This document shows positions 1-64,000 of a DNA stretch of 64,000 nucleotides, in pieces. Under the pieces are notes generated by a model. That model saw only the letters and a list, made by a program, of their open reading frames with translations. It made no database searches and had not been told where the DNA came from. The stretch's first letter is position 1. Every line of letters starts with the position of its first letter. Source of the stretch: Salinisphaera sp. Q1T1-3 (GTDB lineage: Bacteria; Pseudomonadota; Gammaproteobacteria; Nevskiales; Salinisphaeraceae); assembly GCF_003602005.1 (NCBI RefSeq), contig NZ_QZWD01000008.1, positions 1 through 64,000 on the forward strand. The letters are read 5' to 3'. A program made the position numbers and the translations under genes.

Positions 1-1
1 C

Positions 2-118
2 CCCAGAGGCCGAACCAATCCAAGGCGAATCAAGCGGCGTACGAAAGACTATTTGTCGCGAAAAGGCGATGAACCGCTCAATCGAAGGCCGGATTATTCC
101 GTGCGAATCGTAAAGTGA
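2..118 (+). pseudogene. C-terminal end of an IS4-type transposase (partial)
   Basis: The frame beginning at base 2 reads 38 codons without a stop and ends in TGA at 116-118. The peptide is very basic and contains GRTNPRRIKRR, the kind of Arg/Lys-rich tail seen at the end of IS4-family transposases. Just after it, at 121-139, comes GGCATTGGGTCTGTCCCCT, which looks like an insertion-sequence end. The rest of the gene lies outside the window, so I cannot tell whether it is intact upstream. The assignment rests on a short tail only. Confidence 0.4.
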
Positions 119-158
119 ACGGCATTGGGTCTGTCCCCTAAAGTACGGCAGCTTTCTG

Positions 159-698
159 TTAGCGCTTTTTACTATTTTGCCTAACTTTAAACCTCATAAT
201 GAGCAAATTTTGCGCACCCAATACAACATGCCAGCACTCTCTTAAGGTCATACTAGAAAAGAAGAAAAGAATTCCTACAATAGATCGATATGGCCACAGC
301 TCTCGCTCAGTCGGCCAAAATTTGTCGAATAGCCCCAGTCCAGCCAAAGTCCAAAGAACAAGCGTAATTAGGATACATAAAATAGCCGCTTGAAAAGCAA
401 ATACATATTCCTCATAGCCGCCTCTGCTGAAATTCGACACATCTTCAATTTCAGATGTCTGTAGCAGTGCTTGCGCATTGCCACCCCAAGCGAAGCTTAG
501 CCCTATAAAGACGCCTGCTACTGGTAAGAGCAACGTCGTCGCCGCCTGCTGTAGCGATATGGGAAGGGTAGTAGCTAAAAGGCCTCCTATGAACGCGTGC
601 AGTAAGAGCCAGAAATCCCAATATCTATATATCCCAGGATACCTCGCCCCACCGCGAAATAACCACGTCCAGAAGTTGATCATTGACCTTAGCGCCAT
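159..698 (-). CDS. Small multi-pass membrane protein, function unknown
   Basis: 179 residues with about four hydrophobic segments (around 28-50, 52-70, 98-120 and 134-152) and a basic C-terminus ending NSKKR, so probably an inner-membrane protein with a cytoplasmic tail. I do not recognise the family. Its ATG at 698 lies 10 nt inside the end of the upstream gene (stop at 689-691), which implies translational coupling; an alternative start is the Met at 683, preceded by AAGG. Base composition is clearly lower in GC than the genes beyond 3.1 kb, suggesting transfer. A small membrane protein coupled to a soluble partner is a common shape for a toxin or defence effector, but that is inference. 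Confidence 0.6.
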   Translation of the reverse strand: MALRSMINFWTWLFRGGARYPGIYRYWDFWLLLHAFIGGLLATTLPISLQQAATTLLLPVAGVFIGLSFAWGGNAQALLQTSEIEDVSNFSRGGYEEYVFAFQAAILCILITLVLWTLAGLGLFDKFWPTERELWPYRSIVGILFFFSSMTLRECWHVVLGAQNLLIMRFKVRQNSKKR

Positions 699-1519
699 CT
701 AATTTTTAGGTATGCGTCTCGCATCCTGTCTAAAAACCCCTTCGCATCCTCAACATGATCATCTTCCGCCGGTACTAAAACCGGGTCTCCTCGAATATGA
801 CGAGTAACTGTTCTTTGACCTGCCTCGCGACGTATTCGAGCAGAAACATCTTTCCCGGTGGAGGCGACTGAGCGAGTAACGTCCTCGATGACCTCTCGGT
901 CTAAATCGTCACCACGGACAGTGGCTTTTCCTGTCTTGCCTCCGGACGCCTCAAGGTAACGCTCCATTGGCTGATGGAACTCTTCCTGAACATCAAACGG
1001 ATTCGGCTTGTCGAATTCCACAGAGAAAGAAGTAACGGAATAGGCATCGTATACCTGCTGTAAAAAACCTTCGGGATCCCATATTTCAGAGATTTCAATT
1101 CGAAACGAATTGTCTTCAACCATTGGCTGATGATTTAAGAGTTTGCTCATATTCCGCGCAATACCCTTAGGCGATGGCGCTAGCCTTGCCTTTGGCAATA
1201 TTCCGATAACGCTTAATTTCGAATCGTAGAACGCCGTCGTAAAAGGAGCTTCTTCGTCATCGACCGCAAGAAAATCGCCGGAACTCTCATCGTATAGTTC
1301 CTTGCTAGTTTTCGTTGTACGCCCGATAGCAAATAACAGTCCTGTTTCGTCAACTTGACTTATGTTTCCGATGTGCCAGACGTATCCTTTACGGAGCTCG
1401 CCATCAGGTTTTCCGTGTATAAGCGACCAAAGAAAGGCGGATCGCGAATCATATGACCGAAACAACGCGCCTTGTTCTATTTCGATGACCTTTATTCGGA
1501 ATAGCCAAAGGTTTTTCAT
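689..1519 (-). CDS. Uncharacterised protein coupled to a membrane protein
   Basis: 276 residues from the ATG at 1519, preceded by GGGGG at good spacing; a longer frame to 1588 has no better start. No signal peptide or membrane segment is visible. The N-terminal ~110 residues look like a compact mixed alpha/beta domain (KNLWLFRIKVIEIEQGALF at the start). The C-terminal third is charged, with a long Arg/Asp/Glu-rich helical stretch ending in YLKIRWR. I do not recognise the family. It overlaps the membrane protein gene at 159-698 and follows a DUF3825 gene on the same strand, so the three may form one accessory operon. Confidence 0.6.
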   Translation of the reverse strand: MKNLWLFRIKVIEIEQGALFRSYDSRSAFLWSLIHGKPDGELRKGYVWHIGNISQVDETGLLFAIGRTTKTSKELYDESSGDFLAVDDEEAPFTTAFYDSKLSVIGILPKARLAPSPKGIARNMSKLLNHQPMVEDNSFRIEISEIWDPEGFLQQVYDAYSVTSFSVEFDKPNPFDVQEEFHQPMERYLEASGGKTGKATVRGDDLDREVIEDVTRSVASTGKDVSARIRREAGQRTVTRHIRGDPVLVPAEDDHVEDAKGFLDRMRDAYLKIRWR

Positions 1520-1639
1520 CAATCCCCCGATGCTACCGTTAACGCCAAAGCTCAGTTGCCGCCGGAGAAGCCGAAGCTGCGGAGACAACCCGAATCGCGG
1601 CAGCGCTTTGGGCAGTCAACTGCAGCGATTTGTTGGGCA

Positions 1640-2413
1640 TCAAGGTTGGAGCCAATCGCGATCAGGACGAGCGAGCTGCCTCGCGTTGTTATAAGCCATG
1701 TCAAGCGTAAAACAGGTAGATGCTCTATAGAATGCGCCATGGTCTTCCACCACAAGGGCAAGATCCGCAATAGAGGGCCTGCTTAGGCAAAGAGGCAACA
1801 GAAGCTGAACCTTTCCTCGATAGTATTGAGGCACCGCAGTCTTGTAATTCCTACGCGCGCGTTCTCTAGCATTATCAATCGCACCTTTCAAAAAGGTTTG
1901 CAACTGATAGGTTTCCATTTGATTATAAGGCTTGGGAAAACGTTCTTTATTATCTTGAATTATATGCTCCACGTTTGCCCGTAGCTCTTTCCGAACATCA
2001 AGAACTAGGTTTTTTGGATCGTCGAAATAATGGGCCATTTCTGGCAGCGCGGAAAATCGAGTAAGTTCATGCTCGCCCTTTCTTTTCCATCCTGTGAAAT
2101 GCCAAGGTTCTTCTCTCCCTTCGAGTCTATTTTGCGTGCAATACATGAATATTGGCTCTTGGCTATCTGTGACCAACCCGATGTTCATAGCTATTGAGCG
2201 ACCGTCGTCCGCTACTGACACTTTTTCTTCTTCAGCAAGCCGCCGATACGTAAAACGCAGATAGTTGTATAACACCGGATGTGCGTGATGTTCCGCGGCA
2301 TGCCGATATTCCCAGTCCTCAGTCTCGGCAAGCTCCGCTAGCTCGTTCAGTCGATCCCCTAGGTGGGGAATGAACACAAGGTCGAAGAGCTCTTCTGGAA
2401 AAGTCTGATTCAC
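1640..2413 (-). CDS. DUF3825 domain protein
   Basis: 257 residues. The protein contains the features I associate with DUF3825: NIGLVTDSQEPIFMY, a WHFTGW...RFSALP...YFDDPKNLVLD block, then NKERFP, and the C-terminal AVPQYYRGKVQLLLPLCL followed by TLDMAYNNAR. This domain is often found next to or fused with nucleic-acid-binding OST-HTH/LOTUS modules, but its activity is not established, and no such module is attached here. I prefer the GTG at 2413, because AAAGGA lies about 9 nt upstream; a TTG six bases earlier is also possible. The gene is AT-richer than the rest of the window and is preceded by an AT-rich palindrome. Confidence 0.72.
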   Translation of the reverse strand: MNQTFPEELFDLVFIPHLGDRLNELAELAETEDWEYRHAAEHHAHPVLYNYLRFTYRRLAEEEKVSVADDGRSIAMNIGLVTDSQEPIFMYCTQNRLEGREEPWHFTGWKRKGEHELTRFSALPEMAHYFDDPKNLVLDVRKELRANVEHIIQDNKERFPKPYNQMETYQLQTFLKGAIDNARERARRNYKTAVPQYYRGKVQLLLPLCLSRPSIADLALVVEDHGAFYRASTCFTLDMAYNNARQLARPDRDWLQP

Positions 2414-2462
2414 TAACAATTATCCTTTCACTTGTTTTGCGGCCCAACGCCAAGTAGACGAA

Positions 2463-2484
2463 ATATATCTAATACTAGATATAT
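2463..2484. promoter_or_regulatory. AT-rich palindrome upstream of the DUF3825 gene
   Basis: ATATATCTA and TAGATATAT form perfect 9-bp inverted arms around ATAC, in the 83-bp gap between the small protein at 2497-2871 and the DUF3825 gene. A second partial copy (ATATCTATATATCTC) follows at about 2493-2507. This would suit a repressor site or an AT-rich promoter for the leftward operon. Confidence 0.35.
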
Positions 2485-2496
2485 AACCATCCATAT

Positions 2497-2871
2497 CTAT
2501 ATATCTCCGACGATTCGATCAATCAGTCCGAGTTTTTCGGCTGTGCCATACGCGACAACCCAGGCCTTTTCTTCCGGCCGCCATCGGCCGCCGCGTTGTC
2601 TTACGGTTTCACGTAGCGCGCTTTCCGCGTAGCCGATACGTAGCAGCACGGGTTCATCGGCAGCGCGTGCCATCCGATGCGATTCTCGGCTGCCGGACGG
2701 GTGCCACGGTCTCGTCTCTTCGATGCGTTCGACGGTCTTGTATCGCGTGCCGGTTGCAGCGTCGTATCGGTCACGAACACGGATCAGCCGGTCGCCGTAT
2801 TTCTGGACGAGCGCCTTGGTGCCGTTCTGGCCGGGCTGCAGGTTGAGTCGCGTGTCCAAGAGCGTCCCCAA
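2497..2871 (-). CDS. Small conserved protein of mobile/accessory regions
   Basis: 124 residues. The start is probably the TTG at 2871: an in-frame stop lies a few codons upstream and no ATG is available; no clear Shine-Dalgarno sequence is visible. The N-terminal motif LQPGQNGTKALVQKYGDRLIRVRDRYD and the ending with RQRGGRWRPEEKAWVVAYG resemble small proteins I associate with transposons and genomic islands, whose function is unknown. The C-terminal half, with conserved Trp and Gly-Gly-Arg, looks like a small folded domain. It sits at the junction between the low-GC left segment and the high-GC core. Confidence 0.6.
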   Translation of the reverse strand: MGTLLDTRLNLQPGQNGTKALVQKYGDRLIRVRDRYDAATGTRYKTVERIEETRPWHPSGSRESHRMARAADEPVLLRIGYAESALRETVRQRGGRWRPEEKAWVVAYGTAEKLGLIDRIVGDI

Positions 2872-3172
2872 CGTCTTGATGATTCGACGTTAGCGAACAC
2901 GGCAGTTTCGTCAAGCCGCCGGCGTTGGTCGCGCGTGTTTGGCGCCACTATCTCGTTCTGTGTGCTCTTTTTATTTTCCGACCGCGTTTGTCATACGGAT
3001 CGTCGGTTCGTACGTGGTATGCGCAGCCAATTGTTCGACCGTTACCGATGTATTGCCTGTTGTGCCGAAGGGAGCGGACACGGCTTGATTGGCGCGGCCG
3101 CCGGTCATTGAGGTTTCGCTCGGCGCGTAGTCGCCATGCAACCCCGGTAACGGCGCGTGCCTGCGAGCGGGT
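2872..3172. other. Gene-free gap at the GC transition
   Basis: No open frame here looks like a real gene. The T-rich stretch around 2966-2980 separates the accessory segment from the TetR-MFS pair. I see no inverted repeat or attachment-site duplication. Confidence 0.5.
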
Positions 3173-4339
3173 TCATCCGCAGGCCGGCACCGTGGGGGCG
3201 GCGCCTGTTGCGTAGCGTGCCCGGCAACCGAATACGCCGGGCAGCAAGGCCAGACCGGCAAATACGGCTACGGCGACCTGGAGCGACACGTGCCCCATGA
3301 GGGCACCGAAGAGCGGCGCGCCGACGGTTTGCCCGACAGCGATCGTGAGAAAACCGATCATCAAGCCGGTACCCGGACGCGTCGGCAGTGCGGCGGTGCC
3401 CCAGACGAGGTAGACGCCCGTGAGCATGACGTAGGCCATGCCGAACAGCGCGCCGCCGGCCAGCGACAGCATGGGCGTGGTGAAGCCGAACCCGGTCAGG
3501 CCGAGGCCGCCGGCCAGTGCGAGCAGAAACAGCCGGTGGGTGGTGTTGATACCGAGGCGCTCGGTCAGCCAGCCGGCGGCGGCGCCCAGCACGCCCGCGC
3601 CCCCGATGGCGATCCAAAGCAGGCCCGCGCCGGTGGTCGACCAGTCGAGACGCTGGTGGACGATTTCGCCGCCAAACGACCAGAGCGCCGTGCTGGCAGC
3701 GCCCATGAGCAACGCCGCGCCCACCAGCTGCCAGAGGTTCGGGTTGAACGCCGGCATGGCGTGCTCGGCCTGCCCCGCCGAAGACACCGCATGCCTGGGT
3801 AGGGCCAGGAATGCGGCGGCCGCGAGTGCGAATGCCACGGCAGCGAATACCGCGAACACGATGCGCCAGTCGTGGCCGGCGACGAGTGCCACCGGCCCGG
3901 AAAGCGCCACACCGGCGCTGGTACCGGCATTGATCGCGGTATTGGTGGCGTCCTGTTTCGGCGCGGGGACGGCCCGGGCCACGGCATCGGCCATCGGCGG
4001 CGAGGCCAGACCGGTGCTGGCCCCGGCTATCAGCACGAAGCCGGCCAGCCAGAGCGCCGAAGGCGCGAGTGCCATGCCGGTCATGCCCGCGCCGGCCACG
4101 AGTGCGGCGACAACCGCCACGGTGCGCGGGCCGAGGCGTTCCGACAGCCGGGCCGAGACGATGATCGCGACACAGTAGGCTGCGAACGCACCGCCAGAGA
4201 CCACGCCGGCGAGTGTGGCCGAAAAGGCCAGATCGGCGCGCATCCCCGGCAGGAAGAGCCCGAAGGCGAACCGGGCGAAGCCGTAGCACACGGCAATGAG
4301 ACCGAACCCGGTGGCACCGATACGCAGCGTGGATGTCAT
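3173..4339 (-). CDS. MFS transporter, YbfB/YjiJ-like
   Basis: 388 residues with 12 predicted membrane segments and little else. The N-terminal pattern GFGLIAVCYGFARFAFGLFLP and the loop 2-3 signature SERLGPR fit the YbfB/YjiJ type of major facilitator, an inner-membrane permease or exporter whose substrate cannot be read from sequence. The ATG at 4339 overlaps the stop of the TetR gene (ATGA), so the two are co-transcribed and translationally coupled. The TetR partner suggests efflux induced by a small molecule, possibly the transported compound. Confidence 0.85.
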   Translation of the reverse strand: MTSTLRIGATGFGLIAVCYGFARFAFGLFLPGMRADLAFSATLAGVVSGGAFAAYCVAIIVSARLSERLGPRTVAVVAALVAGAGMTGMALAPSALWLAGFVLIAGASTGLASPPMADAVARAVPAPKQDATNTAINAGTSAGVALSGPVALVAGHDWRIVFAVFAAVAFALAAAAFLALPRHAVSSAGQAEHAMPAFNPNLWQLVGAALLMGAASTALWSFGGEIVHQRLDWSTTGAGLLWIAIGGAGVLGAAAGWLTERLGINTTHRLFLLALAGGLGLTGFGFTTPMLSLAGGALFGMAYVMLTGVYLVWGTAALPTRPGTGLMIGFLTIAVGQTVGAPLFGALMGHVSLQVAVAVFAGLALLPGVFGCRARYATGAAPTVPACG

Positions 4340-4863
4340 GACGACCGCCCTCTTTCGATGAGATGCACAGCACAGGCCCCGGCGGCCTCGATCACGGCCG
4401 GGCCGCGATAGGTGGCGGCCGTCGTGGCACCTTCGAACAACGCCAGAAGCTGGTCGGTGAGTGTGGGATCGGCCGCACCGGTCTCCTGCCTCACCAGCGC
4501 GGCAAGACGCGCGTGCAGCTGGGCGTGATAGGCCGCCACCGCGGCCTCGATTTCCGGGACGGCGCCGCCGGTTTCGGCGCGCAGGCGGAAGAACAGACAG
4601 CCGCGGGCGCCTTCACGCCGGGCCCAGAGCGCCACGGAGTCGAAAAGCGCGCGTGTGCTCGTGAAATCCGCGTGCGCGAAGAACCGGTCACCACGCGCGG
4701 CGAGTACCCGTGCCATGAGCGCGTTCTTGCTGCCCACATGTTTGTAGACCGTCCGGCTCGACAGCCCGCTTTCCTCGACGAGACGGCCCATGCCGGTGGC
4801 ATGGAACCCGTCCTGATCGAACAGGCGTTCGGCTGTGGCCAGGAGGTTTGTATCGATATCCAT
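4336..4863 (-). CDS. TetR/AcrR family transcriptional repressor
   Basis: 175 residues. The N-terminal helix-turn-helix is clear: GMGRLVEESGLSSRTVYKHV, residues about 23-42, followed by GSKNALM. The C-terminal ligand domain is short, as in many TetR proteins, with RGCLFFRLRAE near the middle. It is the first gene of a two-gene operon with the MFS transporter. A near-perfect palindrome lies 5-32 nt upstream of its start, so it very probably represses its own operon. Ligand unknown. Confidence 0.9.
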   Translation of the reverse strand: MDIDTNLLATAERLFDQDGFHATGMGRLVEESGLSSRTVYKHVGSKNALMARVLAARGDRFFAHADFTSTRALFDSVALWARREGARGCLFFRLRAETGGAVPEIEAAVAAYHAQLHARLAALVRQETGAADPTLTDQLLALFEGATTAATYRGPAVIEAAGACAVHLIERGRSS

Positions 4864-4867
4864 GGGT

Positions 4868-4895
4868 CCAATGTAAAACGATCATTTTACATTGG
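4868..4895. promoter_or_regulatory. TetR-type operator palindrome
   Basis: Perfect 11-bp arms CCAATGTAAAA and TTTTACATTGG surround CGATCA. The 28-bp site lies immediately upstream of the tetR start, where binding would block transcription of tetR and the MFS gene. Size and position are typical of TetR-family operators. Confidence 0.75.
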
Positions 4896-5218
4896 CAAGT
4901 CACTCTGCCCGTCGCGATCACGACCGCGCCTCGTCCGCGCCGAAAAAAACGAGCGGAAAGCGTGTCGTCAGGCAATGGGCCGCCGCACCGGCGGCCCAGC
5001 GGTGGCAGAAGGCAAGGCATGACGAGTGTGGCGTGGCCATGCCACGTGAACGGGCGATCACGCGGGATTATTGCCGCCTGGTCGCTGGCCCTCGAGGTTG
5101 TCCCCGCCGGCGGCGCCACGCGCGGCGGCCTGCGCCTTGCCTGACACCACTGGCGGGGCAATGCGGCGGTCTATCTCCTGACGACGCTCGCCCAGCCCGC
5201 CTGATACAAACCGCGGGT
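4896..5218. other. Gene-free gap between tetR promoter and monooxygenase stop
   Basis: No supported gene. The segment 5017-5110 matches 43020-43117 (separate entry). The rest is GC-rich with no obvious hairpin and T-tract. Confidence 0.5.
5017..5110. repeat. Dispersed repeat D, copy 1
   Basis: About 80% identical by eye to 43020-43117, including the shared blocks GGCCATGCCACGT and GCGATCACGC and, further right, CGCTGGCC and TCGAGGT. Both copies lie just past the 3' end of a leftward gene (flavin monooxygenase here, choline sulfatase there). Confidence 0.5.
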
Positions 5219-7021
5219 TCAGTACTGGTGATGACTCTCCTGCAGGCCGTAGACCGGCGTCGGGATGCCCTCCATCCGTGCCTTGAGCTGCAGCGCCAGG
5301 TAGTGCGAGTAGTGGCGGGACTGGGCCAGATTGCCGCCGTGGAACCACAGGCCGTTCTGTTGGGTGGGTTTCCACATGTTGCGTTGTTCGCCCTCCCAGG
5401 GGCCGGGGTCCTTGGGTGTATCGGAGCCCAGGCCCCAGACCTTGCCGACCGTGTCGGCCACATCCTGCGAGATGAGATCCGCTGCCCAGCCGTTCATGGA
5501 ACCGTACCCGGTGGCATAGATGACGACATCGGCCGGCAATTCCCGCCCGTCTTCGAGCACGACGCTGTGCTCGGTCAGGGCCTTCACCCGGGAACCGCTG
5601 GCCAGCTTGATCCGGCCGTCGATGATGAGCTGCGAAGCTCCGACATCAATGTAATAGCCCGACGCCCGGCGCAGATATTTCATGAACAGGCCCGAGTCAT
5701 CGGGCCCGAAGTCGAGCATGAAACCAGCGTCCTCGAGCTGCTGATAGAACTCGGCATCCTCTTCGCGGATGGTGTCGAACGCCGGTTTCTGGAAGTCGGC
5801 CAGCAATGCATAGGGGATGGAGGCGAACAGCAGGTCGGCTTTCTCGGTGGTGATGCCGTTGGCCAATGCCTCTTCCGAGTACAACGGGCCCAGCGCGTGT
5901 TTCATCAGGGATTCGGAGCGGCTGATGTGGGTCGAGGACCGCTGGACCATGGTGACGTCCACATCGTTTTCGGCCAGCGCGGCACAGATGTCGTGGGCCG
6001 AGTTGTTGGAGCCGATGACCACCACGCGCTTGCCGGCCATGCCGTCCGGGCCGGGGTGTTCCGAGGAATGCTGCTGGATGCCGGCAAAGCGTTCCTGGCC
6101 GGGGAAGCTCGGCACATTGGCCTTGGCCGACATGCCGGTGGCCAGCACCAGCTGTTTCGGCTGCAGCGTGATCTCGCGGCCATCCCGCTCGACGACCACG
6201 GTCCAGGTCTGGCTGGCTTCGTCGTAGCGGGCCTGCTTGCACTCGGTGGCGCCCCAGAAGTTCAGCTCCATGACCTTCGCGTACATTTCCAGCCAGTCGC
6301 CGATCTTGTCCTTGGGGGCGAACACCGGCCAGTTCTCGGGGAATTTGATATAGGGCAGATGGTCGTACCAGACCGGGTCGTGCAGGCACAGCGACTTGTA
6401 GCGCTGGCGCCAGGAATCGCCCGGGCGTGCGTTCTTCTCGACGATCAACGCAGGGACGCCGTGCTGGCGTAGCCGGGCGCCGAGCGCGATGCCGCCCTGC
6501 CCGCCACCGATGATGAGCACATACGGCTGGGTGCTCACGCCCAGTTCGGCCAGCTCGGCCTCGCGTTCTTCGGCCCAGGTGGGCTCGCCCTGGTGCGCGC
6601 CGTGCTTGGCGCCCATCGGGCGGGTATCGCCCCTGGGCTCTTCATGGCCCTTGAGCTCGTGCATGGTGGTGAGCAGCGTCCAGATCAGGCCGTCCTTCAA
6701 GCGGATATAGCCATACCCCCGGGCCAGGCTCGTGTCGAATTCGATGAAACCTTCGGTGATGCCGTCAGCGTGGGTGGCGGGCTCGTTGTCGTCCACGGTC
6801 CAGTCGCCCGGCTGCACGTCGTCGAGACGGGCGTCGAGCATGTCGCGGATCCGGGCCTTGCCTTCGACGGTCTTCAGGTTCCAGGTGAAGGCGAGGAAAT
6901 CGCGCCAGTAGCAGTCGTCGACGAACAACGACAGCGCGTCGTCGATATGGCGATTGGCCAGCGCCCGGTTCAGGGCGGACAGCACATTCTGGATCTTGGT
7001 GCCGGCTGCGGTATCGAGCAT
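5219..7021 (-). CDS. Flavin-containing monooxygenase with N-terminal SnoaL/NTF2-like domain
   Basis: 600 residues from the ATG at 7021, which has AGAGGAGAA upstream; a start seven codons earlier is weaker. Residues 1-125 resemble a SnoaL/NTF2-like domain. The FAD-binding GGGQGG lies at about 172-177, followed by the FMO/BVMO-type FAGIQQHSSEH, a second nucleotide-binding motif VVVIGSNNSAHD for NADPH, and ATGYGS near the C-terminus. This layout fits class B NADPH monooxygenases that hydroxylate or insert oxygen beside a ketone. It is the last gene of the sigma-54-linked operon with an SDR and an alcohol dehydrogenase, so an alcohol-to-ketone-to-oxygenated-product route is plausible but inferred. 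Confidence 0.88.
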   Translation of the reverse strand: MLDTAAGTKIQNVLSALNRALANRHIDDALSLFVDDCYWRDFLAFTWNLKTVEGKARIRDMLDARLDDVQPGDWTVDDNEPATHADGITEGFIEFDTSLARGYGYIRLKDGLIWTLLTTMHELKGHEEPRGDTRPMGAKHGAHQGEPTWAEEREAELAELGVSTQPYVLIIGGGQGGIALGARLRQHGVPALIVEKNARPGDSWRQRYKSLCLHDPVWYDHLPYIKFPENWPVFAPKDKIGDWLEMYAKVMELNFWGATECKQARYDEASQTWTVVVERDGREITLQPKQLVLATGMSAKANVPSFPGQERFAGIQQHSSEHPGPDGMAGKRVVVIGSNNSAHDICAALAENDVDVTMVQRSSTHISRSESLMKHALGPLYSEEALANGITTEKADLLFASIPYALLADFQKPAFDTIREEDAEFYQQLEDAGFMLDFGPDDSGLFMKYLRRASGYYIDVGASQLIIDGRIKLASGSRVKALTEHSVVLEDGRELPADVVIYATGYGSMNGWAADLISQDVADTVGKVWGLGSDTPKDPGPWEGEQRNMWKPTQQNGLWFHGGNLAQSRHYSHYLALQLKARMEGIPTPVYGLQESHHQY

Positions 7022-7079
7022 GGGGTTCTCCTCTTTTGTCATCGCGTCGTGCGCGCTTTGCGGGCCGTTTCGTGACGGC

Positions 7080-8156
7080 CTATGCGTTATATAGATCGAT
7101 CAGGATCTTGAGCTGGTCGCCGGCCGGGTCCATGAGCGCATCGAAACCACCGCCGATGGCGTCGTCCAGCGAGACGGTCTTGGTCACGATGCGCTCGGCC
7201 GGAATCTGGCCGGATTCGATCAGGCGGGCGACGCGGGGCCAGTAATGGGTCGGGTAGGCCCAGGACCCACGCACGTCGACATCCTTGAAGGTCACGTCGA
7301 ACCAGTTGAGCGGGTTCTCGCCGGGATGCAGCCCGGTCTGCACGATCACGCCCTGCTTGCGCACGGCATCCAGCCCGGCCTTGAGCGCGTGTTCGTTGCC
7401 GGCACATTCGATGGCGATGTCGCAGCCGACGTGTCCTTCGGTGGCATCGCGAATCGTATCGCCCACCTGGGTCTCGGCCGGGTTGATCGGGATCACGCCC
7501 GGCACGGCATCCCGGGCGAGCTGGAGGCGTGTGGCGTTGACGTCCGAGATGAACAACTGCGTGGCGCCGGCCGCCCGCGCGGCCATCAGGGCGAGAATGC
7601 CGATCGGTCCGGCGCCGGTGACGAGCACGCTGTTGCCGGCCGCAACGCCGGCCCGATCACAGGCATAGACCGCGACCGCCGTCGGCTCGATGAGCGCGGC
7701 CTGGCGGTCGGTCAACGCCGCCGGGATCGGCTGGACATTGTAATCGTAGACGAGCGCGGCTTCGGCCATGCCGCCGGATTGCCAGCCCAGGCCAACCAGC
7801 GTGAGCTGCGAACTCAGGTGAAACAGCCCCCGCTCGGCGTAATAGTCGCCCACGCGTGGCATCAGCAGCGGCTGAATGGAGACCCGATCGCCGGGGCTGG
7901 TGTGGGTCACGTCCTTGCCAACGGCAGTCACCACCCCGCCGAATTCGTGGCCGAGGATCTGCGGCGCCGTCGCCCCGGTGTACGGATGCGGCGCGGTCGG
8001 CACGAACACCGGCCCATAGGCGTATTCGTGCAGATCCGTGCCGCAGATACCGGCAAACCGGTTGGATACGACGACCTGATCCGGGCCCGGTTCGCCGGGC
8101 TCGGCCACGTCCTCGATACGTAGATCGCCGGCGGCATGGAATCGCAATGCTTTCAT
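7080..8156 (-). CDS. Zinc-dependent alcohol dehydrogenase, 2,3-butanediol dehydrogenase-like
   Basis: 358 residues, normal length for medium-chain dehydrogenases. The N-terminal GroES-like domain carries the catalytic zinc set GICGTDLHEY, GHEFGG and a Glu in ALIEPTAV. The Rossmann motif is VTGAGPIGILA. The GPVFVP...HPYTG stretch is typical of butanediol/sorbitol dehydrogenases. Odd: the region that normally holds four structural-zinc cysteines has none. Second gene of the operon, between the SDR and the monooxygenase. It probably oxidises a secondary alcohol or diol with NAD. Confidence 0.85.
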   Translation of the reverse strand: MKALRFHAAGDLRIEDVAEPGEPGPDQVVVSNRFAGICGTDLHEYAYGPVFVPTAPHPYTGATAPQILGHEFGGVVTAVGKDVTHTSPGDRVSIQPLLMPRVGDYYAERGLFHLSSQLTLVGLGWQSGGMAEAALVYDYNVQPIPAALTDRQAALIEPTAVAVYACDRAGVAAGNSVLVTGAGPIGILALMAARAAGATQLFISDVNATRLQLARDAVPGVIPINPAETQVGDTIRDATEGHVGCDIAIECAGNEHALKAGLDAVRKQGVIVQTGLHPGENPLNWFDVTFKDVDVRGSWAYPTHYWPRVARLIESGQIPAERIVTKTVSLDDAIGGGFDALMDPAGDQLKILIDLYNA

Positions 8157-8195
8157 GATGTGTTCTCTTTTGCGTGGCGTGGCGTGGCCCGTGAC

Positions 8196-8972
8196 TCAGA
8201 GCGAGAACCCGCCATCGACAGCCATGGCCTGCCCCGTGACATGCTCGGCCGAGGCGAGATAGACCACGGCCTGGCCCATGTCTTCCGGCGTCTGTGCCAC
8301 GCCCTGTGGCAGCAATGTCTGCTGATGACGCGCCCAGGATTCTTCCTCGGTTTCATCGCCCTGTTTCCAGCGCGCCGCCAGACCGGACTCGCCGCGCCAC
8401 ATGCCGGTACCGACAATGCCCGGGCACAACGCGTTGACCGTGATGCCCTGGCTGCCCACTTCCTTGGCCAAGGCGTTGGTAAAACCGATCACCGCGAATT
8501 TGGAAGCGCTGTAGTGCGTCAGATCCGGCAAGCCGACCTTGCCCGCGATCGAGGCGATGTTGACGATGCGGCCGTGGCCACGCGGGCGCATCGCCGCGAC
8601 TTCGGCCTGCGCACAGAGAAAGACGCCCTTGGCGTTGACCGCCATGATGCGATCCCAGTCCGCTTCGGTGAGCTCGTCGATGGACTGGATGCTGATGACG
8701 CCGGCGTTGTTGACGGCGATATCCAGCGGCCCGAGATCGGCCTCGGCCGATTCGATCAGGGCCGTCACGCTTTCGGATGATGTGACATCGACGGTCAGCG
8801 CGATGCTCCGACGGCCCGTCTCGCGGACCAGGCTCGCCGTTTCCTCGGCGATCGATTGTGAAATATCGGCGACCGCCACATCGGCGCCGGCCTCGGCCAG
8901 GGCCAGTGCGATACCGCGACCGATACCGCGACCGCCGCCGGTGACGAGTGCTGTCTTGTCGTCCAGACGCAT
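8196..8972 (-). CDS. SDR family oxidoreductase
   Basis: 258 residues from the ATG at 8972, preceded by AGAGAGG; an upstream in-frame ATG at 9008 would lie only ~13 nt from the predicted transcription start. Classical short-chain dehydrogenase: cofactor motif TGGGRGIG near residue 12, NNAG, catalytic Ser in ASIAG and YSASK (YxxxK). Closest in feel to acetoin/diol or polyol dehydrogenases. First gene of the leftward operon behind a -24/-12 promoter. Substrate inferred only from its neighbours: alcohol dehydrogenase, monooxygenase and AcoR-type activator. Confidence 0.87.
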   Translation of the reverse strand: MRLDDKTALVTGGGRGIGRGIALALAEAGADVAVADISQSIAEETASLVRETGRRSIALTVDVTSSESVTALIESAEADLGPLDIAVNNAGVISIQSIDELTEADWDRIMAVNAKGVFLCAQAEVAAMRPRGHGRIVNIASIAGKVGLPDLTHYSASKFAVIGFTNALAKEVGSQGITVNALCPGIVGTGMWRGESGLAARWKQGDETEEESWARHQQTLLPQGVAQTPEDMGQAVVYLASAEHVTGQAMAVDGGFSL

Positions 8973-9031
8973 ATGCTTGCCTCTCTCGCAGGTCATGCCG
9001 GCTCCCATTCATGGCCGGTAATTACCGGCAA

Positions 9032-9047
9032 GGCAAGGCACGTGCCG
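9032..9047 (-). promoter_or_regulatory. Sigma-54 (-24/-12) promoter of the SDR-ADH-monooxygenase operon
   Basis: On the minus strand CGGCACGTGCCTTGCC matches the sigma-54 consensus TGGCACG-N4-TTGC at all but the first base, with the invariant GG and GC ten bases apart. It lies ~60-75 nt upstream of the preferred SDR start. The adjacent sigma-54-dependent activator makes this assignment strong. A 16-bp palindrome (GCCGGTAATTACCGGC, 9014-9029) lies just downstream near the expected start of transcription. Confidence 0.8.
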
Positions 9048-9314
9048 GGCTATTAAAAGCTTTTAATTCATATATTTGACGTAACCGGAACGCCGTCATG
9101 CCGCGCTCGCTGCAACAGTCGATGCCACAGGTGCCGCAGCCGATACGACGGATGTCGACCGAGCGCGCTGGTACCGGGTCGGTCGATGTATGAACACGGC
9201 CCGCGGGCGCGGGCCCCCGACCGTGTATCGACGAGGTCAAGGCCTGTTATGAACCCGGCATAAAAATAGATGATTTTTCGGGTTGATAACGCGCGTGTGC
9301 GAAAGCACGCGCGC

Positions 9315-9331
9315 CACGGCCCAAGGCCGTG
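9315..9331 (-). terminator. GC-rich hairpin downstream of the sigma-54 activator gene
   Basis: CACGGCC and GGCCGTG pair perfectly around CAA; a second GC-rich stem (GCGCGTG/CACGCGC) sits beside it at 9291-9312. The position suits transcription stop for the leftward regulator gene, although no clear T-tract follows. Confidence 0.3.
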
Positions 9332-9540
9332 AAACCACTGAAAATAAAAAGACGGACAAGGGCCGGCGTTTCTTTCGATGGCGTTGAAAACAGCGGACGT
9401 CGTCAGCTGTTTTGGTGCCGGATTAATAACACGTCGCCCGTGACCGCGTTGCCGCCCAAAAACCGGCCAGGCAAGGCACATGGCGCCGGCCTTGCTCACT
9501 CCACGTTTCAAGCCGTGCAACGCCGCATGGCCGGTTTTTA

Positions 9541-9655
9541 GGCGCAATCCGGCGTTGTCGTTCGCGACGCCAGAATGACGGCCGTACGCACCCGATGCCT
9601 TGTCTTGCAACAAAATGATCCCGGCTCGGCGCACGCGCGGCGTGTTAACAGGCCC
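9541..9655. repeat. Inverted-repeat element B, copy 1
   Basis: This segment is the reverse complement, with small differences, of 11646-11760. Both contain GCATCGGG and ACGGCCGTCATTCTGGCGTC and end in the terminal motif GGGCCTGTTAACACG (here reversed, ending at 9655). The two copies flank the sigma-54 activator in opposite orientation. Homology stops near 9541, where a different stem-loop begins. Confidence 0.75.
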
Positions 9656-9677
9656 TGATCGGCGCCGGTAACGGCGT

Positions 9678-11564
9678 TCAGTGTGTGCGCAGTCGCTTCA
9701 GGCGGCGATGAACGGTCGTGCGATCCACGCCCAGACGGCGTGCCAGCGCAGAGACATTGCCATCGCAATCGGCCAGCTGGGCTTCCAGGCCTTTTGGCCC
9801 GGTGAGCCCGCCGACGTCTTCCGGCAGATCCTCTGCCGTGATGGTCGGCGGATCACACAATGCGGCCGCGGCGGCGAGCGCGTTGCGCAACTCGCGTATG
9901 TTGCCCGGCCAGGCGTGGTCTGCGATGCGTCGCCGCGCCGGCTGGCTTAAAACATAGGTCTCGCCATGCTCGGTGGCGATTTGGTCGAGCAGCGCATCGC
10001 ACAGTCCGGGCAGATCGCTGCGCTGACGCAGGGGCGGTAACTCGAGACGTGCGGCGTTGAGCCGGTAGTACAGATCTTCGCGAAAATCACCGCTGGCAAC
10101 GCGTTCAGCAAGCGGTGCATGGGTGGCGGAAATCAGCCGGATATCCACCGGACGTGCCTCGAGCGCACCGACCGGCGTGACGCAGCGCTCGGCCAGGACA
10201 CGCAGCAGCCGGCTTTGCAGGGCCAGCGGCATATCGCCGATCTCGTCCAGAAACAACGTTCCGCCATGAGCGCCTTCGATAAGACCGCGCTTGCCGTTGC
10301 GCGCTGCGCCGGTGAACGCGCCCGGCGCGTAACCGAACAACTCGGACTCGATCAGATGCTCGGGCACGGCCGCGCAGTTGACGGCCACGAACGGCCCGGG
10401 CGCGTCGTGCACCTCATGGATCGCGCGCGCCAGCACTTCCTTGCCGGTGCCGGTCTCGCCCTGGATGAGAACCGTGAGGTTGCGACGCGCAAATCGCGCT
10501 GCCCGGTGGACGAGACATCTGAGCCGGTCATCATCCCCGGCAATGCGGGCCAGGGACGCCGGTATGTCGTCGTCGGCGTGCGGGCCGGCCTTACGCGCCG
10601 GTTTCGGCCTGGTCCGGGCGACCCGCCGGGCCGGCGGCTCGGCGCTGGCGAACAGTCGCGGCTGGCCGCCCGCGAACAGGATACGGTCGCGGGCCGCTGC
10701 CCCGCGCCGGTAGGCATCGAGCATGTCGGCATCAAGATCGAACAGATCCGTGATCGGCTGGCCGATGAAAGCGCGGCCGGGTTGTGTCGTCAGGCCGAGC
10801 CGTTGAGAGAGTGCACCGAAGGCGGCATGTGTCATGCCCTGGATGATGCCGTTGCCATCGACGGCGATCGCGGCCTCCGGATCGCTGTCGATGAACTCGG
10901 GCGAGCGCGAGACCCGCAGTACCCACTGCCCGGCCGCCCGGCTCATCAAGTGCGCCAACTCGATCCGCCGTGCCGTGGCCACGACGAGATGATGGGCCAG
11001 CTGCTGGCTCGAGCGCGGCGTCGCTGAACGCAGCTGCGAGATATCGACCACGGCCACCAGTTCACCGAGCGTGTCGAAGATCGGCGCGGCCGAGCATGTC
11101 AGTGCGATATGCGCCGGGTCGAAATGATCATCCTGATGCACCGTGATGGGCGCACCGCCGACCAAGGCCGCGCCGACCGCACAGGTGCCGGCCCGGGCTT
11201 CGGCCCAGTCGGCGCCCAGATACAACCCGGCCTGACGCAACGCCGGATCCAGCTTCGGGTTGCGGTAATGGGCCACGGATACGCCGCGGGCATCGGAAAG
11301 CAGCAACACATAGTCGTGCCCGGCGACCTGTTCGTAGAGATGCTGTAGCGCGGCGCTGCTGATGCGGATCAGCTCTTCGGCCTGCTGCTGATGCTCGCGC
11401 AGCACCGGCGCGGTGACGATGTGCGCCTGGCCGCGGCTGCTCGGGTCGAGCCGGTAGTCGTTCAGACACCGCAGCCAGGAGTCCACGACCAGCGGTTCGC
11501 GATCACAGGACTGGCCCGCGGCGACGCGCTCGATTTCGTTGATATGGGCGCTGATTGCCGACAT
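9678..11564 (-). CDS. Sigma-54-dependent transcriptional activator, AcoR type
   Basis: 628 residues from the ATG at 11564, which has an excellent GGAGGAG; the frame runs open to 11726, but that extension lies within repeat B. The N-terminal ~300 residues form a GAF-type sensor region. The AAA+ domain has Walker A GETGTGKE near residue 367, the sigma-54 contact loop GAFTGA near 413, and Walker [11 protein letters not shown] Fis-type helix-turn-helix ([19 protein letters not shown]) ends the protein. This is the architecture of AcoR-like activators of acetoin, alcohol or ketone catabolism. It faces the operon at 5.2-9.0 kb, whose promoter fits sigma-54. Confidence 0.9.
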
Positions 11565-11645
11565 ACCGCTCCTCCAGGTACGAACATACGCACTTGCAGA
11601 ACCGCCCGCGTACTCGACGATAGTCGGCTGCCGAGAACCCGGCCA

Positions 11646-11808
11646 GGGCCTGTTAACACGCCCCGCGTGCGCCGCGCCGGCGCGCATTTTTTGCAAGATA
11701 AGGCATCGGGCGCGTACGGCCGTCATTCTGGCGTCTCGAACGACAACGCCGGATTGCAGAAAAATGGCCGCCGTCCCATCGGGTTGCGTGCGAAGTGTTG
11801 ACAGGCCC
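11646..11808. repeat. Inverted-repeat element B, copy 2 (MITE-like)
   Basis: 163 bp with terminal inverted repeats GGGCCTGTTAACA (left) and GGGCCTGTTGACA (right, reverse complement). The right end is followed by TA and the left is preceded by CA, compatible with a decayed TA duplication. Bases 11646-11760 match 9541-9655 in inverse orientation. The element lies upstream of the sigma-54 activator start and may influence its promoter. Confidence 0.7.
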
Positions 11809-12269
11809 TAGCCCGCATCAAGAACAGCGTCCACGACGGGCCCGGACGGTCGATCCGGCATCGATGGTGCCGAGCCGCACTCGATAATCCATGCGCGCGC
11901 CGGGCGCGCGTATCGATCGATCGCGCGGTCCTGGACAGCGTCCCGACCCATGCCACCGGACCGCGAACAGGGCCCGCGATGCCGCGGATCGACGCGCCGG
12001 CGCCCATGAGTCCGCGGCCGGCAAACGCTTGTCTTACGACTATCGGAGGAGACGCGCCCATACCACACAACAACCGGAATTACGCTGCGCCATGAACCGC
12101 GTCACACCGCGCCGCGTGCCCGATCCGGCCTGTGTCATGCCAGGTCTCCCGCTGTCTGTTTAGACAAAAGTCCATGTTGAACATACATATCCAATGTTTG
12201 ACATTTCGCGACAACAGACATGACGCCTTCAAGCCGACGCATCGGCAACGCACTGACACAGGAGAGTAC
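11809..12269. other. Gene-free region with the sugar-transporter promoter
   Basis: No supported gene. GC-rich inverted sequences occur around 11890-11920. The right end carries the motif at 12174-12205 and the ribosome-binding site GGAGAG of the MFS gene. Confidence 0.5.
12174..12205 (+). promoter_or_regulatory. Paired motif ATGTTGAACAT / ATGTTTGACATT upstream of the sugar MFS gene
   Basis: ATGTTGAACAT (near-perfect palindrome) is followed 20 bp later by ATGTTTGACATT. The same pair with the same spacing occurs at 16777-16808, before the next transcription unit of the sugar cluster. It could be two operator sites on one helix face, or a sigma-70-like promoter TTGAAC-N17-GACATT. The -10 match would be poor (3 of 6). 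Confidence 0.6.
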
Positions 12270-13673
12270 ATGGCCGTCACCGCGACGAACGCCGGCACTG
12301 CCAAGCCCGGGGATCGATCCATCATTTACATTATCGGCGCGATTGCCGCGCTGGCCGGGCTATTGTTCGGCATGGATATCGGGGTCATCTCGGGCGCCTT
12401 GCCCTTTATCGAGAAAGCATTCCAGATCAGCGACTTCACCCAGGAGATCATTGTCAGTTCGATGATGTTCGGGGCGGCCTTCGGCGCGGCTTTCAGCGGT
12501 TGGCTGTCACGACGCTTCGGTCGCAAGAGCACGCTCGGCGTCTCGGGCGCGGTCTTCGTCGTCGGGGCCCTGGCCTCGGCCATAGCCTGGTCGCCGGAAG
12601 CCCTGATCTTCGCGCGAATCGTGCTCGGTCTGGCGGTGGGTATTTCGTCCTACATCGCGCCGGTGTATCTGTCCGAAATCGCACCGGAGCGTATCCGCGG
12701 CACGCTGATCTCGTTCTATCAGCTGATGATCATGGGCGGCATTCTGCTGGCCTATCTCGTCAACGCGGTCTTCAGCTATTCGGGCGGCTGGCGCTGGATG
12801 CTCGGCGTGATCGCGATCCCCGGCGTGCTGATGGTGCTCGGCATGCTGGTCCTGCCGCGCAGCCCGCGCTGGCTGACGAACAGCCGTCGCGAGGACGAGG
12901 CACGCGACGTGCTGATGCGCCTGCGCGGCGGCGACGCCGACAGCGTGGATGCCGAGATGTCGCGCATCCGTGAAGCCAGTCGTATCAAGCGCGCCGGCTG
13001 GCATCTGTTCCGCGAGAACCGCAATTTTCGTCGTTCGGTGGGGCTTGGCATGCTGCTCCAGTTCATGCAGCAGTTCACCGGCGCCAACGTGATTCTCTAC
13101 TACGCGCCGCGGATTCTGGAACTGGCCGGCTATGCCAGTGCCACCGAACAGCTCTGGGGCACGGTGCTGATCGGCCTCGTCATGACTCTGGCCACCATTT
13201 TCGCCATCGTCTATGTCGACCGACTCGGCCGCAAGCCACTGCTGTATATCGGGTTCGCGGTCATGGGCACCTGCATGGTGCTGCTCGGCGTGCTCTATGC
13301 CCACGGCCTCGACGGCGCCTTCACCAAGTATTTCGCGCTCAGCCTGCTCGGCGCGTTCGTGATCAGTTATGCGATGTCGGCGGCGCCGATGGTCTGGATT
13401 CTGTGTTCCGAGATCCAGCCGCTGCAGGGCCGTGAATTCGGCGTGGCCTGTTCGACGGTGACCAACTGGGTCGCGAACATGATCATCGGGGCCACGTTCC
13501 TGAGCCTGCTCAATGGGCTGGGTAATGCGCCGACCTTCTGGCTGTATGCCGGTCTGAACTTCGTATTCATCATCTTCACCCTGGCGTTGATTCCCGAGAC
13601 CAAGGGCATCTCGCTCGAAAACATCGAAAAGAACCTGATGAGCGGCCGACCGCTGCGAACGATCGGCCAGTAA
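12270..13673 (+). CDS. Sugar:proton symporter, MFS sugar-porter family
   Basis: 467 residues from the ATG at 12270, with GGAGAG upstream. Twelve membrane segments and the sugar-porter signatures: GLLFGMDIGVISGALPFI in TM1, SRRFGRK in loop 2-3, PRSPRWL after TM6, and PETKGISLE at the end. This matches GalP/AraE/XylE-type proton symporters of the inner membrane. With an arabinofuranosidase and an arabinose/galactose dehydrogenase downstream, L-arabinose or D-galactose is the likely cargo. The start is preceded by the shared motif at 12174-12205. Confidence 0.9.
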   Translation: MAVTATNAGTAKPGDRSIIYIIGAIAALAGLLFGMDIGVISGALPFIEKAFQISDFTQEIIVSSMMFGAAFGAAFSGWLSRRFGRKSTLGVSGAVFVVGALASAIAWSPEALIFARIVLGLAVGISSYIAPVYLSEIAPERIRGTLISFYQLMIMGGILLAYLVNAVFSYSGGWRWMLGVIAIPGVLMVLGMLVLPRSPRWLTNSRREDEARDVLMRLRGGDADSVDAEMSRIREASRIKRAGWHLFRENRNFRRSVGLGMLLQFMQQFTGANVILYYAPRILELAGYASATEQLWGTVLIGLVMTLATIFAIVYVDRLGRKPLLYIGFAVMGTCMVLLGVLYAHGLDGAFTKYFALSLLGAFVISYAMSAAPMVWILCSEIQPLQGREFGVACSTVTNWVANMIIGATFLSLLNGLGNAPTFWLYAGLNFVFIIFTLALIPETKGISLENIEKNLMSGRPLRTIGQ

Positions 13674-13688
13674 AACCCAGAAAAAGAA

Positions 13689-13710
13689 GCGGCCTGCCAC
13701 GACAGGCCGC
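13689..13710 (+). terminator. Hairpin between the two MFS genes
   Basis: GCGGCCTG and CAGGCCGC pair perfectly around CCACGA, 15 nt after the MFS stop. There is no T-tract, so it may be a weak terminator or an mRNA-stabilising stem that uncouples the first transporter from the genes downstream. Confidence 0.4.
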
Positions 13711-13766
13711 AGGCCGATGGCCCCGGTCATCGGCCGTTTCCATGCACGCTTCGGAGGAGATACAGC

Positions 13767-15155
13767 GTGTCCAAGCAAGCGATCAGCCGCCGGGAGAAAC
13801 TCGGCTTCGGCATGGGCGATGCCGCGAACAATATGTCGTTCGCGGCGGTCGTCATGTATCTGTCCTATTTCTATACCAATATCTACGGCATCTCGCCGGC
13901 TGCGGTCGGCACGATCTTCATCGCGATGCGCGCCGTTGATGCGATCACCGACCCGATCATGGGCATGATCGCCGACCGCACGCGGACCCGCTGGGGGCGT
14001 TTCCGGCCCTATCTACTCTGGATGTCCGCACCGCTGACCGTCAGCTGCATTCTGATGTTCACCACGCCGGACTGGGGCAACACGGCTAAGATCGTCTACG
14101 CCGCGGCCACCTATTGTGTGATGTCGCTGCTGTATACGGCGGTCAATATTCCGTATGTCGCGCTGGGCAGCGTGATCACCGACGACAACCAGGAACGCGT
14201 GTCCTGTCAGTCGTACCGGTTCGTGATGGTCGGCATCGTCTATATCTTTCTGACCACCTGTGTCCTGCCGCTGACGAAGTTCTTCGGTGGCGGCGACGAT
14301 GCCACCGGCTTCCAGATCACCATGACCGGCGTCAGCGTCATCGCGCTCGGCATGTTCCTGTTCTGCTTCGCCAATACCCGCGAACGGATCGTGCCCACAC
14401 ACGACAACCGCCGTTCGTTCTTCGCATCACTGGCCAGCGTGGCCCGCAATCGTCAGTGGCTGATCATTCTGGCGATCACCTTCTTCGAGGCGCTCCAGTT
14501 CTTCGTGCGCAACGGCGCGGCCATCTATTACGGCCAGTACGTGATGGGGCTGGATACGACAGCGGTCTCGGTATTCCTGACTGTCGGCGTGGTGGCCAGC
14601 ATCCTCGGTACGGCCAGTTCCGGCTTCTTCACCCGCTATCTGCAGAAGAAATGGGTGTTCTGTTATGCCTCGGTGCTGGTCGCGGTCTTTTCCGCGGCGC
14701 TGTATTTCGCCACCGGTACCAATGTCTGGCTGATGGGCGGGCTGTTCATGGCCATCAACTATCTGCACGGCATCGGCGCGCCGATTTCCTGGGCGATGAT
14801 GTCCGATGCCGACGACTACGGCGAATGGCAGAGCGGCGAGAAGAATACCGGCACCACGATCGCCGGCAATCTGTTCTTCCTCAAGCTCGCGCTGGCGATC
14901 AGCGGCGGCATCACCGGCTTTCTGCTCTCGGCCGGCGACTACCAGGCCGAGGCCGCCCAGCAGAGCGACGCCGCGTTGTTCGTGATCGTGATCCTGCTGA
15001 CCCTGATCCCGGCGTTGATCAACCTGCTGCTGGCACTGGCCATCGCCGTGTTCCGGGTCGACGACCACATGGTCGCGCGGATACGAAACGAGCTGAACAC
15101 CGATACCGGCTCGACCACCGACACGCGCGATCCCGAGCCACAGGGCAGCCGTTGA
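13767..15155 (+). CDS. Glycoside-pentoside-hexuronide (GPH) cation symporter
   Basis: 462 residues starting at GTG 13767, with GGAGGAGA upstream. The N-terminal KLGFGMGDAANNMSFAAV and the RTRTRWGRFRPYLLW block after the second membrane segment are hallmarks of the GPH (MelB/XynB/LacS-like) family. Members import oligosaccharides or glycosides with H+ or Na+. The following gene is an intracellular-type arabinofuranosidase, so import of arabinose-containing oligosaccharides followed by cytoplasmic hydrolysis is the natural reading. Confidence 0.9.
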   Translation: MSKQAISRREKLGFGMGDAANNMSFAAVVMYLSYFYTNIYGISPAAVGTIFIAMRAVDAITDPIMGMIADRTRTRWGRFRPYLLWMSAPLTVSCILMFTTPDWGNTAKIVYAAATYCVMSLLYTAVNIPYVALGSVITDDNQERVSCQSYRFVMVGIVYIFLTTCVLPLTKFFGGGDDATGFQITMTGVSVIALGMFLFCFANTRERIVPTHDNRRSFFASLASVARNRQWLIILAITFFEALQFFVRNGAAIYYGQYVMGLDTTAVSVFLTVGVVASILGTASSGFFTRYLQKKWVFCYASVLVAVFSAALYFATGTNVWLMGGLFMAINYLHGIGAPISWAMMSDADDYGEWQSGEKNTGTTIAGNLFFLKLALAISGGITGFLLSAGDYQAEAAQQSDAALFVIVILLTLIPALINLLLALAIAVFRVDDHMVARIRNELNTDTGSTTDTRDPEPQGSR

Positions 15156-15195
15156 TCCACGGCCGCCCGCTCAACTTCCATCGAGGACATTCGTC

Positions 15196-16722
15196 ATGAA
15201 AGCCCAAGTCACGGCGCACCCGCAGTTCACCCGCGCCCGTATTGATGATCGTCTCTACGGCGCCTTCATCGAACATCTCGGCCGCGCGGTCTACGGCGGC
15301 ATCTATGAACCGGGCCACCCGCAGGCCAACGCGGCCGGTTTCCGGACCGACGTGCTCGAACTGGTGCGTGAGATCGGCGCGCCGATCGTGCGGTATCCGG
15401 GCGGCAACTTCGTCTCGGCCTATAACTGGGAGGACGGCATCGGCCCGGTCGAGCAGCGCCCCACCCGGCTCGATCTGGCCTGGCATACGCGTGAGTCCAA
15501 CGAGGTCGGCATCCACGAGTTCGCCGACTGGTGTGACGCCGCCAACATCGAGATGATGCTGGCGGTCAACCTGGGCTCGCGGGGCATCGATGCCGCCCGC
15601 AATTTCGTCGAATACGTCAATCACCCCGGCGGCAGCTACTGGAGCGATGCCCGCATCGCCAACGGCCGGGCCGAACCCTGGGACGTCAAGCTCTGGTGTC
15701 TGGGCAACGAAATGGACGGCCCATGGCAGATCGGCCACAAGACCGCCGACGAATACGGTCATCTCGCCAACGAGACCGCCAAGGCACTACGCGCCTTCGA
15801 CCCGTCGCTGGAACTGGTGGCCTGTGGCTCGTCCAACGCCGAGATGCCGACCTACCCCGAGTGGGAGGCCAAGGTGCTGGATCGCTGCTACGAGGCGGTG
15901 GACTACATCTCGCTGCATATATACTTCACCAACTATGCCGACAACCTGCGCGACTATCTCGCCCTGTCCGAGAAGATGGACCGCTACATCGGCGCCATCG
16001 CCGGGGTGATCGATTACATCCGGGCCAAGAAACGCTCGCGGCACCGGGTCGCGATCTGTTTCGACGAATGGAACGTCTGGTATCACAGCACCGAGCAGGA
16101 CAAGCAGGTGCTGGAGGGCAGCGACTGGCCGTTCGCCCCGCCGCTGCTGGAAGACGTCTACAACTTCGAGGATGCCCTGCTCATCGGCTGCGTGCTCAAC
16201 ACCCTCATCCGGCGCGCGGACCGCGTTAAGATCGCCTGCATCGCCCAGCTGGTCAATGTCATCGCCCCGATCATGACCGAGACCGGCGGTGCGGTGTGGC
16301 GACAGACCATCTTCTATCCCTATCTGTTCGCGGCCCGCTACGGCCGCGGCATGGTGCTGGACCTGGCGGTCGACGTCGCGCGCTATGACACCACTGATGA
16401 GGCCGGCGTACCGCTGCTGGATATCACCGGCGTACACGACCCACAGACCGGTGCCGTCACGTTGTTCGCGATCAATCGATCGCCCGACGACGCGCTGGAT
16501 CTCGATGTCGATCTCACCGGATTTCGCGATGCCGCGATCGTCTCGCACCAGACGCTCGCCCATACCGATCCGAAGGCCGCGAACACCGCGACCCGCCCGA
16601 ACGAAGTCGCGCCCCGAAATGGCGACGGTCTGGTCTGCGACCAAGGTCGGCTGAAGGGCCGCCTCGATGCCTTGACCTACCACTGCATTCGCCTGGAAAC
16701 CACAACCGTTTCAGACCGATAG
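15196..16722 (+). CDS. abfA: GH51 alpha-L-arabinofuranosidase
   Basis: 508 residues, full length for GH51 and without a signal peptide, so cytoplasmic. The acid/base Glu is in CLGNEMDGPW (residue 172) and the nucleophile Glu in ICFDEWNVWY (residue 291). The opening IDDRLYGAFIEHLGRAVYGGIYEPGHP is diagnostic for the family. It releases L-arabinofuranose from arabino-oligosaccharides. It is preceded by the GPH symporter with a 40-nt gap and followed by a strong palindrome that may end the transcript. Confidence 0.95.
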   Translation: MKAQVTAHPQFTRARIDDRLYGAFIEHLGRAVYGGIYEPGHPQANAAGFRTDVLELVREIGAPIVRYPGGNFVSAYNWEDGIGPVEQRPTRLDLAWHTRESNEVGIHEFADWCDAANIEMMLAVNLGSRGIDAARNFVEYVNHPGGSYWSDARIANGRAEPWDVKLWCLGNEMDGPWQIGHKTADEYGHLANETAKALRAFDPSLELVACGSSNAEMPTYPEWEAKVLDRCYEAVDYISLHIYFTNYADNLRDYLALSEKMDRYIGAIAGVIDYIRAKKRSRHRVAICFDEWNVWYHSTEQDKQVLEGSDWPFAPPLLEDVYNFEDALLIGCVLNTLIRRADRVKIACIAQLVNVIAPIMTETGGAVWRQTIFYPYLFAARYGRGMVLDLAVDVARYDTTDEAGVPLLDITGVHDPQTGAVTLFAINRSPDDALDLDVDLTGFRDAAIVSHQTLAHTDPKAANTATRPNEVAPRNGDGLVCDQGRLKGRLDALTYHCIRLETTTVSDR

Positions 16723-16732
16723 CGCCTGCCCG

Positions 16733-16758
16733 CCGACCGCGCCCGCGGGCGCGGTCGG
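16733..16758 (+). terminator. 26-bp perfect palindrome after abfA
   Basis: CCGACCGCGCCCG pairs with its exact complement CGGGCGCGGTCGG, starting 11 nt after the abfA stop. A very stable stem without a T-tract. Together with the motif that follows at 16777 it marks the boundary between two transcription units. Confidence 0.5.
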
Positions 16759-16776
16759 GGCTTAACACCAAAGTCT

Positions 16777-16808
16777 ATGTTGAACATATGCCGGGCGTGT
16801 CCGACATT
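16777..16808 (+). promoter_or_regulatory. Paired motif ATGTTGAACAT / GTGTCCGACATT, second copy
   Basis: Same arrangement as at 12174-12205: AAAGTCTATGTTGAACATA, then GACATT with the identical 17-nt spacing. It lies ~390 nt upstream of the exported galM-like gene and is the only promoter-like signal I see in the 16723-17194 gap, which otherwise holds no supported gene. Confidence 0.6.
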
Positions 16809-17194
16809 GGCCTCGAGATCAAGGGGGTCTGAATGAGCCATGCCGTGGACAACATATCCCAGGGTGATACCCACGCGCCGCGGGCCGAGCGGCACCACCC
16901 GAGACGCCGTCTCATCGCGCCAGGCCAGGCCGTCGCATCGGCCACGGCGACGCCCCGGGCGCGAACGACGCGACCTTCGTCGACAGCCGGTCGACGGCCG
17001 GCACCGGCATCTCCCGTGACCCGGCATTCATCCCGTTTTCACGGCGTCCCGTTCCGTGCCATCGCAAATGTCGAGCAGGTCACGGTGTCGATGAAAACAA
17101 CGGATGCCCACAACAACTGATCCGTGACCGGAACAACGACAGCGCTCTCGCTTACGACGAGGGCCATCAAGAAGAAACACAGAGGGAGGAGATC

Positions 17195-18418
17195 ATGACC
17201 AGCACATCCGACAGCCATCATTCCCTGCGCGGACTGGGCGCCGCGGCCGCCCTGGCCGGCACGCTCATTGTCGGACCGGCCAGTGCGGCCGCCGCGAACG
17301 ACGCGTCGACCGATCGCAGCGCCGGCGACAACGCCGCCCCGCATCTGGCGGTCAGCGAAAGCGATTTCGACAAGACACCGAACGGACAACAGATCGCGCG
17401 CTACCACCTGACCAACCGTAACGGCATGGCGGTCGACATCATCACGTTCGGCGCGCGTATCCAGTCGATCACGGTTCCGGACGAAAACGGCAAGCAAGCC
17501 GATGTCGCGCTCGGTTTCGATAACGTCAAGGATTACATCGACAACCAGAGCGTCTATTTCGGCGCGATCATCGGCCGCTACGGCAACCGGATCGCAGGCG
17601 GGACATTCAAGCTCGACGGCAAGACCTACAACCTGCCGAAAAACAACGGGCCGAACACGCTGCACGGTGGCACGCAGGGCTTTGACCAGAAGGTCTGGGC
17701 AGCCAGCCCCATCGACACCGGCAACGCGGTCGGCGTGGAGCTCACCCATTTCTCGCCCGACGGGACCATGGGGTTCCCAGGCAATCTCGCGGTCACGGTC
17801 CGCTACACGCTGGACAATAACAACGACCTGCGCATCCGCTATTCGGCGGTCTCGGACAAGGACACGGTCATCAACCTGACCAACCATGTCTATTTCAATC
17901 TGGCCGGAGCCGGCAGTGGCGACGTGCTCGACCAGGTCGCCATGATCAACGCCGATCAGTTCACGCCGATCGACAAGACCCTGATCCCCACCGGGAAACT
18001 GAAACCGGTCAAGGGCACGCCGCTGGATTTCATTACACCGACGCCGATCGGCAAGAACATCCATGCCGACAACCAGCAGCTGAAGTACGCCGAACCGAAA
18101 CAAGGCGGCTATGACTTCAACTGGGTGCTCAACACGAAAGGCAATATCGACGATCTGGCAGCACGCGTGACCGATCCGAAGTCCGGCCGCACGGTGGAAA
18201 TGTATACCGACCAACCGGGCGTGCAGTTCTATACCTCGAACTTCCTCGATGGCTCCCTGAAGGGCGCCCACGGCAACACGCTCGGGCACTGGGGCGGCTT
18301 CACGCTCGAGGCACAGCACTACCCGGATTCGCCGAACCAGCCAGATTTCCCGTCAACGACGCTCAAGGCCGGCGAGAAATACACGCAGACGACCGTCTAC
18401 CGGTTCTTGCCCGAATAA
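17195..18418 (+). CDS. galM: Exported aldose 1-epimerase (galactose mutarotase)
   Basis: 407 residues behind AGGGAGGAG. The first ~35 residues form a signal peptide with a hydrophobic core (AAAALAGTLIVGPASAAAA), so the enzyme is probably periplasmic. The GalM fold follows: FGARIQSITVPD, NRIAGGTF, NTLHGG, the catalytic His in LTNHVYFNL, YDFNWVL and a C-terminal Glu in FTLEAQHYPDSPNQ. It interconverts alpha and beta anomers of galactose or arabinose. It opens the unit with the sugar ABC transporter, so anomer conversion before uptake is likely. A second, cytoplasmic paralogue lies at 23991-25139. Confidence 0.92.
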   Translation: MTSTSDSHHSLRGLGAAAALAGTLIVGPASAAAANDASTDRSAGDNAAPHLAVSESDFDKTPNGQQIARYHLTNRNGMAVDIITFGARIQSITVPDENGKQADVALGFDNVKDYIDNQSVYFGAIIGRYGNRIAGGTFKLDGKTYNLPKNNGPNTLHGGTQGFDQKVWAASPIDTGNAVGVELTHFSPDGTMGFPGNLAVTVRYTLDNNNDLRIRYSAVSDKDTVINLTNHVYFNLAGAGSGDVLDQVAMINADQFTPIDKTLIPTGKLKPVKGTPLDFITPTPIGKNIHADNQQLKYAEPKQGGYDFNWVLNTKGNIDDLAARVTDPKSGRTVEMYTDQPGVQFYTSNFLDGSLKGAHGNTLGHWGGFTLEAQHYPDSPNQPDFPSTTLKAGEKYTQTTVYRFLPE

Positions 18419-18478
18419 CGGCGAAAGCTCGCCTATAAACGGCCGCCCGACGGCCAATACGAACGAGGAGAACAGATC

Positions 18479-19597
18479 ATGACGACCTACGACGACGAAG
18501 GCGCGACCAACCACGGCACTGCGGATGCCCAGGGCATCGATACCGGCCGCCGAAGTCTCATGCAACGGGCGCTGGGCGGCGGCGCAGCCCTGTCGCTCGG
18601 CGCCCTGGGCGGCGGTCTCGGCATGGCCGGCCCGGCGATGGCCGCGGGCGGCGATTTCCCGCCGAAACACCCGAACTGGCGCTTCGTTTTCATCAACCAC
18701 GTGACCACGAACCCGTTCTTCGTACCGACACAGTACGGGGCCAAGGATGCCTGTTCGGCCTTCGGCTGCTCGTTCCAGTGGGCCGGATCGCAGAAATCGG
18801 TCGCCAGCGAGATGGTCAACGCGATGAACGCGGCCATCACGTCCAAGGTAGATGGCATCGCCATCGCCCTGGTCGACCAGCACGCCTTCAATGCACCCGT
18901 CGAACGTGCTCTCGAGGCGGGTATTCCCGTGGTCGCCTATAACGCCGATGTGTCCGACAACGCGCGTCTGGGCTATGTCGGCCAGGATCTCTACCTCGCC
19001 GGCAAGGCGCTCGGCCAGCGCATCGCCAGTCTCGTGGACTCGGGCGACGTGGTCGGCTTCATCGCCACCCCCGGCCAGCTCAACATCCAGCCACGTCTGG
19101 ACGGCGCGCGGGATGCGATCAAGGAATCCGGCAAGAACATCAATTTCCATGCCGTGGCCAGCGGGCCGACCATCAACGAGGAATTCTCGCGCATCGAGGC
19201 CTATTACGTCGGCCACCAGGATGTGAAAGGCATGTTCGCGGTCGATGCCGGTTCCACCGAAGGCGTGGCCAAGACGATGGCCAAGCACGGTCTGCACAAG
19301 AAAGGCGTGCGGGCCGGCGGGTTCGACATGCTCCCGGGCACCCTGGATGCGATCAAGGCCGGCGATCTGGATTTCACGATCGACCAGCAGCCGTATCTAC
19401 AGGGCTTCTACACCGTCAGCGAGCTGTTTCTCTACAAGCTGTCCGGCGGCCTGACCGGCCCGGCGAACATCAACACCGGCCTGAAGTTCGTGACCAAGGA
19501 CACCGTCGATGTCTATCTGGCCTCGAAGAGCCGCTTCGAGGGCAACGCCCGCGATCAGAAGATCATCGATCGCTCCGGCCCGATCGCAACGAGTTAA
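18479..19597 (+). CDS. Sugar ABC transporter substrate-binding protein
   Basis: 372 residues with a twin-arginine-type leader (GRRSLMQRALGGGAALSLG, residues ~22-40), so exported folded to the periplasm. The rest is a periplasmic-binding-protein type I fold of the RbsB/XylF class: FINHVTTNPFF at the first strand, IALVDQHAFN, VGFIATPGQLN, then GGFDMLPGTLDAIKAG and FTIDQQPYLQG, the hinge typical of ribose/xylose/arabinose binders. It is followed by permease and ATPase genes with 3-nt and overlapping junctions. Pentose or galactose ligand inferred from neighbours. Confidence 0.92.
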   Translation: MTTYDDEGATNHGTADAQGIDTGRRSLMQRALGGGAALSLGALGGGLGMAGPAMAAGGDFPPKHPNWRFVFINHVTTNPFFVPTQYGAKDACSAFGCSFQWAGSQKSVASEMVNAMNAAITSKVDGIAIALVDQHAFNAPVERALEAGIPVVAYNADVSDNARLGYVGQDLYLAGKALGQRIASLVDSGDVVGFIATPGQLNIQPRLDGARDAIKESGKNINFHAVASGPTINEEFSRIEAYYVGHQDVKGMFAVDAGSTEGVAKTMAKHGLHKKGVRAGGFDMLPGTLDAIKAGDLDFTIDQQPYLQGFYTVSELFLYKLSGGLTGPANINTGLKFVTKDTVDVYLASKSRFEGNARDQKIIDRSGPIATS

Positions 19598-19600
19598 ACC

Positions 19601-20593
19601 ATGGCGACATCTTCATCCGATTCGACCGCCGGGCTGGCCAGCCGGCTTGGCGGTCTCGCCCTGAGGCGTCGCGAGGCCAGCATTTTCATTGCCGGCTGTC
19701 TGCTGGTGATCTATTTCCAGATCACCACCGATGTCTTCGTCTCCGGGGCCAATGTCTCGACGCTGGTCCAGTACGCCGGGGCCACCGCGGTCCTGGCGGC
19801 CGGTGAAGTGATGGTGCTGATCTGCGGCGAGCTGGATCTGTCGATCGGCATGGTCTATGCGCTGTCGCCGTTTCTGATGTTCTATGCCAACGAGGCAGGC
19901 GTGCCGATGGCGCTCGCGATCATCCTGGCCCTGGCCGGGGCCGGCGTGGTCGGTCTGATCAATGGGTTGGTGACCACCTGGCTGAAACTACCCTCGTTCG
20001 TCACCACCTTGGGCATGCTGTTTCTGATCAACGGTTTCACCCTGGTCATTTCAGGCGGCTTTCCGGTCCAGCCGCAGGCCGGCGAGATCTTCACGGCCGT
20101 CATGGGTGGCTCGGCCACGGCGATGGTCATCTGGGCAGTCCTGATCGCCGTGATACTGCAGTTCGTGCTGACCCGCACCCGCTGGGGACTTCATACCATC
20201 GCGATCGGCGGCAATCTCTCGGGCGCGACCGAGGCCGGTATCAAGGTCAAGACGCTCAAGATCCGCAACTTCATGCTCTGCAGCATGCTCGCGGGCTTCG
20301 GCGGCATTCTCGATACCTTCCGCATCGGCTCCATCGACCCGCTGGCCGGCGGTAACGAGATCATGTTCATGGCGATCGCCTCGGCGGTGATCGGCGGCAC
20401 GCTGCTCACCGGCGGCGTGGGCACCATCATCGGCGCCCTGTTCGGCGCGATCGTGCTGGCCATCCTCAAGGACGGGTTCACGCTGTCCGGCGTGTCGGCC
20501 TATACCTTCGACATGATCCTCGGGGCGGCCATCCTGGTGACCATGACCATCAACGTGCATCTGAACCAGCTGCGCGAAAAAGGACGGGTATGA
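19601..20593 (+). CDS. Sugar ABC transporter permease, RbsC-like
   Basis: 330 residues, about ten membrane segments, belonging to the branched-chain/ribose type permease family (BPD_transp_2). Conserved features include VLICGELDLSIGMVYALSP in the first third, VTTLGMLFLINGFTLV, and ASAVIGGTLLTGGVGTIIGALFGA in the C-terminal third. It forms the inner-membrane channel for the binding protein encoded 3 nt upstream, and its stop codon overlaps the start of the ATPase gene. Confidence 0.93.
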   Translation: MATSSSDSTAGLASRLGGLALRRREASIFIAGCLLVIYFQITTDVFVSGANVSTLVQYAGATAVLAAGEVMVLICGELDLSIGMVYALSPFLMFYANEAGVPMALAIILALAGAGVVGLINGLVTTWLKLPSFVTTLGMLFLINGFTLVISGGFPVQPQAGEIFTAVMGGSATAMVIWAVLIAVILQFVLTRTRWGLHTIAIGGNLSGATEAGIKVKTLKIRNFMLCSMLAGFGGILDTFRIGSIDPLAGGNEIMFMAIASAVIGGTLLTGGVGTIIGALFGAIVLAILKDGFTLSGVSAYTFDMILGAAILVTMTINVHLNQLREKGRV

Positions 20594-21384
20594 CCATGTC
20601 CACGACACAACACAGCACCACCGACAACGATCTGGTCCGGCTCGAGCACGTCAGCAAGCGCTTCGGCCCAGTCGAGCCGCTCAAGGACATCAACCTGCGC
20701 GTCGGCCACGGCGAGGTCCTCGGGCTGCTCGGCAACAACGGCGCCGGCAAGTCCACGCTGATGAAGATCCTATGCGGATTCCATCCGGCCAGCGACGGCA
20801 CGATGTATTTCGAGGGCAAACCGGTGAACCTGCGCTCGGTCACCCATGCCCGCCAGCTCGGCATCGACTGTGTCTATCAGGACCTGGCTCTGGTCAACGA
20901 ACTCAACGTCTACCACAACATGTTCCTGCAACGGGAACCGGTGCACGGCGGGCCGCTCGGCATCCTCAACAACAAGCGGATGAAGGCCGATGCTGAGCGA
21001 CATCTGGCCGACATGGGGGTCAATATCCCCTCGGTGGACGTCGAGATCGCCAAGCTCTCCGGCGGCCAGCGCCAGGCGATCGCGGTGGCCCGCTCGGTCT
21101 ACTCGAACGCACGGCTGCTGCTGCTCGACGAACCGACTGCCGCCATGGGCGCCAAGGAAGGCGCGATGATTCTCAACGTCATCAAGCGTCTGCGCGAACG
21201 CGGCGATGTTTCGGTGATCATCATCGCGCACAACTATGCCCAGATCTTCGATGTGTGCGACCGCATCAACCTCCTGCGCGAGGGCGAGATCGTCTTCGAC
21301 CGAGCCACATCCGATACGTCGGTCCAGGAGCTGACCGATATCGTGGTCAACGAATACCGCGCGGCGACCGAAGCCGAAGCATGA
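20590..21384 (+). CDS. Sugar ABC transporter ATP-binding protein, single domain
   Basis: 264 residues. Walker A GNNGAGKST (about 50-58), Q-loop CVYQDLALV, signature LSGGQRQA and Walker B LLLLDEPTAAM are all present, with the switch His in IIIAHNY. It has one nucleotide-binding domain, like the FrcA-type ATPases, instead of the fused double domain of RbsA/AraG/XylG, so it must act as a homodimer. The ATG at 20590 overlaps the permease stop; a second ATG six bases later is possible. Confidence 0.92.
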   Translation: MTMSTTQHSTTDNDLVRLEHVSKRFGPVEPLKDINLRVGHGEVLGLLGNNGAGKSTLMKILCGFHPASDGTMYFEGKPVNLRSVTHARQLGIDCVYQDLALVNELNVYHNMFLQREPVHGGPLGILNNKRMKADAERHLADMGVNIPSVDVEIAKLSGGQRQAIAVARSVYSNARLLLLDEPTAAMGAKEGAMILNVIKRLRERGDVSVIIIAHNYAQIFDVCDRINLLREGEIVFDRATSDTSVQELTDIVVNEYRAATEAEA

Positions 21385-21497
21385 CGACGACGCATGCGCA
21401 CACCGCCGCGCCCGGCCACCCGGGCGCGGTTGTCGGCACCGGCGGGCTTTGGAAGAATGGCGCGGCTTTCCCAGCCGCCACCAGGACCTGCCTGCCG

Positions 21498-22040
21498 ATG
21501 ACCGATCCAACCCCCAATCCAGACTTCAAGCGCCGCGTCATCGTGATGGGCGTCTCCGGCAGCGGCAAATCGTCGATCGGCAAGGGAATCGGCCAACGAC
21601 TCGGCGTGCCCTACATCGACGGCGATACCTATCACCCGCAGGCCAACGTCGAGAAGATGGAACGCGGCGAACCGCTGGACGATGACGATCGGGCTGGCTG
21701 GCTCGACGCGCTGACCGGCCTCATCCGCGACTATCGCGATGACGAGCTCGGCGTGTTGATCGGGTGTTCGGCGCTCAAGCGCAGGTATCGCGATCAGCTG
21801 CGCAGCGGCGATCCACATCTGATGTTTCTGTTTCTCGACGGCAGCTACGACATCATTCTGGGCCGCATGCAGCAGCGCGAGCATTTCTTCTCGCCGAAGA
21901 TGCTGCAGAGCCAGTTCGACACCCTCGAGCGGCCCGGCAGCGACGAAGCCGTGCGCGTGGATATCGATGCCGATTTCAACGAGGTGATCGCCGCCGGTAC
22001 GAATGCCCTGCAACGCGCGGACTCAGGGGCCGACGCATGA
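21498..22040 (+). CDS. Gluconokinase-type sugar-acid kinase
   Basis: 180 residues from the ATG at 21498, the usual size for GntK-type kinases. Walker A is GVSGSGKSSIG, followed by YIDGDTYHPQANVEKM and GCSALKRRYRDQLR, which are characteristic of gluconokinase. The predicted reaction is phosphorylation of gluconate or a related aldonate with ATP. An in-frame ATG at 21381 overlaps the ABC ATPase stop and could give a 39-residue extension, but that extension lacks family character. The stop overlaps the lactonase start (ATGA). Confidence 0.85.
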   Translation: MTDPTPNPDFKRRVIVMGVSGSGKSSIGKGIGQRLGVPYIDGDTYHPQANVEKMERGEPLDDDDRAGWLDALTGLIRDYRDDELGVLIGCSALKRRYRDQLRSGDPHLMFLFLDGSYDIILGRMQQREHFFSPKMLQSQFDTLERPGSDEAVRVDIDADFNEVIAAGTNALQRADSGADA

Positions 22041-22927
22041 GCGGCGATGCCTTCAACGTGGCCCTGGCTCTCGAGATGCATCTCGGCGAAGGCCCACTGT
22101 GGCACGCCAGCCGGGGGCTGCAATACTGGGTCGATATCAACGGTTTCGCCCTCCATCATCTCGACCCGGTCACCGGCGAACACGCGTACGTCGTCTTCGA
22201 TGAAGAGATCACCTGCGTGGCCCCCGGACCGGATGGTCGGCTGATCGCAGCCTGTCGCTCCGGCCTCTGGCAGCTGGATGAGGCCGATCGTAAAGCAGGA
22301 TGTCTGGTCGAGGCGCCCTACGAGACCACCGATCATCGCTTCAACGACGGCGGCTGCGACCCGGCCGGCCGCTTCTGGATCGGCGCCATGAACGAACGGG
22401 TGGATAACCGTGATGCCAGCCTGTATCGCTATGACGGCGACACGCTCGTCACGGCCATCCCGGACATGACCATCACCAACGGACTGGCTTTCTCGCCCGA
22501 CGGCGCCTGGCTCTATCACACCGATACCCCGACACGGGTGATCCGCCGTCATGCCTTTGACCGGAAGACGGGCGAAATTGACGCTGGCCAGACCTGGATC
22601 GACCTCAACCAGCTGGATATCGAGGGCAGCCCGGACGGTGCCGCCGTCGATACCAACGGCGATTACTGGACCGCGCTGTTTGGCGGCGCGGCCGTGGCTC
22701 GTTTCGATGCCGACGGCGAACTGGTGGCCCGCTACCCGTTGAACGCTCTGCAACCCACCATGCCGTGTTTCGGCGGCCCCGATCGCCGCACGCTCTATGT
22801 GACCACCGCCCGCGAGGCCATGACGGCCGAAGACGTGGCACGCTGGCCCGATTCCGGCGCCCTGCTGTCGATGCCGGTCGAGACGCCGGGCCTGGCGATC
22901 ACACCGTTCTGCGGAACGAAAGGATAA
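22037..22927 (+). CDS. SMP-30/gluconolaconase-family sugar lactonase
   Basis: 296 residues, starting in ATGA overlap with the kinase gene. A six-bladed propeller of the SMP-30/LRE family: LGEGPLWH with the metal-binding Glu near residue 14, RFNDGGCDPAGRFWIG, ITNGLAFSPDG with the metal Asn, and EGSPDGAAVDTNGDYW with the active-site Asp. Such enzymes open aldonolactones to aldonates. The next gene is an arabinose/galactose 1-dehydrogenase, so the substrate is most likely L-arabinono- or D-galactonolactone. Confidence 0.9.
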   Translation: MSGDAFNVALALEMHLGEGPLWHASRGLQYWVDINGFALHHLDPVTGEHAYVVFDEEITCVAPGPDGRLIAACRSGLWQLDEADRKAGCLVEAPYETTDHRFNDGGCDPAGRFWIGAMNERVDNRDASLYRYDGDTLVTAIPDMTITNGLAFSPDGAWLYHTDTPTRVIRRHAFDRKTGEIDAGQTWIDLNQLDIEGSPDGAAVDTNGDYWTALFGGAAVARFDADGELVARYPLNALQPTMPCFGGPDRRTLYVTTAREAMTAEDVARWPDSGALLSMPVETPGLAITPFCGTKG

Positions 22928-22933
22928 GACCCC

Positions 22934-23866
22934 ATGACGATTCGCCTGGCCATCGTCGGCCTCGGCAAGATTGCGACCGACCAGCATCTGCCGGCACTGG
23001 ACGCCAATCGTGATTTCACGCTGGTCGCCACCGTCGACCCGCGTCTGAGCACGGACGTGAATGCCACACCGGCCACGTTCGATAGTCTCGACGCGCTCAT
23101 TGAGTCCGGTCTCGCGGTCGATGCGATCTCGCTGGCCGTACCGCCGCAGCGACGCCACGGGCTGGCGGCCCGGGCGCTGGCGAACGGCTGGCACGTGATG
23201 CTGGAGAAACCCCCGGGCATCACCCTTTCGGAAGTTCACGATCTGCAGGCCCGGGCGCGCACCCACGGCACGACAATCTATGCCAGCTGGCATTCTCGAC
23301 ATGCGCCCGGCGTCGAGGCCGCACGCGACTGGCTCGCCGACAAGCGCATCACCCGAGTGGCCATCGACTGGCGCGAGGATGTCACGGTCTTTCATCCCGG
23401 CCAGGCCTGGATCTGGCAGCCCGGCGGCCTCGGCGTCTTCGACCCGGGCATCAACGCGCTGTCGATCGTCACGACGATCCTGCCCGTGCCTTTTTCCCTG
23501 CAAAAGGCCCGACTCGATGTGCCGGAGAACTGCGACACGCCGATCGCGGCCGAACTGTCGTTCGTCACCGCCGACGACGCGCCGATGAGCGCGATCATGG
23601 ATTTCCGGCATACCGGCGAGCCGGCCTGGAACATCCACATCGGCACCGAGGCCGGTGAACTCGTGCTTTCCGAGGGCGGCGCGGTCATGACGATCGACGA
23701 CGAGACGCGTATCGCCGAGCCCAAGGACGAGTACGCCGGCGTTTATGCACGTTTCGCCCGGCTCATCGGCGACGCCGAGTCCGATGTGGACCTGTCGCCG
23801 TTCCAGCATGTGGCGGATGCCTTCCTGCTCGGCGATCGACGACGCGTGGCGGCGTTCCACGAATAG
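22934..23866 (+). CDS. L-arabinose / D-galactose 1-dehydrogenase, Gfo/Idh/MocA family
   Basis: 310 residues. N-terminal Rossmann motif IVGLGKIA, LEKPPG with the catalytic Lys (about 91), and WIWQPGGLGVFDPGINALSI, a stretch I recognise as nearly diagnostic for the NAD(P)+-dependent L-arabinose 1-dehydrogenase of Azospirillum, which also oxidises D-galactose. It makes the lactone used by the enzyme encoded 6 nt upstream. This is the first step of a non-phosphorylative route; the later D-galactonate steps (dgoD, dgoK, dgoA) are at 32.5-35.3 kb. Confidence 0.88.
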   Translation: MTIRLAIVGLGKIATDQHLPALDANRDFTLVATVDPRLSTDVNATPATFDSLDALIESGLAVDAISLAVPPQRRHGLAARALANGWHVMLEKPPGITLSEVHDLQARARTHGTTIYASWHSRHAPGVEAARDWLADKRITRVAIDWREDVTVFHPGQAWIWQPGGLGVFDPGINALSIVTTILPVPFSLQKARLDVPENCDTPIAAELSFVTADDAPMSAIMDFRHTGEPAWNIHIGTEAGELVLSEGGAVMTIDDETRIAEPKDEYAGVYARFARLIGDAESDVDLSPFQHVADAFLLGDRRRVAAFHE

Positions 23867-23990
23867 CACCGCCGGGAACCAATCGCCGCCGACGTATTGT
23901 CTCGTTGCGCGGCTTGGCCCAGTCTCTTGAAATACGACAACGATCCGCGTCACCGATCCCGGCGGCGCGACTTCCGGGGGAGAGATCGTC

Positions 23991-25139
23991 ATGGCCGAAG
24001 ATCGCCGTATCACGGCACCGCTGGCACTGAGCGTTTCGCGTCGCGTCTTCGGGCGCACACCCGACGACGAATCGGTCGACTGCTACACGTTGACCAATCG
24101 ACGCGGCATGACGGTCGATATCCTGACCTACGGCGCCCGTATTCATCGTCTGTGCCTGCCCGACATGCACGGCGAGATCGCCGACGTGGCGCTGGGCTTC
24201 GACGATCTGGAGGGCTATACCGGGCCCGATGACGCTTATTTCGGCGCCACCATCGGACGCTTCGCCAATCGCATCGCCGGCGGGCACTTCACGCTCGACG
24301 ACCAGGCGCATCAGCTCTCGACGAACGAAAACGGCAACACCCTGCACGGCGGCGAGCGGGGTTTCGACAGCCGGGTCTGGGCCGCTGCCCCGCTGGATAC
24401 CGGCAACGCCGTCGGGGTCGAGCTGACGCTGCTCTCGCCGGCCGGCGAGATGGGATTTCCGGGCACGCTGGCGGTGACGCTGCGGTATACGCTCGACGAC
24501 GAAAACCGGTTGTCGCTGCATTATTCGGCGGTCTGCGACGCTCCGACCGTCATCAATCTGACCAATCATCTCTATCTGAACCTGGCCGGCGCCACGCACG
24601 GCGATATTCTCGATCATGCCGCCCGGCTGAATGCATCACGCTACACGCCGGTCGACGACGCCCTGATCCCGACCGGCCGCATCGCGCCGGTGGCGGGCAC
24701 CGCACTGGATTTCACGCGCCCGCGTCGCATCGGCCAGGCCATCGCGGACAGGGCCCCGGAACTGGCCGGGACCGGCGGCGGCTACGACTTCAACTGGGTG
24801 CTGGATTCGGCCGGTGATATCGGCCGGCTGGCCGCCCGTGTCGCCGATGCCGATTCAGGACGCGCGGTCGAGCTCTATACCTCCGAACCCGGAGTACAGT
24901 TCTATACGTCGAACAATCTGAACGGTGAATTCGTGGGCAAGAGCGGCGTCGCCTATCCGCGCTATGCCGGCTTCACTCTCGAAGCCCAACGCTTTCCGGA
25001 TGCCCCCAATCAGCCCGGCTTTCCGGGCGGCACGGTTCTGCGCCCCGGCGAGAAATACACACAGAACACGACCTACAAGTTCCTGCCGGAACTCACGCCA
25101 CGCAGCAGCGGCGCGACCCACGTCTACGACGCGCCCTGA
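23991..25139 (+). CDS. galM: Cytoplasmic aldose 1-epimerase (galactose mutarotase), paralogue
   Basis: 382 residues behind GGGGGAGAG. The GalM fold without a signal peptide: YGARIHRLCLPD, FANRIAGGHF, NTLHGGERGFD, TNHLYLNL with the catalytic His, YDFNWVLDS and FTLEAQRFPDAPNQPGFP. It is clearly related to the exported enzyme at 17195-18418 but lacks its leader and differs throughout, so the duplication is not recent. It probably keeps the cytoplasmic pool in the anomer used by the 1-dehydrogenase. Last gene of the rightward sugar block. Confidence 0.93.
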   Translation: MAEDRRITAPLALSVSRRVFGRTPDDESVDCYTLTNRRGMTVDILTYGARIHRLCLPDMHGEIADVALGFDDLEGYTGPDDAYFGATIGRFANRIAGGHFTLDDQAHQLSTNENGNTLHGGERGFDSRVWAAAPLDTGNAVGVELTLLSPAGEMGFPGTLAVTLRYTLDDENRLSLHYSAVCDAPTVINLTNHLYLNLAGATHGDILDHAARLNASRYTPVDDALIPTGRIAPVAGTALDFTRPRRIGQAIADRAPELAGTGGGYDFNWVLDSAGDIGRLAARVADADSGRAVELYTSEPGVQFYTSNNLNGEFVGKSGVAYPRYAGFTLEAQRFPDAPNQPGFPGGTVLRPGEKYTQNTTYKFLPELTPRSSGATHVYDAP

Positions 25140-25148
25140 CCGCCGCAC

Positions 25149-25181
25149 GGCGTGCCCCATGACATGAGCATCGGGCACGCC
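25149..25181. terminator. Convergent-gene hairpin between galM and copA
   Basis: GGCGTGCCC and GGGCACGCC pair perfectly around a 15-nt loop, exactly between the rightward galM stop and the leftward copA stop. Symmetric placement suits a bidirectional terminator, though T-tracts are absent on both sides. Confidence 0.5.
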
Positions 25182-25187
25182 ATCCGC

Positions 25188-27719
25188 TCAGCTCGCAGCC
25201 GCCTTCGCTGATCCGGCGTCGGCGGAAGAGACATCGTCGCTCGAAGCGTCGGTCCCCGAGGACACCGCCATCGCCGCCGACAGGCGACGCAGCCGCAGGG
25301 AGTTGGTCAACACGAACACGCTGGAGACGCTCATCGCTCCGGCCGCGATGGCCGGATTGAGCAACCAGCCGGTGAACGGATACAGCGCCCCGGCGGCCAG
25401 TGGAATCAGCAGCACGTTATAGCCATAGGCCCAGCCGAAATTCACCCGGATGGTCTGCAGGGTCGATCGTGCGACCGCATGGGCATTGACCACACCGGCC
25501 AGATCGGCCCGCATCAATACGACATCGCCGGCCTCGATGGCGATGTCCGTGCCCGACCCGATCGCGATGCCGACGTCGGCCCGGGCCAGCGCCGGTGCAT
25601 CGTTGATGCCGTCGCCAACGAAGGCGACCTGTTGATCTTCGGTCTGCAGCCGCGCGATTTCGGCGGCCTTGGCATCCGGCATCACGCCGGCGACCACGCG
25701 ATCGATGCCGAGCCGGCTGGCCACGGCCTTGGCAGTGGCTTCGTTGTCCCCCGTCAGCATGGCGACTTCCAGACCTCGTTCATGCAAGGCCTCGATCATG
25801 GCAGCGGCTTCGGCCCGCTCCGAATCGGCCACCGCGGCCAGCCCGGCGAGTTGGTCGTCGATGGCGATGAACAACGGCGTGCGCGCCTGTTCGGCCTCGG
25901 ATTCACCGTCGGCCGCGGCATCGCCCAGCGCAACCCCGCGTTCGGTCATGAAAGCGGCCGAACCGATCACCACCGTCTGCCCCTCGACCACGGCCTTCAC
26001 GCCCTGCCCGGCATGCACCTTGAAGTCGGATACCGCGGGGATCTCAAGCCCCTGGGCACGCGCCGCGGTCACGATCGCCGCCGCCACCGGGTGCTCGCTG
26101 GCCGCTTCCACAGCCGCAGCATATGCCAGAGTCCGGGATTTCGAATAGCTGCCCACTGCGACCAGCGACGTCAGTTTCGGCTGGCCTTCGGTCAACGTGC
26201 CGGTCTTGTCGAAGACCGCGGTGTCGATACCCGCGAGCTGCTCGATGGCTGTACCGCGACGGAACAGGATGCCGAGCGCGGCGGCCCGGCCGGTACCGAC
26301 CATGATCGCGGTCGGCGTGGCCAGCCCCATGGCACAGGGGCAGGCGATCAACAACACCGATACCGCGGCGACGAAGGCATACGAGATCGCCGGCGACGGG
26401 CCGAAGACGAGCCAGCCGAGGAACGTGGCGACCGACAGGGCCATGACGATCGGTACGAACACGCCGGCAATACGATCGGCCACCGCCTGGATCGCGGGTT
26501 TTTCCGCCTGCGCGTCCTCGACCATCCGGATGATCCGGGCGAGCGTGGTGTCCTCGCCCACGCGCGAGGCCTCGATCTCGAGACTGCCGCGCTGGTTGAC
26601 GGTGCCGCCGATGAGTTCATCGTCGACGCACTTGGCGACCGCGACCGGTTCCCCCGAGATCATCGATTCATCGACATAGGATTCCCCGGCCGTGACGAGA
26701 CCGTCCACCGGCACCCGTTCACCGGGCCGCACCTGGACCCGGTCGCCGGCCGCGACCTCGGCGATATCGACTTCGACCCAATCATTGTCCCGACGCACCC
26801 GCGCGGTCGACGCCTTGAGCTGCATCAGCCCACGCACGGCCTGCGAGGTTCGGCCCTTGGCCAGGGCTTCCAGCCAGCGCCCGAGCAGGATGAGCGTCAC
26901 GATCATGGCAGCGGCATCGAAATAGGTATGCGCGGCCCCGGCCGGAAACAGCCCCGGCGCCACGAGTGCGACCAGCGAGTAGAAGAACGCGGCGTTCGAG
27001 CCGATCAGCACGAGGCTGTTCATGCCGGGCGCCGCATGACGCAGCTCGCCGAAACCGAGCCGATAGAACCGGCGGCCGGCCCAGAACTGGACCGGACACG
27101 CCAGGAGCAGCTCGATGACATACCAGCCCGTGGCCGGCAGGACGCTGGCCATGGCCGCACCGATGCCGGGCACCATGCGGGCCATGGCGATCACGAACAC
27201 CGGCAACGTGAAGACCGCGCCGATGATGAGATCGCGCTTGAGCGTGTCGGCCTCGCTGGGCCCGTCGTCGTCCTCCGGTGCGGTGTCGTCGTCGAGCGCG
27301 ACCGGCGTATAGCCGGTCTTTTCGACCGCGGCGAACAGCGCGTCGCGATCGACCAGCCCCGGAATATAGACGACTTCGGCGCGCTCGGTCGTCAGATTGA
27401 CGCGAGCCTCGCGCACGCCGGCCAGACCGGCGAGCTTCTTCTCCACCCGGGCCACACAGGCCCCGCAACTCATGCCCTCGACGCCGAACGTCAAACGCTC
27501 GGCAACGGGTGTATAACCGGCCGATTCGACGGCGTCGAAGGCCGCCTCGACGGTCTCGGGACGATCGCACGTCAGACGGGCTCGCTCGGTGCTCAGATTC
27601 ACCGCGGCATCGACGACGCCGTCGACGCGCGAGAGCTTTTTCTCCACGCGGGATACACAGGCACCGCACATCATGCCGTCGATGCCGAACGTGATTTCGC
27701 GGGACTGGGTCTCACCCAT
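25188..27719 (-). CDS. copA: Copper-exporting P1B-type ATPase CopA
   Basis: 843 residues. Two N-terminal metal-binding domains with GMMCGAC (about 14-20) and GMSCGAC (about 83-89), the membrane motif CPC in LIACPCAMGLATPTA (about 459), phosphorylation Asp in DKTGTLTEG (about 504) and a hinge VGDGINDAPALA. The C-terminal YNVLLIPLAAG and SVSSVFVLTNSLRL segments fit Cu(I) ATPases. It pumps Cu(I) or Ag(I) out of the cytoplasm. It is the last gene of copZ-csoR-copA, with GAGG before the start and a hairpin between csoR and copA. Confidence 0.95.
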   Translation of the reverse strand: MGETQSREITFGIDGMMCGACVSRVEKKLSRVDGVVDAAVNLSTERARLTCDRPETVEAAFDAVESAGYTPVAERLTFGVEGMSCGACVARVEKKLAGLAGVREARVNLTTERAEVVYIPGLVDRDALFAAVEKTGYTPVALDDDTAPEDDDGPSEADTLKRDLIIGAVFTLPVFVIAMARMVPGIGAAMASVLPATGWYVIELLLACPVQFWAGRRFYRLGFGELRHAAPGMNSLVLIGSNAAFFYSLVALVAPGLFPAGAAHTYFDAAAMIVTLILLGRWLEALAKGRTSQAVRGLMQLKASTARVRRDNDWVEVDIAEVAAGDRVQVRPGERVPVDGLVTAGESYVDESMISGEPVAVAKCVDDELIGGTVNQRGSLEIEASRVGEDTTLARIIRMVEDAQAEKPAIQAVADRIAGVFVPIVMALSVATFLGWLVFGPSPAISYAFVAAVSVLLIACPCAMGLATPTAIMVGTGRAAALGILFRRGTAIEQLAGIDTAVFDKTGTLTEGQPKLTSLVAVGSYSKSRTLAYAAAVEAASEHPVAAAIVTAARAQGLEIPAVSDFKVHAGQGVKAVVEGQTVVIGSAAFMTERGVALGDAAADGESEAEQARTPLFIAIDDQLAGLAAVADSERAEAAAMIEALHERGLEVAMLTGDNEATAKAVASRLGIDRVVAGVMPDAKAAEIARLQTEDQQVAFVGDGINDAPALARADVGIAIGSGTDIAIEAGDVVLMRADLAGVVNAHAVARSTLQTIRVNFGWAYGYNVLLIPLAAGALYPFTGWLLNPAIAAGAMSVSSVFVLTNSLRLRRLSAAMAVSSGTDASSDDVSSADAGSAKAAAS

Positions 27720-27743
27720 GGTCGTTACCTCATTGCCGGATAT

Positions 27744-27765
27744 CCGGCGAGCGCTTGCTCGCCGG
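27744..27765 (-). other. Intercistronic hairpin between csoR and copA
   Basis: CCGGCGAGC and GCTCGCCGG pair perfectly around GCTT, in the 47-nt gap between the csoR stop and copA start; an overlapping palindrome GCCGGATATCCGGC precedes it. It lacks a T-tract, so it may adjust expression or mRNA stability instead of ending transcription. Confidence 0.5.
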
Positions 27766-27766
27766 C

Positions 27767-28069
27767 TCAGCGATACTTCAGTACATCCATCAGTTCGGCC
27801 ACGATCGCGTCATCGTCGCCGCGCTCGTGGGCGGTGACCACGTGATGCTTGAGATGGCCCCGCAGAACCACATCGGACGTCTTGGCGAGCGCGCCCTGCA
27901 CAGCCTTGATCTGCTTGAGTGCATCGACGCAGTAAACATCGTCGCGTTCGAGCATCCGCAATACGCCGTCCACGTGACCACGGATCGAGCGTAGCCGGGC
28001 CAGTGCATCGGCCCGGATGGCCGGGTCGATGGCCAGCGTCTGGCAGCAGTTCTCCGGGTCGTCCGCCAT
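27767..28069 (-). CDS. csoR: CsoR/DUF156-family copper-sensing repressor (C-H-H variant)
   Basis: 100 residues, all-helical family. The ligand pattern is Cys47, His72, His76 (YCVDALKQIKA...RGHLKHHV), with the same 25- and 4-residue spacings as the classical Cys-His-Cys set but His in the third position, as in the Thermus CsoR. Two extra cysteines occur at 8-9. Without copper it should bind the operator upstream of copZ and repress copZ-csoR-copA. Its ATG shares a base with the copZ stop (TAATG), giving coupled translation. Confidence 0.85.
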   Translation of the reverse strand: MADDPENCCQTLAIDPAIRADALARLRSIRGHVDGVLRMLERDDVYCVDALKQIKAVQGALAKTSDVVLRGHLKHHVVTAHERGDDDAIVAELMDVLKYR

Positions 28070-28266
28070 TACGCCACGCTCGCGGTATAGCCTTCGGCTT
28101 CCACCGCCGCCACGACCGCCGCCGGCTCCGGGTTGCCCTCGATCTCGGCCACACCGCTGGACAGATCCACATTGATCACCTGGGTCACGCCGTCGACATC
28201 GGTCAGCGCCTCGCGTACGGCCGCCACGCAGTGCTGGCAGCTCATACCCTGGATATTCAGTTTCAT
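28069..28266 (-). CDS. copZ: Copper chaperone CopZ (HMA domain)
   Basis: 65 residues from the ATG at 28266, behind AAGGAG; an upstream in-frame codon adds eight unlikely residues. A single heavy-metal-associated domain with GMSCQHC (residues ~7-13), followed by the ferredoxin-like betaalphabeta pattern VREALTDVDGVTQVINVDL. It carries Cu(I) to CopA. First gene of the copper operon, just downstream of the CsoR-type palindrome. Confidence 0.93.
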   Translation of the reverse strand: MKLNIQGMSCQHCVAAVREALTDVDGVTQVINVDLSSGVAEIEGNPEPAAVVAAVEAEGYTASVA

Positions 28267-28283
28267 CGCTTTACTCCTTAGGC

Positions 28284-28302
28284 ACCCCACCTGGGGTGGG
28301 GT
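28284..28302 (-). promoter_or_regulatory. CsoR-type operator upstream of copZ
   Basis: ACCCCACCTGGGGTGGGGT has perfect 8-bp arms ACCCCACC/GGTGGGGT around TGG, 18 nt upstream of the copZ start. G/C-tract palindromes of this kind are the usual targets of CsoR/RcnR-family repressors, and the csoR gene lies in the same operon. Confidence 0.75.
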
Positions 28303-28413
28303 TCAAATATGACAGGAATGCTAGACCGACCGGTCAACCTCGTCAAACAACCGGACTGTGGGCCTCGCGAGCGGCGGCTAGACTGATGTCATCAAACCGA
28401 TTCAAGGCGCGCT

Positions 28414-29118
28414 ATGACGCTCTTCGCAGTTTCCTGGTTCTTCATCCTCCTCGGTATCGCCACGGCGCTTGTCATCGCCGTCGATGTCTATCGACACCCC
28501 CAGCACATGGGCGTGATGAACATCACCTGGCCGATCACCGGCCTCTATCTCCCCGTTCTGGGTGCGATCGCTTATTGGGTCATGGGCCGACCGGACGGCA
28601 TGACCGGACACCATCACGAACACACCGGGCACGACCACCACGGCGACGGCTGTGGTCATCACCACGCGCCCAAACCGAAATGGCAGAGCGTGTTCGTCGG
28701 CGTGACACACTGCGGCGGCGGCTGCACCATCGGTGACTGCCTGGCCGCACCGATCGTGGCGGCCGCCGGCTTCACGGTGCTCGGCTCGACCCTGCTCGGA
28801 CATTACGTCGGGGCATTCATCGGCGCTTATATCTTCGGCCTGGCGTTTCAGATTCTGCCGGCCATGCAGATGGGCGAAACGAATCTCTGGAAGGCCTTCG
28901 TCAACGCGGTCAAGGCCGATACCGTGTCGCTGATCGCCTTCGAAATCGGCATGTTCGCCTGGCTGGCGATCGCGTTTCTCGGCATTCTCGGACACGAACC
29001 CTCGGTTGCCTCGCCGGTCTACTGGTTCCACATGCAGATCGCGATGTTATTCGGCTTCATCACGGCCTATCCAGCGAACTGGTGGCTCATCAACCGCGGC
29101 ATCAAGCACGGTATGTAA
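28414..29118 (+). CDS. DUF4396 family membrane protein with His-rich loop
   Basis: 234 residues with about six membrane segments. The central GVTHCGGGCTIGDCLAAP is the hallmark block of DUF4396. Before it lies a loop (about 65-90) with roughly ten histidines and a cysteine, in the pattern HHHEHTGHDHHGDGCGHHH, which would bind transition metals. It is divergent from the copper operon across a 147-bp gap containing the CsoR operator, so a role in metal handling under the same control is a reasonable guess. The family has no established biochemical function that I know of. Confidence 0.8.
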   Translation: MTLFAVSWFFILLGIATALVIAVDVYRHPQHMGVMNITWPITGLYLPVLGAIAYWVMGRPDGMTGHHHEHTGHDHHGDGCGHHHAPKPKWQSVFVGVTHCGGGCTIGDCLAAPIVAAAGFTVLGSTLLGHYVGAFIGAYIFGLAFQILPAMQMGETNLWKAFVNAVKADTVSLIAFEIGMFAWLAIAFLGILGHEPSVASPVYWFHMQIAMLFGFITAYPANWWLINRGIKHGM

Positions 29119-29142
29119 CTCAAACAAACCAGAGAACCGACC

Positions 29143-30102
29143 ATGACGCTCACTCCGGAAGTCGCCGCCATCGTCAAGAAGATGCGTTCGGCCGAAATCT
29201 CGTTCACCGATCTCGGCCTGGCTGATGCGCGCCAGCTCTATATCGACACGCTGGCCCGCAGCGGCGGCACGCCGGTCGCCATGGCCTCGATCGTGGATGT
29301 CGCGCTCGCGCTGCCGGGCCGCACGATTACGGCACGCCGCTATCGGCCCAAGGCACTGGCCGAATCCCCGGCCCCGACACTCGTCTATTTCCACGGCGGC
29401 GGCTGGGTGCTGGGAGATCTGGCATCGCACGACCGGATCTGTCGACAGCTCGCCGAACGTGCCGGGTGCCAGCTGATTGCAATCGATTATCGGCTGGCCC
29501 CGGAACATTGCCTGCCGGCAGCCAGCGCGGACGCGATCGAGGCTTATGCCCATCTCGTCGAACACGCCGCCGATCACGACATCGACGCCGATCGTCTGGC
29601 CGTCGGCGGCGACAGTGCGGGGGGCCATCTGTCGGCCGTGGTGGCCCTGGCCGCACGGGATGCCGGTTGGCCGCTCGCACGACAGGTGTTGATCTATCCC
29701 GCCACGGATCTGCGCCCTGCCGCGGCGTATTACCCGTCGCGCGGGCGCAACGGCGACGTGCCGCCGCTGACCGCCGATCTCATGGACTGGTTCGGCCAGC
29801 GCAGTGTCGATGCCAACACCGATGCCCTGGATTGGCGCGTCTCGCCGATGCTGGCGGACGCGCTGGCCGGCACCGCCCCGGCACTGGTCATCACCGCCGG
29901 CGCCGACGTGCTGATGGACGAAGGCACACTCTATGCCGCCCGGTTGGCCGATGCGGGCGTGGCCGTCGAACATGCCCATTATCCGGGCGTCATTCACGGG
30001 TTCATCGAAATGGCGGCCTGGCTGTCGGTGACCGGACAGGCCATGGATCGCATCGCCGACACGCTGCATGCCGTGTTTCACCCCGCACACATGCGCGACT
30101 GA
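29143..30102 (+). CDS. Alpha/beta hydrolase, hormone-sensitive-lipase-type esterase
   Basis: 319 residues. The oxyanion motif HGGGW (about 85-89) and nucleophile motif GDSAGG (about 158-163), then the Asp in ADVLMDEG and His in GVIHGF, give the full catalytic set of the HSL/bacterial type IV esterases. No signal peptide, so cytoplasmic. It follows the DUF4396 gene by 24 nt on the same strand and may be co-transcribed, although no functional link is apparent. Confidence 0.9.
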   Translation: MTLTPEVAAIVKKMRSAEISFTDLGLADARQLYIDTLARSGGTPVAMASIVDVALALPGRTITARRYRPKALAESPAPTLVYFHGGGWVLGDLASHDRICRQLAERAGCQLIAIDYRLAPEHCLPAASADAIEAYAHLVEHAADHDIDADRLAVGGDSAGGHLSAVVALAARDAGWPLARQVLIYPATDLRPAAAYYPSRGRNGDVPPLTADLMDWFGQRSVDANTDALDWRVSPMLADALAGTAPALVITAGADVLMDEGTLYAARLADAGVAVEHAHYPGVIHGFIEMAAWLSVTGQAMDRIADTLHAVFHPAHMRD

Positions 30103-30190
30103 GGCGTCTCGGGCCACGGTCGGCGTTCGTTCACGGCATACGATGGAGACGTTGGTAAGCTTTCGTCTTCCGTTCCCGCGAGATCCCTGC

Positions 30191-30832
30191 ATGTCGCCGA
30201 ATGCCCTGCTCGGCCTGGCCGCCGTCGGCATCCTGTTGCTGTCCGGCTGTGCCTCCGTCCGCCAGACCGACCCTGACGAAACCGCCCGTGAGCAGCTGCT
30301 CATCTCCACCGCGGCCGACAGCGCGACCGCGCAGATCGCACCGAATCTGCCGCCGGGCGATACCATCTATGTCGATACCAGCCTGTTCGGCGACACGACC
30401 CGGACAGCCAACGACAACTACGCGATCGTGAGCATCAAGACCGCACTGCTGCGTCAGGGCTATAACCTGGTCGATGACCGCAGACGGGCCCGCACGATCG
30501 CCATGATCGGCCGCGGCGCCCTGTCGATCGACAAGCGCGACAACCTCATCGGCATTCCCAGTACCGAGATTCCCATCCCGCTGGCCGGGCCGCTGGACAC
30601 GCCGGAGGTGGCGCTGTGGAAACGTAGCAAGCAGACCGGTGTAGCCAAACTGCAGATCACCTTCTACAACGCCGACAGCGGCACCTTGGAGGGCGCCCCG
30701 CCGGCCTATGTCGGCACGGCCTTCGTCAGCCGCTCGTCCGTGCTGTTCGTGGGCCAGACCCGGAGCAATCTGCCGACCGATTCACGCCGTGCCCGAACGC
30801 TGGTCGCGCCGGTGGGCGAGACCGCCAACTAG
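30191..30832 (+). CDS. Lipoprotein, DUF6655-like
   Basis: 213 residues from the ATG at 30191. The leader MSPNALLGLAAVGILLLSGC ends in a lipobox (LSGC), so it should be lipidated and membrane anchored. The mature part has QTDPDETAREQLLISTAADSA and GALSIDKRDNLIGIPSTEIP, which fits the DUF6655 family as I remember it. Function unknown. An open frame extends upstream to 30068 without a good start. A 100-bp MITE derivative begins five bases after its stop. Confidence 0.7.
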   Translation: MSPNALLGLAAVGILLLSGCASVRQTDPDETAREQLLISTAADSATAQIAPNLPPGDTIYVDTSLFGDTTRTANDNYAIVSIKTALLRQGYNLVDDRRRARTIAMIGRGALSIDKRDNLIGIPSTEIPIPLAGPLDTPEVALWKRSKQTGVAKLQITFYNADSGTLEGAPPAYVGTAFVSRSSVLFVGQTRSNLPTDSRRARTLVAPVGETAN

Positions 30833-30837
30833 GGCTA

Positions 30838-30937
30838 GGGCGTGTTGAGGTTTCGTTCGAGTCCGCGCCAAGCGCGCCCTGGAATTGACGATGGGCAGCA
30901 AGACGAGGCGGCGCTCGAACGAAACCTCAACAGGCCG
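30838..30937. repeat. MITE family A, 100-bp internally deleted copy
   Basis: Flanked by TA on both sides (30836-30837 and 30938-30939). Its ends contain the perfect 18-bp inverted repeat GTTGAGGTTTCGTTCGAG, with outer bases GGGCG on the left and CGGCC (reverse complement) on the right. The left part (TCCGCGCCAAGCGCGCCCTG) matches the longer copies at 48143 and 53415; the central ~200 bp is missing. Confidence 0.8.
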
Positions 30938-31067
30938 TAGAACGATGAACCCGCGCATCGGCCGGCGGCGACGGTCGAACAGGGCATGGGCTGGCATCTC
31001 GGCCTCGCGCCGCGCTTTCACACGCTGCTAAGCTCGAACGCGAACGCGAAGACCGAGACGCGCCGTC

Positions 31068-31709
31068 ATGCCGGACCTGCACACCTATCTGCTCTTTGTC
31101 GCGACCGCCCTGCTGCTCAACGTTACGCCGGGCGCCGACATGCTGTTCGTGACCACCCAGAGCGCACGTCACGGCCTGAAACACGGCCTGGCGGCCACGG
31201 CCGGCATCTTCACCGGCACGCTGTGTCATATCGGTTTCGCGGTGGTCGGGCTCAGTGCCCTTCTGGCGAGCTCGGCGCTCGCCTTCACCGTGGTCAAATG
31301 GCTCGGGGCCGCCTATCTGGTCTGGCTCGGCCTGCAGATGTGGCGCTCGGCCGGTTCGGCCGACTCATCGAAAGCCCCGCCGGCGAGCCCGGCAGCCGGC
31401 TCGTTATCCCTCTGGTGGCGCGGCACGCTGGTCAACCTGCTCAACCCCAAGGTCGCGTTGTTCTTCGTGGCGTTTCTGCCTCAGTTCGTCGATCCACAGG
31501 CCACGCAACACGCGATGGCGCTGCTGCTACTGGGTCTGTCGTTCAACCTGACCGGCACGCTCGTCAACATGGCCGCCGCAGTCCTGGTGCTCGGTGCCGC
31601 GCGCCTGCCGGTCACGCGCCGTCTCGGCCGCCTACTCTCGCGCGCGGTCGGCACGGTCTTTGTCGGCCTCGGGGTGAAACTGGCGCTCGCGGATGCCGCC
31701 CGACCGTGA
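31068..31709 (+). CDS. LysE family translocator
   Basis: 213 residues, about six membrane segments. LLNVTPGADMLFV near the N-terminus, GLKHGLAATAGIFTG and LLNPKVALFFVAFLPQFVDP in the centre are the family signature of LysE/RhtB amino-acid exporters. Inner-membrane export of an amino acid or derivative is expected; the substrate cannot be read. No strong Shine-Dalgarno sequence precedes the ATG. Its last bases overlap a possible GTG start of the kinase-like gene downstream. Confidence 0.9.
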   Translation: MPDLHTYLLFVATALLLNVTPGADMLFVTTQSARHGLKHGLAATAGIFTGTLCHIGFAVVGLSALLASSALAFTVVKWLGAAYLVWLGLQMWRSAGSADSSKAPPASPAAGSLSLWWRGTLVNLLNPKVALFFVAFLPQFVDPQATQHAMALLLLGLSFNLTGTLVNMAAAVLVLGAARLPVTRRLGRLLSRAVGTVFVGLGVKLALADAARP

Positions 31710-32494
31710 CGATCCGTGCCGGCATGGGACGCGCCGATGTTCGTCTCGCCGGCCAAGGCCCACGGCGGCGTGTTCGAAAGACCGGCGCGTCGGCCGTCGA
31801 GCTGGCCTTTTATCGCGATGTCGCTCCACGACGGGTGGCTTACCGGGTCCGGACACCCAGGCTCCATCACTGTCATGCTGAAACAGGTGAGCTCGAACTC
31901 GAATACGTGCCCGGCAAGATCGACCGACAGGCCGATCGACCCGCGATGATCGCGCAACTGGCGCGGCTGCACGACGCGCCGTGTCTGATCGATACGGCCT
32001 TCCGAGCCGCGTGGCCGGCCACGCTGACCGCACGCGCCGTCGATCTGTTCAGGCTCAGCCGGCCGGATGCCGCGCGATTGTTCCGTCTGCAGACAGGCGC
32101 AGCGTCGCTGTTCGAGGCCCGCGGCATGATCTGTGGCGACAGCAACCCGGGCAACTGGGCCCGCCGGCTCGGGACGGCATCGACGCTGGTCCAGTTCGAT
32201 TGGGAGCGCGCCGGGTACGGGCATCCGGCCATCGATCTGGCCCCACTGGCTTACGGGCTACCCGATGCGGCCACGACCGATGCGCTGGCCGCGACGTATA
32301 TCGCCCAGCGTTCTGTCGCCCCCGGAGACGCCGATTGCCTGTCGATACGCATCCGCATCGCCTGTGCCTGGCTGATCTGCGAGGTCATCACGACGCTCGC
32401 CGATCGCGACCATGCGCTGTTCGAGCACTATCGCCGGGGCTACGGCCAGCAATTACCGGCATGGCTGGCCGACGTCACCGCCACGCTCGACTGA
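31706..32494 (+). CDS. Aminoglycoside/choline phosphotransferase-like kinase, short N-lobe
   Basis: 262 residues if started at the GTG at 31706, which overlaps the lysE stop (GTGA); an ATG at 31724 is the alternative. The catalytic loop GDSNPGNW and the metal motif FDWERAGYGHPAIDLAPL belong to the APH/choline-kinase fold, and VRKTGASAVELAFYRDVAP fits the N-lobe. The N-lobe is shorter than usual, so the first strands may be lost or the enzyme may be divergent. Substrate unknown; coupling to an exporter could hint at a small metabolite, but that is speculation. Confidence 0.7.
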   Translation: MTIRAGMGRADVRLAGQGPRRRVRKTGASAVELAFYRDVAPRRVAYRVRTPRLHHCHAETGELELEYVPGKIDRQADRPAMIAQLARLHDAPCLIDTAFRAAWPATLTARAVDLFRLSRPDAARLFRLQTGAASLFEARGMICGDSNPGNWARRLGTASTLVQFDWERAGYGHPAIDLAPLAYGLPDAATTDALAATYIAQRSVAPGDADCLSIRIRIACAWLICEVITTLADRDHALFEHYRRGYGQQLPAWLADVTATLD

Positions 32495-32506
32495 CCGCGG
32501 CCTTGT

Positions 32507-33655
32507 CTACCACTCGGCGAAACTGCCGTCCGCGTGGCGCCAGATCGGGTTGCGCCAGCGATGACCAACCTCGGCGCGTTCGCGCACATAATCCTCGTTG
32601 ATCTCCACGCCGAGCCCGGGGCCATCGGGAATGGCGACATAGCCATCGTCGTAGGCAAAGACCTCGGGATTGGTGATGTAGTCGAGGATATCGTTGCCCT
32701 GGTTGTAGTGGATGCCCAGCGACTGTTCCTGGATGAAGGCGTTGTAACAGACCGCATCCAACTGCAGATTGACGGCGAGCGCGATCGGGCCGAGCGGACA
32801 ATGCAGGGCGACGGCGACATCGTAGGCCTCGGCCATCGCCGCGATCTTGCGGGTTTCGGTGATGCCGCCGGAATGCGAAGGGTCTGGCTGGATGATGTCG
32901 ACGTGGCCGCCTTCCAGAATCGGCTTGAAGTCCCAGCGTGAATACAGCCGCTCGCCGAGCGCGATCGGCGTACTCGTCAAGGCCGCGAGTTCCGGCAGCG
33001 CTTCGCGATGCTCCGACAACACCGGTTCCTCGACGAACATCAGGCGATAGGGCTCGAGTTCACGCATGAGCACCTTGGCCATCGGCTTGTGCACGCGGCC
33101 GTGAAAATCCACGCCGATACCGAAATGCGGACCGACCGCCTCACGAATGGCAGCCACGTTTTCCAGCACGCCATCGACCTTGGCGTGCGTGTCGATGATC
33201 TGCATCTCCTCGCTGGCATTCATCTTGATCGCGGTGAAACCCAGCTCGGCGCGTTCCCTGGCCATCGCGGCGGTATCGCCCGGCCGGTCACCGCCGATCC
33301 AGGAATAGACCTTGATGGAATCGCGCAGCTTGCCGCCCAGCAATTCATGAACCGGCACGCCGAGTGCCTTGCCCTTGATGTCCCACAGCGCCTGATCGAT
33401 ACCGGCCAGCGCGCTCATGTGGATCGGGCCGCCGCGGTAGAACCCGCCGCGGTAGAGCACGGTCCAGTGATCCTCGATCCGGCGCGGATCGGTGCCGACC
33501 AGATAATCGGCCAGCTCGTCGACCATCGCGGCCACGGCGTGCGCCCGGCCCTCGACCACCGGTTCCCCCCAGCCGACGATGCCCTCGTCGGTGGAAATCT
33601 TGAGGAAACACCAGCGCGGCGGGACGACGAAGGTTTCGAGTTTCGTGATTTTCAT
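32507..33655 (-). CDS. dgoD: D-galactonate dehydratase
   Basis: 382 residues from the ATG at 33655 (a TTG two codons earlier is possible). Enolase superfamily, mandelate-racemase subgroup: [19 protein letters not shown] start, GGDRPGD, metal ligands in [20 protein letters not shown] and GERLYSRW, and the catalytic His in [11 protein letters not shown]. It dehydrates D-galactonate to 2-keto-3-deoxygalactonate. Last gene of the GntR-linked operon, after dgoK and dgoA. Together with the galactose dehydrogenase and lactonase at 22-24 kb it completes the De Ley-Doudoroff pathway. Confidence 0.93.
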
Positions 33656-33670
33656 GGACAAATTCGTCCT

Positions 33671-34303
33671 TCAGGAAGAAACAGTGATGCCCTGCCAGGC
33701 ATCGGCAAACGCTCGGGCATTGGCGGCCACGGTCTCGGTCGACATACCGGCCTTGTACAGTGCCGACCCCAGGCCGAAACCGCTCGCACCGGCGGCAACG
33801 AAGGTCTGCATGTTGTCCGGATTGATGCCGCCCACGGGCATGAGCGGCACCTCGGCCGGCACGACCGCGCGCCAGGCCTTGATCACCGACGGGCCGACCG
33901 CTTCGGCCGGAAAGATCTTCAGGGCATGGGCCCCGGCATCCAGGGCAGCGAAGCCTTCGGTCGGCGTGGCCACGCCCGGCGCACTGAACAGGCCGGCCCG
34001 GACCGTCGCCTCGATGACCGCGGGCTTGGCGTTGGGCGAGACGATCAGTCGGCCACCGGCCTCGCGCACCGCCCCGACCTGTTCGGGCTGAAGTACCGTG
34101 CCGGCACCGACCAGCACATCATCGCCCAGATGCGCGGACAGCAGCCGGATGCTGGTCAGCGGTTCGGGCGAGTTGAGCGGGATTTCGATGGCACGAAAAC
34201 CGGCGGCCCGCAGGGCATCGCCCACCGGCACGATCTGTTGCGGCGTGATGCCGCGCAGGATGGCGATCAGCGGGAGCGGAGCAAGATAATCGTCGAGCGT
34301 CAT
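33671..34303 (-). CDS. dgoA: 2-dehydro-3-deoxy-6-phosphogalactonate aldolase
   Basis: 210 residues, class I aldolase of the KDPG/KDPGal family. LIAILRGITPQQ at the start, a VGAGTVL turn and LKIFPAEAVGPSVIKAWRAV with the Schiff-base Lys (about 134) are all present. It splits KDPGal into pyruvate and glyceraldehyde 3-phosphate. Its ATG overlaps the dgoK stop (ATGA), and dgoD follows 15 nt later. Confidence 0.93.
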   Translation of the reverse strand: MTLDDYLAPLPLIAILRGITPQQIVPVGDALRAAGFRAIEIPLNSPEPLTSIRLLSAHLGDDVLVGAGTVLQPEQVGAVREAGGRLIVSPNAKPAVIEATVRAGLFSAPGVATPTEGFAALDAGAHALKIFPAEAVGPSVIKAWRAVVPAEVPLMPVGGINPDNMQTFVAAGASGFGLGSALYKAGMSTETVAANARAFADAWQGITVSS

Positions 34304-35259
34304 GAGGGTGTTCCTTGAATCAGATCGGCGGCACGCGCGATGCGCATCAGGCCGTATCGGGCCGCATCGGGTTGATGGGTCGTATCATCGATATCGAAAT
34401 GGGCGAGCGCGGTCCGATAGCGCGCACAGAGCGTCTCGTCGCCGATGAGACAGAGCGGCGGACGATCGTCGCGGCCGGCGAATACGCTACGCAGCTCCTC
34501 ACCGATCAGAAGCCCCGACAGATAGGACAACGAGGATGCGGGCTGCAGCTCGCCGGCCAGCAACCGGCTGCGCGCCGAGAACAGCGCCGAGAACCCGCCC
34601 GCGACACCGGTATCACGCGCGGTTGTCGCCCCGAGGGCGAACGCCGCCGGGTCGTCGCTCGGCGTCGTATCCTGGGCCGGTCGGCCGAGAATCGAATGCG
34701 CGCGCAGGACCGCGAACAGCTCACCGGTCATGAAGGTCTTGAAGCCGACAATCCGGCCCTGTTCGATCTCGACCCATTTACAGTGCGTACCCGGCAACAC
34801 CAGCCACGCGTGCTCGGCCAGCCCGGGGTCTGCCGCGAGCGCGCCGTGCACCTGGGACTCTTCGCCGCGCATGACATCGGGCAGTCGCGCCGCGTCGGCC
34901 GCCTGGTTGACGCCCGGCACGATATGGAGCGTCGTGCCGGCCACGGCCACCGGCGTGAGGCGGCTTGCCAGATCGGCCGGGTCGGCTGGTGTGGTTACAT
35001 AGGGGGCCTCGACCCAACCGCCCCGGCTGCCGATCATGCCGCAGGCCAGCGCCGGCAGCGCGCCGTGTGCGGCCAGCCAGTCGCCGGCCACGCGGGCGAA
35101 CACTGCTTCGAAGTCACCATCCGCGATCTGCATGATGCCATCTGCGGTCGCGCGCTCGTCGAGCACGTGCCCGCTCGCGTCGAGCAACCACGCACGCAGC
35201 GAAGAGGTTCCCCAGTCGAGGGCGATGAGACAGGCGGTCGAGACGTGATCGGGGGACAT
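34300..35259 (-). CDS. dgoK: 2-dehydro-3-deoxygalactonokinase
   Basis: 319 residues. The opening IALDWGTSSLRAWLLD is the phosphate-binding loop of this ASKHA-type kinase family; GMIGSRGGWVEAPYV and VLPGTHCKWVEIEQGRI are the other conserved DgoK blocks. It phosphorylates 2-keto-3-deoxygalactonate at O6 with ATP. Starts 62 nt after the porin gene and overlaps dgoA. Confidence 0.93.
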   Translation of the reverse strand: MSPDHVSTACLIALDWGTSSLRAWLLDASGHVLDERATADGIMQIADGDFEAVFARVAGDWLAAHGALPALACGMIGSRGGWVEAPYVTTPADPADLASRLTPVAVAGTTLHIVPGVNQAADAARLPDVMRGEESQVHGALAADPGLAEHAWLVLPGTHCKWVEIEQGRIVGFKTFMTGELFAVLRAHSILGRPAQDTTPSDDPAAFALGATTARDTGVAGGFSALFSARSRLLAGELQPASSLSYLSGLLIGEELRSVFAGRDDRPPLCLIGDETLCARYRTALAHFDIDDTTHQPDAARYGLMRIARAADLIQGTPS

Positions 35260-35321
35260 GCGTTGGCGTTTCTCGATGGTTGGATGGATACCGGCCGCGT
35301 GAGCCCGGCGAACGGGCCGAC

Positions 35322-36881
35322 TCAGAACCGGTAGAAGAAACGGAACCGATTATCGTAGAACGTCGGGGCATTATCGAACGAGACCACACCCAGGACGTTC
35401 TCGATGGTCAGGCCGGCGAGTGCGGGGGAAATATCGCCCAGATCCCAGGAGAACCCCGCGTACCAGCCGGTGCTGCGCTGATCGTCTACCGCCTGACCGA
35501 CGAACGAATCGTTGGATATCGTGCCCTGCCCTGCGTCGAAGTAGTAATCGTAATAATGGCCGCGTCGGGCTTCATATTCGACGTATTTCCCGTAGATGTT
35601 CAGATTCGGCGTGGGATCGACCGAGACCGACACCCCGCCCGCCCAGCCGGGGCCACTTTCGGCGATACCGGTGAAACCGTCGGTATACAACACGCCGGAC
35701 TGGTCGTTGTAAGGATGCAGAATCTGGCCGTCGTTGAAACTGCCCTTGTGGGTCGGTGCGAAATTGCCTACCAGCGCCACATCGAAGAGCCCCGTCTTCA
35801 GGCCGAGCTTCAGGCCGTAGATCTCGCCATCGATGCCTTCTTCGATCCGGCTGTCGGCGATATCGTAGGCCTTGACCGCCTGTGCCCGGACATAAGGGTT
35901 GATACGCTGTGATCCGAGTTTGAAACCGCTCTGGATATAGCCGAGCTCGCCATAGTCCAGGTTCTCCGTCTCGTCGAAGCCGAAATGATAGTACTGGCCG
36001 ACCCATTCGTGGTGCCGCGCCTCGAGACGGAAATTGGTACCGGCCGTCCAGAAACCGTCGACGTCGTCCAGATAGCGGTTGGCGCGGATGAAGTGGCGGG
36101 CGCTGCCCCGTCGCTCGAAGCGCGTGATCTTGGCCGCGAACAGCTGCCAGTTCGTCGCCCGATCCGGATTCGTACCCAGTTCGAACGGTTGGAACTGGCT
36201 GGGTGCGGCGATCTGCTTGATCGTCGATTTGGCGCCGTCGGCATCGGTCGGGCTCGCGGGTGCGGATTGCCGCGTCTGATCATCGCGCCAGCGCTGTGTC
36301 AGAGCCAGCGGCTCGACCAGCACGGTCACCCCCTGATAGGCACGCGGCAGAAACGAGAACTGATCGTCGGAGGCGAACGGCAGATTCAGCAGCTGGCGCC
36401 CGGCCCGGATCTGCGCGCCCTCGGTGTTGTACTGGACATAGGCCTCGGGCAGGTTCGTGATCGACTCGCCGCAGACCAGATTACAGTTCAGGCGTGTCTG
36501 ATCGTCGTTGTCGCCGTAGAACGAAGAGGTATAGACGAACTGCGCGCCGAACGACAGGCCGTGCCATTGCCCGGTATCGATATCGATCTGGGCACCGTAG
36601 GCGGTGGTCTCGAGATTGTGTTCGTCGTCATCGGTCAGATGAGCGCCGTCGGCGCGCGGGTACGGCAGGTTCGCGTTGTGCCAGCGTCGGAAATCGTAAA
36701 TGCCGACCCGACCGCTGACCCGGGCATCACGCAGGATTGCCGAGAACGCGGCCTCGTCGGCCGCGGTTTCGGTCGTTGCCGCGTGGCCGGTCACCGACCA
36801 AAAAATACCGGTCGACAGAGCCAGACCGGTCGCGGCCATGAGCCCGCCGAATGTTCTGGTGTGCGTGGTTGGTCTCGTCAT
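35322..36881 (-). CDS. OprD-family outer-membrane porin
   Basis: 519 residues, with a signal peptide (hydrophobic GGLMAATGLALSTGIFW, cleaved near Ala34) and a C-terminal Phe (FRFFYRF), the outer-membrane insertion signal. The body alternates short aromatic beta strands, with GRVGIYDFRRW and RAGRQLLNLPF near the plug region, as in OprD-type channels for small acids and aromatic or basic substrates. Strong ribosome-binding site AGGGAGGAG. Lying inside the dgo operon, it probably admits the sugar acid or glycoside catabolised by its neighbours. Confidence 0.88.
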   Translation of the reverse strand: MTRPTTHTRTFGGLMAATGLALSTGIFWSVTGHAATTETAADEAAFSAILRDARVSGRVGIYDFRRWHNANLPYPRADGAHLTDDDEHNLETTAYGAQIDIDTGQWHGLSFGAQFVYTSSFYGDNDDQTRLNCNLVCGESITNLPEAYVQYNTEGAQIRAGRQLLNLPFASDDQFSFLPRAYQGVTVLVEPLALTQRWRDDQTRQSAPASPTDADGAKSTIKQIAAPSQFQPFELGTNPDRATNWQLFAAKITRFERRGSARHFIRANRYLDDVDGFWTAGTNFRLEARHHEWVGQYYHFGFDETENLDYGELGYIQSGFKLGSQRINPYVRAQAVKAYDIADSRIEEGIDGEIYGLKLGLKTGLFDVALVGNFAPTHKGSFNDGQILHPYNDQSGVLYTDGFTGIAESGPGWAGGVSVSVDPTPNLNIYGKYVEYEARRGHYYDYYFDAGQGTISNDSFVGQAVDDQRSTGWYAGFSWDLGDISPALAGLTIENVLGVVSFDNAPTFYDNRFRFFYRF

Positions 36882-36992
36882 GTCTCAAACTCCTCCCTTG
36901 ATCCCGCCTCGTTTTTTTCAGGCCGAGCGCCGCCCTCGGGCGATAGCCCGCTTTTTTAGCGACCGTGGTGGCTGTGTTGGCGCCGGATGCGC

Positions 36993-37772
36993 CTAGTCGT
37001 GGTAGATCTGGCTCCGGCCGCCGTCCATGGTCAGATCCGTGGCGTTGATGAAGCGCGCTTCATCGCTGGCCAGAAACAGCGCGGCATAGGCCACTTCCGA
37101 GGCCTCGCCCAGACGTTTGCAGGGCAGGATCTCGCGCTGGCGGGCCCGCTCGGCCTCCGGGTCGGCCAGACTCGCCAACCAGGCCTCGGCCGCCGGTGTG
37201 CGGATCAGGCCCGGCGATATCGAATTCACGCGGATGCCCTCGGCAGCGTATTGCACGCCAAGCGACCGGGTCAGGCCGATCAGGCCATGCTTGGCCACCG
37301 GATACGGAAACGCCCCGGGAATGATCCTGTGGCCGTGAACCGAGGCGATGTTGACGATATGGCCGTAGCCGGCCTTTCGCATCGCCGGCAGCACGGCCTG
37401 AATCGCATGCCAGGCCCCTTCGAGATTCACCGCCAGACATCGTCGCCAGTCCGCCGCACTCAGCTCGGTCGGCTCGGCGAAAACGTTGACCCCGGCACCG
37501 TTGATCAGAATATCGAGCCGGCCGAAGTGTGCTTGGGCCTCGGCCACGACCGCGGCGATACGTTCGGCGTCCGTGACATCGGCTGCCCAGACGCGGGCCC
37601 GATCCGGATGCGCCGCGTTCAGGCGCGCCGCGACCTCGCCAGCCCCCGCCTCGTTGCGGTCGACCAGCGCCACACGGGCGCCCTCGGCTACGAAACGGTC
37701 GGCGATCGCGGCCCCGATGCCGCTCGCCGCCCCGGTGATCAGAGCCGTCTTGTCATGCAATCGATCGGTCAT
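36993..37772 (-). CDS. SDR family oxidoreductase (sugar/polyol type)
   Basis: 259 residues. Classical SDR: TGAASGIG (about 14-21), NGAG, IASVHGH with the catalytic Ser, and YPVAKHG (YxxxK). GGRSQIYHD forms the C-terminus. Family relatives oxidise sugars, aldonates or polyols with NAD(P). It overlaps the pita-bread hydrolase gene upstream (ATGA) and precedes the porin by 111 nt. Within a dgo operon it could supply galactonate or a keto-acid precursor, but the exact substrate is not readable. Confidence 0.87.
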   Translation of the reverse strand: MTDRLHDKTALITGAASGIGAAIADRFVAEGARVALVDRNEAGAGEVAARLNAAHPDRARVWAADVTDAERIAAVVAEAQAHFGRLDILINGAGVNVFAEPTELSAADWRRCLAVNLEGAWHAIQAVLPAMRKAGYGHIVNIASVHGHRIIPGAFPYPVAKHGLIGLTRSLGVQYAAEGIRVNSISPGLIRTPAAEAWLASLADPEAERARQREILPCKRLGEASEVAYAALFLASDEARFINATDLTMDGGRSQIYHD

Positions 37773-38872
37773 GTCGCACTCGTTTCCTCGGGCTCGCGGA
37801 CGAGCCAGTCAGTGAAGGTCCAGACCTGCCCGGCGTGTTCGACCTCGATGAGCGGCCAGTCGCCGGTGCGGGTCAGCCATTCAACGCCGTCTCCGGTCAG
37901 AAGCGCGGTGTCCTCGTTCTTGCTGCCGGGTAACGTCGGGTTGAAGGCAAAGGCCTGATCGGCGACCACATGGCCGGCGACGCCGGGCGCCAGAATCCGG
38001 TCTCGACAGCCATAGCCGGCCGGACCGCCCTGATGATGACGCTGCCAGCCCTCGGGCACGCCGACCGCGGCATAAGCTGCCGTGATGGTGTCGAACACCT
38101 CGGCCAACGGCATACCGACGCGCAGGCAGGCGAGCGTGCGGGCGTGGATACCGGCCAGTTGTTGCAGCCGCTCACGAGCCGCCGTGTCGGGAGAGCCGAA
38201 ATGCACGAGCCGCGTCAGACTGACGTTCAGACCGTCGCGCGCGGCCCCCACGGTGATCAGCGCCCGGCGCTGCAGGCGGCGCTCGGTGGGAATCGGGTGT
38301 GGAAAGGCATCGATCCGGTCATCAAAGGCCACCAGCGTACAGACGGGCCGAATGCCCACGGCGAGACAGTCATGCAGGATCTCGGCCTCGACTTCGCGCT
38401 CGGTCATGCCGATGCGAAGACGTCGCGCCACGGCTTCGACACGCGTCGCCGTCGCCCGGCCAAGCTCGGCGAATCGTCGGCATTCCGCGGCATTCAGGTC
38501 GAAGCGCTGTTCGATGAGCCAGTCGCCGACATCCGCCGCCCCCGGCCACGACACATCGCTGGCAAGCGCCACCTCGCCGATCGCCTGGCGCAGCACCCCC
38601 GCTTCGTCGCCGAACCAGGGATAGGTCAACGGCTCGAGGGCGAACGGGCACGGCTCTTCGGTCATCAGCCGGTCGATCTCGTTGCTCGGAGCCACCAGCA
38701 AGACGCGGGCGGGCGTGATGACCAGACTGGCCACGCCCACCTCGGCCCGTTCGACGACGTGGTAGGTCGCGCCCTCGGTCAGCCAGGCCACGTTGTCGCG
38801 ATGGACCAGACGCAGCGCTTCGATACCGCGGGCGGCCATGGCCTCACGCAGGCGCGTCAAACGTTCACTCAT
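37769..38872 (-). CDS. M24-like pita-bread hydrolase lacking metal ligands
   Basis: 367 residues: a creatinase-type N-domain followed by a pita-bread domain, as in Xaa-Pro aminopeptidases (M24). The two metal Asp positions read ITVGAARDGLNVSLTR, with Thr and Ser instead of Asp, and the first C-terminal Glu is Asn (AFAFNPTLPG); only the last Glu (SKNEDTALLT) remains. A dinuclear metallopeptidase is therefore unlikely; creatinase is a known metal-free enzyme on this fold. It overlaps genes on both sides in a sugar-acid operon, so it probably acts on a pathway compound such as an amide or amidine derivative (inference). Confidence 0.8.
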   Translation of the reverse strand: MSERLTRLREAMAARGIEALRLVHRDNVAWLTEGATYHVVERAEVGVASLVITPARVLLVAPSNEIDRLMTEEPCPFALEPLTYPWFGDEAGVLRQAIGEVALASDVSWPGAADVGDWLIEQRFDLNAAECRRFAELGRATATRVEAVARRLRIGMTEREVEAEILHDCLAVGIRPVCTLVAFDDRIDAFPHPIPTERRLQRRALITVGAARDGLNVSLTRLVHFGSPDTAARERLQQLAGIHARTLACLRVGMPLAEVFDTITAAYAAVGVPEGWQRHHQGGPAGYGCRDRILAPGVAGHVVADQAFAFNPTLPGSKNEDTALLTGDGVEWLTRTGDWPLIEVEHAGQVWTFTDWLVREPEETSAT

Positions 38873-40503
38873 GTCTTGCCTCGTTCGCCATCGGCCATCA
38901 TGAGATCAGCAGCACGATCGGCCACCGCCATCACGGCAGCATTGGTATTGCCGCGGATGATGTTCGGCATCATCGAGGCATCGATCACGCGCAGCCCGGC
39001 GACACCACGAACCTTGAGATCGGGGCTGAGCACCGCCATCGGATCATCGTCGCAGCCGATACGACAGGTGCCGACCGGGTGATAACCGGTCTTGACCGTG
39101 CGGCGGCAGTGTTCGGCGATCGCCTCGTCGGAGGTGACATCAGGCCCCGGAAAGATTTCGCGCTCGACCAGCGACCGGATCGGCTCGTGCGAGAGCACCT
39201 TGCGGGCCATACGGAACGCCGTGATCGTGCGTTCGAGATCGACCGACTCGGCATAGATCCGGGTATCGACGACCGGATCATCCGCCGGGTCGGCCGAGCG
39301 CAGGCGCACCGAGCCGCGTGAGGCCGGGCGCAGCAACAGCGAATTGATCGTCACGCCCGGCCCCGGGTCGGTACCCGTGACGTCCCGGTCGAGATAGACC
39401 GTCGGCACACAGAACATCTGGATGGACGCCGGGCCGTCGGCCGCGTCGCGCTCGGGATCGACGAACGCACAGGTCTCGACGCCGGTCGTCGTCACCGGCC
39501 CACTACGAAACAACAGATACTGGAGCCCGGCCTTGATCATGGGCCAGCCGCGGTCCTGACCGTAATAGCCGTAGGATCCGCGCGTCGTGGCCACGACCGG
39601 CACTTCGTAGTGATCCTGCAGATTGCCGCCGACGCCCGGCGCATCGACGCGAACATCGATGCCGTGCCGCGCCAGCTCATCGGCCGGCCCGATGCCCGAG
39701 AGCATGAGCAGCTTGGGCGTCTGGTAGGCGCCGGCGGCCAACACCACCTCGCGCGCCGCGCGAAACTCGGCCTTGTACCCATCCTTGTCTGTCGTATGAA
39801 CACCGCAGACGCACCCGTTTTCGATGATCAGCGACGTCACCCGGATATCCGTCTTGATCGTCAGGCGCGGATCGCTGACCAGCGGCGCGATGAAGGCATC
39901 GTAGGCGCTGCAACGACGACGCGTGCGCCAGTCGATGGTGTGTTGCATGAAACCGACGCCGGCCGGCCGGCCGTTGTTGAAATCCGGCGCGTAGGCCAGC
40001 CCCATCCCCTGGAGTGTCTTCACGTAGGCCCGGCTCATCGGGCTGAAATGCCCGAGATGCGAGATCTTGAGCGACCCGGCCGTGCCGTGGTGCGGCGCCC
40101 CGAGATGATCGTTGTCTTCCTGCCGAGTGAAATACGGCAGCAGCGTGTCGAAGGACCAGTCCACGCCGTCGCTGTGCGCGTTCCAGTCCGCGTAATCGGC
40201 CCGATCGCCGCGCATGTAGACCATGGCGTTGACGGTACTGCCACCGCCCAGTACCCGGGCCTGTGGCACGACCGGGCCGCGTCCGGCCAGCGCCTCCTGG
40301 CCCTCGGTCTGATGCATCGTCAGATACGTATCCTTGGCCAGGAACTTCATATAGCCCGCCGGCATGGCCATGATCGGATTCGACTTCGCCGGCCCGGCCT
40401 CGAGGATCAGTACCCGCGCATCGGCCTCGCGCACAAGCCGGGCCGCTGCCACACAGGCCGAGCTGCCGCCGCCGACCACGACATAATCATAGTGTTCGGC
40501 CAT
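38869..40503 (-). CDS. GMC family FAD oxidoreductase (choline/alcohol dehydrogenase-like)
   Basis: 544 residues from the ATG at 40503, which shares a base with the MFS stop (TGATG). N-terminal FAD motif VVVGGGSSACVAA, the GMC signature LGGGSTVNAMVYMRG, a second GMC pattern around GAYQTPKLLMLSGIG, and the C-terminal KTGYHPVGTCRIG with the active-site His and Asn in GNTNAA. Such flavoproteins oxidise primary alcohols or sugars. It could be mistaken for BetA (choline dehydrogenase), but its tight linkage to dgo genes favours a sugar or polyol. Same operon as its neighbours on both sides. Confidence 0.88.
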   Translation of the reverse strand: MAEHYDYVVVGGGSSACVAAARLVREADARVLILEAGPAKSNPIMAMPAGYMKFLAKDTYLTMHQTEGQEALAGRGPVVPQARVLGGGSTVNAMVYMRGDRADYADWNAHSDGVDWSFDTLLPYFTRQEDNDHLGAPHHGTAGSLKISHLGHFSPMSRAYVKTLQGMGLAYAPDFNNGRPAGVGFMQHTIDWRTRRRCSAYDAFIAPLVSDPRLTIKTDIRVTSLIIENGCVCGVHTTDKDGYKAEFRAAREVVLAAGAYQTPKLLMLSGIGPADELARHGIDVRVDAPGVGGNLQDHYEVPVVATTRGSYGYYGQDRGWPMIKAGLQYLLFRSGPVTTTGVETCAFVDPERDAADGPASIQMFCVPTVYLDRDVTGTDPGPGVTINSLLLRPASRGSVRLRSADPADDPVVDTRIYAESVDLERTITAFRMARKVLSHEPIRSLVEREIFPGPDVTSDEAIAEHCRRTVKTGYHPVGTCRIGCDDDPMAVLSPDLKVRGVAGLRVIDASMMPNIIRGNTNAAVMAVADRAADLMMADGERGKT

Positions 40504-41834
40504 CACAACGCTCCTTCGTCGGTTTCGCGATTCCCGGTCGCCGACGGCCAGCGATGACGCTCGCCCGGGTCGGCCGGTGTGATGAGAAAGAACCAGGACA
40601 ACGCCGCGCTGAGCACATACAGCCCGGCATAGATCCATACCACGCCGGTCATGCCCATGCCGGCATTGAGCAGGCGATACAGCACCGGGCCGATGAAGGT
40701 CGAGACGCCGGCGGCCAGGCAGTAGATGGCCAGCGCGTTGCCTTTATCCTCGCGCGGGCACAGCGCCCCGATAAGCGCGGCGGCCGGCACGTACCCACAC
40801 AGCGTGATGCCGTACAGGCAGGCAAAGACCAGCGATAGCACATAGTTGCCCCCGCTCCACTGCGGCACGAAATACATCAGCAACATGCTGACCGCCGACC
40901 CCAGACCGCCGACGAACGTCAGGATCTTGCGCCAACCCAGCGTATCGCTGAGGCGGCCGACGATCGGATTGAAGCTCATGCCGACCAGGCCCATGATCGT
41001 GATCAGTGTCAGGTAGCCGGATTGCGAAAAGCCCATCTGCCCGGTGAAAAACCCGGGCAGGAAGATGAAGAATCCGAAATACGGCGTCGTATTGATGATG
41101 CGCACGATACCGGCGACGGCCACACGCGGACGGCGCCCGAGGATATCGATACCGCTGGCCAGGATACGGGCCGTGCTCTGCTCCCGCCGCGTGTCCTCGT
41201 CGAGGAGCGAAGTGAACCCGGTGCGTTCACGTACCGCGACCAGGCCGATCAGCGCGCCGAGCGCGACCAGGCCGAGCGACAGCCAGAACGTGGCGTATTC
41301 GCCGATCAGCGGGATCGAGCCGATCGCCACGGCCGAGCCCAGGGTCGGCAGGCCACCGGTGAAGACCAGCCAGAACCAGCCGGTCGCCGAGCCGCGCTGA
41401 TCGGCCGGCGTCGCGGCTTGAATCCATACCAGAAAGGCATAGGCGAACATCGGATAGGCGATGCCGCGAATGCCGTAGGTGACAAGGCTCAGCTCGAAAC
41501 TCTCGGCCGGCATCGCCAGGGCGAGAAACAACACTTCGAAGATCATCCAGATCGCTGCCCCGAGCATCATCACCCGACGCGGGCCATAGAGCGTGGACAA
41601 GGCACCGGCCAGCCACGACCCCAGCGTGACCGTGATGCCGTAGAAACTGATGATCGTGGCCGCACTGTCGAGCGTGAACCCGTGATGGGCCAGATACGGC
41701 GCCAGATAATTGGACTCGACGCCGTCGCCGATCATGAAGATCAGCACCGCGATGTAACCCCAGAACAGGGCCGGCGGCATACCCAGGCGATTCAGCCAGT
41801 CGCCGAAACCGGCGCGGCGCGGTGCTGTATCCAT
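40503..41834 (-). CDS. MFS transporter, RbtT/DalT/CsbX-like
   Basis: 443 residues from the ATG at 41834, with GAGGAG upstream. Twelve membrane segments; LFWGYIAVLIFMIGDGVESN in TM1 and SWLAGALSTLYGPRRVM around TM2-3 resemble the ribitol/D-arabinitol transporter group (RbtT/DalT/CsbX). First gene of the eight-gene leftward operon and divergent from gntR, with a palindromic operator between them. Probably imports the polyol or sugar acid that induces the operon. Confidence 0.88.
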   Translation of the reverse strand: MDTAPRRAGFGDWLNRLGMPPALFWGYIAVLIFMIGDGVESNYLAPYLAHHGFTLDSAATIISFYGITVTLGSWLAGALSTLYGPRRVMMLGAAIWMIFEVLFLALAMPAESFELSLVTYGIRGIAYPMFAYAFLVWIQAATPADQRGSATGWFWLVFTGGLPTLGSAVAIGSIPLIGEYATFWLSLGLVALGALIGLVAVRERTGFTSLLDEDTRREQSTARILASGIDILGRRPRVAVAGIVRIINTTPYFGFFIFLPGFFTGQMGFSQSGYLTLITIMGLVGMSFNPIVGRLSDTLGWRKILTFVGGLGSAVSMLLMYFVPQWSGGNYVLSLVFACLYGITLCGYVPAAALIGALCPREDKGNALAIYCLAAGVSTFIGPVLYRLLNAGMGMTGVVWIYAGLYVLSAALSWFFLITPADPGERHRWPSATGNRETDEGAL

Positions 41835-41912
41835 CAAACGACTCCTCGAACAGCATGCTGAACCCGAAGGGCGTCCAGCAGAAAACACATTTCGGTATTA
41901 CAATAAATACGA

Positions 41913-41927
41913 ACCTGTATTACAGGT
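41913..41927. promoter_or_regulatory. GntR-type operator in the gntR/MFS divergent promoter
   Basis: ACCTGTATTACAGGT is a palindrome with one central base, in the middle of the 159-bp gap between divergent gntR and the MFS-dgo operon. A related GGTATTACAATAAATAC lies 21 bp to its left. Short palindromes with GT...AC halves suit FadR/GntR-FCD repressors. Confidence 0.55.
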
Positions 41928-41993
41928 ATTCGACGATGGGCGAATACCGTATACGCTGTTGAAGTCGCCATCGCGCAACATGGAGCGAAACGA

Positions 41994-42686
41994 ATGAAAG
42001 CGGAGTCTCTGCTCGAGGCCCTGGGGTGCCGGATCGCGGCCGGTGAACTGACCGACGAACTGCCCAGCGAAAACGCCCTGGCACAGCGGTACGACGTCTC
42101 GCGCACCACCGTGCGCGCGGCCCTGCAGGGGCTTGTTGCACGCGGGCTCGTCGAGATCCGCCCGGCTTCGGGCGCGCGGGTCTGCGATCACGAACAGTGG
42201 GACTGGCTGGATGAAGCGGTGTTGCGCTGGGTTTGCGACAGCGGCAATCGACACATGATCCATCAGGCCGGCTTCGATGCCCGCCTGCTCGTCGAACCGT
42301 CGATCGCCGGGCTCGCCGCCCGTCACGCCAGCGCAGCCGATCTCGCCGAGATGGATCAGGCGCTAAAGATCATGGACAGCCATCATCAGGATGCCCCGGC
42401 CTTCCATCTGGCCGATACGGCCTTTCACGGTGCCATGGCGCGGGCCAGCCACAACCCGATCCTCTGTCGGCTGAGCCGAGCGCTGGAATCGGTACAGCGC
42501 ACCCTGTTCGAGCATTCCTATCGACAGGACGAATCAGAGATCCGGCTGACCGTATCCCTGCATCGACAGCTGCTGGAATCCATCCGGCTACGCCAGCCGG
42601 ATCAGGCCGAAGCCCTGGCGCGCGAACTCATCGAGACCTGTCATCGCCGTCTCGACGAGCCCCTGGCCGCAGACGACACGAATTAG
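41994..42686 (+). CDS. GntR family regulator with FCD domain (DgoR-like)
   Basis: 230 residues. Winged helix at the N-terminus (LPSENALAQRYDVSRTTVRAAL, residues ~22-43) and an all-helical FCD ligand domain with the metal-binding pattern around LLVEPSIAGLAARHA, FHGAMARASHNPI and HRQLLESIRLRQPD. DgoR-type GntR/FCD repressors respond to galactonate and control dgo genes, which fits the divergent operon. The stop codon TAG is part of the TTAG target duplication of a MITE-like element that follows directly. Confidence 0.9.
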   Translation: MKAESLLEALGCRIAAGELTDELPSENALAQRYDVSRTTVRAALQGLVARGLVEIRPASGARVCDHEQWDWLDEAVLRWVCDSGNRHMIHQAGFDARLLVEPSIAGLAARHASAADLAEMDQALKIMDSHHQDAPAFHLADTAFHGAMARASHNPILCRLSRALESVQRTLFEHSYRQDESEIRLTVSLHRQLLESIRLRQPDQAEALARELIETCHRRLDEPLAADDTN

Positions 42687-42959
42687 GGAACCTCTGATCT
42701 ATTCATCCACGGTCGCGCCGGTGTCTTCTGCGCGCGTCTGACAAGACGCCGCGAGCGCCGTTTGCTGAATGCAAATGAGCGAGCGGCAACGCCGCTCAGG
42801 CGCGCGCAAAAGCCCGGCCGCCAAGCGGTTTGGCCCAAAAGGCCGCGCTACGGCGTTGCATGGCTGGATCATAGAGTGGCTATGACGCGGCGCCATGCGC
42901 CTTGTATCGTGGCCTTTGGCGACTCAAACGCGACCGTGGATGAATAGATCAGAGGTTCC
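42687..42959. repeat. MITE C, 273 bp, TTAG target duplication
   Basis: Both ends carry a perfect 31-bp terminal inverted repeat that begins GGAACCTCTGATCTATTCAT and continues CCACGGTCGCG. The element is bracketed by TTAG at 42683-42686 and 42960-42963, so the insertion boundaries are exact. There is no transposase gene. The interior contains the ~57-nt core shared with elements A and B. It sits at the stop codon of gntR; the remaining gap to 43170 holds repeat D copy 2 and a hairpin. Confidence 0.9.
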
Positions 42960-43019
42960 TTAGACCGTGTCGTCTTGAGATAAGGCGTTGCCCCGATGGC
43001 CCAGTCGCGGCGAGACAGG

Positions 43020-43117
43020 GCATCGCGAGTACGGCACGGCCATGCCACGTCAGCGCGCGATCACGCTCGATTGACACCGCTTGGCCGCTGGCCAGGCCGT
43101 CGAGGTGTCCCAGCCGG
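43020..43117. repeat. Dispersed repeat D, copy 2
   Basis: About 80% identical by eye to 5017-5110. It lies just past the choline-sulfatase stop and partly precedes the hairpin at 43137-43162. No inverted ends are evident, so it is not an element of the MITE type. Confidence 0.5.
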
Positions 43118-43136
43118 CAGTGCCAGCCGGCGTTGC

Positions 43137-43162
43137 GGCAGGCCCGACCCGTCGGGCCTGCC
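43137..43162 (-). terminator. Hairpin downstream of choline sulfatase
   Basis: GGCAGGCCCGA and TCGGGCCTGCC form a perfect 11-bp stem around CCCG, 8 nt beyond the betC stop. Strong stem without a T-tract. Confidence 0.5.
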
Positions 43163-43170
43163 GGGCCGGG

Positions 43171-44688
43171 CTACTCGCCGCGCGGGTAGCGCTGGGCCTC
43201 TTCGACCTCGTTGAGATCCATGTGGTTGCGCATGTAGCGCTCGGAAGCATCCTGCAACGGCTGATGGTCCCACGGGTAATAATGCCCGTTGCGCAGCGCT
43301 TCGTAGACGATCAGCCGTTGGGCTTGCGATTCGCGCACATCGGCATCGAAGGCATCCATGTCCCAGCGCTGGCGCATCTTGCCTTCGTATTCGGCCAGTA
43401 CCTCGGCATGGTCCGGATCCGTCGCCAGGTTGTGTTTTTCCTGTGGGTCGGCTTCCAGGTCGAATAGCTGGGGCGGGTCGATCTCGCAGTGGTTGAACTT
43501 CCACTTGCCTTCCCGGATCGTCACCAGCGGCGCGTAGCTCCCCTCGGCGGCGTATTCCATGTACACGGGAGTCTCACGGGTGCCACCGCGGGCCAGCGGC
43601 AGCAGCGATTCGCCATCGGTGTAGGGCGCGATCGACGACAGATCGATCCCGACGATATCGGCCAGCGTGGCGTTGATATCGATCGTGGAGACCGGCGCAT
43701 CGACGTTGCGCGCTTCCAGGCCCGGCGCGGCCAGCATCAACGGCACGCGTGCACTGCCTTCGTACGGGCTCATCTTGAACCACAGGCCCTTCTCACCAAT
43801 CATGTCGCCGTGGTCGGAGCAGACCACGATGATCGTGTTGTCGAGCATGCGGGTGCGCTCGAGTACATCCAGAATCCCGCCGATCTTGTCGTCGATGTAC
43901 GAGATGTTGGCGAAATAGCCCTGTCGTGCGCGGCGTACGTCCTCGGGCTGAATATCGAATTTCGTGTAATCGTTGGCTTCGAAGATGCGCTGCGAATGCG
44001 GATCGAGCGCATCGAACGGCACCGCGCCCTCCGTCGGCTCGAGCTGATCACAGTCTTCGTAGAGATCCCAGAATTTCCGACGCGCCACATAGGGATCGTG
44101 CGGGTGCGTGAAACTCACGCACAGCGCCCACGGGCGTTCGTCGTGGCCGCGCGACAGATCGAACAGCTTCTGTTCGGCATGGAAGGCGACTTCGTCGTCG
44201 TATTCCATCTGGTTGGAAATCTCGGCCACCCCGGCGCCGGTCACCGAGCCCAGATTGTGATACCACCAGTCGATGCGCTCACCGGGCTTGGTGTAGTCCG
44301 GCGTCCAGCCGAAATCGGCGGGATAGACATCGGTGGTCAGCCGGGTCTCGAAACCATGGAGCTGATCGGGGCCGACGAAGTGCATCTTGCCCGACAGGCA
44401 GGTCTCGTAGCCGGCGCGGCGCAGATGATGTGCCCAGGTCGGAATCGACGATGCGAATTCGGCGGCATTGTCGTAGACCCCGGTACGGCTCGGCAGCTGG
44501 CTGGACATGAACGCGGCACGGCCGGGCGCACACAGATAACTGGGCGTATAGGCATTGTTGAAGTTCACCGCGCGGGCAGCGAGCTTCTTCAGATGGGGCG
44601 CATGCAGGAAATCCGCGGGTCCGTTCTCGAACAGTGTGCCGTTGAGCTGATCCGCCATCAGCACAAGCACATTCGGTTTATCAGCCAT
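43171..44688 (-). CDS. betC: Choline-sulfatase
   Basis: 505 residues from the ATG at 44688. Sulfatase fold: metal residues in NVLVLMADQ, and the C-x-P-x-R motif in YLCAPGRAAF, whose Cys (about 54) becomes formylglycine. SGKMHFVGPDQLHGFE, VVCSDHGDMIGEKGLWFKMSPYEGSARVPL and the C-terminal DLNEVEEAQRYPR block are choline-sulfatase specific. It hydrolyses choline-O-sulfate to choline and sulfate in the cytoplasm, feeding glycine-betaine synthesis or choline catabolism. Downstream of the AbrB-like membrane gene on the same strand; no betI, betA or betB is present here. Confidence 0.92.
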   Translation of the reverse strand: MADKPNVLVLMADQLNGTLFENGPADFLHAPHLKKLAARAVNFNNAYTPSYLCAPGRAAFMSSQLPSRTGVYDNAAEFASSIPTWAHHLRRAGYETCLSGKMHFVGPDQLHGFETRLTTDVYPADFGWTPDYTKPGERIDWWYHNLGSVTGAGVAEISNQMEYDDEVAFHAEQKLFDLSRGHDERPWALCVSFTHPHDPYVARRKFWDLYEDCDQLEPTEGAVPFDALDPHSQRIFEANDYTKFDIQPEDVRRARQGYFANISYIDDKIGGILDVLERTRMLDNTIIVVCSDHGDMIGEKGLWFKMSPYEGSARVPLMLAAPGLEARNVDAPVSTIDINATLADIVGIDLSSIAPYTDGESLLPLARGGTRETPVYMEYAAEGSYAPLVTIREGKWKFNHCEIDPPQLFDLEADPQEKHNLATDPDHAEVLAEYEGKMRQRWDMDAFDADVRESQAQRLIVYEALRNGHYYPWDHQPLQDASERYMRNHMDLNEVEEAQRYPRGE

Positions 44689-44797
44689 GTCGTCTCGTCG
44701 TCTTGAGGAAAGAACGCTCCTGATCATGCGTGGATCGACGCCTCTTCCACAAGCCGTGGGAACGCACACCGCGACTGCCCCGCGCCCGGAAGCGCGC

Positions 44798-45907
44798 TCA
44801 AGGCGCGGTGGTATCGACCGCCCCGCCGTAGCCGGCGCGGCGCGTCATCAGCCGCGCCAGTGGCGGCCCGATACACATCACGACCAGAAAGCGCGCCAGC
44901 TGCATCGCCACCACATAGGCAACGTCCACGTGCGTCCCGTTGGCGATGATCGCGATCGAATCCGCGCCGCCCGGGCTGGTGGCCAGATAGGCCGTCAACG
45001 GATCGATACCCGCCAGTTCGACCATGGCCATCGCCAGTCCGCCGCAGGCAGCGACGAGTACCACCAACGAGACGAGCACCGAGGGCAGCGCGCGTACTAC
45101 GTGGCCCAGCGTATCGCGCGTGAAACGCGAGCCGATCGCCCACCCGACGACGATGAAGTTCACTGCCAAAAGCGGCTCGGGCAGCGTGATCGCCAGGCCG
45201 GCGCCGTTCTGTGCCAGCGCGCCGAGGATCATCGCCAGAATCAGACCGCCGGCCGGCACGCGCCAGACTCGCCCGAGTCCGAAGGCCACCGCGATGAGCC
45301 CCAGTGTCGCCGCAAACAGCGTGGGCGTACCACCGCCCAGCCAGGCGATACCGTGCGAGGCGACCGGTGCCTGCCCGACCGAGGCACCGACCACCGAGGC
45401 TAACGTGGCCACGACGACCACGCGCAAATACTGCATGAAGGCCACGAGTCGTTCGTCGGCGCCGTAATCGCCGGCCATCACGGTCATCGCCACCGCGGCC
45501 CCCGGCGCCATGCCCCAGATCGCCGTGGGCCCCGGCAGCAGCTGCCAGCGCGTCAACACCCAACCGATGGACAGACTGATGGCGATTACCGAGAACACGC
45601 CCGCGGCGAACACCGGCCAGTCGCGACCGATCTCAGCCAGAATCGGCCAGGTAATGGTGCGCGCGATCATGACACCGATGACCGCCTGTGCCAGCTGAAA
45701 GACGACCGGCGCAATGGTGACACCACGACCGCTGACCGCCATCCCGATGGCCGCGGCCATGCCGCCCAGCAGAAAACCAGCCGGCAGGCCCGCCGTCTCC
45801 AACAACCCGCCGAGCAGCACGGACGAGACGACCAGCATGGCCCAGCGCATGCCGGCAGCGGCCGCGGACGAATCGCGCCGGCTAGCGCGCACGACGAGCC
45901 GCCGCAT
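44798..45907 (-). CDS. AbrB-family membrane protein (duplicated AbrB domain)
   Basis: 369 residues from the ATG at 45907 (a TTG twelve codons earlier is possible). About ten membrane segments in two homologous halves, with LLGGLLETAGLPAGFLLGGM at the start of the first half and VPAGGLILAMILGALAQNGAGL at the second. Proteins of this kind are annotated as AbrB or putative ammonia monooxygenase, but the fold is a membrane transporter type and the function is unproven. The conserved TSPGGADSIAII stretch near the C-terminus is a family feature. Upstream of betC by 109 nt. Confidence 0.85.
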   Translation of the reverse strand: MRRLVVRASRRDSSAAAAGMRWAMLVVSSVLLGGLLETAGLPAGFLLGGMAAAIGMAVSGRGVTIAPVVFQLAQAVIGVMIARTITWPILAEIGRDWPVFAAGVFSVIAISLSIGWVLTRWQLLPGPTAIWGMAPGAAVAMTVMAGDYGADERLVAFMQYLRVVVVATLASVVGASVGQAPVASHGIAWLGGGTPTLFAATLGLIAVAFGLGRVWRVPAGGLILAMILGALAQNGAGLAITLPEPLLAVNFIVVGWAIGSRFTRDTLGHVVRALPSVLVSLVVLVAACGGLAMAMVELAGIDPLTAYLATSPGGADSIAIIANGTHVDVAYVVAMQLARFLVVMCIGPPLARLMTRRAGYGGAVDTTAP

Positions 45908-46228
45908 CGAACACCGAGCCTGAACACAAGCTCCTGTTTTCAAGAAACTTAGACGACATACAGCTCGTCATGGCAGTAGAGATCGCGACATCCAAGACGC
46001 GATCCTGAACCCCGCGGTGTACTGCGGCAATCGCTCCCGCTTCGGTTCGTCAGCCCTGAAACGCCCCCGGCACGGCAATGACATGCCCATCGATAACGGC
46101 TTACCAACGCGGCCGCCGGCCGACCCCGACCGACAGACGACGCATTGCGCACATTAAAATGCGTTTCCTGCACATCAAGAATCCTCGAATAGCGGCACTC
46201 TGATGGCATGTTTCGTCCAGGCCATTCC
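45908..46228. other. Divergent promoter gap before the carnitine operon
   Basis: No supported gene. It must hold the promoters of the leftward AbrB-like gene and the rightward carnitine operon. The A/T-richer part around 46150-46190 contains related half-sites (GCGCACATTAAAATGCG and CTGCACATC) that may bind a regulator, but I cannot assign one. Confidence 0.45.
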
Positions 46229-47143
46229 ATGAATACCGATGTCATTCTCACCTGTGCCGTGACCGGCGCTGGCGATACGCCGGCCAAGAACGCCCACGTG
46301 CCCGTTTCGCCCGCTGCGATCGCCGCCGACTGCATCGCAGCCGCCCGCGCCGGTGCCGCAATCGCGCACGTGCATGTCCGCGACCCCGAGACCGGCGCCC
46401 ACAGCCACGAGACCGATCATTTCCGCGAGATCGTGGATCGCGTGCGCGATTCGGATACCGATGTGGTGCTCAACTTCACCGCCGGCGGCGGCGGCGATCT
46501 GTTTCCCGAACTGGTCGGCACCAACGGCCCGGATCGCCAGATCCGGGCTGCCGCCGGCTCGGATCTGCAGAGCCCGTCCGAGCGCCACGCCCCGATCGGC
46601 GCCCTGCTGCCGGAAATCTGCACGCTCGACTGCGGCAGTCTCAACTTCGGCGACATGGTCTATCTGAACGCCGCCGACTGGCTGCGCGAACACGCTGCCC
46701 TCGTCCAGGCCGCCGGCGTGAAGCCGGAACTGGAATGCTTCGACCTGGGCCATGTCTGGTTCGCCCGCCAGCTGATCGACGAGGGACTGATCGACGCCGA
46801 CCCGTTGTTTCAGCTGTGCCTGGGGATCCCCTGGGGCGCCGAGGCCGACCCGCAGACCATGCTCGCCATGCGCGACAAGCTGCCGGCGAATGCGCACTGG
46901 GCTGCCTTCGGCATCGGCCGCATGCAGATGCCCATGGTCGCCCAGGCGATGATCGCCGGCGGGCATTGCCGCGTCGGCCTGGAGGACAATCTCTATCTGT
47001 CGAAGGGCATCAAGGCCGATAACACCGGCCTGGTGGACAAGGCGCGTCACGTTATCGAAGCCCTTGGTGGCAATGTCATGAGTCCGCAGGCCACACGCGA
47101 TCATCTGGCCCTGCGCGGTGCCCGCACCGGGAGCGCGGCATGA
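46229..47143 (+). CDS. cdhC: 3-dehydrocarnitine cleavage enzyme (BKACE family)
   Basis: 304 residues from the ATG at 46229; an earlier ATG at 46208 adds seven residues. BKACE/DUF849 TIM barrel: ILTCAVTGAGDTPAKNAHVP at the start, zinc ligands His47 and His49 in AHVHVRDP, VLNFTAGGGGD, and the C-terminal RVGLEDNLYLSKG with the metal Glu. The TGAGDT...HVPVSP form fits the dehydrocarnitine group. With acetyl-CoA it converts 3-dehydrocarnitine into betainyl-CoA and acetoacetate. It overlaps cdhA (ATGA), and a betainyl-CoA thioesterase gene follows, which strongly supports the assignment. Confidence 0.88.
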   Translation: MNTDVILTCAVTGAGDTPAKNAHVPVSPAAIAADCIAAARAGAAIAHVHVRDPETGAHSHETDHFREIVDRVRDSDTDVVLNFTAGGGGDLFPELVGTNGPDRQIRAAAGSDLQSPSERHAPIGALLPEICTLDCGSLNFGDMVYLNAADWLREHAALVQAAGVKPELECFDLGHVWFARQLIDEGLIDADPLFQLCLGIPWGAEADPQTMLAMRDKLPANAHWAAFGIGRMQMPMVAQAMIAGGHCRVGLEDNLYLSKGIKADNTGLVDKARHVIEALGGNVMSPQATRDHLALRGARTGSAA

Positions 47144-48141
47144 ACGCAGCAGTGGACAATCAGGACGACAAGACAACGATCGTGCCGAAGCGCATCGCGA
47201 TCGTCGGCTCGGGCGTGATCGGCTGCGGCTGGGCGGTACGCGCACTGGCTGCCGGTGCTGAAGTCGTCGCCTACGATACCGACGTCGAAACCGCACGGCA
47301 GCGTCTCGCCCGGATGATCGACACCGCCTGGCCGTCGCTCGAAAAACGTGGCCTGGCGGCCAACGCCGATCGCAACAACTGGCGCGTGACCGACGATCTC
47401 GAGGCTGCGGTCGCCGATGCCGATCTGGTGCAGGAAAACGTGCCGGAACGGCTCGAACTCAAGCAGACTGTGCTGTCGGCCATCGACGGCGCGACCGCCC
47501 CGGACACGCTGATCGGCTCGTCCACGTCCGGCATCAAGCCGAGCGAGCTCGCCGCCGGTTGTGGCCATGCGCCCGCCCGCGTCGTGGTTGGGCATCCCTT
47601 CAACCCGGTCTATCTGCTGCCGCTCGTCGAAATCGTCGGCAGCAGTGCCACCACGCCAGCGGTAATCGATCAGGCCGGCGCGCTGTATCGCGGGTTGGGC
47701 ATGCGCCCGCTCGTCGTACAGCGCGAGATCGAGGGCCATATCGCCGATCGCCTCATGGAAGCGCTCTGGCGAGAAGCCCTGCATCTCGTCAACGATGGCG
47801 TCGCGACGACCGAGGAGATCGACGCCGCCGTGGTCTACGGCGCCGGACTGCGCTGGTCGCTGATGGGAACGTGCCTGACGTTCCATCTCGCCGGCGGCGA
47901 GGCCGGCATGCGTCATATGCTCGAACAGTTCGGCCCGGCTCTGAAACTCCCCTGGACGAAACTCGAAGCGCCGGAACTGACCGAGACACTCATCGACCGC
48001 GTTGTCGAAGGCACAGCCCATCAGGCCGCCGGCCGCTCGGTGGCCGAACTCGAAGCACGCCGCGATGCCTTTCTGACCGAGTTACTCTCGGTCGTCGAGA
48101 AATACTGGCCGGAAGCCGAAGGCCTGGCCGACCGGATCTAG
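47140..48141 (+). CDS. cdhA: L-carnitine 3-dehydrogenase
   Basis: 333 residues of the 3-hydroxyacyl-CoA dehydrogenase fold: IAIVGSGVIGCGWAVRALAAG for NAD, VQENVPERLELK, SSTSGIKPSEL, and VVGHPFNPVYLLPLVEIV with the catalytic His. LcdH/CdhA enzymes have this length and these blocks. It oxidises L-carnitine to 3-dehydrocarnitine, the substrate of the overlapping upstream gene. In several bacteria the thioesterase is fused to its C-terminus; here the thioesterase is separate, and a MITE-like element starts one base after its stop codon. Confidence 0.9.
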   Translation: MNAAVDNQDDKTTIVPKRIAIVGSGVIGCGWAVRALAAGAEVVAYDTDVETARQRLARMIDTAWPSLEKRGLAANADRNNWRVTDDLEAAVADADLVQENVPERLELKQTVLSAIDGATAPDTLIGSSTSGIKPSELAAGCGHAPARVVVGHPFNPVYLLPLVEIVGSSATTPAVIDQAGALYRGLGMRPLVVQREIEGHIADRLMEALWREALHLVNDGVATTEEIDAAVVYGAGLRWSLMGTCLTFHLAGGEAGMRHMLEQFGPALKLPWTKLEAPELTETLIDRVVEGTAHQAAGRSVAELEARRDAFLTELLSVVEKYWPEAEGLADRI

Positions 48142-48142
48142 A

Positions 48143-48447
48143 GCCTGTTGATGTTTCGTGCGAGTCCGCGCCAAGTGCGCCCTGAAATTGACGATGGGCG
48201 GCAAGACGAGGCATAGCACGCATAGCGTGTCATTCTGCGCCAGCGTGCTAGAACGCTGGATTGCCGTCGTGTTTTTGATTTGGGGGGCACTTGTCCCTTC
48301 GGGTTGGGCCGCCCATGAAAAATCGACGATGGGCGCCCTGCGGCGTTGCGGGCCTTGATCGTGGCACGCCACGATCGGCGACTCGCGCCTTACCGGACAC
48401 GCTGCGGTCTCTCGACGAAAAGGCGCTCGAACGAAACCTCAACAGGC
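48143..48447. repeat. MITE family A, 305-bp copy inside the carnitine operon
   Basis: Ends GCCTGTTGATGTTTCGTGCG on the left and the reverse complement of GCCTGTTGAGGTTTCGTTCG on the right, about 20 of 22 terminal bases matching. Highly similar along its length to 53415-53732. The left end is preceded by TAGA, so a TA flank is possible; the right flank is CC-CA. It carries no transposase gene. It fills most of the 426-bp gap between cdhA and the thioesterase gene. Confidence 0.85.
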
Positions 48448-48567
48448 CCCAGGACACGTCGTCAACGCCGGATCGCCGCTCACCCACGACCCGGTGGGCC
48501 AGGACAAAGCCTCGAGACCCGCCGCCGAATCATGAGTCGAACGTCTTCAACGCGTCAGGAATCCCCC

Positions 48568-49035
48568 ATGGACGATCTCATTCTGGAAATTCGCGTGGCC
48601 ACGGCCTGGGTCGATTACAACGGCCACATGAACGATGCCGAATATGCGCGCGTGTTCTCGCTGGCCGTCGATGCCTTCTGGGAAGCCATCGGGCTCGATG
48701 AAGCCGCCCGTGACGCGACCGGCGTGACGACCTTCACTCTCGAAGCCCATATCTGCTATCTCGCGGAATGCCTCGAGGGCCAGGCGCTATCGGTCCGGGT
48801 GGCCGTGCTCGATCGGGATGCCAAGCGTTTCCATCTCTTGTTCAGCCTTTACCGGCCCGACGACACGCTTGCGGCGACCGGCGAACAGATGCTCATGGCC
48901 ATTGATCGAACGACCCATCGCGCCACGACATTTCCCGAAACCGTCATGCAGACGGCCGACCGGTATCCGGTACGCGATCCAGCGGACTGGCCTGCGCAGG
49001 TCGGACGGGTGATCGGGATTCGGCGCCAGGCGTAA
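48568..49035 (+). CDS. cdhB: Betainyl-CoA thioesterase (hot-dog fold)
   Basis: 155 residues from the ATG at 48568, with AGGA upstream; the frame runs open through the repeat but nothing before 48568 looks coding. A single 4HBT hot-dog domain: WVDYNGHMNDAEYARVFSLA with the active-site Asp-Asn-His region near residue 17. It should release glycine betaine from betainyl-CoA, the last carnitine-specific step. In other species this domain is fused to, or directly follows, carnitine dehydrogenase. Here it is separated by a MITE-like insert. Confidence 0.85.
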   Translation: MDDLILEIRVATAWVDYNGHMNDAEYARVFSLAVDAFWEAIGLDEAARDATGVTTFTLEAHICYLAECLEGQALSVRVAVLDRDAKRFHLLFSLYRPDDTLAATGEQMLMAIDRTTHRATTFPETVMQTADRYPVRDPADWPAQVGRVIGIRRQA

Positions 49036-49165
49036 ACGCGAGGCGGATGCCCTGTCGACCAATCCGGTCGACAGATTACGCCCTGATTTCGCGTTGCAGC
49101 GCGACACCGAACCCCGAAACAGCGCTTGCGCACGACGACTCGAATGCCGGCATATCAGGACAAGA

Positions 49166-50134
49166 TCACCACCCCTGCGCCCCGCGCCGCAACCACTCGT
49201 GCACGAACGCCAGCTTGGAATGCACGATCGGCGTCAGCACGAACGGATAAAGATCGGCCAGCCCCATGGCGCGATTGACATGGTTGATACCCATGGCCAA
49301 TGCGGCGCCCACGTGGATCAGTCGCGCGGTATCAGTCTCGGCATAGGGATTGAAACGGGCATCCGGCAGATGGGGCGACGTGAGCCCGGCCGCCACGAAG
49401 CTGTCCGTGATATCGGTCAGGTGCAACAGATGCGAGCTGGTCTCGGCCCAGTCCTCGTGCGGATGCGCCGAGGCATAACTGGAGATGAAACGTGTGTGCC
49501 AGTCGGCCGGCGGCCCATTCTGATAATGCCGCTGCAGTGCATCGCCGTAATCGGCGCGCTCGTCGCCGAACATGTCGCGAAACGCGTCGAGGAAATCCTG
49601 GCGCAACGATAGTCGCCACCAGAGCATATGCGAGATTTCATGACGCATGTGGCCGATCATGGTGCGATACGGTTCACCCAGCGCTTCGCGTCGCTCGGTC
49701 CGCACGACGGGATCGGCCTCGGACACACTGATCGTCACGATCCCGTCGCCGTGGCCCATCGGCGCCGGCTGATCGTTGGCTTCGGCGAGCATGTGGAACG
49801 TCGGCCGTGTCCCCGGATCTTCGGGGCGAAACCACTGCCAGCGCCCGAGATTGTCCAACACCCAACGCTTGGCAAGCTCTGTCTCCGCCCAGTCCGGAAT
49901 CGCGTTTTCGAGCGCGGGGTCCGGCGCGAGCGCGGTCATCGCACAGGACCGACAGAACGCGCCCGGCGACGGCGCGATCCAATTGCAGCCTATACGCTCG
50001 CGATTGGCACAGAACGGCGGCGTCGGGATGAACGCTCGCGCCTGCGGGTCATAGGCGACCGGCGTACCCTCGGCCGTCGTGAGATTGTCGAAATACAGGG
50101 GACCGGCGCCGACCGGATTGTCGAAGACATGCAT
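49166..50134 (-). CDS. Zinc-ribbon putative zinc metallopeptidase (PF15887-like)
   Basis: 322 residues from the ATG at 50134. N-terminal zinc ribbon with CANRERIGCNWIA and FCRSC, preceded by HVFDNPVGAGPLYFDN, then a peptidase-like domain with GHMRHEISHMLWW (HExxH). RHYQNGPPADWHTRFISSYASAHPHEDWAETSSH supplies a third ligand. This layout is that of proteins annotated as putative zinc-binding metallopeptidases with an N-terminal zinc ribbon. No signal peptide. The substrate is unknown. Confidence 0.82.
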   Translation of the reverse strand: MHVFDNPVGAGPLYFDNLTTAEGTPVAYDPQARAFIPTPPFCANRERIGCNWIAPSPGAFCRSCAMTALAPDPALENAIPDWAETELAKRWVLDNLGRWQWFRPEDPGTRPTFHMLAEANDQPAPMGHGDGIVTISVSEADPVVRTERREALGEPYRTMIGHMRHEISHMLWWRLSLRQDFLDAFRDMFGDERADYGDALQRHYQNGPPADWHTRFISSYASAHPHEDWAETSSHLLHLTDITDSFVAAGLTSPHLPDARFNPYAETDTARLIHVGAALAMGINHVNRAMGLADLYPFVLTPIVHSKLAFVHEWLRRGAQGW

Positions 50135-50281
50135 GGAACGGCTCGAAAGCGATGTAGATCCAGCAGATGACTGTACGTGTCGCCACGCCCGATATCGACA
50201 CGCATATTCCCGCGGTATCACACATCGGCATCGGAATCGGTGCGTCTTGCGGAAAACAAAGCGGCCCGATCAGGATTCGAT

Positions 50282-51244
50282 CTACGCCGACCTCCGACGC
50301 CGACAGGCCGAGGGCGAGACACCGAACCGCTGTCGGAATGCCCGCGAGAACGCGGTCGCCGACGCAAAACCGGCTGCAATCGCGATCTCGGCGAGCGGCC
50401 GATCGGTGGCCTCGATCAACGCCTGGGCGTGGCCGAGCCGCAGCTCGCGATACCAGGCGCCCGGTGTGGTCTGCAGTGCGGTCTCGAAAAGCCGCTGCAA
50501 CTGACGCGGCGAACGCCCGACTCGTTCGGCGATATCGGCCAGCGACAGCGGTGGCTCCCGATGGGTTTCCATCAGCGCGATCGCACGCACCAGCGCCGGA
50601 TTGTGGACGCCGAGCCGCTTGACGATCGATAACCGCTGCCGCGATGCCGGGTCGCGAAAACGGTCGTGGATGAGCTGTTCGGCCACCGCGTCGGCCAATG
50701 CCGGGCCGAACGCGGTATGCAGTTCGGCCAGCGCCATATCGGTCGCGGCCATACCGCCGGCACAGGAAAAACGCCGCGGCGCGAGTTCATAGAGCGATTC
50801 GACCGCCTCGACCTGCGGAAAGCGCTCACGGAAAGCCGGCAGGCTTTCCCAGTGCAGGGTCACGCGGTGTCCGTTGAGCAGGCCGGCCTCGGCCAGCGCA
50901 TAGCAGCCCGTATCGATCCCGCCGAGCACGGCACCTGCCGTGTCCATCGCGCGCAGATGCTTCTGGGCGGCCTCATCCAGCCCCCGGCCGTCGAGAAACC
51001 CACTACAGACCGCCAATCGGGTCGTGACGGAGACATCGGTCAGCCCGGCATCGGCCAGTATCCGCATATCGTTGGACGCACGCACGGGCGCCCCGGTCGC
51101 ACTGACGAGCTGCCAACGAAACCGGGGCGCCCCGAGTATGCGATTGGCGATACGCAGCGGCTCGGTCGCCGCCACGAACGCCATCATGGAAAAGCCGTCG
51201 ACAAGCAGATACGCCGTGCGTTCGGTCGTCGCGGCATCCGTCAT
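50282..51244 (-). CDS. cdhR: GlxA/CdhR-type AraC regulator with DJ-1 domain
   Basis: 320 residues from the ATG at 51244. N-terminal DJ-1/PfpI (glutaminase-like) domain (AYLLVDGFSMMAFVAATEPLRIANR; GGIDTGCYALAEAGLL with the nucleophile-elbow Cys), C-terminal AraC-type double helix-turn-helix (LADIAERVGRSPRQLQRLF and IAIAAGFASATAFSRAFRQRFG). GATase1-type AraC regulators such as CdhR and GbdR control carnitine and glycine-betaine genes. It is 1.3 kb from cdhB on the opposite strand. Oddly it follows the S46 peptidase gene by 7 nt and may be co-transcribed with it. The symbol is inferred from context. Confidence 0.78.
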   Translation of the reverse strand: MTDAATTERTAYLLVDGFSMMAFVAATEPLRIANRILGAPRFRWQLVSATGAPVRASNDMRILADAGLTDVSVTTRLAVCSGFLDGRGLDEAAQKHLRAMDTAGAVLGGIDTGCYALAEAGLLNGHRVTLHWESLPAFRERFPQVEAVESLYELAPRRFSCAGGMAATDMALAELHTAFGPALADAVAEQLIHDRFRDPASRQRLSIVKRLGVHNPALVRAIALMETHREPPLSLADIAERVGRSPRQLQRLFETALQTTPGAWYRELRLGHAQALIEATDRPLAEIAIAAGFASATAFSRAFRQRFGVSPSACRRRRSA

Positions 51245-51251
51245 CGACGGG

Positions 51252-53357
51252 CTATGTCCCGGTCCCGGTGGTATCGGCTGCGCTGCCCATGCGGCCCCGG
51301 GCCAGTTCGTGGGCCAGGTCGTCGCGGTGATAGACACGGCGCAACGCGGTTTCGATGAAGGCCGTATCCACGGCCACGGCACGGTTGTTCGAGTCGTCGA
51401 AGACGAAATTCCCGCCCAGGCTGTGAATGTTGCCATCGAAGATCAGGCCGACCGCATGGCCGTCCTTGTCGATGACCGGGCTACCGGAATTGCCGCCGAT
51501 GATGTCGTTGTCGGTGACGAAATTGACCGGCGTATCACCATCCAGCTTGTCACGGGCGGCAACCCAGCGCGGCGGCAACTGGTACGGATCCGCGCCGGTC
51601 GCACGCGCATAGAGACCGGCGATATGGGTGAACGGCGCCACCGGCTCGCCGTTTTCCTGCCAGCCTTTGACCTGGCCATAGGTCAGTCGCATCGTGAAGG
51701 TGGCATCCGGATAGCCGGTGGCGCCGTCGCGCGCAAAGCGGGCCTTGGCGATGGCGGTCTCGGCGGCATCGGTCGGTGCCTCGACCTCATCTTCGTAGGT
51801 CTTGCGCACGGCGCGTGCGGCCGGATCGACCCGACGCGCGAAGGCGATCATCGGATCATCCGTGTTGGCGATCGCCTGCTCGCCGCCCTGCCAGAGTTTT
51901 TCGCGGTACGCCGGATCGGCCAGTCTCGTGCCCGAGACCAGCGATTTCGCGAGCTCGGCCGGGGATTGATCGCCCAGGATCTGCTTGACGACCGGGGCAT
52001 CCGCGCCGAGCGCCTGACGCATCTTTTCCAGCGCCCAGGTCATCCGGGTCTGTTCATAATCCGGATAGATCGGGCCGGCCGACGTCACCGACTGTTCCAC
52101 TGCCGGCAGATTGGCATCGCGATAATCAGGCAAGCGCTTGGCATCGGGCTTGTCGCGCTCGGCCGCGGCGCGCACCAGGGTTCGGGCATAATCGAACAGG
52201 TCGCCGCCGAAAGCCTGGCCGCGTTCGAGCATGTCGTAGCGACGCTGGATGTCGGCGCCGCGGGCCTCGGCTTTTTCCAGCGTCTGCCAGGGATGGCCGA
52301 ATGTCTCGCCCCGTGCCGGGTCGGCGGCGATCCACTGACGCAGCTTGGCATCTTCGGCTTTCTTCCGGTCGGCAAAGGATTCGTCGGTCAAGGTCTTCAG
52401 CCAGCCCTTGAAGACCTTGAGGGTGTTGTCGCCGTAGAACAGATCGTCCTGTGCGGCCTTGGCATGTGTGGCCGATTCGCGCGAGAACTGCCAGAGCATG
52501 CCGCGGGCCTCGGACAGATAGGCCTGCGACGGAATCACTTTCTCGTCGCGCAGGTAAGCGAGCGCCGTCCAGGGGGTTTCCCGCTGCGTGGAACCGGGAT
52601 TGCCGACGACGAACGTCATTTCGCCGGCTTTCGGCCCGTTCACGTCGAACGGCAGATAGTTCGGTGTCCTGGCCGGCTTGCCGTCGACATAGGCCCGTAA
52701 CAGCGTCAGATCGAGGTCATAGCGCGGGAAGTTGAAGTTGTCCGGATCCCCGCCGAAGAAGGCGATGTCCTGCTCCGGCGCGAAGACCATGCGTACATCC
52801 TGAAAACGCCGGTACTTGTACAGGGCATAACGCCCGCCGTGATAGAGCGTGACGACGTCGCAGCGCCACTTGTCCGGGTCGTCGCCGACACAGGCTTTCT
52901 CGATCGCGCTGTCCACGGCCCGCTGCGCGGCGACCCGGTCGGCGCCGGTCCTGTCGGCGAGTGCGTCGTCCACCCGATCGGTGACGTTACTGATCGAGAC
53001 CAGCTGGTTGAGCTCGATGTTCGGGCATTTCGGCTCGTCTCCTGCCTTGCCGATGAAGCCGTCGGCCATGTAATTGTGCGTCCCGTCCGACAGCCGCGAC
53101 AGACACTCGTTGGCACAGTGATGATTGGTCATCACCAGCCCGTCGCCGGAGACGAACGAGCCGGAACAGCCGCCGGCCAGACGCACCGAGGCCTTCTGGA
53201 CGCGATCCACCCAGGCCGCATCCGGCGCGAAACCATAGGCCGACTGCATGCGCGCCGTCGGCAGGTCGTTCATCGTCCACATGCCTTCGTCGGCCACGGC
53301 CGGCGCACCGCACACCACGCCGGCCAGCGCCAGCGTCCCCATCATCAGTCGTCGCAT
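51252..53357 (-). CDS. S46 family serine peptidase (dipeptidyl peptidase 7/11-like)
   Basis: 701 residues, with a signal peptide (LMMGTLALAGVVCGAPAVA) and the S46 chymotrypsin-like domain: GCSGSFVSGDGLVMTNHHCA with the catalytic His (about 76), a catalytic Asp further on, and IGGNSGSPVIDKDGHAVGLIFDGN with the catalytic Ser near residue 630. The length matches DPP7/DPP11. These periplasmic enzymes remove dipeptides from the N-terminus of oligopeptides. Good ribosome-binding site AAGGGGG. The gene is followed at 7 nt by the regulator. Confidence 0.93.
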   Translation of the reverse strand: MRRLMMGTLALAGVVCGAPAVADEGMWTMNDLPTARMQSAYGFAPDAAWVDRVQKASVRLAGGCSGSFVSGDGLVMTNHHCANECLSRLSDGTHNYMADGFIGKAGDEPKCPNIELNQLVSISNVTDRVDDALADRTGADRVAAQRAVDSAIEKACVGDDPDKWRCDVVTLYHGGRYALYKYRRFQDVRMVFAPEQDIAFFGGDPDNFNFPRYDLDLTLLRAYVDGKPARTPNYLPFDVNGPKAGEMTFVVGNPGSTQRETPWTALAYLRDEKVIPSQAYLSEARGMLWQFSRESATHAKAAQDDLFYGDNTLKVFKGWLKTLTDESFADRKKAEDAKLRQWIAADPARGETFGHPWQTLEKAEARGADIQRRYDMLERGQAFGGDLFDYARTLVRAAAERDKPDAKRLPDYRDANLPAVEQSVTSAGPIYPDYEQTRMTWALEKMRQALGADAPVVKQILGDQSPAELAKSLVSGTRLADPAYREKLWQGGEQAIANTDDPMIAFARRVDPAARAVRKTYEDEVEAPTDAAETAIAKARFARDGATGYPDATFTMRLTYGQVKGWQENGEPVAPFTHIAGLYARATGADPYQLPPRWVAARDKLDGDTPVNFVTDNDIIGGNSGSPVIDKDGHAVGLIFDGNIHSLGGNFVFDDSNNRAVAVDTAFIETALRRVYHRDDLAHELARGRMGSAADTTGTGT

Positions 53358-53414
53358 CGTTCCCCCTTGCCGACAGCTGCAGCCGCCGAGATTTCAAAGT
53401 CAAAGATGCGAGCT

Positions 53415-53732
53415 TAGGGCCTGTTGATGTTTCGTGCGAGTCCGCGCCAAGCGCGCCCTGAAACCGACGATCGGCGGCAAGACGAGGCGTAGCAGGCATA
53501 GCCTGTCATTCTGCGCCAGCCTGCTAGAACGCTGTATTGCCGTCGTGTTCTTGATTTTGGGGCCCTTGTCCCTTCCCTTCGGGTTGGGCCGCCCATGAAA
53601 AATCGACGATGGGCGCCCGGCGGCGTTGCGAGCCTTGATCGTGGCACGCCACGATACGGCGACTCGCGCCTTGCCGGACACGCTGCGGTCTCTCGACGAA
53701 AAGGCGCTCGAACGAAACCTCAACAGGACCTA
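53415..53732. repeat. MITE family A, 318-bp copy
   Basis: Left end TAGGGCCTGTTGATGTTTCG, right end (reverse complement) TAGGTCCTGTTGAGGTTTCG; TA at each boundary is consistent with a target duplication. Highly similar to 48143-48447, including the shared CATGAAAAATCGACGATGGGC block. It occupies the gap between the S46 gene start and the lipoprotein gene, so it must contain or displace the S46 promoter. Confidence 0.85.
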
Positions 53733-53779
53733 GCAATATCCGTACCGTGGCGGGCGCTGAAGCCGACGGCGACACGGCT

Positions 53780-54424
53780 TCAGCGCGAGGCGTGCGTCAC
53801 CGAGGGCGCACCGGGAAAGGACAGGCGCTCGATCAACGGGGTGCGCTGCGCATCGTCTGCCGGCGTGGACTCGGCGGTCTGATACTGGCCGGCCGCGAAC
53901 GTCAGATACGTCAGCGACGACGGGTTGCCGTCCGCGTCCATCGACCCGACGCCCAGATCGCGCCAACCGGCGTGACGTCTGGCAAAGGCGACCAGCGGCG
54001 GGCGCGCGGTCGGCACCCGGTTGAGCACCTCGTAGCGATCGCCCTGACGCTGGAATACGTACAGATCGCAACCGTTGGCACACTCGTTCGGGCCAAAGAC
54101 ATAGACGAGCGCTTCGTCGTGGCCGTCACCGTTTAGATCGGTGAAGTCGGCGACATAGTGCAACGGGCGCGCCGTGCCGCCGTCGCTGTAGATCGCGCTC
54201 AAGGCATCGGCCAGGCGTTTGCGGGCATCGGCATGCGGCTGGCCGGGCGTGGCCTCGAGCGCCCCGGCATGTTGCTCCAGTGTGGCCGCGCTTGGCGCAT
54301 CGTCATTGCCCGAGTCCGAGCCGCCGCGCTGCAATGTGGCACAGCCGCCAAGCGCGACGCTCGCGATCAGTCCGGCGGCCAGTGCGGCCCATCGCCCCAT
54401 CGGGGACTTGTCACGATATGCCAT
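53780..54424 (-). CDS. Lipoprotein of unknown function
   Basis: 214 residues. Leader GRWAALAAGLIASVALGGC ends in the lipobox LGGC, so the protein is likely an outer- or inner-membrane lipoprotein. The middle contains DFTDLNGDGHDEALVYVFG, a calcium-binding-like DxNxDGxxD/E loop of FG-GAP-type repeats, and NECANGCDLYVFQ with two close cysteines. No family recognised. It begins one base after a small conserved-looking gene on the same strand. Confidence 0.7.
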   Translation of the reverse strand: MAYRDKSPMGRWAALAAGLIASVALGGCATLQRGGSDSGNDDAPSAATLEQHAGALEATPGQPHADARKRLADALSAIYSDGGTARPLHYVADFTDLNGDGHDEALVYVFGPNECANGCDLYVFQRQGDRYEVLNRVPTARPPLVAFARRHAGWRDLGVGSMDADGNPSSLTYLTFAAGQYQTAESTPADDAQRTPLIERLSFPGAPSVTHASR

Positions 54425-54425
54425 G

Positions 54426-54635
54426 TCAGATCGTGACCGTGTAATCGTCGCCGGCGATCAGCGGCAGATCGTAATCCGTCGCCTCGGAGACCGTGACGGT
54501 ATACGTCCCGCCGCCGTGCTGGGCGGCGTGGTCGCGCACGGCCTTTTCTGCCGCGTCCTCGGCACTCTCGGCTTCGACGATCACCTCGTCGCCGGCCAGT
54601 TCGCAGATATATCGCAACAGGTGCGGTTGTTGCAT
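54426..54635 (-). CDS. Small acidic protein, function unknown
   Basis: 69 residues from the ATG at 54635 (GAGGA 8 nt upstream); an ATG at 54644 is the alternative. Acidic, no membrane segment; repeats of EDAAEKAV, then TYTVTVSEATDYDLPLIAGDDYTV. It looks like a short beta-rich protein. Coupled to the lipoprotein gene downstream by one base. Confidence 0.55.
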   Translation of the reverse strand: MQQPHLLRYICELAGDEVIVEAESAEDAAEKAVRDHAAQHGGGTYTVTVSEATDYDLPLIAGDDYTVTI

Positions 54636-54752
54636 CGTGCTCATCCTCGGTTGAATCTCGGGCCTGACGGCGTCGTCGCTGGACCGGTCAAGAGTACCGG
54701 CGACGGCTCGACCGTACAGTCGTGGATTATCGCCGACGGACACCTGCTTGCA

Positions 54753-55697
54753 ATGAACACCCTGTCACCCGACGCCCTGCACGCCGCAAGACAACGCATC
54801 GCCGAAGCCGTTCATCACACGCCGGTGATGCATTCGCGCGCGCTCGACGCCGCCGCCGACGCCCGCCTGTTCTTCAAATGCGAGAACTTCCAGCAAACCG
54901 GCGCATTCAAGGCCCGCGGCGCGACCAACGCCGTGTTCTCGCTGTCGGCCGAGCAGGCGTCCCGCGGCGTCGCCACCCATTCGAGCGGCAATCACGGCCA
55001 GGCGCTGGCCCGCGCGGCCGCCGCCCGCGGCATCCGCGCCACCGTCGTCATGCCCGAAACCGCGCCCCGACCGAAGATCGAGGCCGTACGCGGCTACGGC
55101 GCCGACATCATCTTCTGCGCGCCGACCAATGCCGCCCGCCAGACCACGCTCGACGCCTTCGTGGCCGACACCCGCGCCGAATTCATCGCACCCTACGACG
55201 ACGTCCGCGTCATCGCCGGCCAGGCCAGCTGCGCGGCCGAACTGATCGACGACGTCCCGGATCTGGACGCGGTGATCGCGCCGGTGGGCGGCGGCGGCCT
55301 GATCAGCGGCACGGCCCTGACGATCTCAGCCCTCGCGCCGCACATCGCGGTCCACGGCGGCGAGCCGTCGGCGGCAGACGACGCGGCACGGTCGCTTGAA
55401 AGCGGCCAGCGCTGCGGCAACGATGCACCCCAGACCATCGCCGATGGCCTCAAGGCCTCGCTCGGCGCAATCACCTGGCCGATCGTGCGCGATCACGTCA
55501 CCGCCATCACCCGTGTGTCCGAGGACGAGATCGTCACCGCCATGCGACTTATCTGGCAGCGCATGAAGATCATCGTCGAGCCCTCTTGTGCCGTGGCACT
55601 CGCAGCCGTGCTCGCCGCGCCCGAGCACTTCGCGAACCGTCGCGTCGGCGTGATTCTCACCGGCGGCAATGTCGATCTGGACCGATTGCCGTGGTAG
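54753..55697 (+). CDS. PLP-dependent threonine/serine dehydratase
   Basis: 314 residues from the ATG at 54753. PLP Lys in FQQTGAFKARGATNAV (Lys about 52), phosphate-binding SSGNHGQALA, the glycine loop PVGGGGLISGTAL, and a terminal VILTGGN. Its length fits catabolic single-domain threonine/serine dehydratases and serine racemases, without the regulatory ACT domain of IlvA. It deaminates L-Thr or L-Ser to 2-oxobutyrate or pyruvate. The frame runs open upstream but is antisense to the lipoprotein pair. Confidence 0.9.
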   Translation: MNTLSPDALHAARQRIAEAVHHTPVMHSRALDAAADARLFFKCENFQQTGAFKARGATNAVFSLSAEQASRGVATHSSGNHGQALARAAAARGIRATVVMPETAPRPKIEAVRGYGADIIFCAPTNAARQTTLDAFVADTRAEFIAPYDDVRVIAGQASCAAELIDDVPDLDAVIAPVGGGGLISGTALTISALAPHIAVHGGEPSAADDAARSLESGQRCGNDAPQTIADGLKASLGAITWPIVRDHVTAITRVSEDEIVTAMRLIWQRMKIIVEPSCAVALAAVLAAPEHFANRRVGVILTGGNVDLDRLPW

Positions 55698-55806
55698 CCC
55701 ACCAGTACGACATTGCGCCCGTGCGCACGCCGTGGCGAGGTGAGCGGTCGAACCCGGGACGGCGCGCACTCATCCGCGCAACGGGCTATCCAGACGATAT
55801 TCGATC

Positions 55807-55923
55807 ACGCCCTGCGGCGTTGCCAGCCTTGATCGTGGCACGCCACGATCGGCGACTCGCGACTTGCCGGACACACTGCGGTCTCTCAACGAAAAGGCGC
55901 TCGAACGACACATCAACAGGCCC
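55807..55923. repeat. MITE family A, right-half remnant
   Basis: Matches the right ~115 bp of the 48143-48447 element (GCCTTGATCGTGGCACGCCACGATCGGCG, then the terminal CAACAGGCCC). The left half is absent, replaced by unrelated DNA, so the copy is truncated and no longer able to move. Confidence 0.8.
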
Positions 55924-56042
55924 TGGTGACCGGTAAACCGCCCTAACCCACGGCCACAGACGACATGTTCGCCGCCGCCCGCCTTGAATAACCGTGTCTT
56001 CGGCTGCGCGAGCCTTTTCTTGTTTCCTTCCTTGGCGCAGGC

Positions 56043-56069
56043 AAAAAAAGAACCCGCACATCCGTGCGG
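56043..56069 (-). terminator. Hairpin plus T7, minus strand
   Basis: CCGCAC and GTGCGG flank a four-base loop at 56054-56069; on the minus strand the stem is followed by GGTTC and seven T residues (A7 at 56043-56049). It has the form of an intrinsic terminator, but no gene ends just upstream on that strand. Confidence 0.55.
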
Positions 56070-56541
56070 AACCAGAGCCGAAATCACACCGTGGTTCTAT
56101 ATCCTGACGGGCTAAACTACCCTTTCGCGCTCGGAAAACTCGCGACTTTCAAGTAACCAGGGGTTTCGCGCTGTTGCGCAACTTCCTTTCGTTTTCTTGT
56201 CCAAACGCAAGGAAGCAAAGGAAAAGACACTCTACCCTGCGCCGATGCCTTGCATCAGTACCCTGCGCCGCTCCGGCCACAAGCAGGGAAGCCGCGAAAC
56301 GCGCGCTGCCAAGCAGCACTCAGATATACGATTGTCTTTTTTCTCTTGCGCCCTCCACTGCTCGGCGCTGCGCTCAAGGGAGCCCGAATCCAGACACGGC
56401 ACGCTAAGCCTACGATCGCGGCCGTGACCGTGTAAGCGCTCCAATTCCCCCAAACGCCACTCGTCGGAAGCCACAAGCGACGAAATGGACCAATATCCGA
56501 GCGATTCAGCGCGACGAGATGCTCGACGCACGGGAATTCAA

Positions 56542-57501
56542 TTATTTGCCTTCCGCCCAACCCGGTTTCCGCCCGGCGACCAGATACATCAGACAGCCAG
56601 CCGCCGAGTGATGACAACCGGCCTCGAGTGCAGCCAAGCGTTCGTCGGCTTCGGCTGAAACACGCGCTCGCGCCGCTTTCGGTGCATCTTCATGGTCGCC
56701 CGGCAGCACACTCAGATAACGCCGCTGACGCTGCCAATCGTAGAGGCCGATTTCGTCGGCCAGCCATCGGCGCTCGGTTTCGATAACCGTTGTCTGCTCG
56801 TCTTGCGCGTACGGGGGATAGGTCGGCACCGCCTTGTCGGACAGGTACACACCTAGATCCTCGAACCCGGCCGCCACCATGGCGCCCGGCAACGGATCGC
56901 CGACCGAGCTGTCGCCGTCGCCGGCGGCGATCTTGGCGCGCTCGAGTTCCAGCGCGAATTTCACGTCGGCCACGATATCGGCCACCGACCGCTCGCTCGT
57001 CGGATTGGATTTGACCAGCGAGCCCATCAGATCGTTGGGCTCGACGCACAGCACCAGCCCGCCGGCCGGGCCACGCGCTGCATTTCGCGGATCGCGACAT
57101 GCGGGTCACGAACATGGATCAGCACCGTCTGGCAGGTCACCAGATCGAAGCTGTCATCCGCGAACGGCAGCGCTTCAGCGTGGCCGTGTACTGCTTGCAG
57201 ACGACCGCCCTGTTGTTCGAAGTATCGGTACAAGCGCGCGTCCGGCCGGCTCCAGGCCGTGTCCCGGTCCAGCGCGTGAACGCTGAAAGGCGAACCGAGG
57301 AACGGCGCCAGCAGACGGCTCCAATGAATGGCATTCGCCGCAGCCGACATCGAGCACGTCCCGGCCGTCATCCAGCCGCAACCGCGCCGCCATCAGGGCC
57401 AGGAAATCCGGATTTCACCAATCGTGGCGGTACGCGTCGAAATATTCTTCGGCGTGTCCCCCTGCTATTGCGCCCGCCTGTTGCACTGCACGCACCGGCA
57501 T
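56542..57501 (-). pseudogene. Class I SAM-dependent methyltransferase, three lesions
   Basis: Reading leftward from the ATG at 57501, the frame encodes a short N-terminal region then RHDW, a stop (TGA where TGG is expected), NPDFLALMAARLRLDDGRDVLDVGCG. A tandem AATG duplication (57323-57330) shifts the frame into WSRLLAPFLGSPFSVHALDRD...EALPFADDSFDLVTCQTVLIHV. A one-base loss near 57071 (PAGW for PGGL) restores frame for LCVEPNDLMGSL. Motif I (VLDVGCG) and the post-I/II blocks are the methyltransferase fold. About 318 codons in all. The substrate is unknown. Confidence 0.8.
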
Positions 57502-57598
57502 GAACGAGCCGGCAAACGGCCGAGAATATCCGAGCCGCCTGGTTCGGCGCATTGGGTAGGGGCCGCAGAGCGGCTAAGATGCAGGCCATTGCCCGACC

Positions 57599-58897
57599 GT
57601 GCGACGGCCCGCCCTTTTGAGCTCCTTCCGCTTCATCCACACCGCCGATATTCATCTCGACAGCCCCATGCACGGTCTGTCGGACGATGTGCCGGAAGTT
57701 GCCGAGCGGCTGCGGCTGGCCACGCGGGAAGCGCTGACCCTGCTCGTGGACACGGCCATCGAACGGGCCGTGGATTTCATGCTCATCGCCGGCGACGTAT
57801 ACGACGGTGACTGGCGGGATTACCAGACCGGCGTGTTCTTCGTACGCCAGATGCAGCGCCTGGATACGGCCGCGATTCCGGTTTACCTGATCCACGGCAA
57901 TCACGATGCGCAGAACCAGATGACACGCAGCCTGTCGTTGCCTGCCAACGTACACGTGTTTTCCGCCGACGAGGCCGAGAGCCGGCATCTGCCCGAACTC
58001 GACGTGGCGTTGCACGGCATCAGCTACGCCGAGCGCGCGGTGACCGATGATCTCGTCCCGGCTTATCCTGCGCCACAGACCGCGGCGTTCAACATCGGGC
58101 TGCTGCATACCGGCCTCGGCGGGCTCGGCGGTCACGAGAACTATGCCCCGTGCACGCTGGACGAACTCACCGCCAAGGGTTACGACTACTGGGCGCTTGG
58201 CCATGTCCACGGCGCAGCGGTGCTCGCCGAGCATCCCCATGTCGTCTTTTCCGGCAATCTCCAGGGTCGCTCGATCCGCGAGACCGGCGCCAAGAGCGCG
58301 TATGAAGTGGTGGTCGAGGATAGCCGCGTGGCCGCGATCCACCCGCTGTATTGCGATGTGGCCCGCTGGTATCGCGCCGAGGTGGATATGGCCGGGGCCG
58401 ACGACTTCAACGATGTACTGTCGGCCATGCGCCGGGCCATCGAAACGGCCGCCGACGAGGCCGCCGACCGAATGCTCGCGCTGCGGCTTCATCTCGTCGG
58501 GACCACAGCGCTGCACGACCGCCTGATCGCAGCCTCCGAGCGTCTGCTGGCCGAAGCGCGGACGGCGGCCGCCGGCCTGGCTCGTGGCGCGCCGATCTAT
58601 GTCGAAAAGATCCGCTGCGCCACCGCGCCCGAGCACGACGCCACGACCCGACGCGCCCGCGCCGATGCGCTTGGCGAACTGCAACGCCTGCTCGATGAGG
58701 CAACTGCCGATGACGACGTGCGCGGCATGATCCAACGACAGATCCAGCGCCTGGTCGAGCGCCTGCCGCACGAGATCCGTACACAGACCGACGACCGGAT
58801 GCTGCGGGCCGCTATCGAATCCGACACCGACACGTTGATCGCCGAAGGGGCTGATTATCTGATGGCCCGCCTGACCTTCGACGAGGATCCGGCGTGA
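57599..58897 (+). CDS. SbcD/YhaO-like metallophosphoesterase (DNA exonuclease)
   Basis: 432 residues from the GTG at 57599 (a TTG at 57617 is possible). Calcineurin-like phosphoesterase motifs in order: HTADIHLDSP (about 14-23), LIAGDVYDGD, YLIHGNHDA with the catalytic His, and LLHTGLGG/ALGHVHG. This is the Mre11/SbcD nuclease core, in the YhaO type that pairs with YhaN. The next gene encodes a large coiled-coil ATPase and its GTG start overlaps this stop, so the two should form an SbcCD-like DNA end-processing complex. Confidence 0.88.
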   Translation: MRRPALLSSFRFIHTADIHLDSPMHGLSDDVPEVAERLRLATREALTLLVDTAIERAVDFMLIAGDVYDGDWRDYQTGVFFVRQMQRLDTAAIPVYLIHGNHDAQNQMTRSLSLPANVHVFSADEAESRHLPELDVALHGISYAERAVTDDLVPAYPAPQTAAFNIGLLHTGLGGLGGHENYAPCTLDELTAKGYDYWALGHVHGAAVLAEHPHVVFSGNLQGRSIRETGAKSAYEVVVEDSRVAAIHPLYCDVARWYRAEVDMAGADDFNDVLSAMRRAIETAADEAADRMLALRLHLVGTTALHDRLIAASERLLAEARTAAAGLARGAPIYVEKIRCATAPEHDATTRRARADALGELQRLLDEATADDDVRGMIQRQIQRLVERLPHEIRTQTDDRMLRAAIESDTDTLIAEGADYLMARLTFDEDPA

Positions 58898-61800
58898 GGT
58901 TCGCCGCACTGCAACTGCGGGCCTACGGCCATTTCACGGGCCGCGATCTGGTCTTCGAATCCGGTGCGCACGATCTGCAACTGGTCTACGGCGCGAACGA
59001 GGCCGGCAAGACCACCGCACGGGCTGCCATCGGCGATTTCCTGTTCGGCTTCCCGGCCCAGACATCACTGAATTTCCGCCATGCCTACAACGCCCTGCGG
59101 ATCGGCGCACGGATCGAGGCCGGCTCCGACGCGCCGTTCACGGCTGTGCGCAAGAAAGGCCGCAAGAACACGCTGCTCGACGATGACGGCGAGGCCGCCA
59201 ACGCGCTGGAGACCAGGCTCGCGCGCGCGCTGGCCGGCGCCGATCGGGCCTTTTTCTCACGCATGTTCAGCCTCGATCACGACGGGCTGCGGGCCGGCGG
59301 TCAGGCACTGGCCTCGGCCGGCGCCGGGGCCGACACGGCGTTGTTGTCGGCCGGCTCCGGTCTGGCCGATATTCTGGCCGAACGCAGCCGGCTGGCCGGC
59401 GAAGCCGATATGCTCTGGGCGCCCAACGCCTCGGCGAGCCGCCGCTACTATCAGGCCGAGACCCGCCTGAAGCAGGCCGATCAGACGATCCAGACCCACG
59501 AGATCACGGCCAGCCAGTGGCGTCGTCTGCGCGATGCGCTGGCCGAGGCCGAGAGCCGGTACGACACGCGCGTCGAAACGCGTCACCGCGCACACCGGCA
59601 ATGGCTCGAACTCGAACGCATTCGCCGGGTCGCGCCCGCGGTGCGACGCCATCGCCAGATCGAAGCCGAGCTGGACGAGCTCGATATCCCACCCGATCTG
59701 GGAGGCGATGCGCGCCGCGTCCACGACGAGGCACAGGAGACGATCGAGACCGCCACCGCGGCGATCGAAACCATCGAAGCCCATATCGCACGGCTCGACG
59801 AAGAACTGGCGAGCCTGACCGACGACCCGGCGCTGCGCGAGGCGGCCCCGGCCATCGAGCGGCTGGGCGAACAGCGCTCGCGGATCGACGACGATCGGGA
59901 GCGACTCGCCGAACTCGAGGGCGAACGGGACCGTCTGGCCGAGGCACTGGCCGCCGACCGGCGCGAGCTCGACTGGCACACCGCCGACCCCGCCTGGCCC
60001 GGGTCGACCGAAATCGCCGGCGCGCGACGGCTGGCCGGCGAGGCCGACGGCCATGCCCGCGACCTCACTCACGCGCGCGAGAATCTCGCTGCCGCCCGCG
60101 AGACCGAGGCCCGGCTGGCCGCTGAAGCTCGCGCCAACGGCGCACGCCAGCCGACCGATGCCCTGTCGGCCTGGCTGGACGCCGCCACGCGCGAGGGCGA
60201 TCTCGAAGCCGAGCTGCGCGCCGGTCAGCAAAGCCTGGATCAGATCGGCCGCCGGATCGAGCGCCGGCTGGCCGCGCTCGATCCGGCCGTTACCGACAGC
60301 GAGACACTGAGCGCACTCGACGTTCCCCGGCGCGACGCGGTCGATGCCTTTGCCGAGGCGATCACCGATGCCGAGAACACCCGTCGGGGTCTACAGACCC
60401 GCGTCGAAGAGCTGACCGACGAAACCGCGCGCGTGCGCGATGCCCTGCAACGCCGACGCGCCGACGACGCCCTGCCCAGCGAGACCGACCTGACGCAGGC
60501 GCGTCGACGCCGGGATGCCTGCTGGCAGCTCGTACGACAGCGCTATGTCGCGCAGCGCGAACGCGATCTGTTCGACGAACCGGGCGACGAGGAGGCACTG
60601 GACGACGAGGCCCGTGCGCATCCGGCCGAGGCGCTGGCAGCGGCCATCCGGCAGGCCGATACCTTCGCGGATGCCCGATTCGAACATCACGAGGCTCTTG
60701 CCCGCGACGCCGAGCAGCAACGCCAGGTCGCCGACCGGGAACAGGCGCTGAAACAGGCCACCGGGCGACTCGAGGCCGCCGATGCCCGTCTCGAAGGCCT
60801 GCGCACGGAATGGAACGCGCTCTGGCAGCCGGCCGAGATCACGCCGGGTGGCCCGAAAGCCATGCGTGAATGGCTCGATCATCGTCGCGCCGTGCTCGAT
60901 GCACACGACGAATACATCGATGCGCAGAGCGCCCATGAATCGATCGCTCATCGCGTGACCACCCATCGCAGCCAGCTGGCACCGCAGCTGAGCGCACTCG
61001 GCGTGCCGGATGACGAAATCGCCGAAGCCGCGCTGGCCCAGCTGATCGAACGGGCGCGCGGCCTGGTCGCGCTCGAGGCACGCCGGGCCGAAGCACAACA
61101 ACGCATCGACCGCGAGCAGCAGGACGTCGACGCCCGTCTGGCGCGTCTTGCCAGCGAACAGGAGCACGCCCAGGCCGCCCATCGAGACTGGCAGGACGCC
61201 TGGTCGCGCGCACTCGCCGCCCTCGGTCTCGCCGCGGATCTGGACAGCGAGGCCGGCCTGGCCGCCATCGAGGTCCTGGCCGGCGCGCGCGAGCGCGCCC
61301 AGCGCCTGCGCGCGCTCGATGCCGAGCGCGAGACACTCGTGGCACGACGCACGCGTTTCGTCAGCGAGGTCGCCGATGTCCTGCGCGCGGTTGGGCGCGA
61401 CGAGCCGACCGATGAGACCGCCGCCAGCGCCGCCGTCCAACAGCTCATCGGCGCCCTGCGCGAGACCCAGGCGCAGTACCAGCAGCGCCGCACGCGCGAA
61501 AGCGATCGCACCGCCGAGGTCGAACGCCGAGCCACGCATCAACAGGACCGTGCCGAGGCACTTCGCCGTCTGGCCACCCTGTGTCAACGCGCCGGCGTCG
61601 AGGAGACCGACGCCCTGACAAGCGCGATCGCGGCCGGGGAACGCCATGCCGCACTCATCGACGAGCGCACGCGCCTCGCGGCGACGCTTAACGAACAGGG
61701 CGACGGCGTGCCGATCGCGGATCTCGTCGCCGCGGTCGAGGCCAGCGATCTGGATCGGCTGCGCGAGCAGACCGAGGCGCTACGTCACGAGATCGACGAT

Positions 61801-62418
61801 CTCGATCAGGCGCTCGGTCAGGCCCGTGATACCCGCAACGAGGCCCGCAGTGCCTTCGAGGCCATCGGCGGCGACGACCGGGCCGCGGTCGCGGCCACCG
61901 AGCGCCAGACCGCGCTGGCCGACATGACCGATGCCGCCGAGCGCTATCTGCGGGTCGGCATCGCGGCATCGTTGCTCAAATGGGCCAGCCAGCGCTATGC
62001 GATGGACAAGCACGGCCCGCTCATCGCACGCGGTTCGACGTTGATGAACCATCTGACCGGCGGTTCTGTGGCCGGCCTGACGGGCGAGTTCGACGATGCC
62101 GACGAACTGCAGATCGTCGGCGTGCGGGGCGATGGCAGCCCGGTCACGCCGGAGCACATGAGCGAGGGCACGCGCGACCAGCTGTATCTGGCCCTGCGCG
62201 TGGCCGCGATCGAGGATTACCTCGAACGCGCCGCCCCCCTGCCCGTCGTTGCCGACGATCTGTTCATCAATTTCGACGACGACCGCGCCATCGCCGGGCT
62301 CGAAATCCTGGCGACCCTGTCGCGTCGGACCCAGGTGTTGTTCTTCACTCACCACGCGCACCTGCGCGATATGGCGGCGCGCACGCTGGGCAACCAGGTG
62401 GCAACCCATGAACTCTGA
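58894..62418 (+). CDS. SbcC/YhaN-like SMC-type ATPase
   Basis: 1174 residues from the GTG at 58894 (GTGA overlap). Walker A GANEAGKTTARAAIGDFLFG lies at about 35-54; the middle is very long Glu/Arg/Ala coiled coil (about 170-1040); the C-terminal half-site has MSEGTRDQLYLALRVAAIEDYL (signature) and LPVVADDLFINFDDDRA (Walker B), then the H-loop FFTHHAHLR. Rad50/SbcC architecture, YhaN subfamily. It works with the upstream phosphoesterase in DNA repair or processing of DNA ends. The stop overlaps the LD-carboxypeptidase gene by 11 nt. Confidence 0.9.
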   Translation: MRFAALQLRAYGHFTGRDLVFESGAHDLQLVYGANEAGKTTARAAIGDFLFGFPAQTSLNFRHAYNALRIGARIEAGSDAPFTAVRKKGRKNTLLDDDGEAANALETRLARALAGADRAFFSRMFSLDHDGLRAGGQALASAGAGADTALLSAGSGLADILAERSRLAGEADMLWAPNASASRRYYQAETRLKQADQTIQTHEITASQWRRLRDALAEAESRYDTRVETRHRAHRQWLELERIRRVAPAVRRHRQIEAELDELDIPPDLGGDARRVHDEAQETIETATAAIETIEAHIARLDEELASLTDDPALREAAPAIERLGEQRSRIDDDRERLAELEGERDRLAEALAADRRELDWHTADPAWPGSTEIAGARRLAGEADGHARDLTHARENLAAARETEARLAAEARANGARQPTDALSAWLDAATREGDLEAELRAGQQSLDQIGRRIERRLAALDPAVTDSETLSALDVPRRDAVDAFAEAITDAENTRRGLQTRVEELTDETARVRDALQRRRADDALPSETDLTQARRRRDACWQLVRQRYVAQRERDLFDEPGDEEALDDEARAHPAEALAAAIRQADTFADARFEHHEALARDAEQQRQVADREQALKQATGRLEAADARLEGLRTEWNALWQPAEITPGGPKAMREWLDHRRAVLDAHDEYIDAQSAHESIAHRVTTHRSQLAPQLSALGVPDDEIAEAALAQLIERARGLVALEARRAEAQQRIDREQQDVDARLARLASEQEHAQAAHRDWQDAWSRALAALGLAADLDSEAGLAAIEVLAGARERAQRLRALDAERETLVARRTRFVSEVADVLRAVGRDEPTDETAASAAVQQLIGALRETQAQYQQRRTRESDRTAEVERRATHQQDRAEALRRLATLCQRAGVEETDALTSAIAAGERHAALIDERTRLAATLNEQGDGVPIADLVAAVEASDLDRLREQTEALRHEIDDLDQALGQARDTRNEARSAFEAIGGDDRAAVAATERQTALADMTDAAERYLRVGIAASLLKWASQRYAMDKHGPLIARGSTLMNHLTGGSVAGLTGEFDDADELQIVGVRGDGSPVTPEHMSEGTRDQLYLALRVAAIEDYLERAAPLPVVADDLFINFDDDRAIAGLEILATLSRRTQVLFFTHHAHLRDMAARTLGNQVATHEL

Positions 62419-63358
62419 TTCCCTGTCGTCGGCCGAACAGGCCCTGGTCGCAACACTGGAGCCCCTGGCCGGGCGTCGGATCGCCCTGATCGCGCCGGCC
62501 GGCGGCGTCGCCGACGACCGGATCGACACCGCACTCGCTGTTTGCCATGCCGCGGGCATCCGAACCTGGCTCGGCGCGCATGCTCGCGCGCATCACCGCT
62601 ACCTGGCCGGCACGCCTGCCGCGCGCCTGGTGGATCTGCACGCCGCGTTCAAGCAGCCCGATCTCGCCGCTGTCTGGTGCCTGCGCGGCGGCTATGGCAG
62701 CGCACAGTTCGTCGATGACATCGACTGGCATCGTATCCCGAGCGACGTCCCGCTCGTCGGTTTCTCCGACATGAGCGTGCTGTTGTCAGCCTTTCATCGC
62801 CATGGACGCCGGGCGATTCATGGCCCGGTCGCCACCCAACTGGCCCTGCCCGGCGAGACGGCAACAGCGCGCGCCGAGCGCCGGCACAGCATGGCCGCAC
62901 TCGTAGCCTGCATCGACGGCGGCCCGGCGCGCTGGCCGGCCGAACACGTCAGCGGCGACCGGGGCGCGCGGCACGGCGTGCTCGTCGGCGGCAATCTGAC
63001 CACGCTGGCCAGCATCGCCGGCACGCCGGCAGCGATGCAGCTCACGCGGCCCGCGATCCTGTTGCTCGAAGACGTCGGCGAGGCAGCCTTTCGTCTCGAG
63101 CGCTGCCTGTATCAACTGTTGGCCTCTCTCGATCGACGCCACGTGGCTGCAATCGCGCTCGGTGAGTTCGCCCGATGCACGCCGGACGACGACATGGTGC
63201 TGATCCGCTCGATCGTCACCGAATGGGCTGGCCGCGACGATATCCCGGTCTACGCTGGACTCCCCATCGGGCACGACGTGATCAACCATGCCTGGCGGAT
63301 CGGTGCCGCTGCCGTTCTCGATCCAGACCAGGGGCTCATCGTTTCCGCCGCGTCATGA
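62408..63358 (+). CDS. ldcA: LD-carboxypeptidase (S66 family)
   Basis: 316 residues from the ATG at 62408, inside the end of the YhaN gene. S66 fold: RRIALIAPAGGV at the start, CLRGGYGSAQFVDDIDW, PLVGFSDMSVLLSAFHR with the nucleophile Ser (about 120), and the later VGGNLTTLASIAGTP and LEDVGEAAFRLERCLYQL with catalytic Glu, then GLPIGHD with the His. It trims the terminal D-Ala from the tetrapeptide during peptidoglycan recycling in the cytoplasm. Confidence 0.9.
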   Translation: MNSDSLSSAEQALVATLEPLAGRRIALIAPAGGVADDRIDTALAVCHAAGIRTWLGAHARAHHRYLAGTPAARLVDLHAAFKQPDLAAVWCLRGGYGSAQFVDDIDWHRIPSDVPLVGFSDMSVLLSAFHRHGRRAIHGPVATQLALPGETATARAERRHSMAALVACIDGGPARWPAEHVSGDRGARHGVLVGGNLTTLASIAGTPAAMQLTRPAILLLEDVGEAAFRLERCLYQLLASLDRRHVAAIALGEFARCTPDDDMVLIRSIVTEWAGRDDIPVYAGLPIGHDVINHAWRIGAAAVLDPDQGLIVSAAS

Positions 63359-63454
63359 AGACCGGCCAAGACCGAGAGCGCGCCGGCAACTGGCGACAGG
63401 CCAGCGGTGTGGCGCGTGTGCGAGGCACGTCGAGGCGACCGCAGCGCCGGTCAT

Positions 63455-63877
63455 TCAACCCTTCGGAACACGGGTGCGGCCGTCGATCTCGTCGCTGCCG
63501 CAGGCCGGCGCAGCCAGATCGTCGGCCAGCGAAATCGCCCGGTTGCGTGCATCGACATGCACGACCTGGGCGGTATGGCCGGCCCGTTTTTCTTCTGCGA
63601 TTGAAACGAAGCTCATGATGATCACCAGATCACCAACGGCCACGAGATGCGCGGCCGCCCCGTTGATCCCGATGATGCCGCTGTCGCGCGGCCCGGCGAT
63701 AACATAGGTTTCCAGACGCGCCCCGTTGGTGACATCGACAACGGCGACCTGCTCGCCCTCGACCAGATCGGCCGCCTCCATGAGCGCCACATCGATGGTG
63801 ATCGAACCGACATAGTGCAGATCGGCCTGAGTCACCGTGGCCCGGTGAATCTTGCCGTTGACGAGTGTGCGATACAT
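63455..63877 (-). CDS. panD: Aspartate 1-decarboxylase, pyruvoyl type
   Basis: 140 residues. The self-cleavage site is Gly24-Ser25 in [10 protein letters not shown], where Ser25 becomes the pyruvoyl cofactor. Other conserved blocks: [30 protein letters not shown] and [18 protein letters not shown]. It decarboxylates L-aspartate to beta-alanine for pantothenate and CoA. It converges on ldcA and lies alone here without panB or panC. The C-terminal tail beyond residue ~118 is slightly longer than usual. Confidence 0.95.
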
Positions 63878-64000
63878 GCCGGGCTCCCGGGAACCACATC
63901 GAATGGAGCGCCTATTCTAAGGGCCGTGCCCTGCCCAACGCAGCCATCATCGATACCGGGCGACAAGCAGCCGGCCAGGGCCGGCGTGGCGCACGCAGTT

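Follow-up and report, generated by a model that had tools for sequence, protein, structure and literature searches.

A covarying stem-loop unit lies in two inverted copies inside MITEs with differing ends in Salinisphaera sp. Q1T1-3 and other Gamma- and Betaproteobacteria

Short elements in the window

The window (the whole stretch of 64,000 nucleotides analysed here, positions 1 to 64,000 of contig NZ_QZWD01000008.1 of Salinisphaera sp. Q1T1-3) carries three kinds of short element, denoted A, B and C, which have a core of about 57 nt in common. The element from which this study started, C, is laid out as follows.

42683-42686, no strand: left target duplication TTAG of element C, repeated at 42960-42963
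42687-42959, plus strand: element C, a complete MITE of 273 bp with terminal inverted repeats of about 31-35 bp at each end
42740-42799, minus strand: arm 1 of element C, an inverted copy of the core, reading CAAGAC..GCAACGCC on the plus strand
42818-42828, no strand: mini-hairpin between the arms of C, CCGC CAA GCGG, the counterpart of CCCNNNGGG in other elements
42851-42904, plus strand: arm 2 core of element C, the finding followed up here (sequence, core pattern and core alignment)

Folded as RNA, element C has a z-score of -11.8. Six open reading frames of at least 40 aa touch it, of which only two (61 and 65 aa) lie wholly within it. The genome holds 25 full and 2 partial copies of family C, which are 97-100% identical, and identical 4-bp flanks (e.g. 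TTAG, CTAA) border 19 of the 25 full copies. A BLAST search of element C against plasmids gave no match. Sequences that may be degenerate relatives, containing pieces similar to the core (direct repeat), lie at 4960-5160 and, beside C, at 42975-43170 in the window, and also at L075:1974-2031, the L075 core being counted in the core alignment described below.

The elements of families A and B in the window, and the cores within them, are the following.

9241-9655, minus strand: family B MITE whose right end contains a different, nested repeat (about 9248-9428; limits by eye)
9472-9524, minus strand: arm 2 core of this B element (sequence, core pattern)
9551-9602, plus strand: arm 1 core of this B element, reading GGCGTTG..GCCTTG on the plus strand, inverted relative to arm 2
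11646-11808, plus strand: family B MITE that keeps arm 1 and is without arm 2 (sequence)
30836-30937, plus strand: internally deleted family A copy without the core (sequence)
48141-48449, plus strand: complete family A MITE with GGGCCTGTTGATGTTTCG-type ends, the copy beginning GAGCC
48342-48393, plus strand: arm 2 core of this complete A copy (sequence, model match)
53417-53730, plus strand: complete family A MITE (sequence)
53622-53673, plus strand: arm 2 core of this further A copy (core pattern)
55808-55924, plus strand: right half of a family A MITE, with the core (sequence, model match)
55811-55870: core in this truncated A copy (model match)

The two complete A copies are 309 and 314 bp long, and the flanks of A, judged by eye, mostly fit a TA duplication within CTAG. 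When the best 40 of 306 first-look candidates for family A were scored, 40 places matched well. A preliminary description of the window held that the terminal repeats of the three kinds of element differ; this stands for C, whose ends are of another type, whereas A and B have a common tip, GGCCTGTT(A/G)A. A fourth kind, D, is represented by locus L099, and chimeras with one A end and one B end are found at L100 and L101, which supports the exchange between elements that had been suggested. Some family A cores (L044, L106 and similar) lack the internal loop that most copies have and are perfectly palindromic, an appearance that suggests palindrome correction through template switching.

Two further features were observed beside these families. 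Several B elements have within or next to them a repeat of about 165-180 bp (TTATTAATCCGGCACC..GCCGGGTT.ATAA, limits by eye), seen at about 9248-9428 in the window and at L092, L097, L098, L100 and L102. The stop codon of a reading frame of 333 aa (47140-48141) is the TAG at the A element's left junction (48139-48141) and was therefore left intact by the insertion.

A core shared between elements

The window has three occurrences of the exact pattern GGCGTTGC..GCCTTG where shuffles predict 0.05, and the whole genome has 141 core-pattern matches against 1 for a reversed control pattern. The core copy at 48342-48393 is missed by the exact pattern because its final letters are GCGCCTTA (TTA) rather than TTG. 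These counts confirm the sharing of a core between C, A and B, and argue against the chance similarity in GC-rich DNA that the preliminary description had named as a possible refutation. Nested insertion of one element into another, named there likewise, is ruled out as the source of the core by the C copies and their target duplications, as the C core lies inside 25 full-length copies, 19 of them with identical 4-bp duplications. The core is an internal component of each element and not a nested copy; because it sits within each element, between that element's own terminal repeats, the idea that it marks a target hot spot is unsupported.

Two inverted arms

In 189 loci (L107-L295), 112 elements were recovered by a script that required matching ends as well as the core motif. 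Most of them have the same layout of terminal repeat, arm 1, mini-hairpin, arm 2 and terminal repeat, and 82 are 264-276 bp long, with 10 shorter and 20 longer. The ends vary widely from host to host. Terminal inverted repeats are present, matching ends having been a selection criterion in the 112-element search; target site duplications are also present, of 4 bp in C and of TA in A, and the lengths, together with the reading frames of C, agree with elements of less than about 500 bp that have no transposase gene, as is typical of MITEs.

The two arms represent a single stem-loop unit in inverted copies, and the consensus of one arm mirrors that of the other. The covariance model R1, built from the alignment of 23 cores described below, matches both arms in 12 of 87 loci, on opposite strands and 104-131 nt apart, and an apical loop T-N-R-T-T is common in both arms, read in the same sense. 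A loose regular expression for arm 1 was of no use, matching 31 of 106 control flanks as well as 65 of the 112 elements, and arm 1 was therefore judged by alignment and model. The preliminary description missed that each element has two inverted cores and that this layout extends across Gamma- and Betaproteobacteria.

In raw counts, 102 of the 112 elements have a C/G mini-hairpin with a three-base loop ahead of the core, at a distance of 31-33 nt in 93. The loop is of the TNC type or its complement in 90 of the 102 mini-hairpins (TTC 34, TGC 8, TCC 7; GAA 30, GCA 6, GTA 3, GGA 2). As RNA, the TNC type corresponds to a UNCG tetraloop. Most of the other interiors compared with that of C show an identity of 0.54-0.68 to it (shuffled C, 0.54), and interior similarity does not discriminate end swaps between C-like and B-like types.

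Conservation of the fold

An alignment of copies in search of covarying pairs, as the preliminary description had proposed, comprised 23 cores (kinds A, B, C and D and two strays). It gave one fold of 19 pairs, 9 of which are changed on both sides, against 0-4 in slid controls and a mean of 5.5 in shuffled ones. Whole elements were also aligned, 49 of them, none more than 80% identical to another, together with the C of the window (50 in total). RNAalifold gave 86 pairs for these 50, 76 of them with changes on both sides. Because matching ends had been a selection criterion, the arms and mini-hairpin were recounted alone. In their 44 pairs (50 rows), 86.5% of cells are paired against 51.3% in shuffled alignments, 806 cells are changed on both sides against 278 (sd 13), and the covariation score is 0.829 against 0.209 shuffled and at most 0.195 slid. 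Two measures barely discriminate, namely the number of pairs with any both-sided change (42 against 40.6 shuffled, reached in 34 of 500 shuffles) and the number of pair types (150 against 139.8 shuffled). The 44-pair structure was derived from its own alignment and is therefore favoured over slid versions, but its lead on the main measures is wide. The fold of the arms is conserved by compensatory change.

At E<=5, an Rfam search of the window found no family above its gathering cut-off in the elements. Among 16 loci searched at gathering, the matches were just tRNA and SRP RNA, both outside the elements, and four loci searched at E<=1 gave one match below its cut-off, isrD (22.8 bits against 37).

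A fold that works as a single strand tolerates G.T (G.U) pairs and does not tolerate A.C pairs, and on the opposite strand the two are swapped. When the 50 elements are read as 5'-CAAGGC..GCAACGCC-3', their inner and apical stems have a G.T to A.C ratio of 32:5 for arm 2 and of 35:8 for arm 1; counted by sequence, the same stems give 27 vs 2 and 26 vs 2. In the same elements the terminal repeats are even (21:20) and the outer stems mixed (43:24 in arm 1, 12:17 in arm 2). The p-values for the 50 elements are too small, because the sequences are related.

The excess recurs in arm 2 in the inner stems of 56 sequences (50:6, summed) and in the middle stem of 55 sequences anchored without alignment (18:1). 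In arm 1 a single column contributes 16 of the 35 G.T pairs in the 50 elements, leaving 19:8 without it, and 23 of the 47 in the inner and apical stems of 73 sequences (47:6, summed), leaving 24:6. The middle stem of arm 1 in 48 sequences, anchored without gaps, gave 17:13; its register is poor, because 82 of 288 cells are wholly unpaired. The wobble asymmetry is thus firm in arm 2 and less firm in arm 1, and it marks 5'-CAAGGC..GCAACGCC-3' as the strand whose fold is kept. Within one element the asymmetry has opposite senses in arm 1 and arm 2, which makes a simple mutation bias between strands unlikely. The wobble data point to a single-stranded fold, with RNA and ssDNA indistinguishable by them. 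The structured functional unit that had been proposed for the core is accordingly supported by the covariation, and less firmly by the strand-specific wobble bias.

Distribution in genomes and on plasmids

R1 has at least 150 matches in this genome and is present in all 13 other genomes of the genus. Among relatives it was found in 41 of 61 genomes (own included) and 14 of 20 genera, and in a sample of the class in 29 of 369 genomes (own included) and 22 of 271 genera (E<=1e-5). The GTDB class Gammaproteobacteria has the Betaproteobacteria placed inside it. A stricter text pattern found at least 118 stretches in named genomes, and Stutzerimonas, Azotobacter, Stenotrophomonas, Acidovorax, Delftia, Polaromonas, Herbaspirillum, Nitrosomonas, Thiobacillus and Salinisphaera are among the matches listed. 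A-like elements are carried by Salinisphaera records. R1 matched 86 of 87 loci (80 of the at least 118 stretches and 7 viral contigs) at E<=0.01, a figure that is not independent because the loci had been picked by the core motif.

Outside these groups, two Pseudonocardia loci (L212 and L214), with a low R1 score and no element with ends, are probably chance matches, as is the pattern match in a Lentisphaeria MAG (L195), which R1 does not match. Elements with matching ends are also present in MAG contigs labelled Desulfovibrionaceae (L190) and Hyphomicrobiales (L226), which lie outside the Gamma- and Betaproteobacteria and reflect either transfer or mis-binning. Core matches in genome G255 also occur at a constant offset from contig ends (for example at 32-92 in contigs C43, C45 and C74), and the elements therefore probably break short-read assemblies and are undercounted.

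A Stutzerimonas element matched five plasmid records, four of them with at least 80% coverage and 77.9-79.6% identity. Plasmids of Pseudomonas aeruginosa, Azotobacter and Halomonas carry elements close to this type, with matches that extend over 84-100% of the element length. In the two regions inspected, the plasmid elements overlap no listed feature, although the feature table is incomplete and the Halomonas record has a single feature. L165 matched one plasmid record with 18% covered, an Acidovorax element gave no match against plasmids and phages, and L228 gave none against E. coli genomes.

Vehicles and comparable systems

The same genome contains an insertion sequence of 858 bp (L297:1143-2000) with CTAG flanks, which carries the family A tip GGGCCTGTTGATGTTTC at one end and encodes a transposase of 267 aa (NCBIfam NF033580, IS5 family; 248.6 bits, cut-off 110). 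Its ends suggest that it is the likely vehicle of family A. The core was found neither on reading the sequence of this insertion sequence nor among the model matches listed. It shows no arms, and the interior of the MITEs is not derived from it. A transposase partner was found by end similarity for family A only. PF01609 matched 36 places in 14 genomes of the genus, and a scan of the loci of 30 of these for the tip of C in pairs gave no partner; none was found for other end types at 6 places in 8 genomes, the searches covering transposases other than those of the IS630 type.

The elements resemble several known systems in part. An attC site has imperfect inverted repeats with unpaired bases and the consensus GTTRRRY / RYYYAAC. 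The present elements share the former, and an identity with integron attC sites was rejected since, in the alignment, the core motifs GGCGTTGC and GCGCCTTG do not fit that consensus. One subgroup of IS5 makes a 4-bp YTAR-like duplication, which the duplication of C fits. The ends and CTAG flanks of A match the 858-bp element of the IS5 family, which differs in being without arms.

REPs are palindromes associated with RAYT (Y1) transposases. In BIMEs they occur in paired inverted orientation, and repeated stem-loops so arranged are likewise seen here. Unlike them, the present unit is about 57 nt long and lies in elements of about 270 bp with terminal repeats and 2- or 4-bp duplications. REPs are described as 20-40 bp long and tagged GTAG or CGTC (PMC3733652); our alignments show a unit of about 57 nt with other conserved letters and not such a palindrome, and an identity with REP/BIME was rejected. 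Bacterial MITEs such as Correia/NEMIS, RUP, ERIC and QMITE are also short and non-coding, with terminal inverted repeats, target duplication and predicted stable folded transcripts. The present elements differ from them in having one folded interior across families with different ends in many hosts, and in containing two inverted copies of one unit. RUP has been proposed to share its tips with IS630-Spn1 (PMC2229807), and family A likewise has the tips of an insertion sequence in the same genome. For QMITE1 of Coxiella, the authors' BLASTn is reported to have given no orthologues (PMC5896051). No earlier description of a superfamily of the present kind was noticed in open-access literature listings.

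Discussion

On balance, we lean towards the view that a large superfamily of MITEs in Gamma- and Betaproteobacteria has a conserved, folded interior, one half of which is the core, and that this interior is maintained in the following way. The elements would be moved by transposases of the IS5 family acting in trans on the tips of their terminal repeats, and the interior would stay the same as the ends changed or followed different transposases. The unit would work as a single strand, more probably as RNA than as ssDNA. Because it is doubled in inverted orientation, one working unit would be read from each strand, however the element had inserted. We may further guess that a widespread host RNA-binding or RNA-processing factor uses the unit, and so makes insertions tolerable or aids the element. 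The stronger form of this proposal, in which a strand-specific RNA or ssDNA module, arranged as an inverted pair and recognised by a conserved host factor, is itself under selection as a non-coding passenger and changes vehicles, between unrelated transposon ends, across the Gamma- and Betaproteobacteria, seems to us possible but less likely than not.

Some of the evidence could also be read as showing that the arms matter as double-stranded or extruded palindromes (cruciforms), or that pairing persists without selection because one arm is corrected from the other by copying errors across the hairpin. The perfect core variants of family A (L044, L106) are what such processes would leave, and the symmetry of the terminal repeats (21:20), nearly matched by the anchored middle stem of arm 1 (17:13), is in keeping with them. 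However, neither palindromes nor copy correction predicts an excess of G.T on one strand that takes the opposite sense in the two arms of an element, and conserved unpaired letters (AA, AAC, CAAG) on the two sides survive any such correction, so that we consider this explanation unlikely, if still a serious one. Descent without function, the interior being an inherited remnant of one ancient MITE or insertion sequence that was spread by transposition, would account for the very uniform layout and length, as expected from a single ancestor, and for the near identity of MITE copies within one genome. Yet the pairs and bulge letters are kept in interiors whose identity to C is near random, and neutral descent is disfavoured for this reason; of the explanations weighed here it seems to us the least probable.

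The elements might instead be transcript-end signals or insulators at the 3' ends of genes. The junction forms the in-frame stop of a frame of at least 80 codons in 24 of 39 A elements, 14 of 24 C elements and 41 of 102 in a broad set, and of 57 C and A elements, 21 have both flanking genes pointing towards the element and 8 have both pointing away. Against this, control CTAG sites form stops in 7 of 20 cases in the window and 80 of 168 in named loci, under a test narrower than that applied to the elements, and in the broad set, with crude gene calls, both genes point towards the element in 17 of 88 cases and away in another 17. Placement at stop codons or 3' ends was rejected as the function, being not clearly above the CTAG control and with a gene context that is inconsistent between the sets, and we regard such a role as improbable.

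MITEs are usually taken to be shrunken insertion sequences with unimportant interiors. In the superfamily that we favour this is reversed, as the conserved part is the interior and the variable part is the ends. If this is true, these elements would form a class of folded, non-coding passengers that is widespread in proteobacteria and whose orientation is made irrelevant by the inverted pair.
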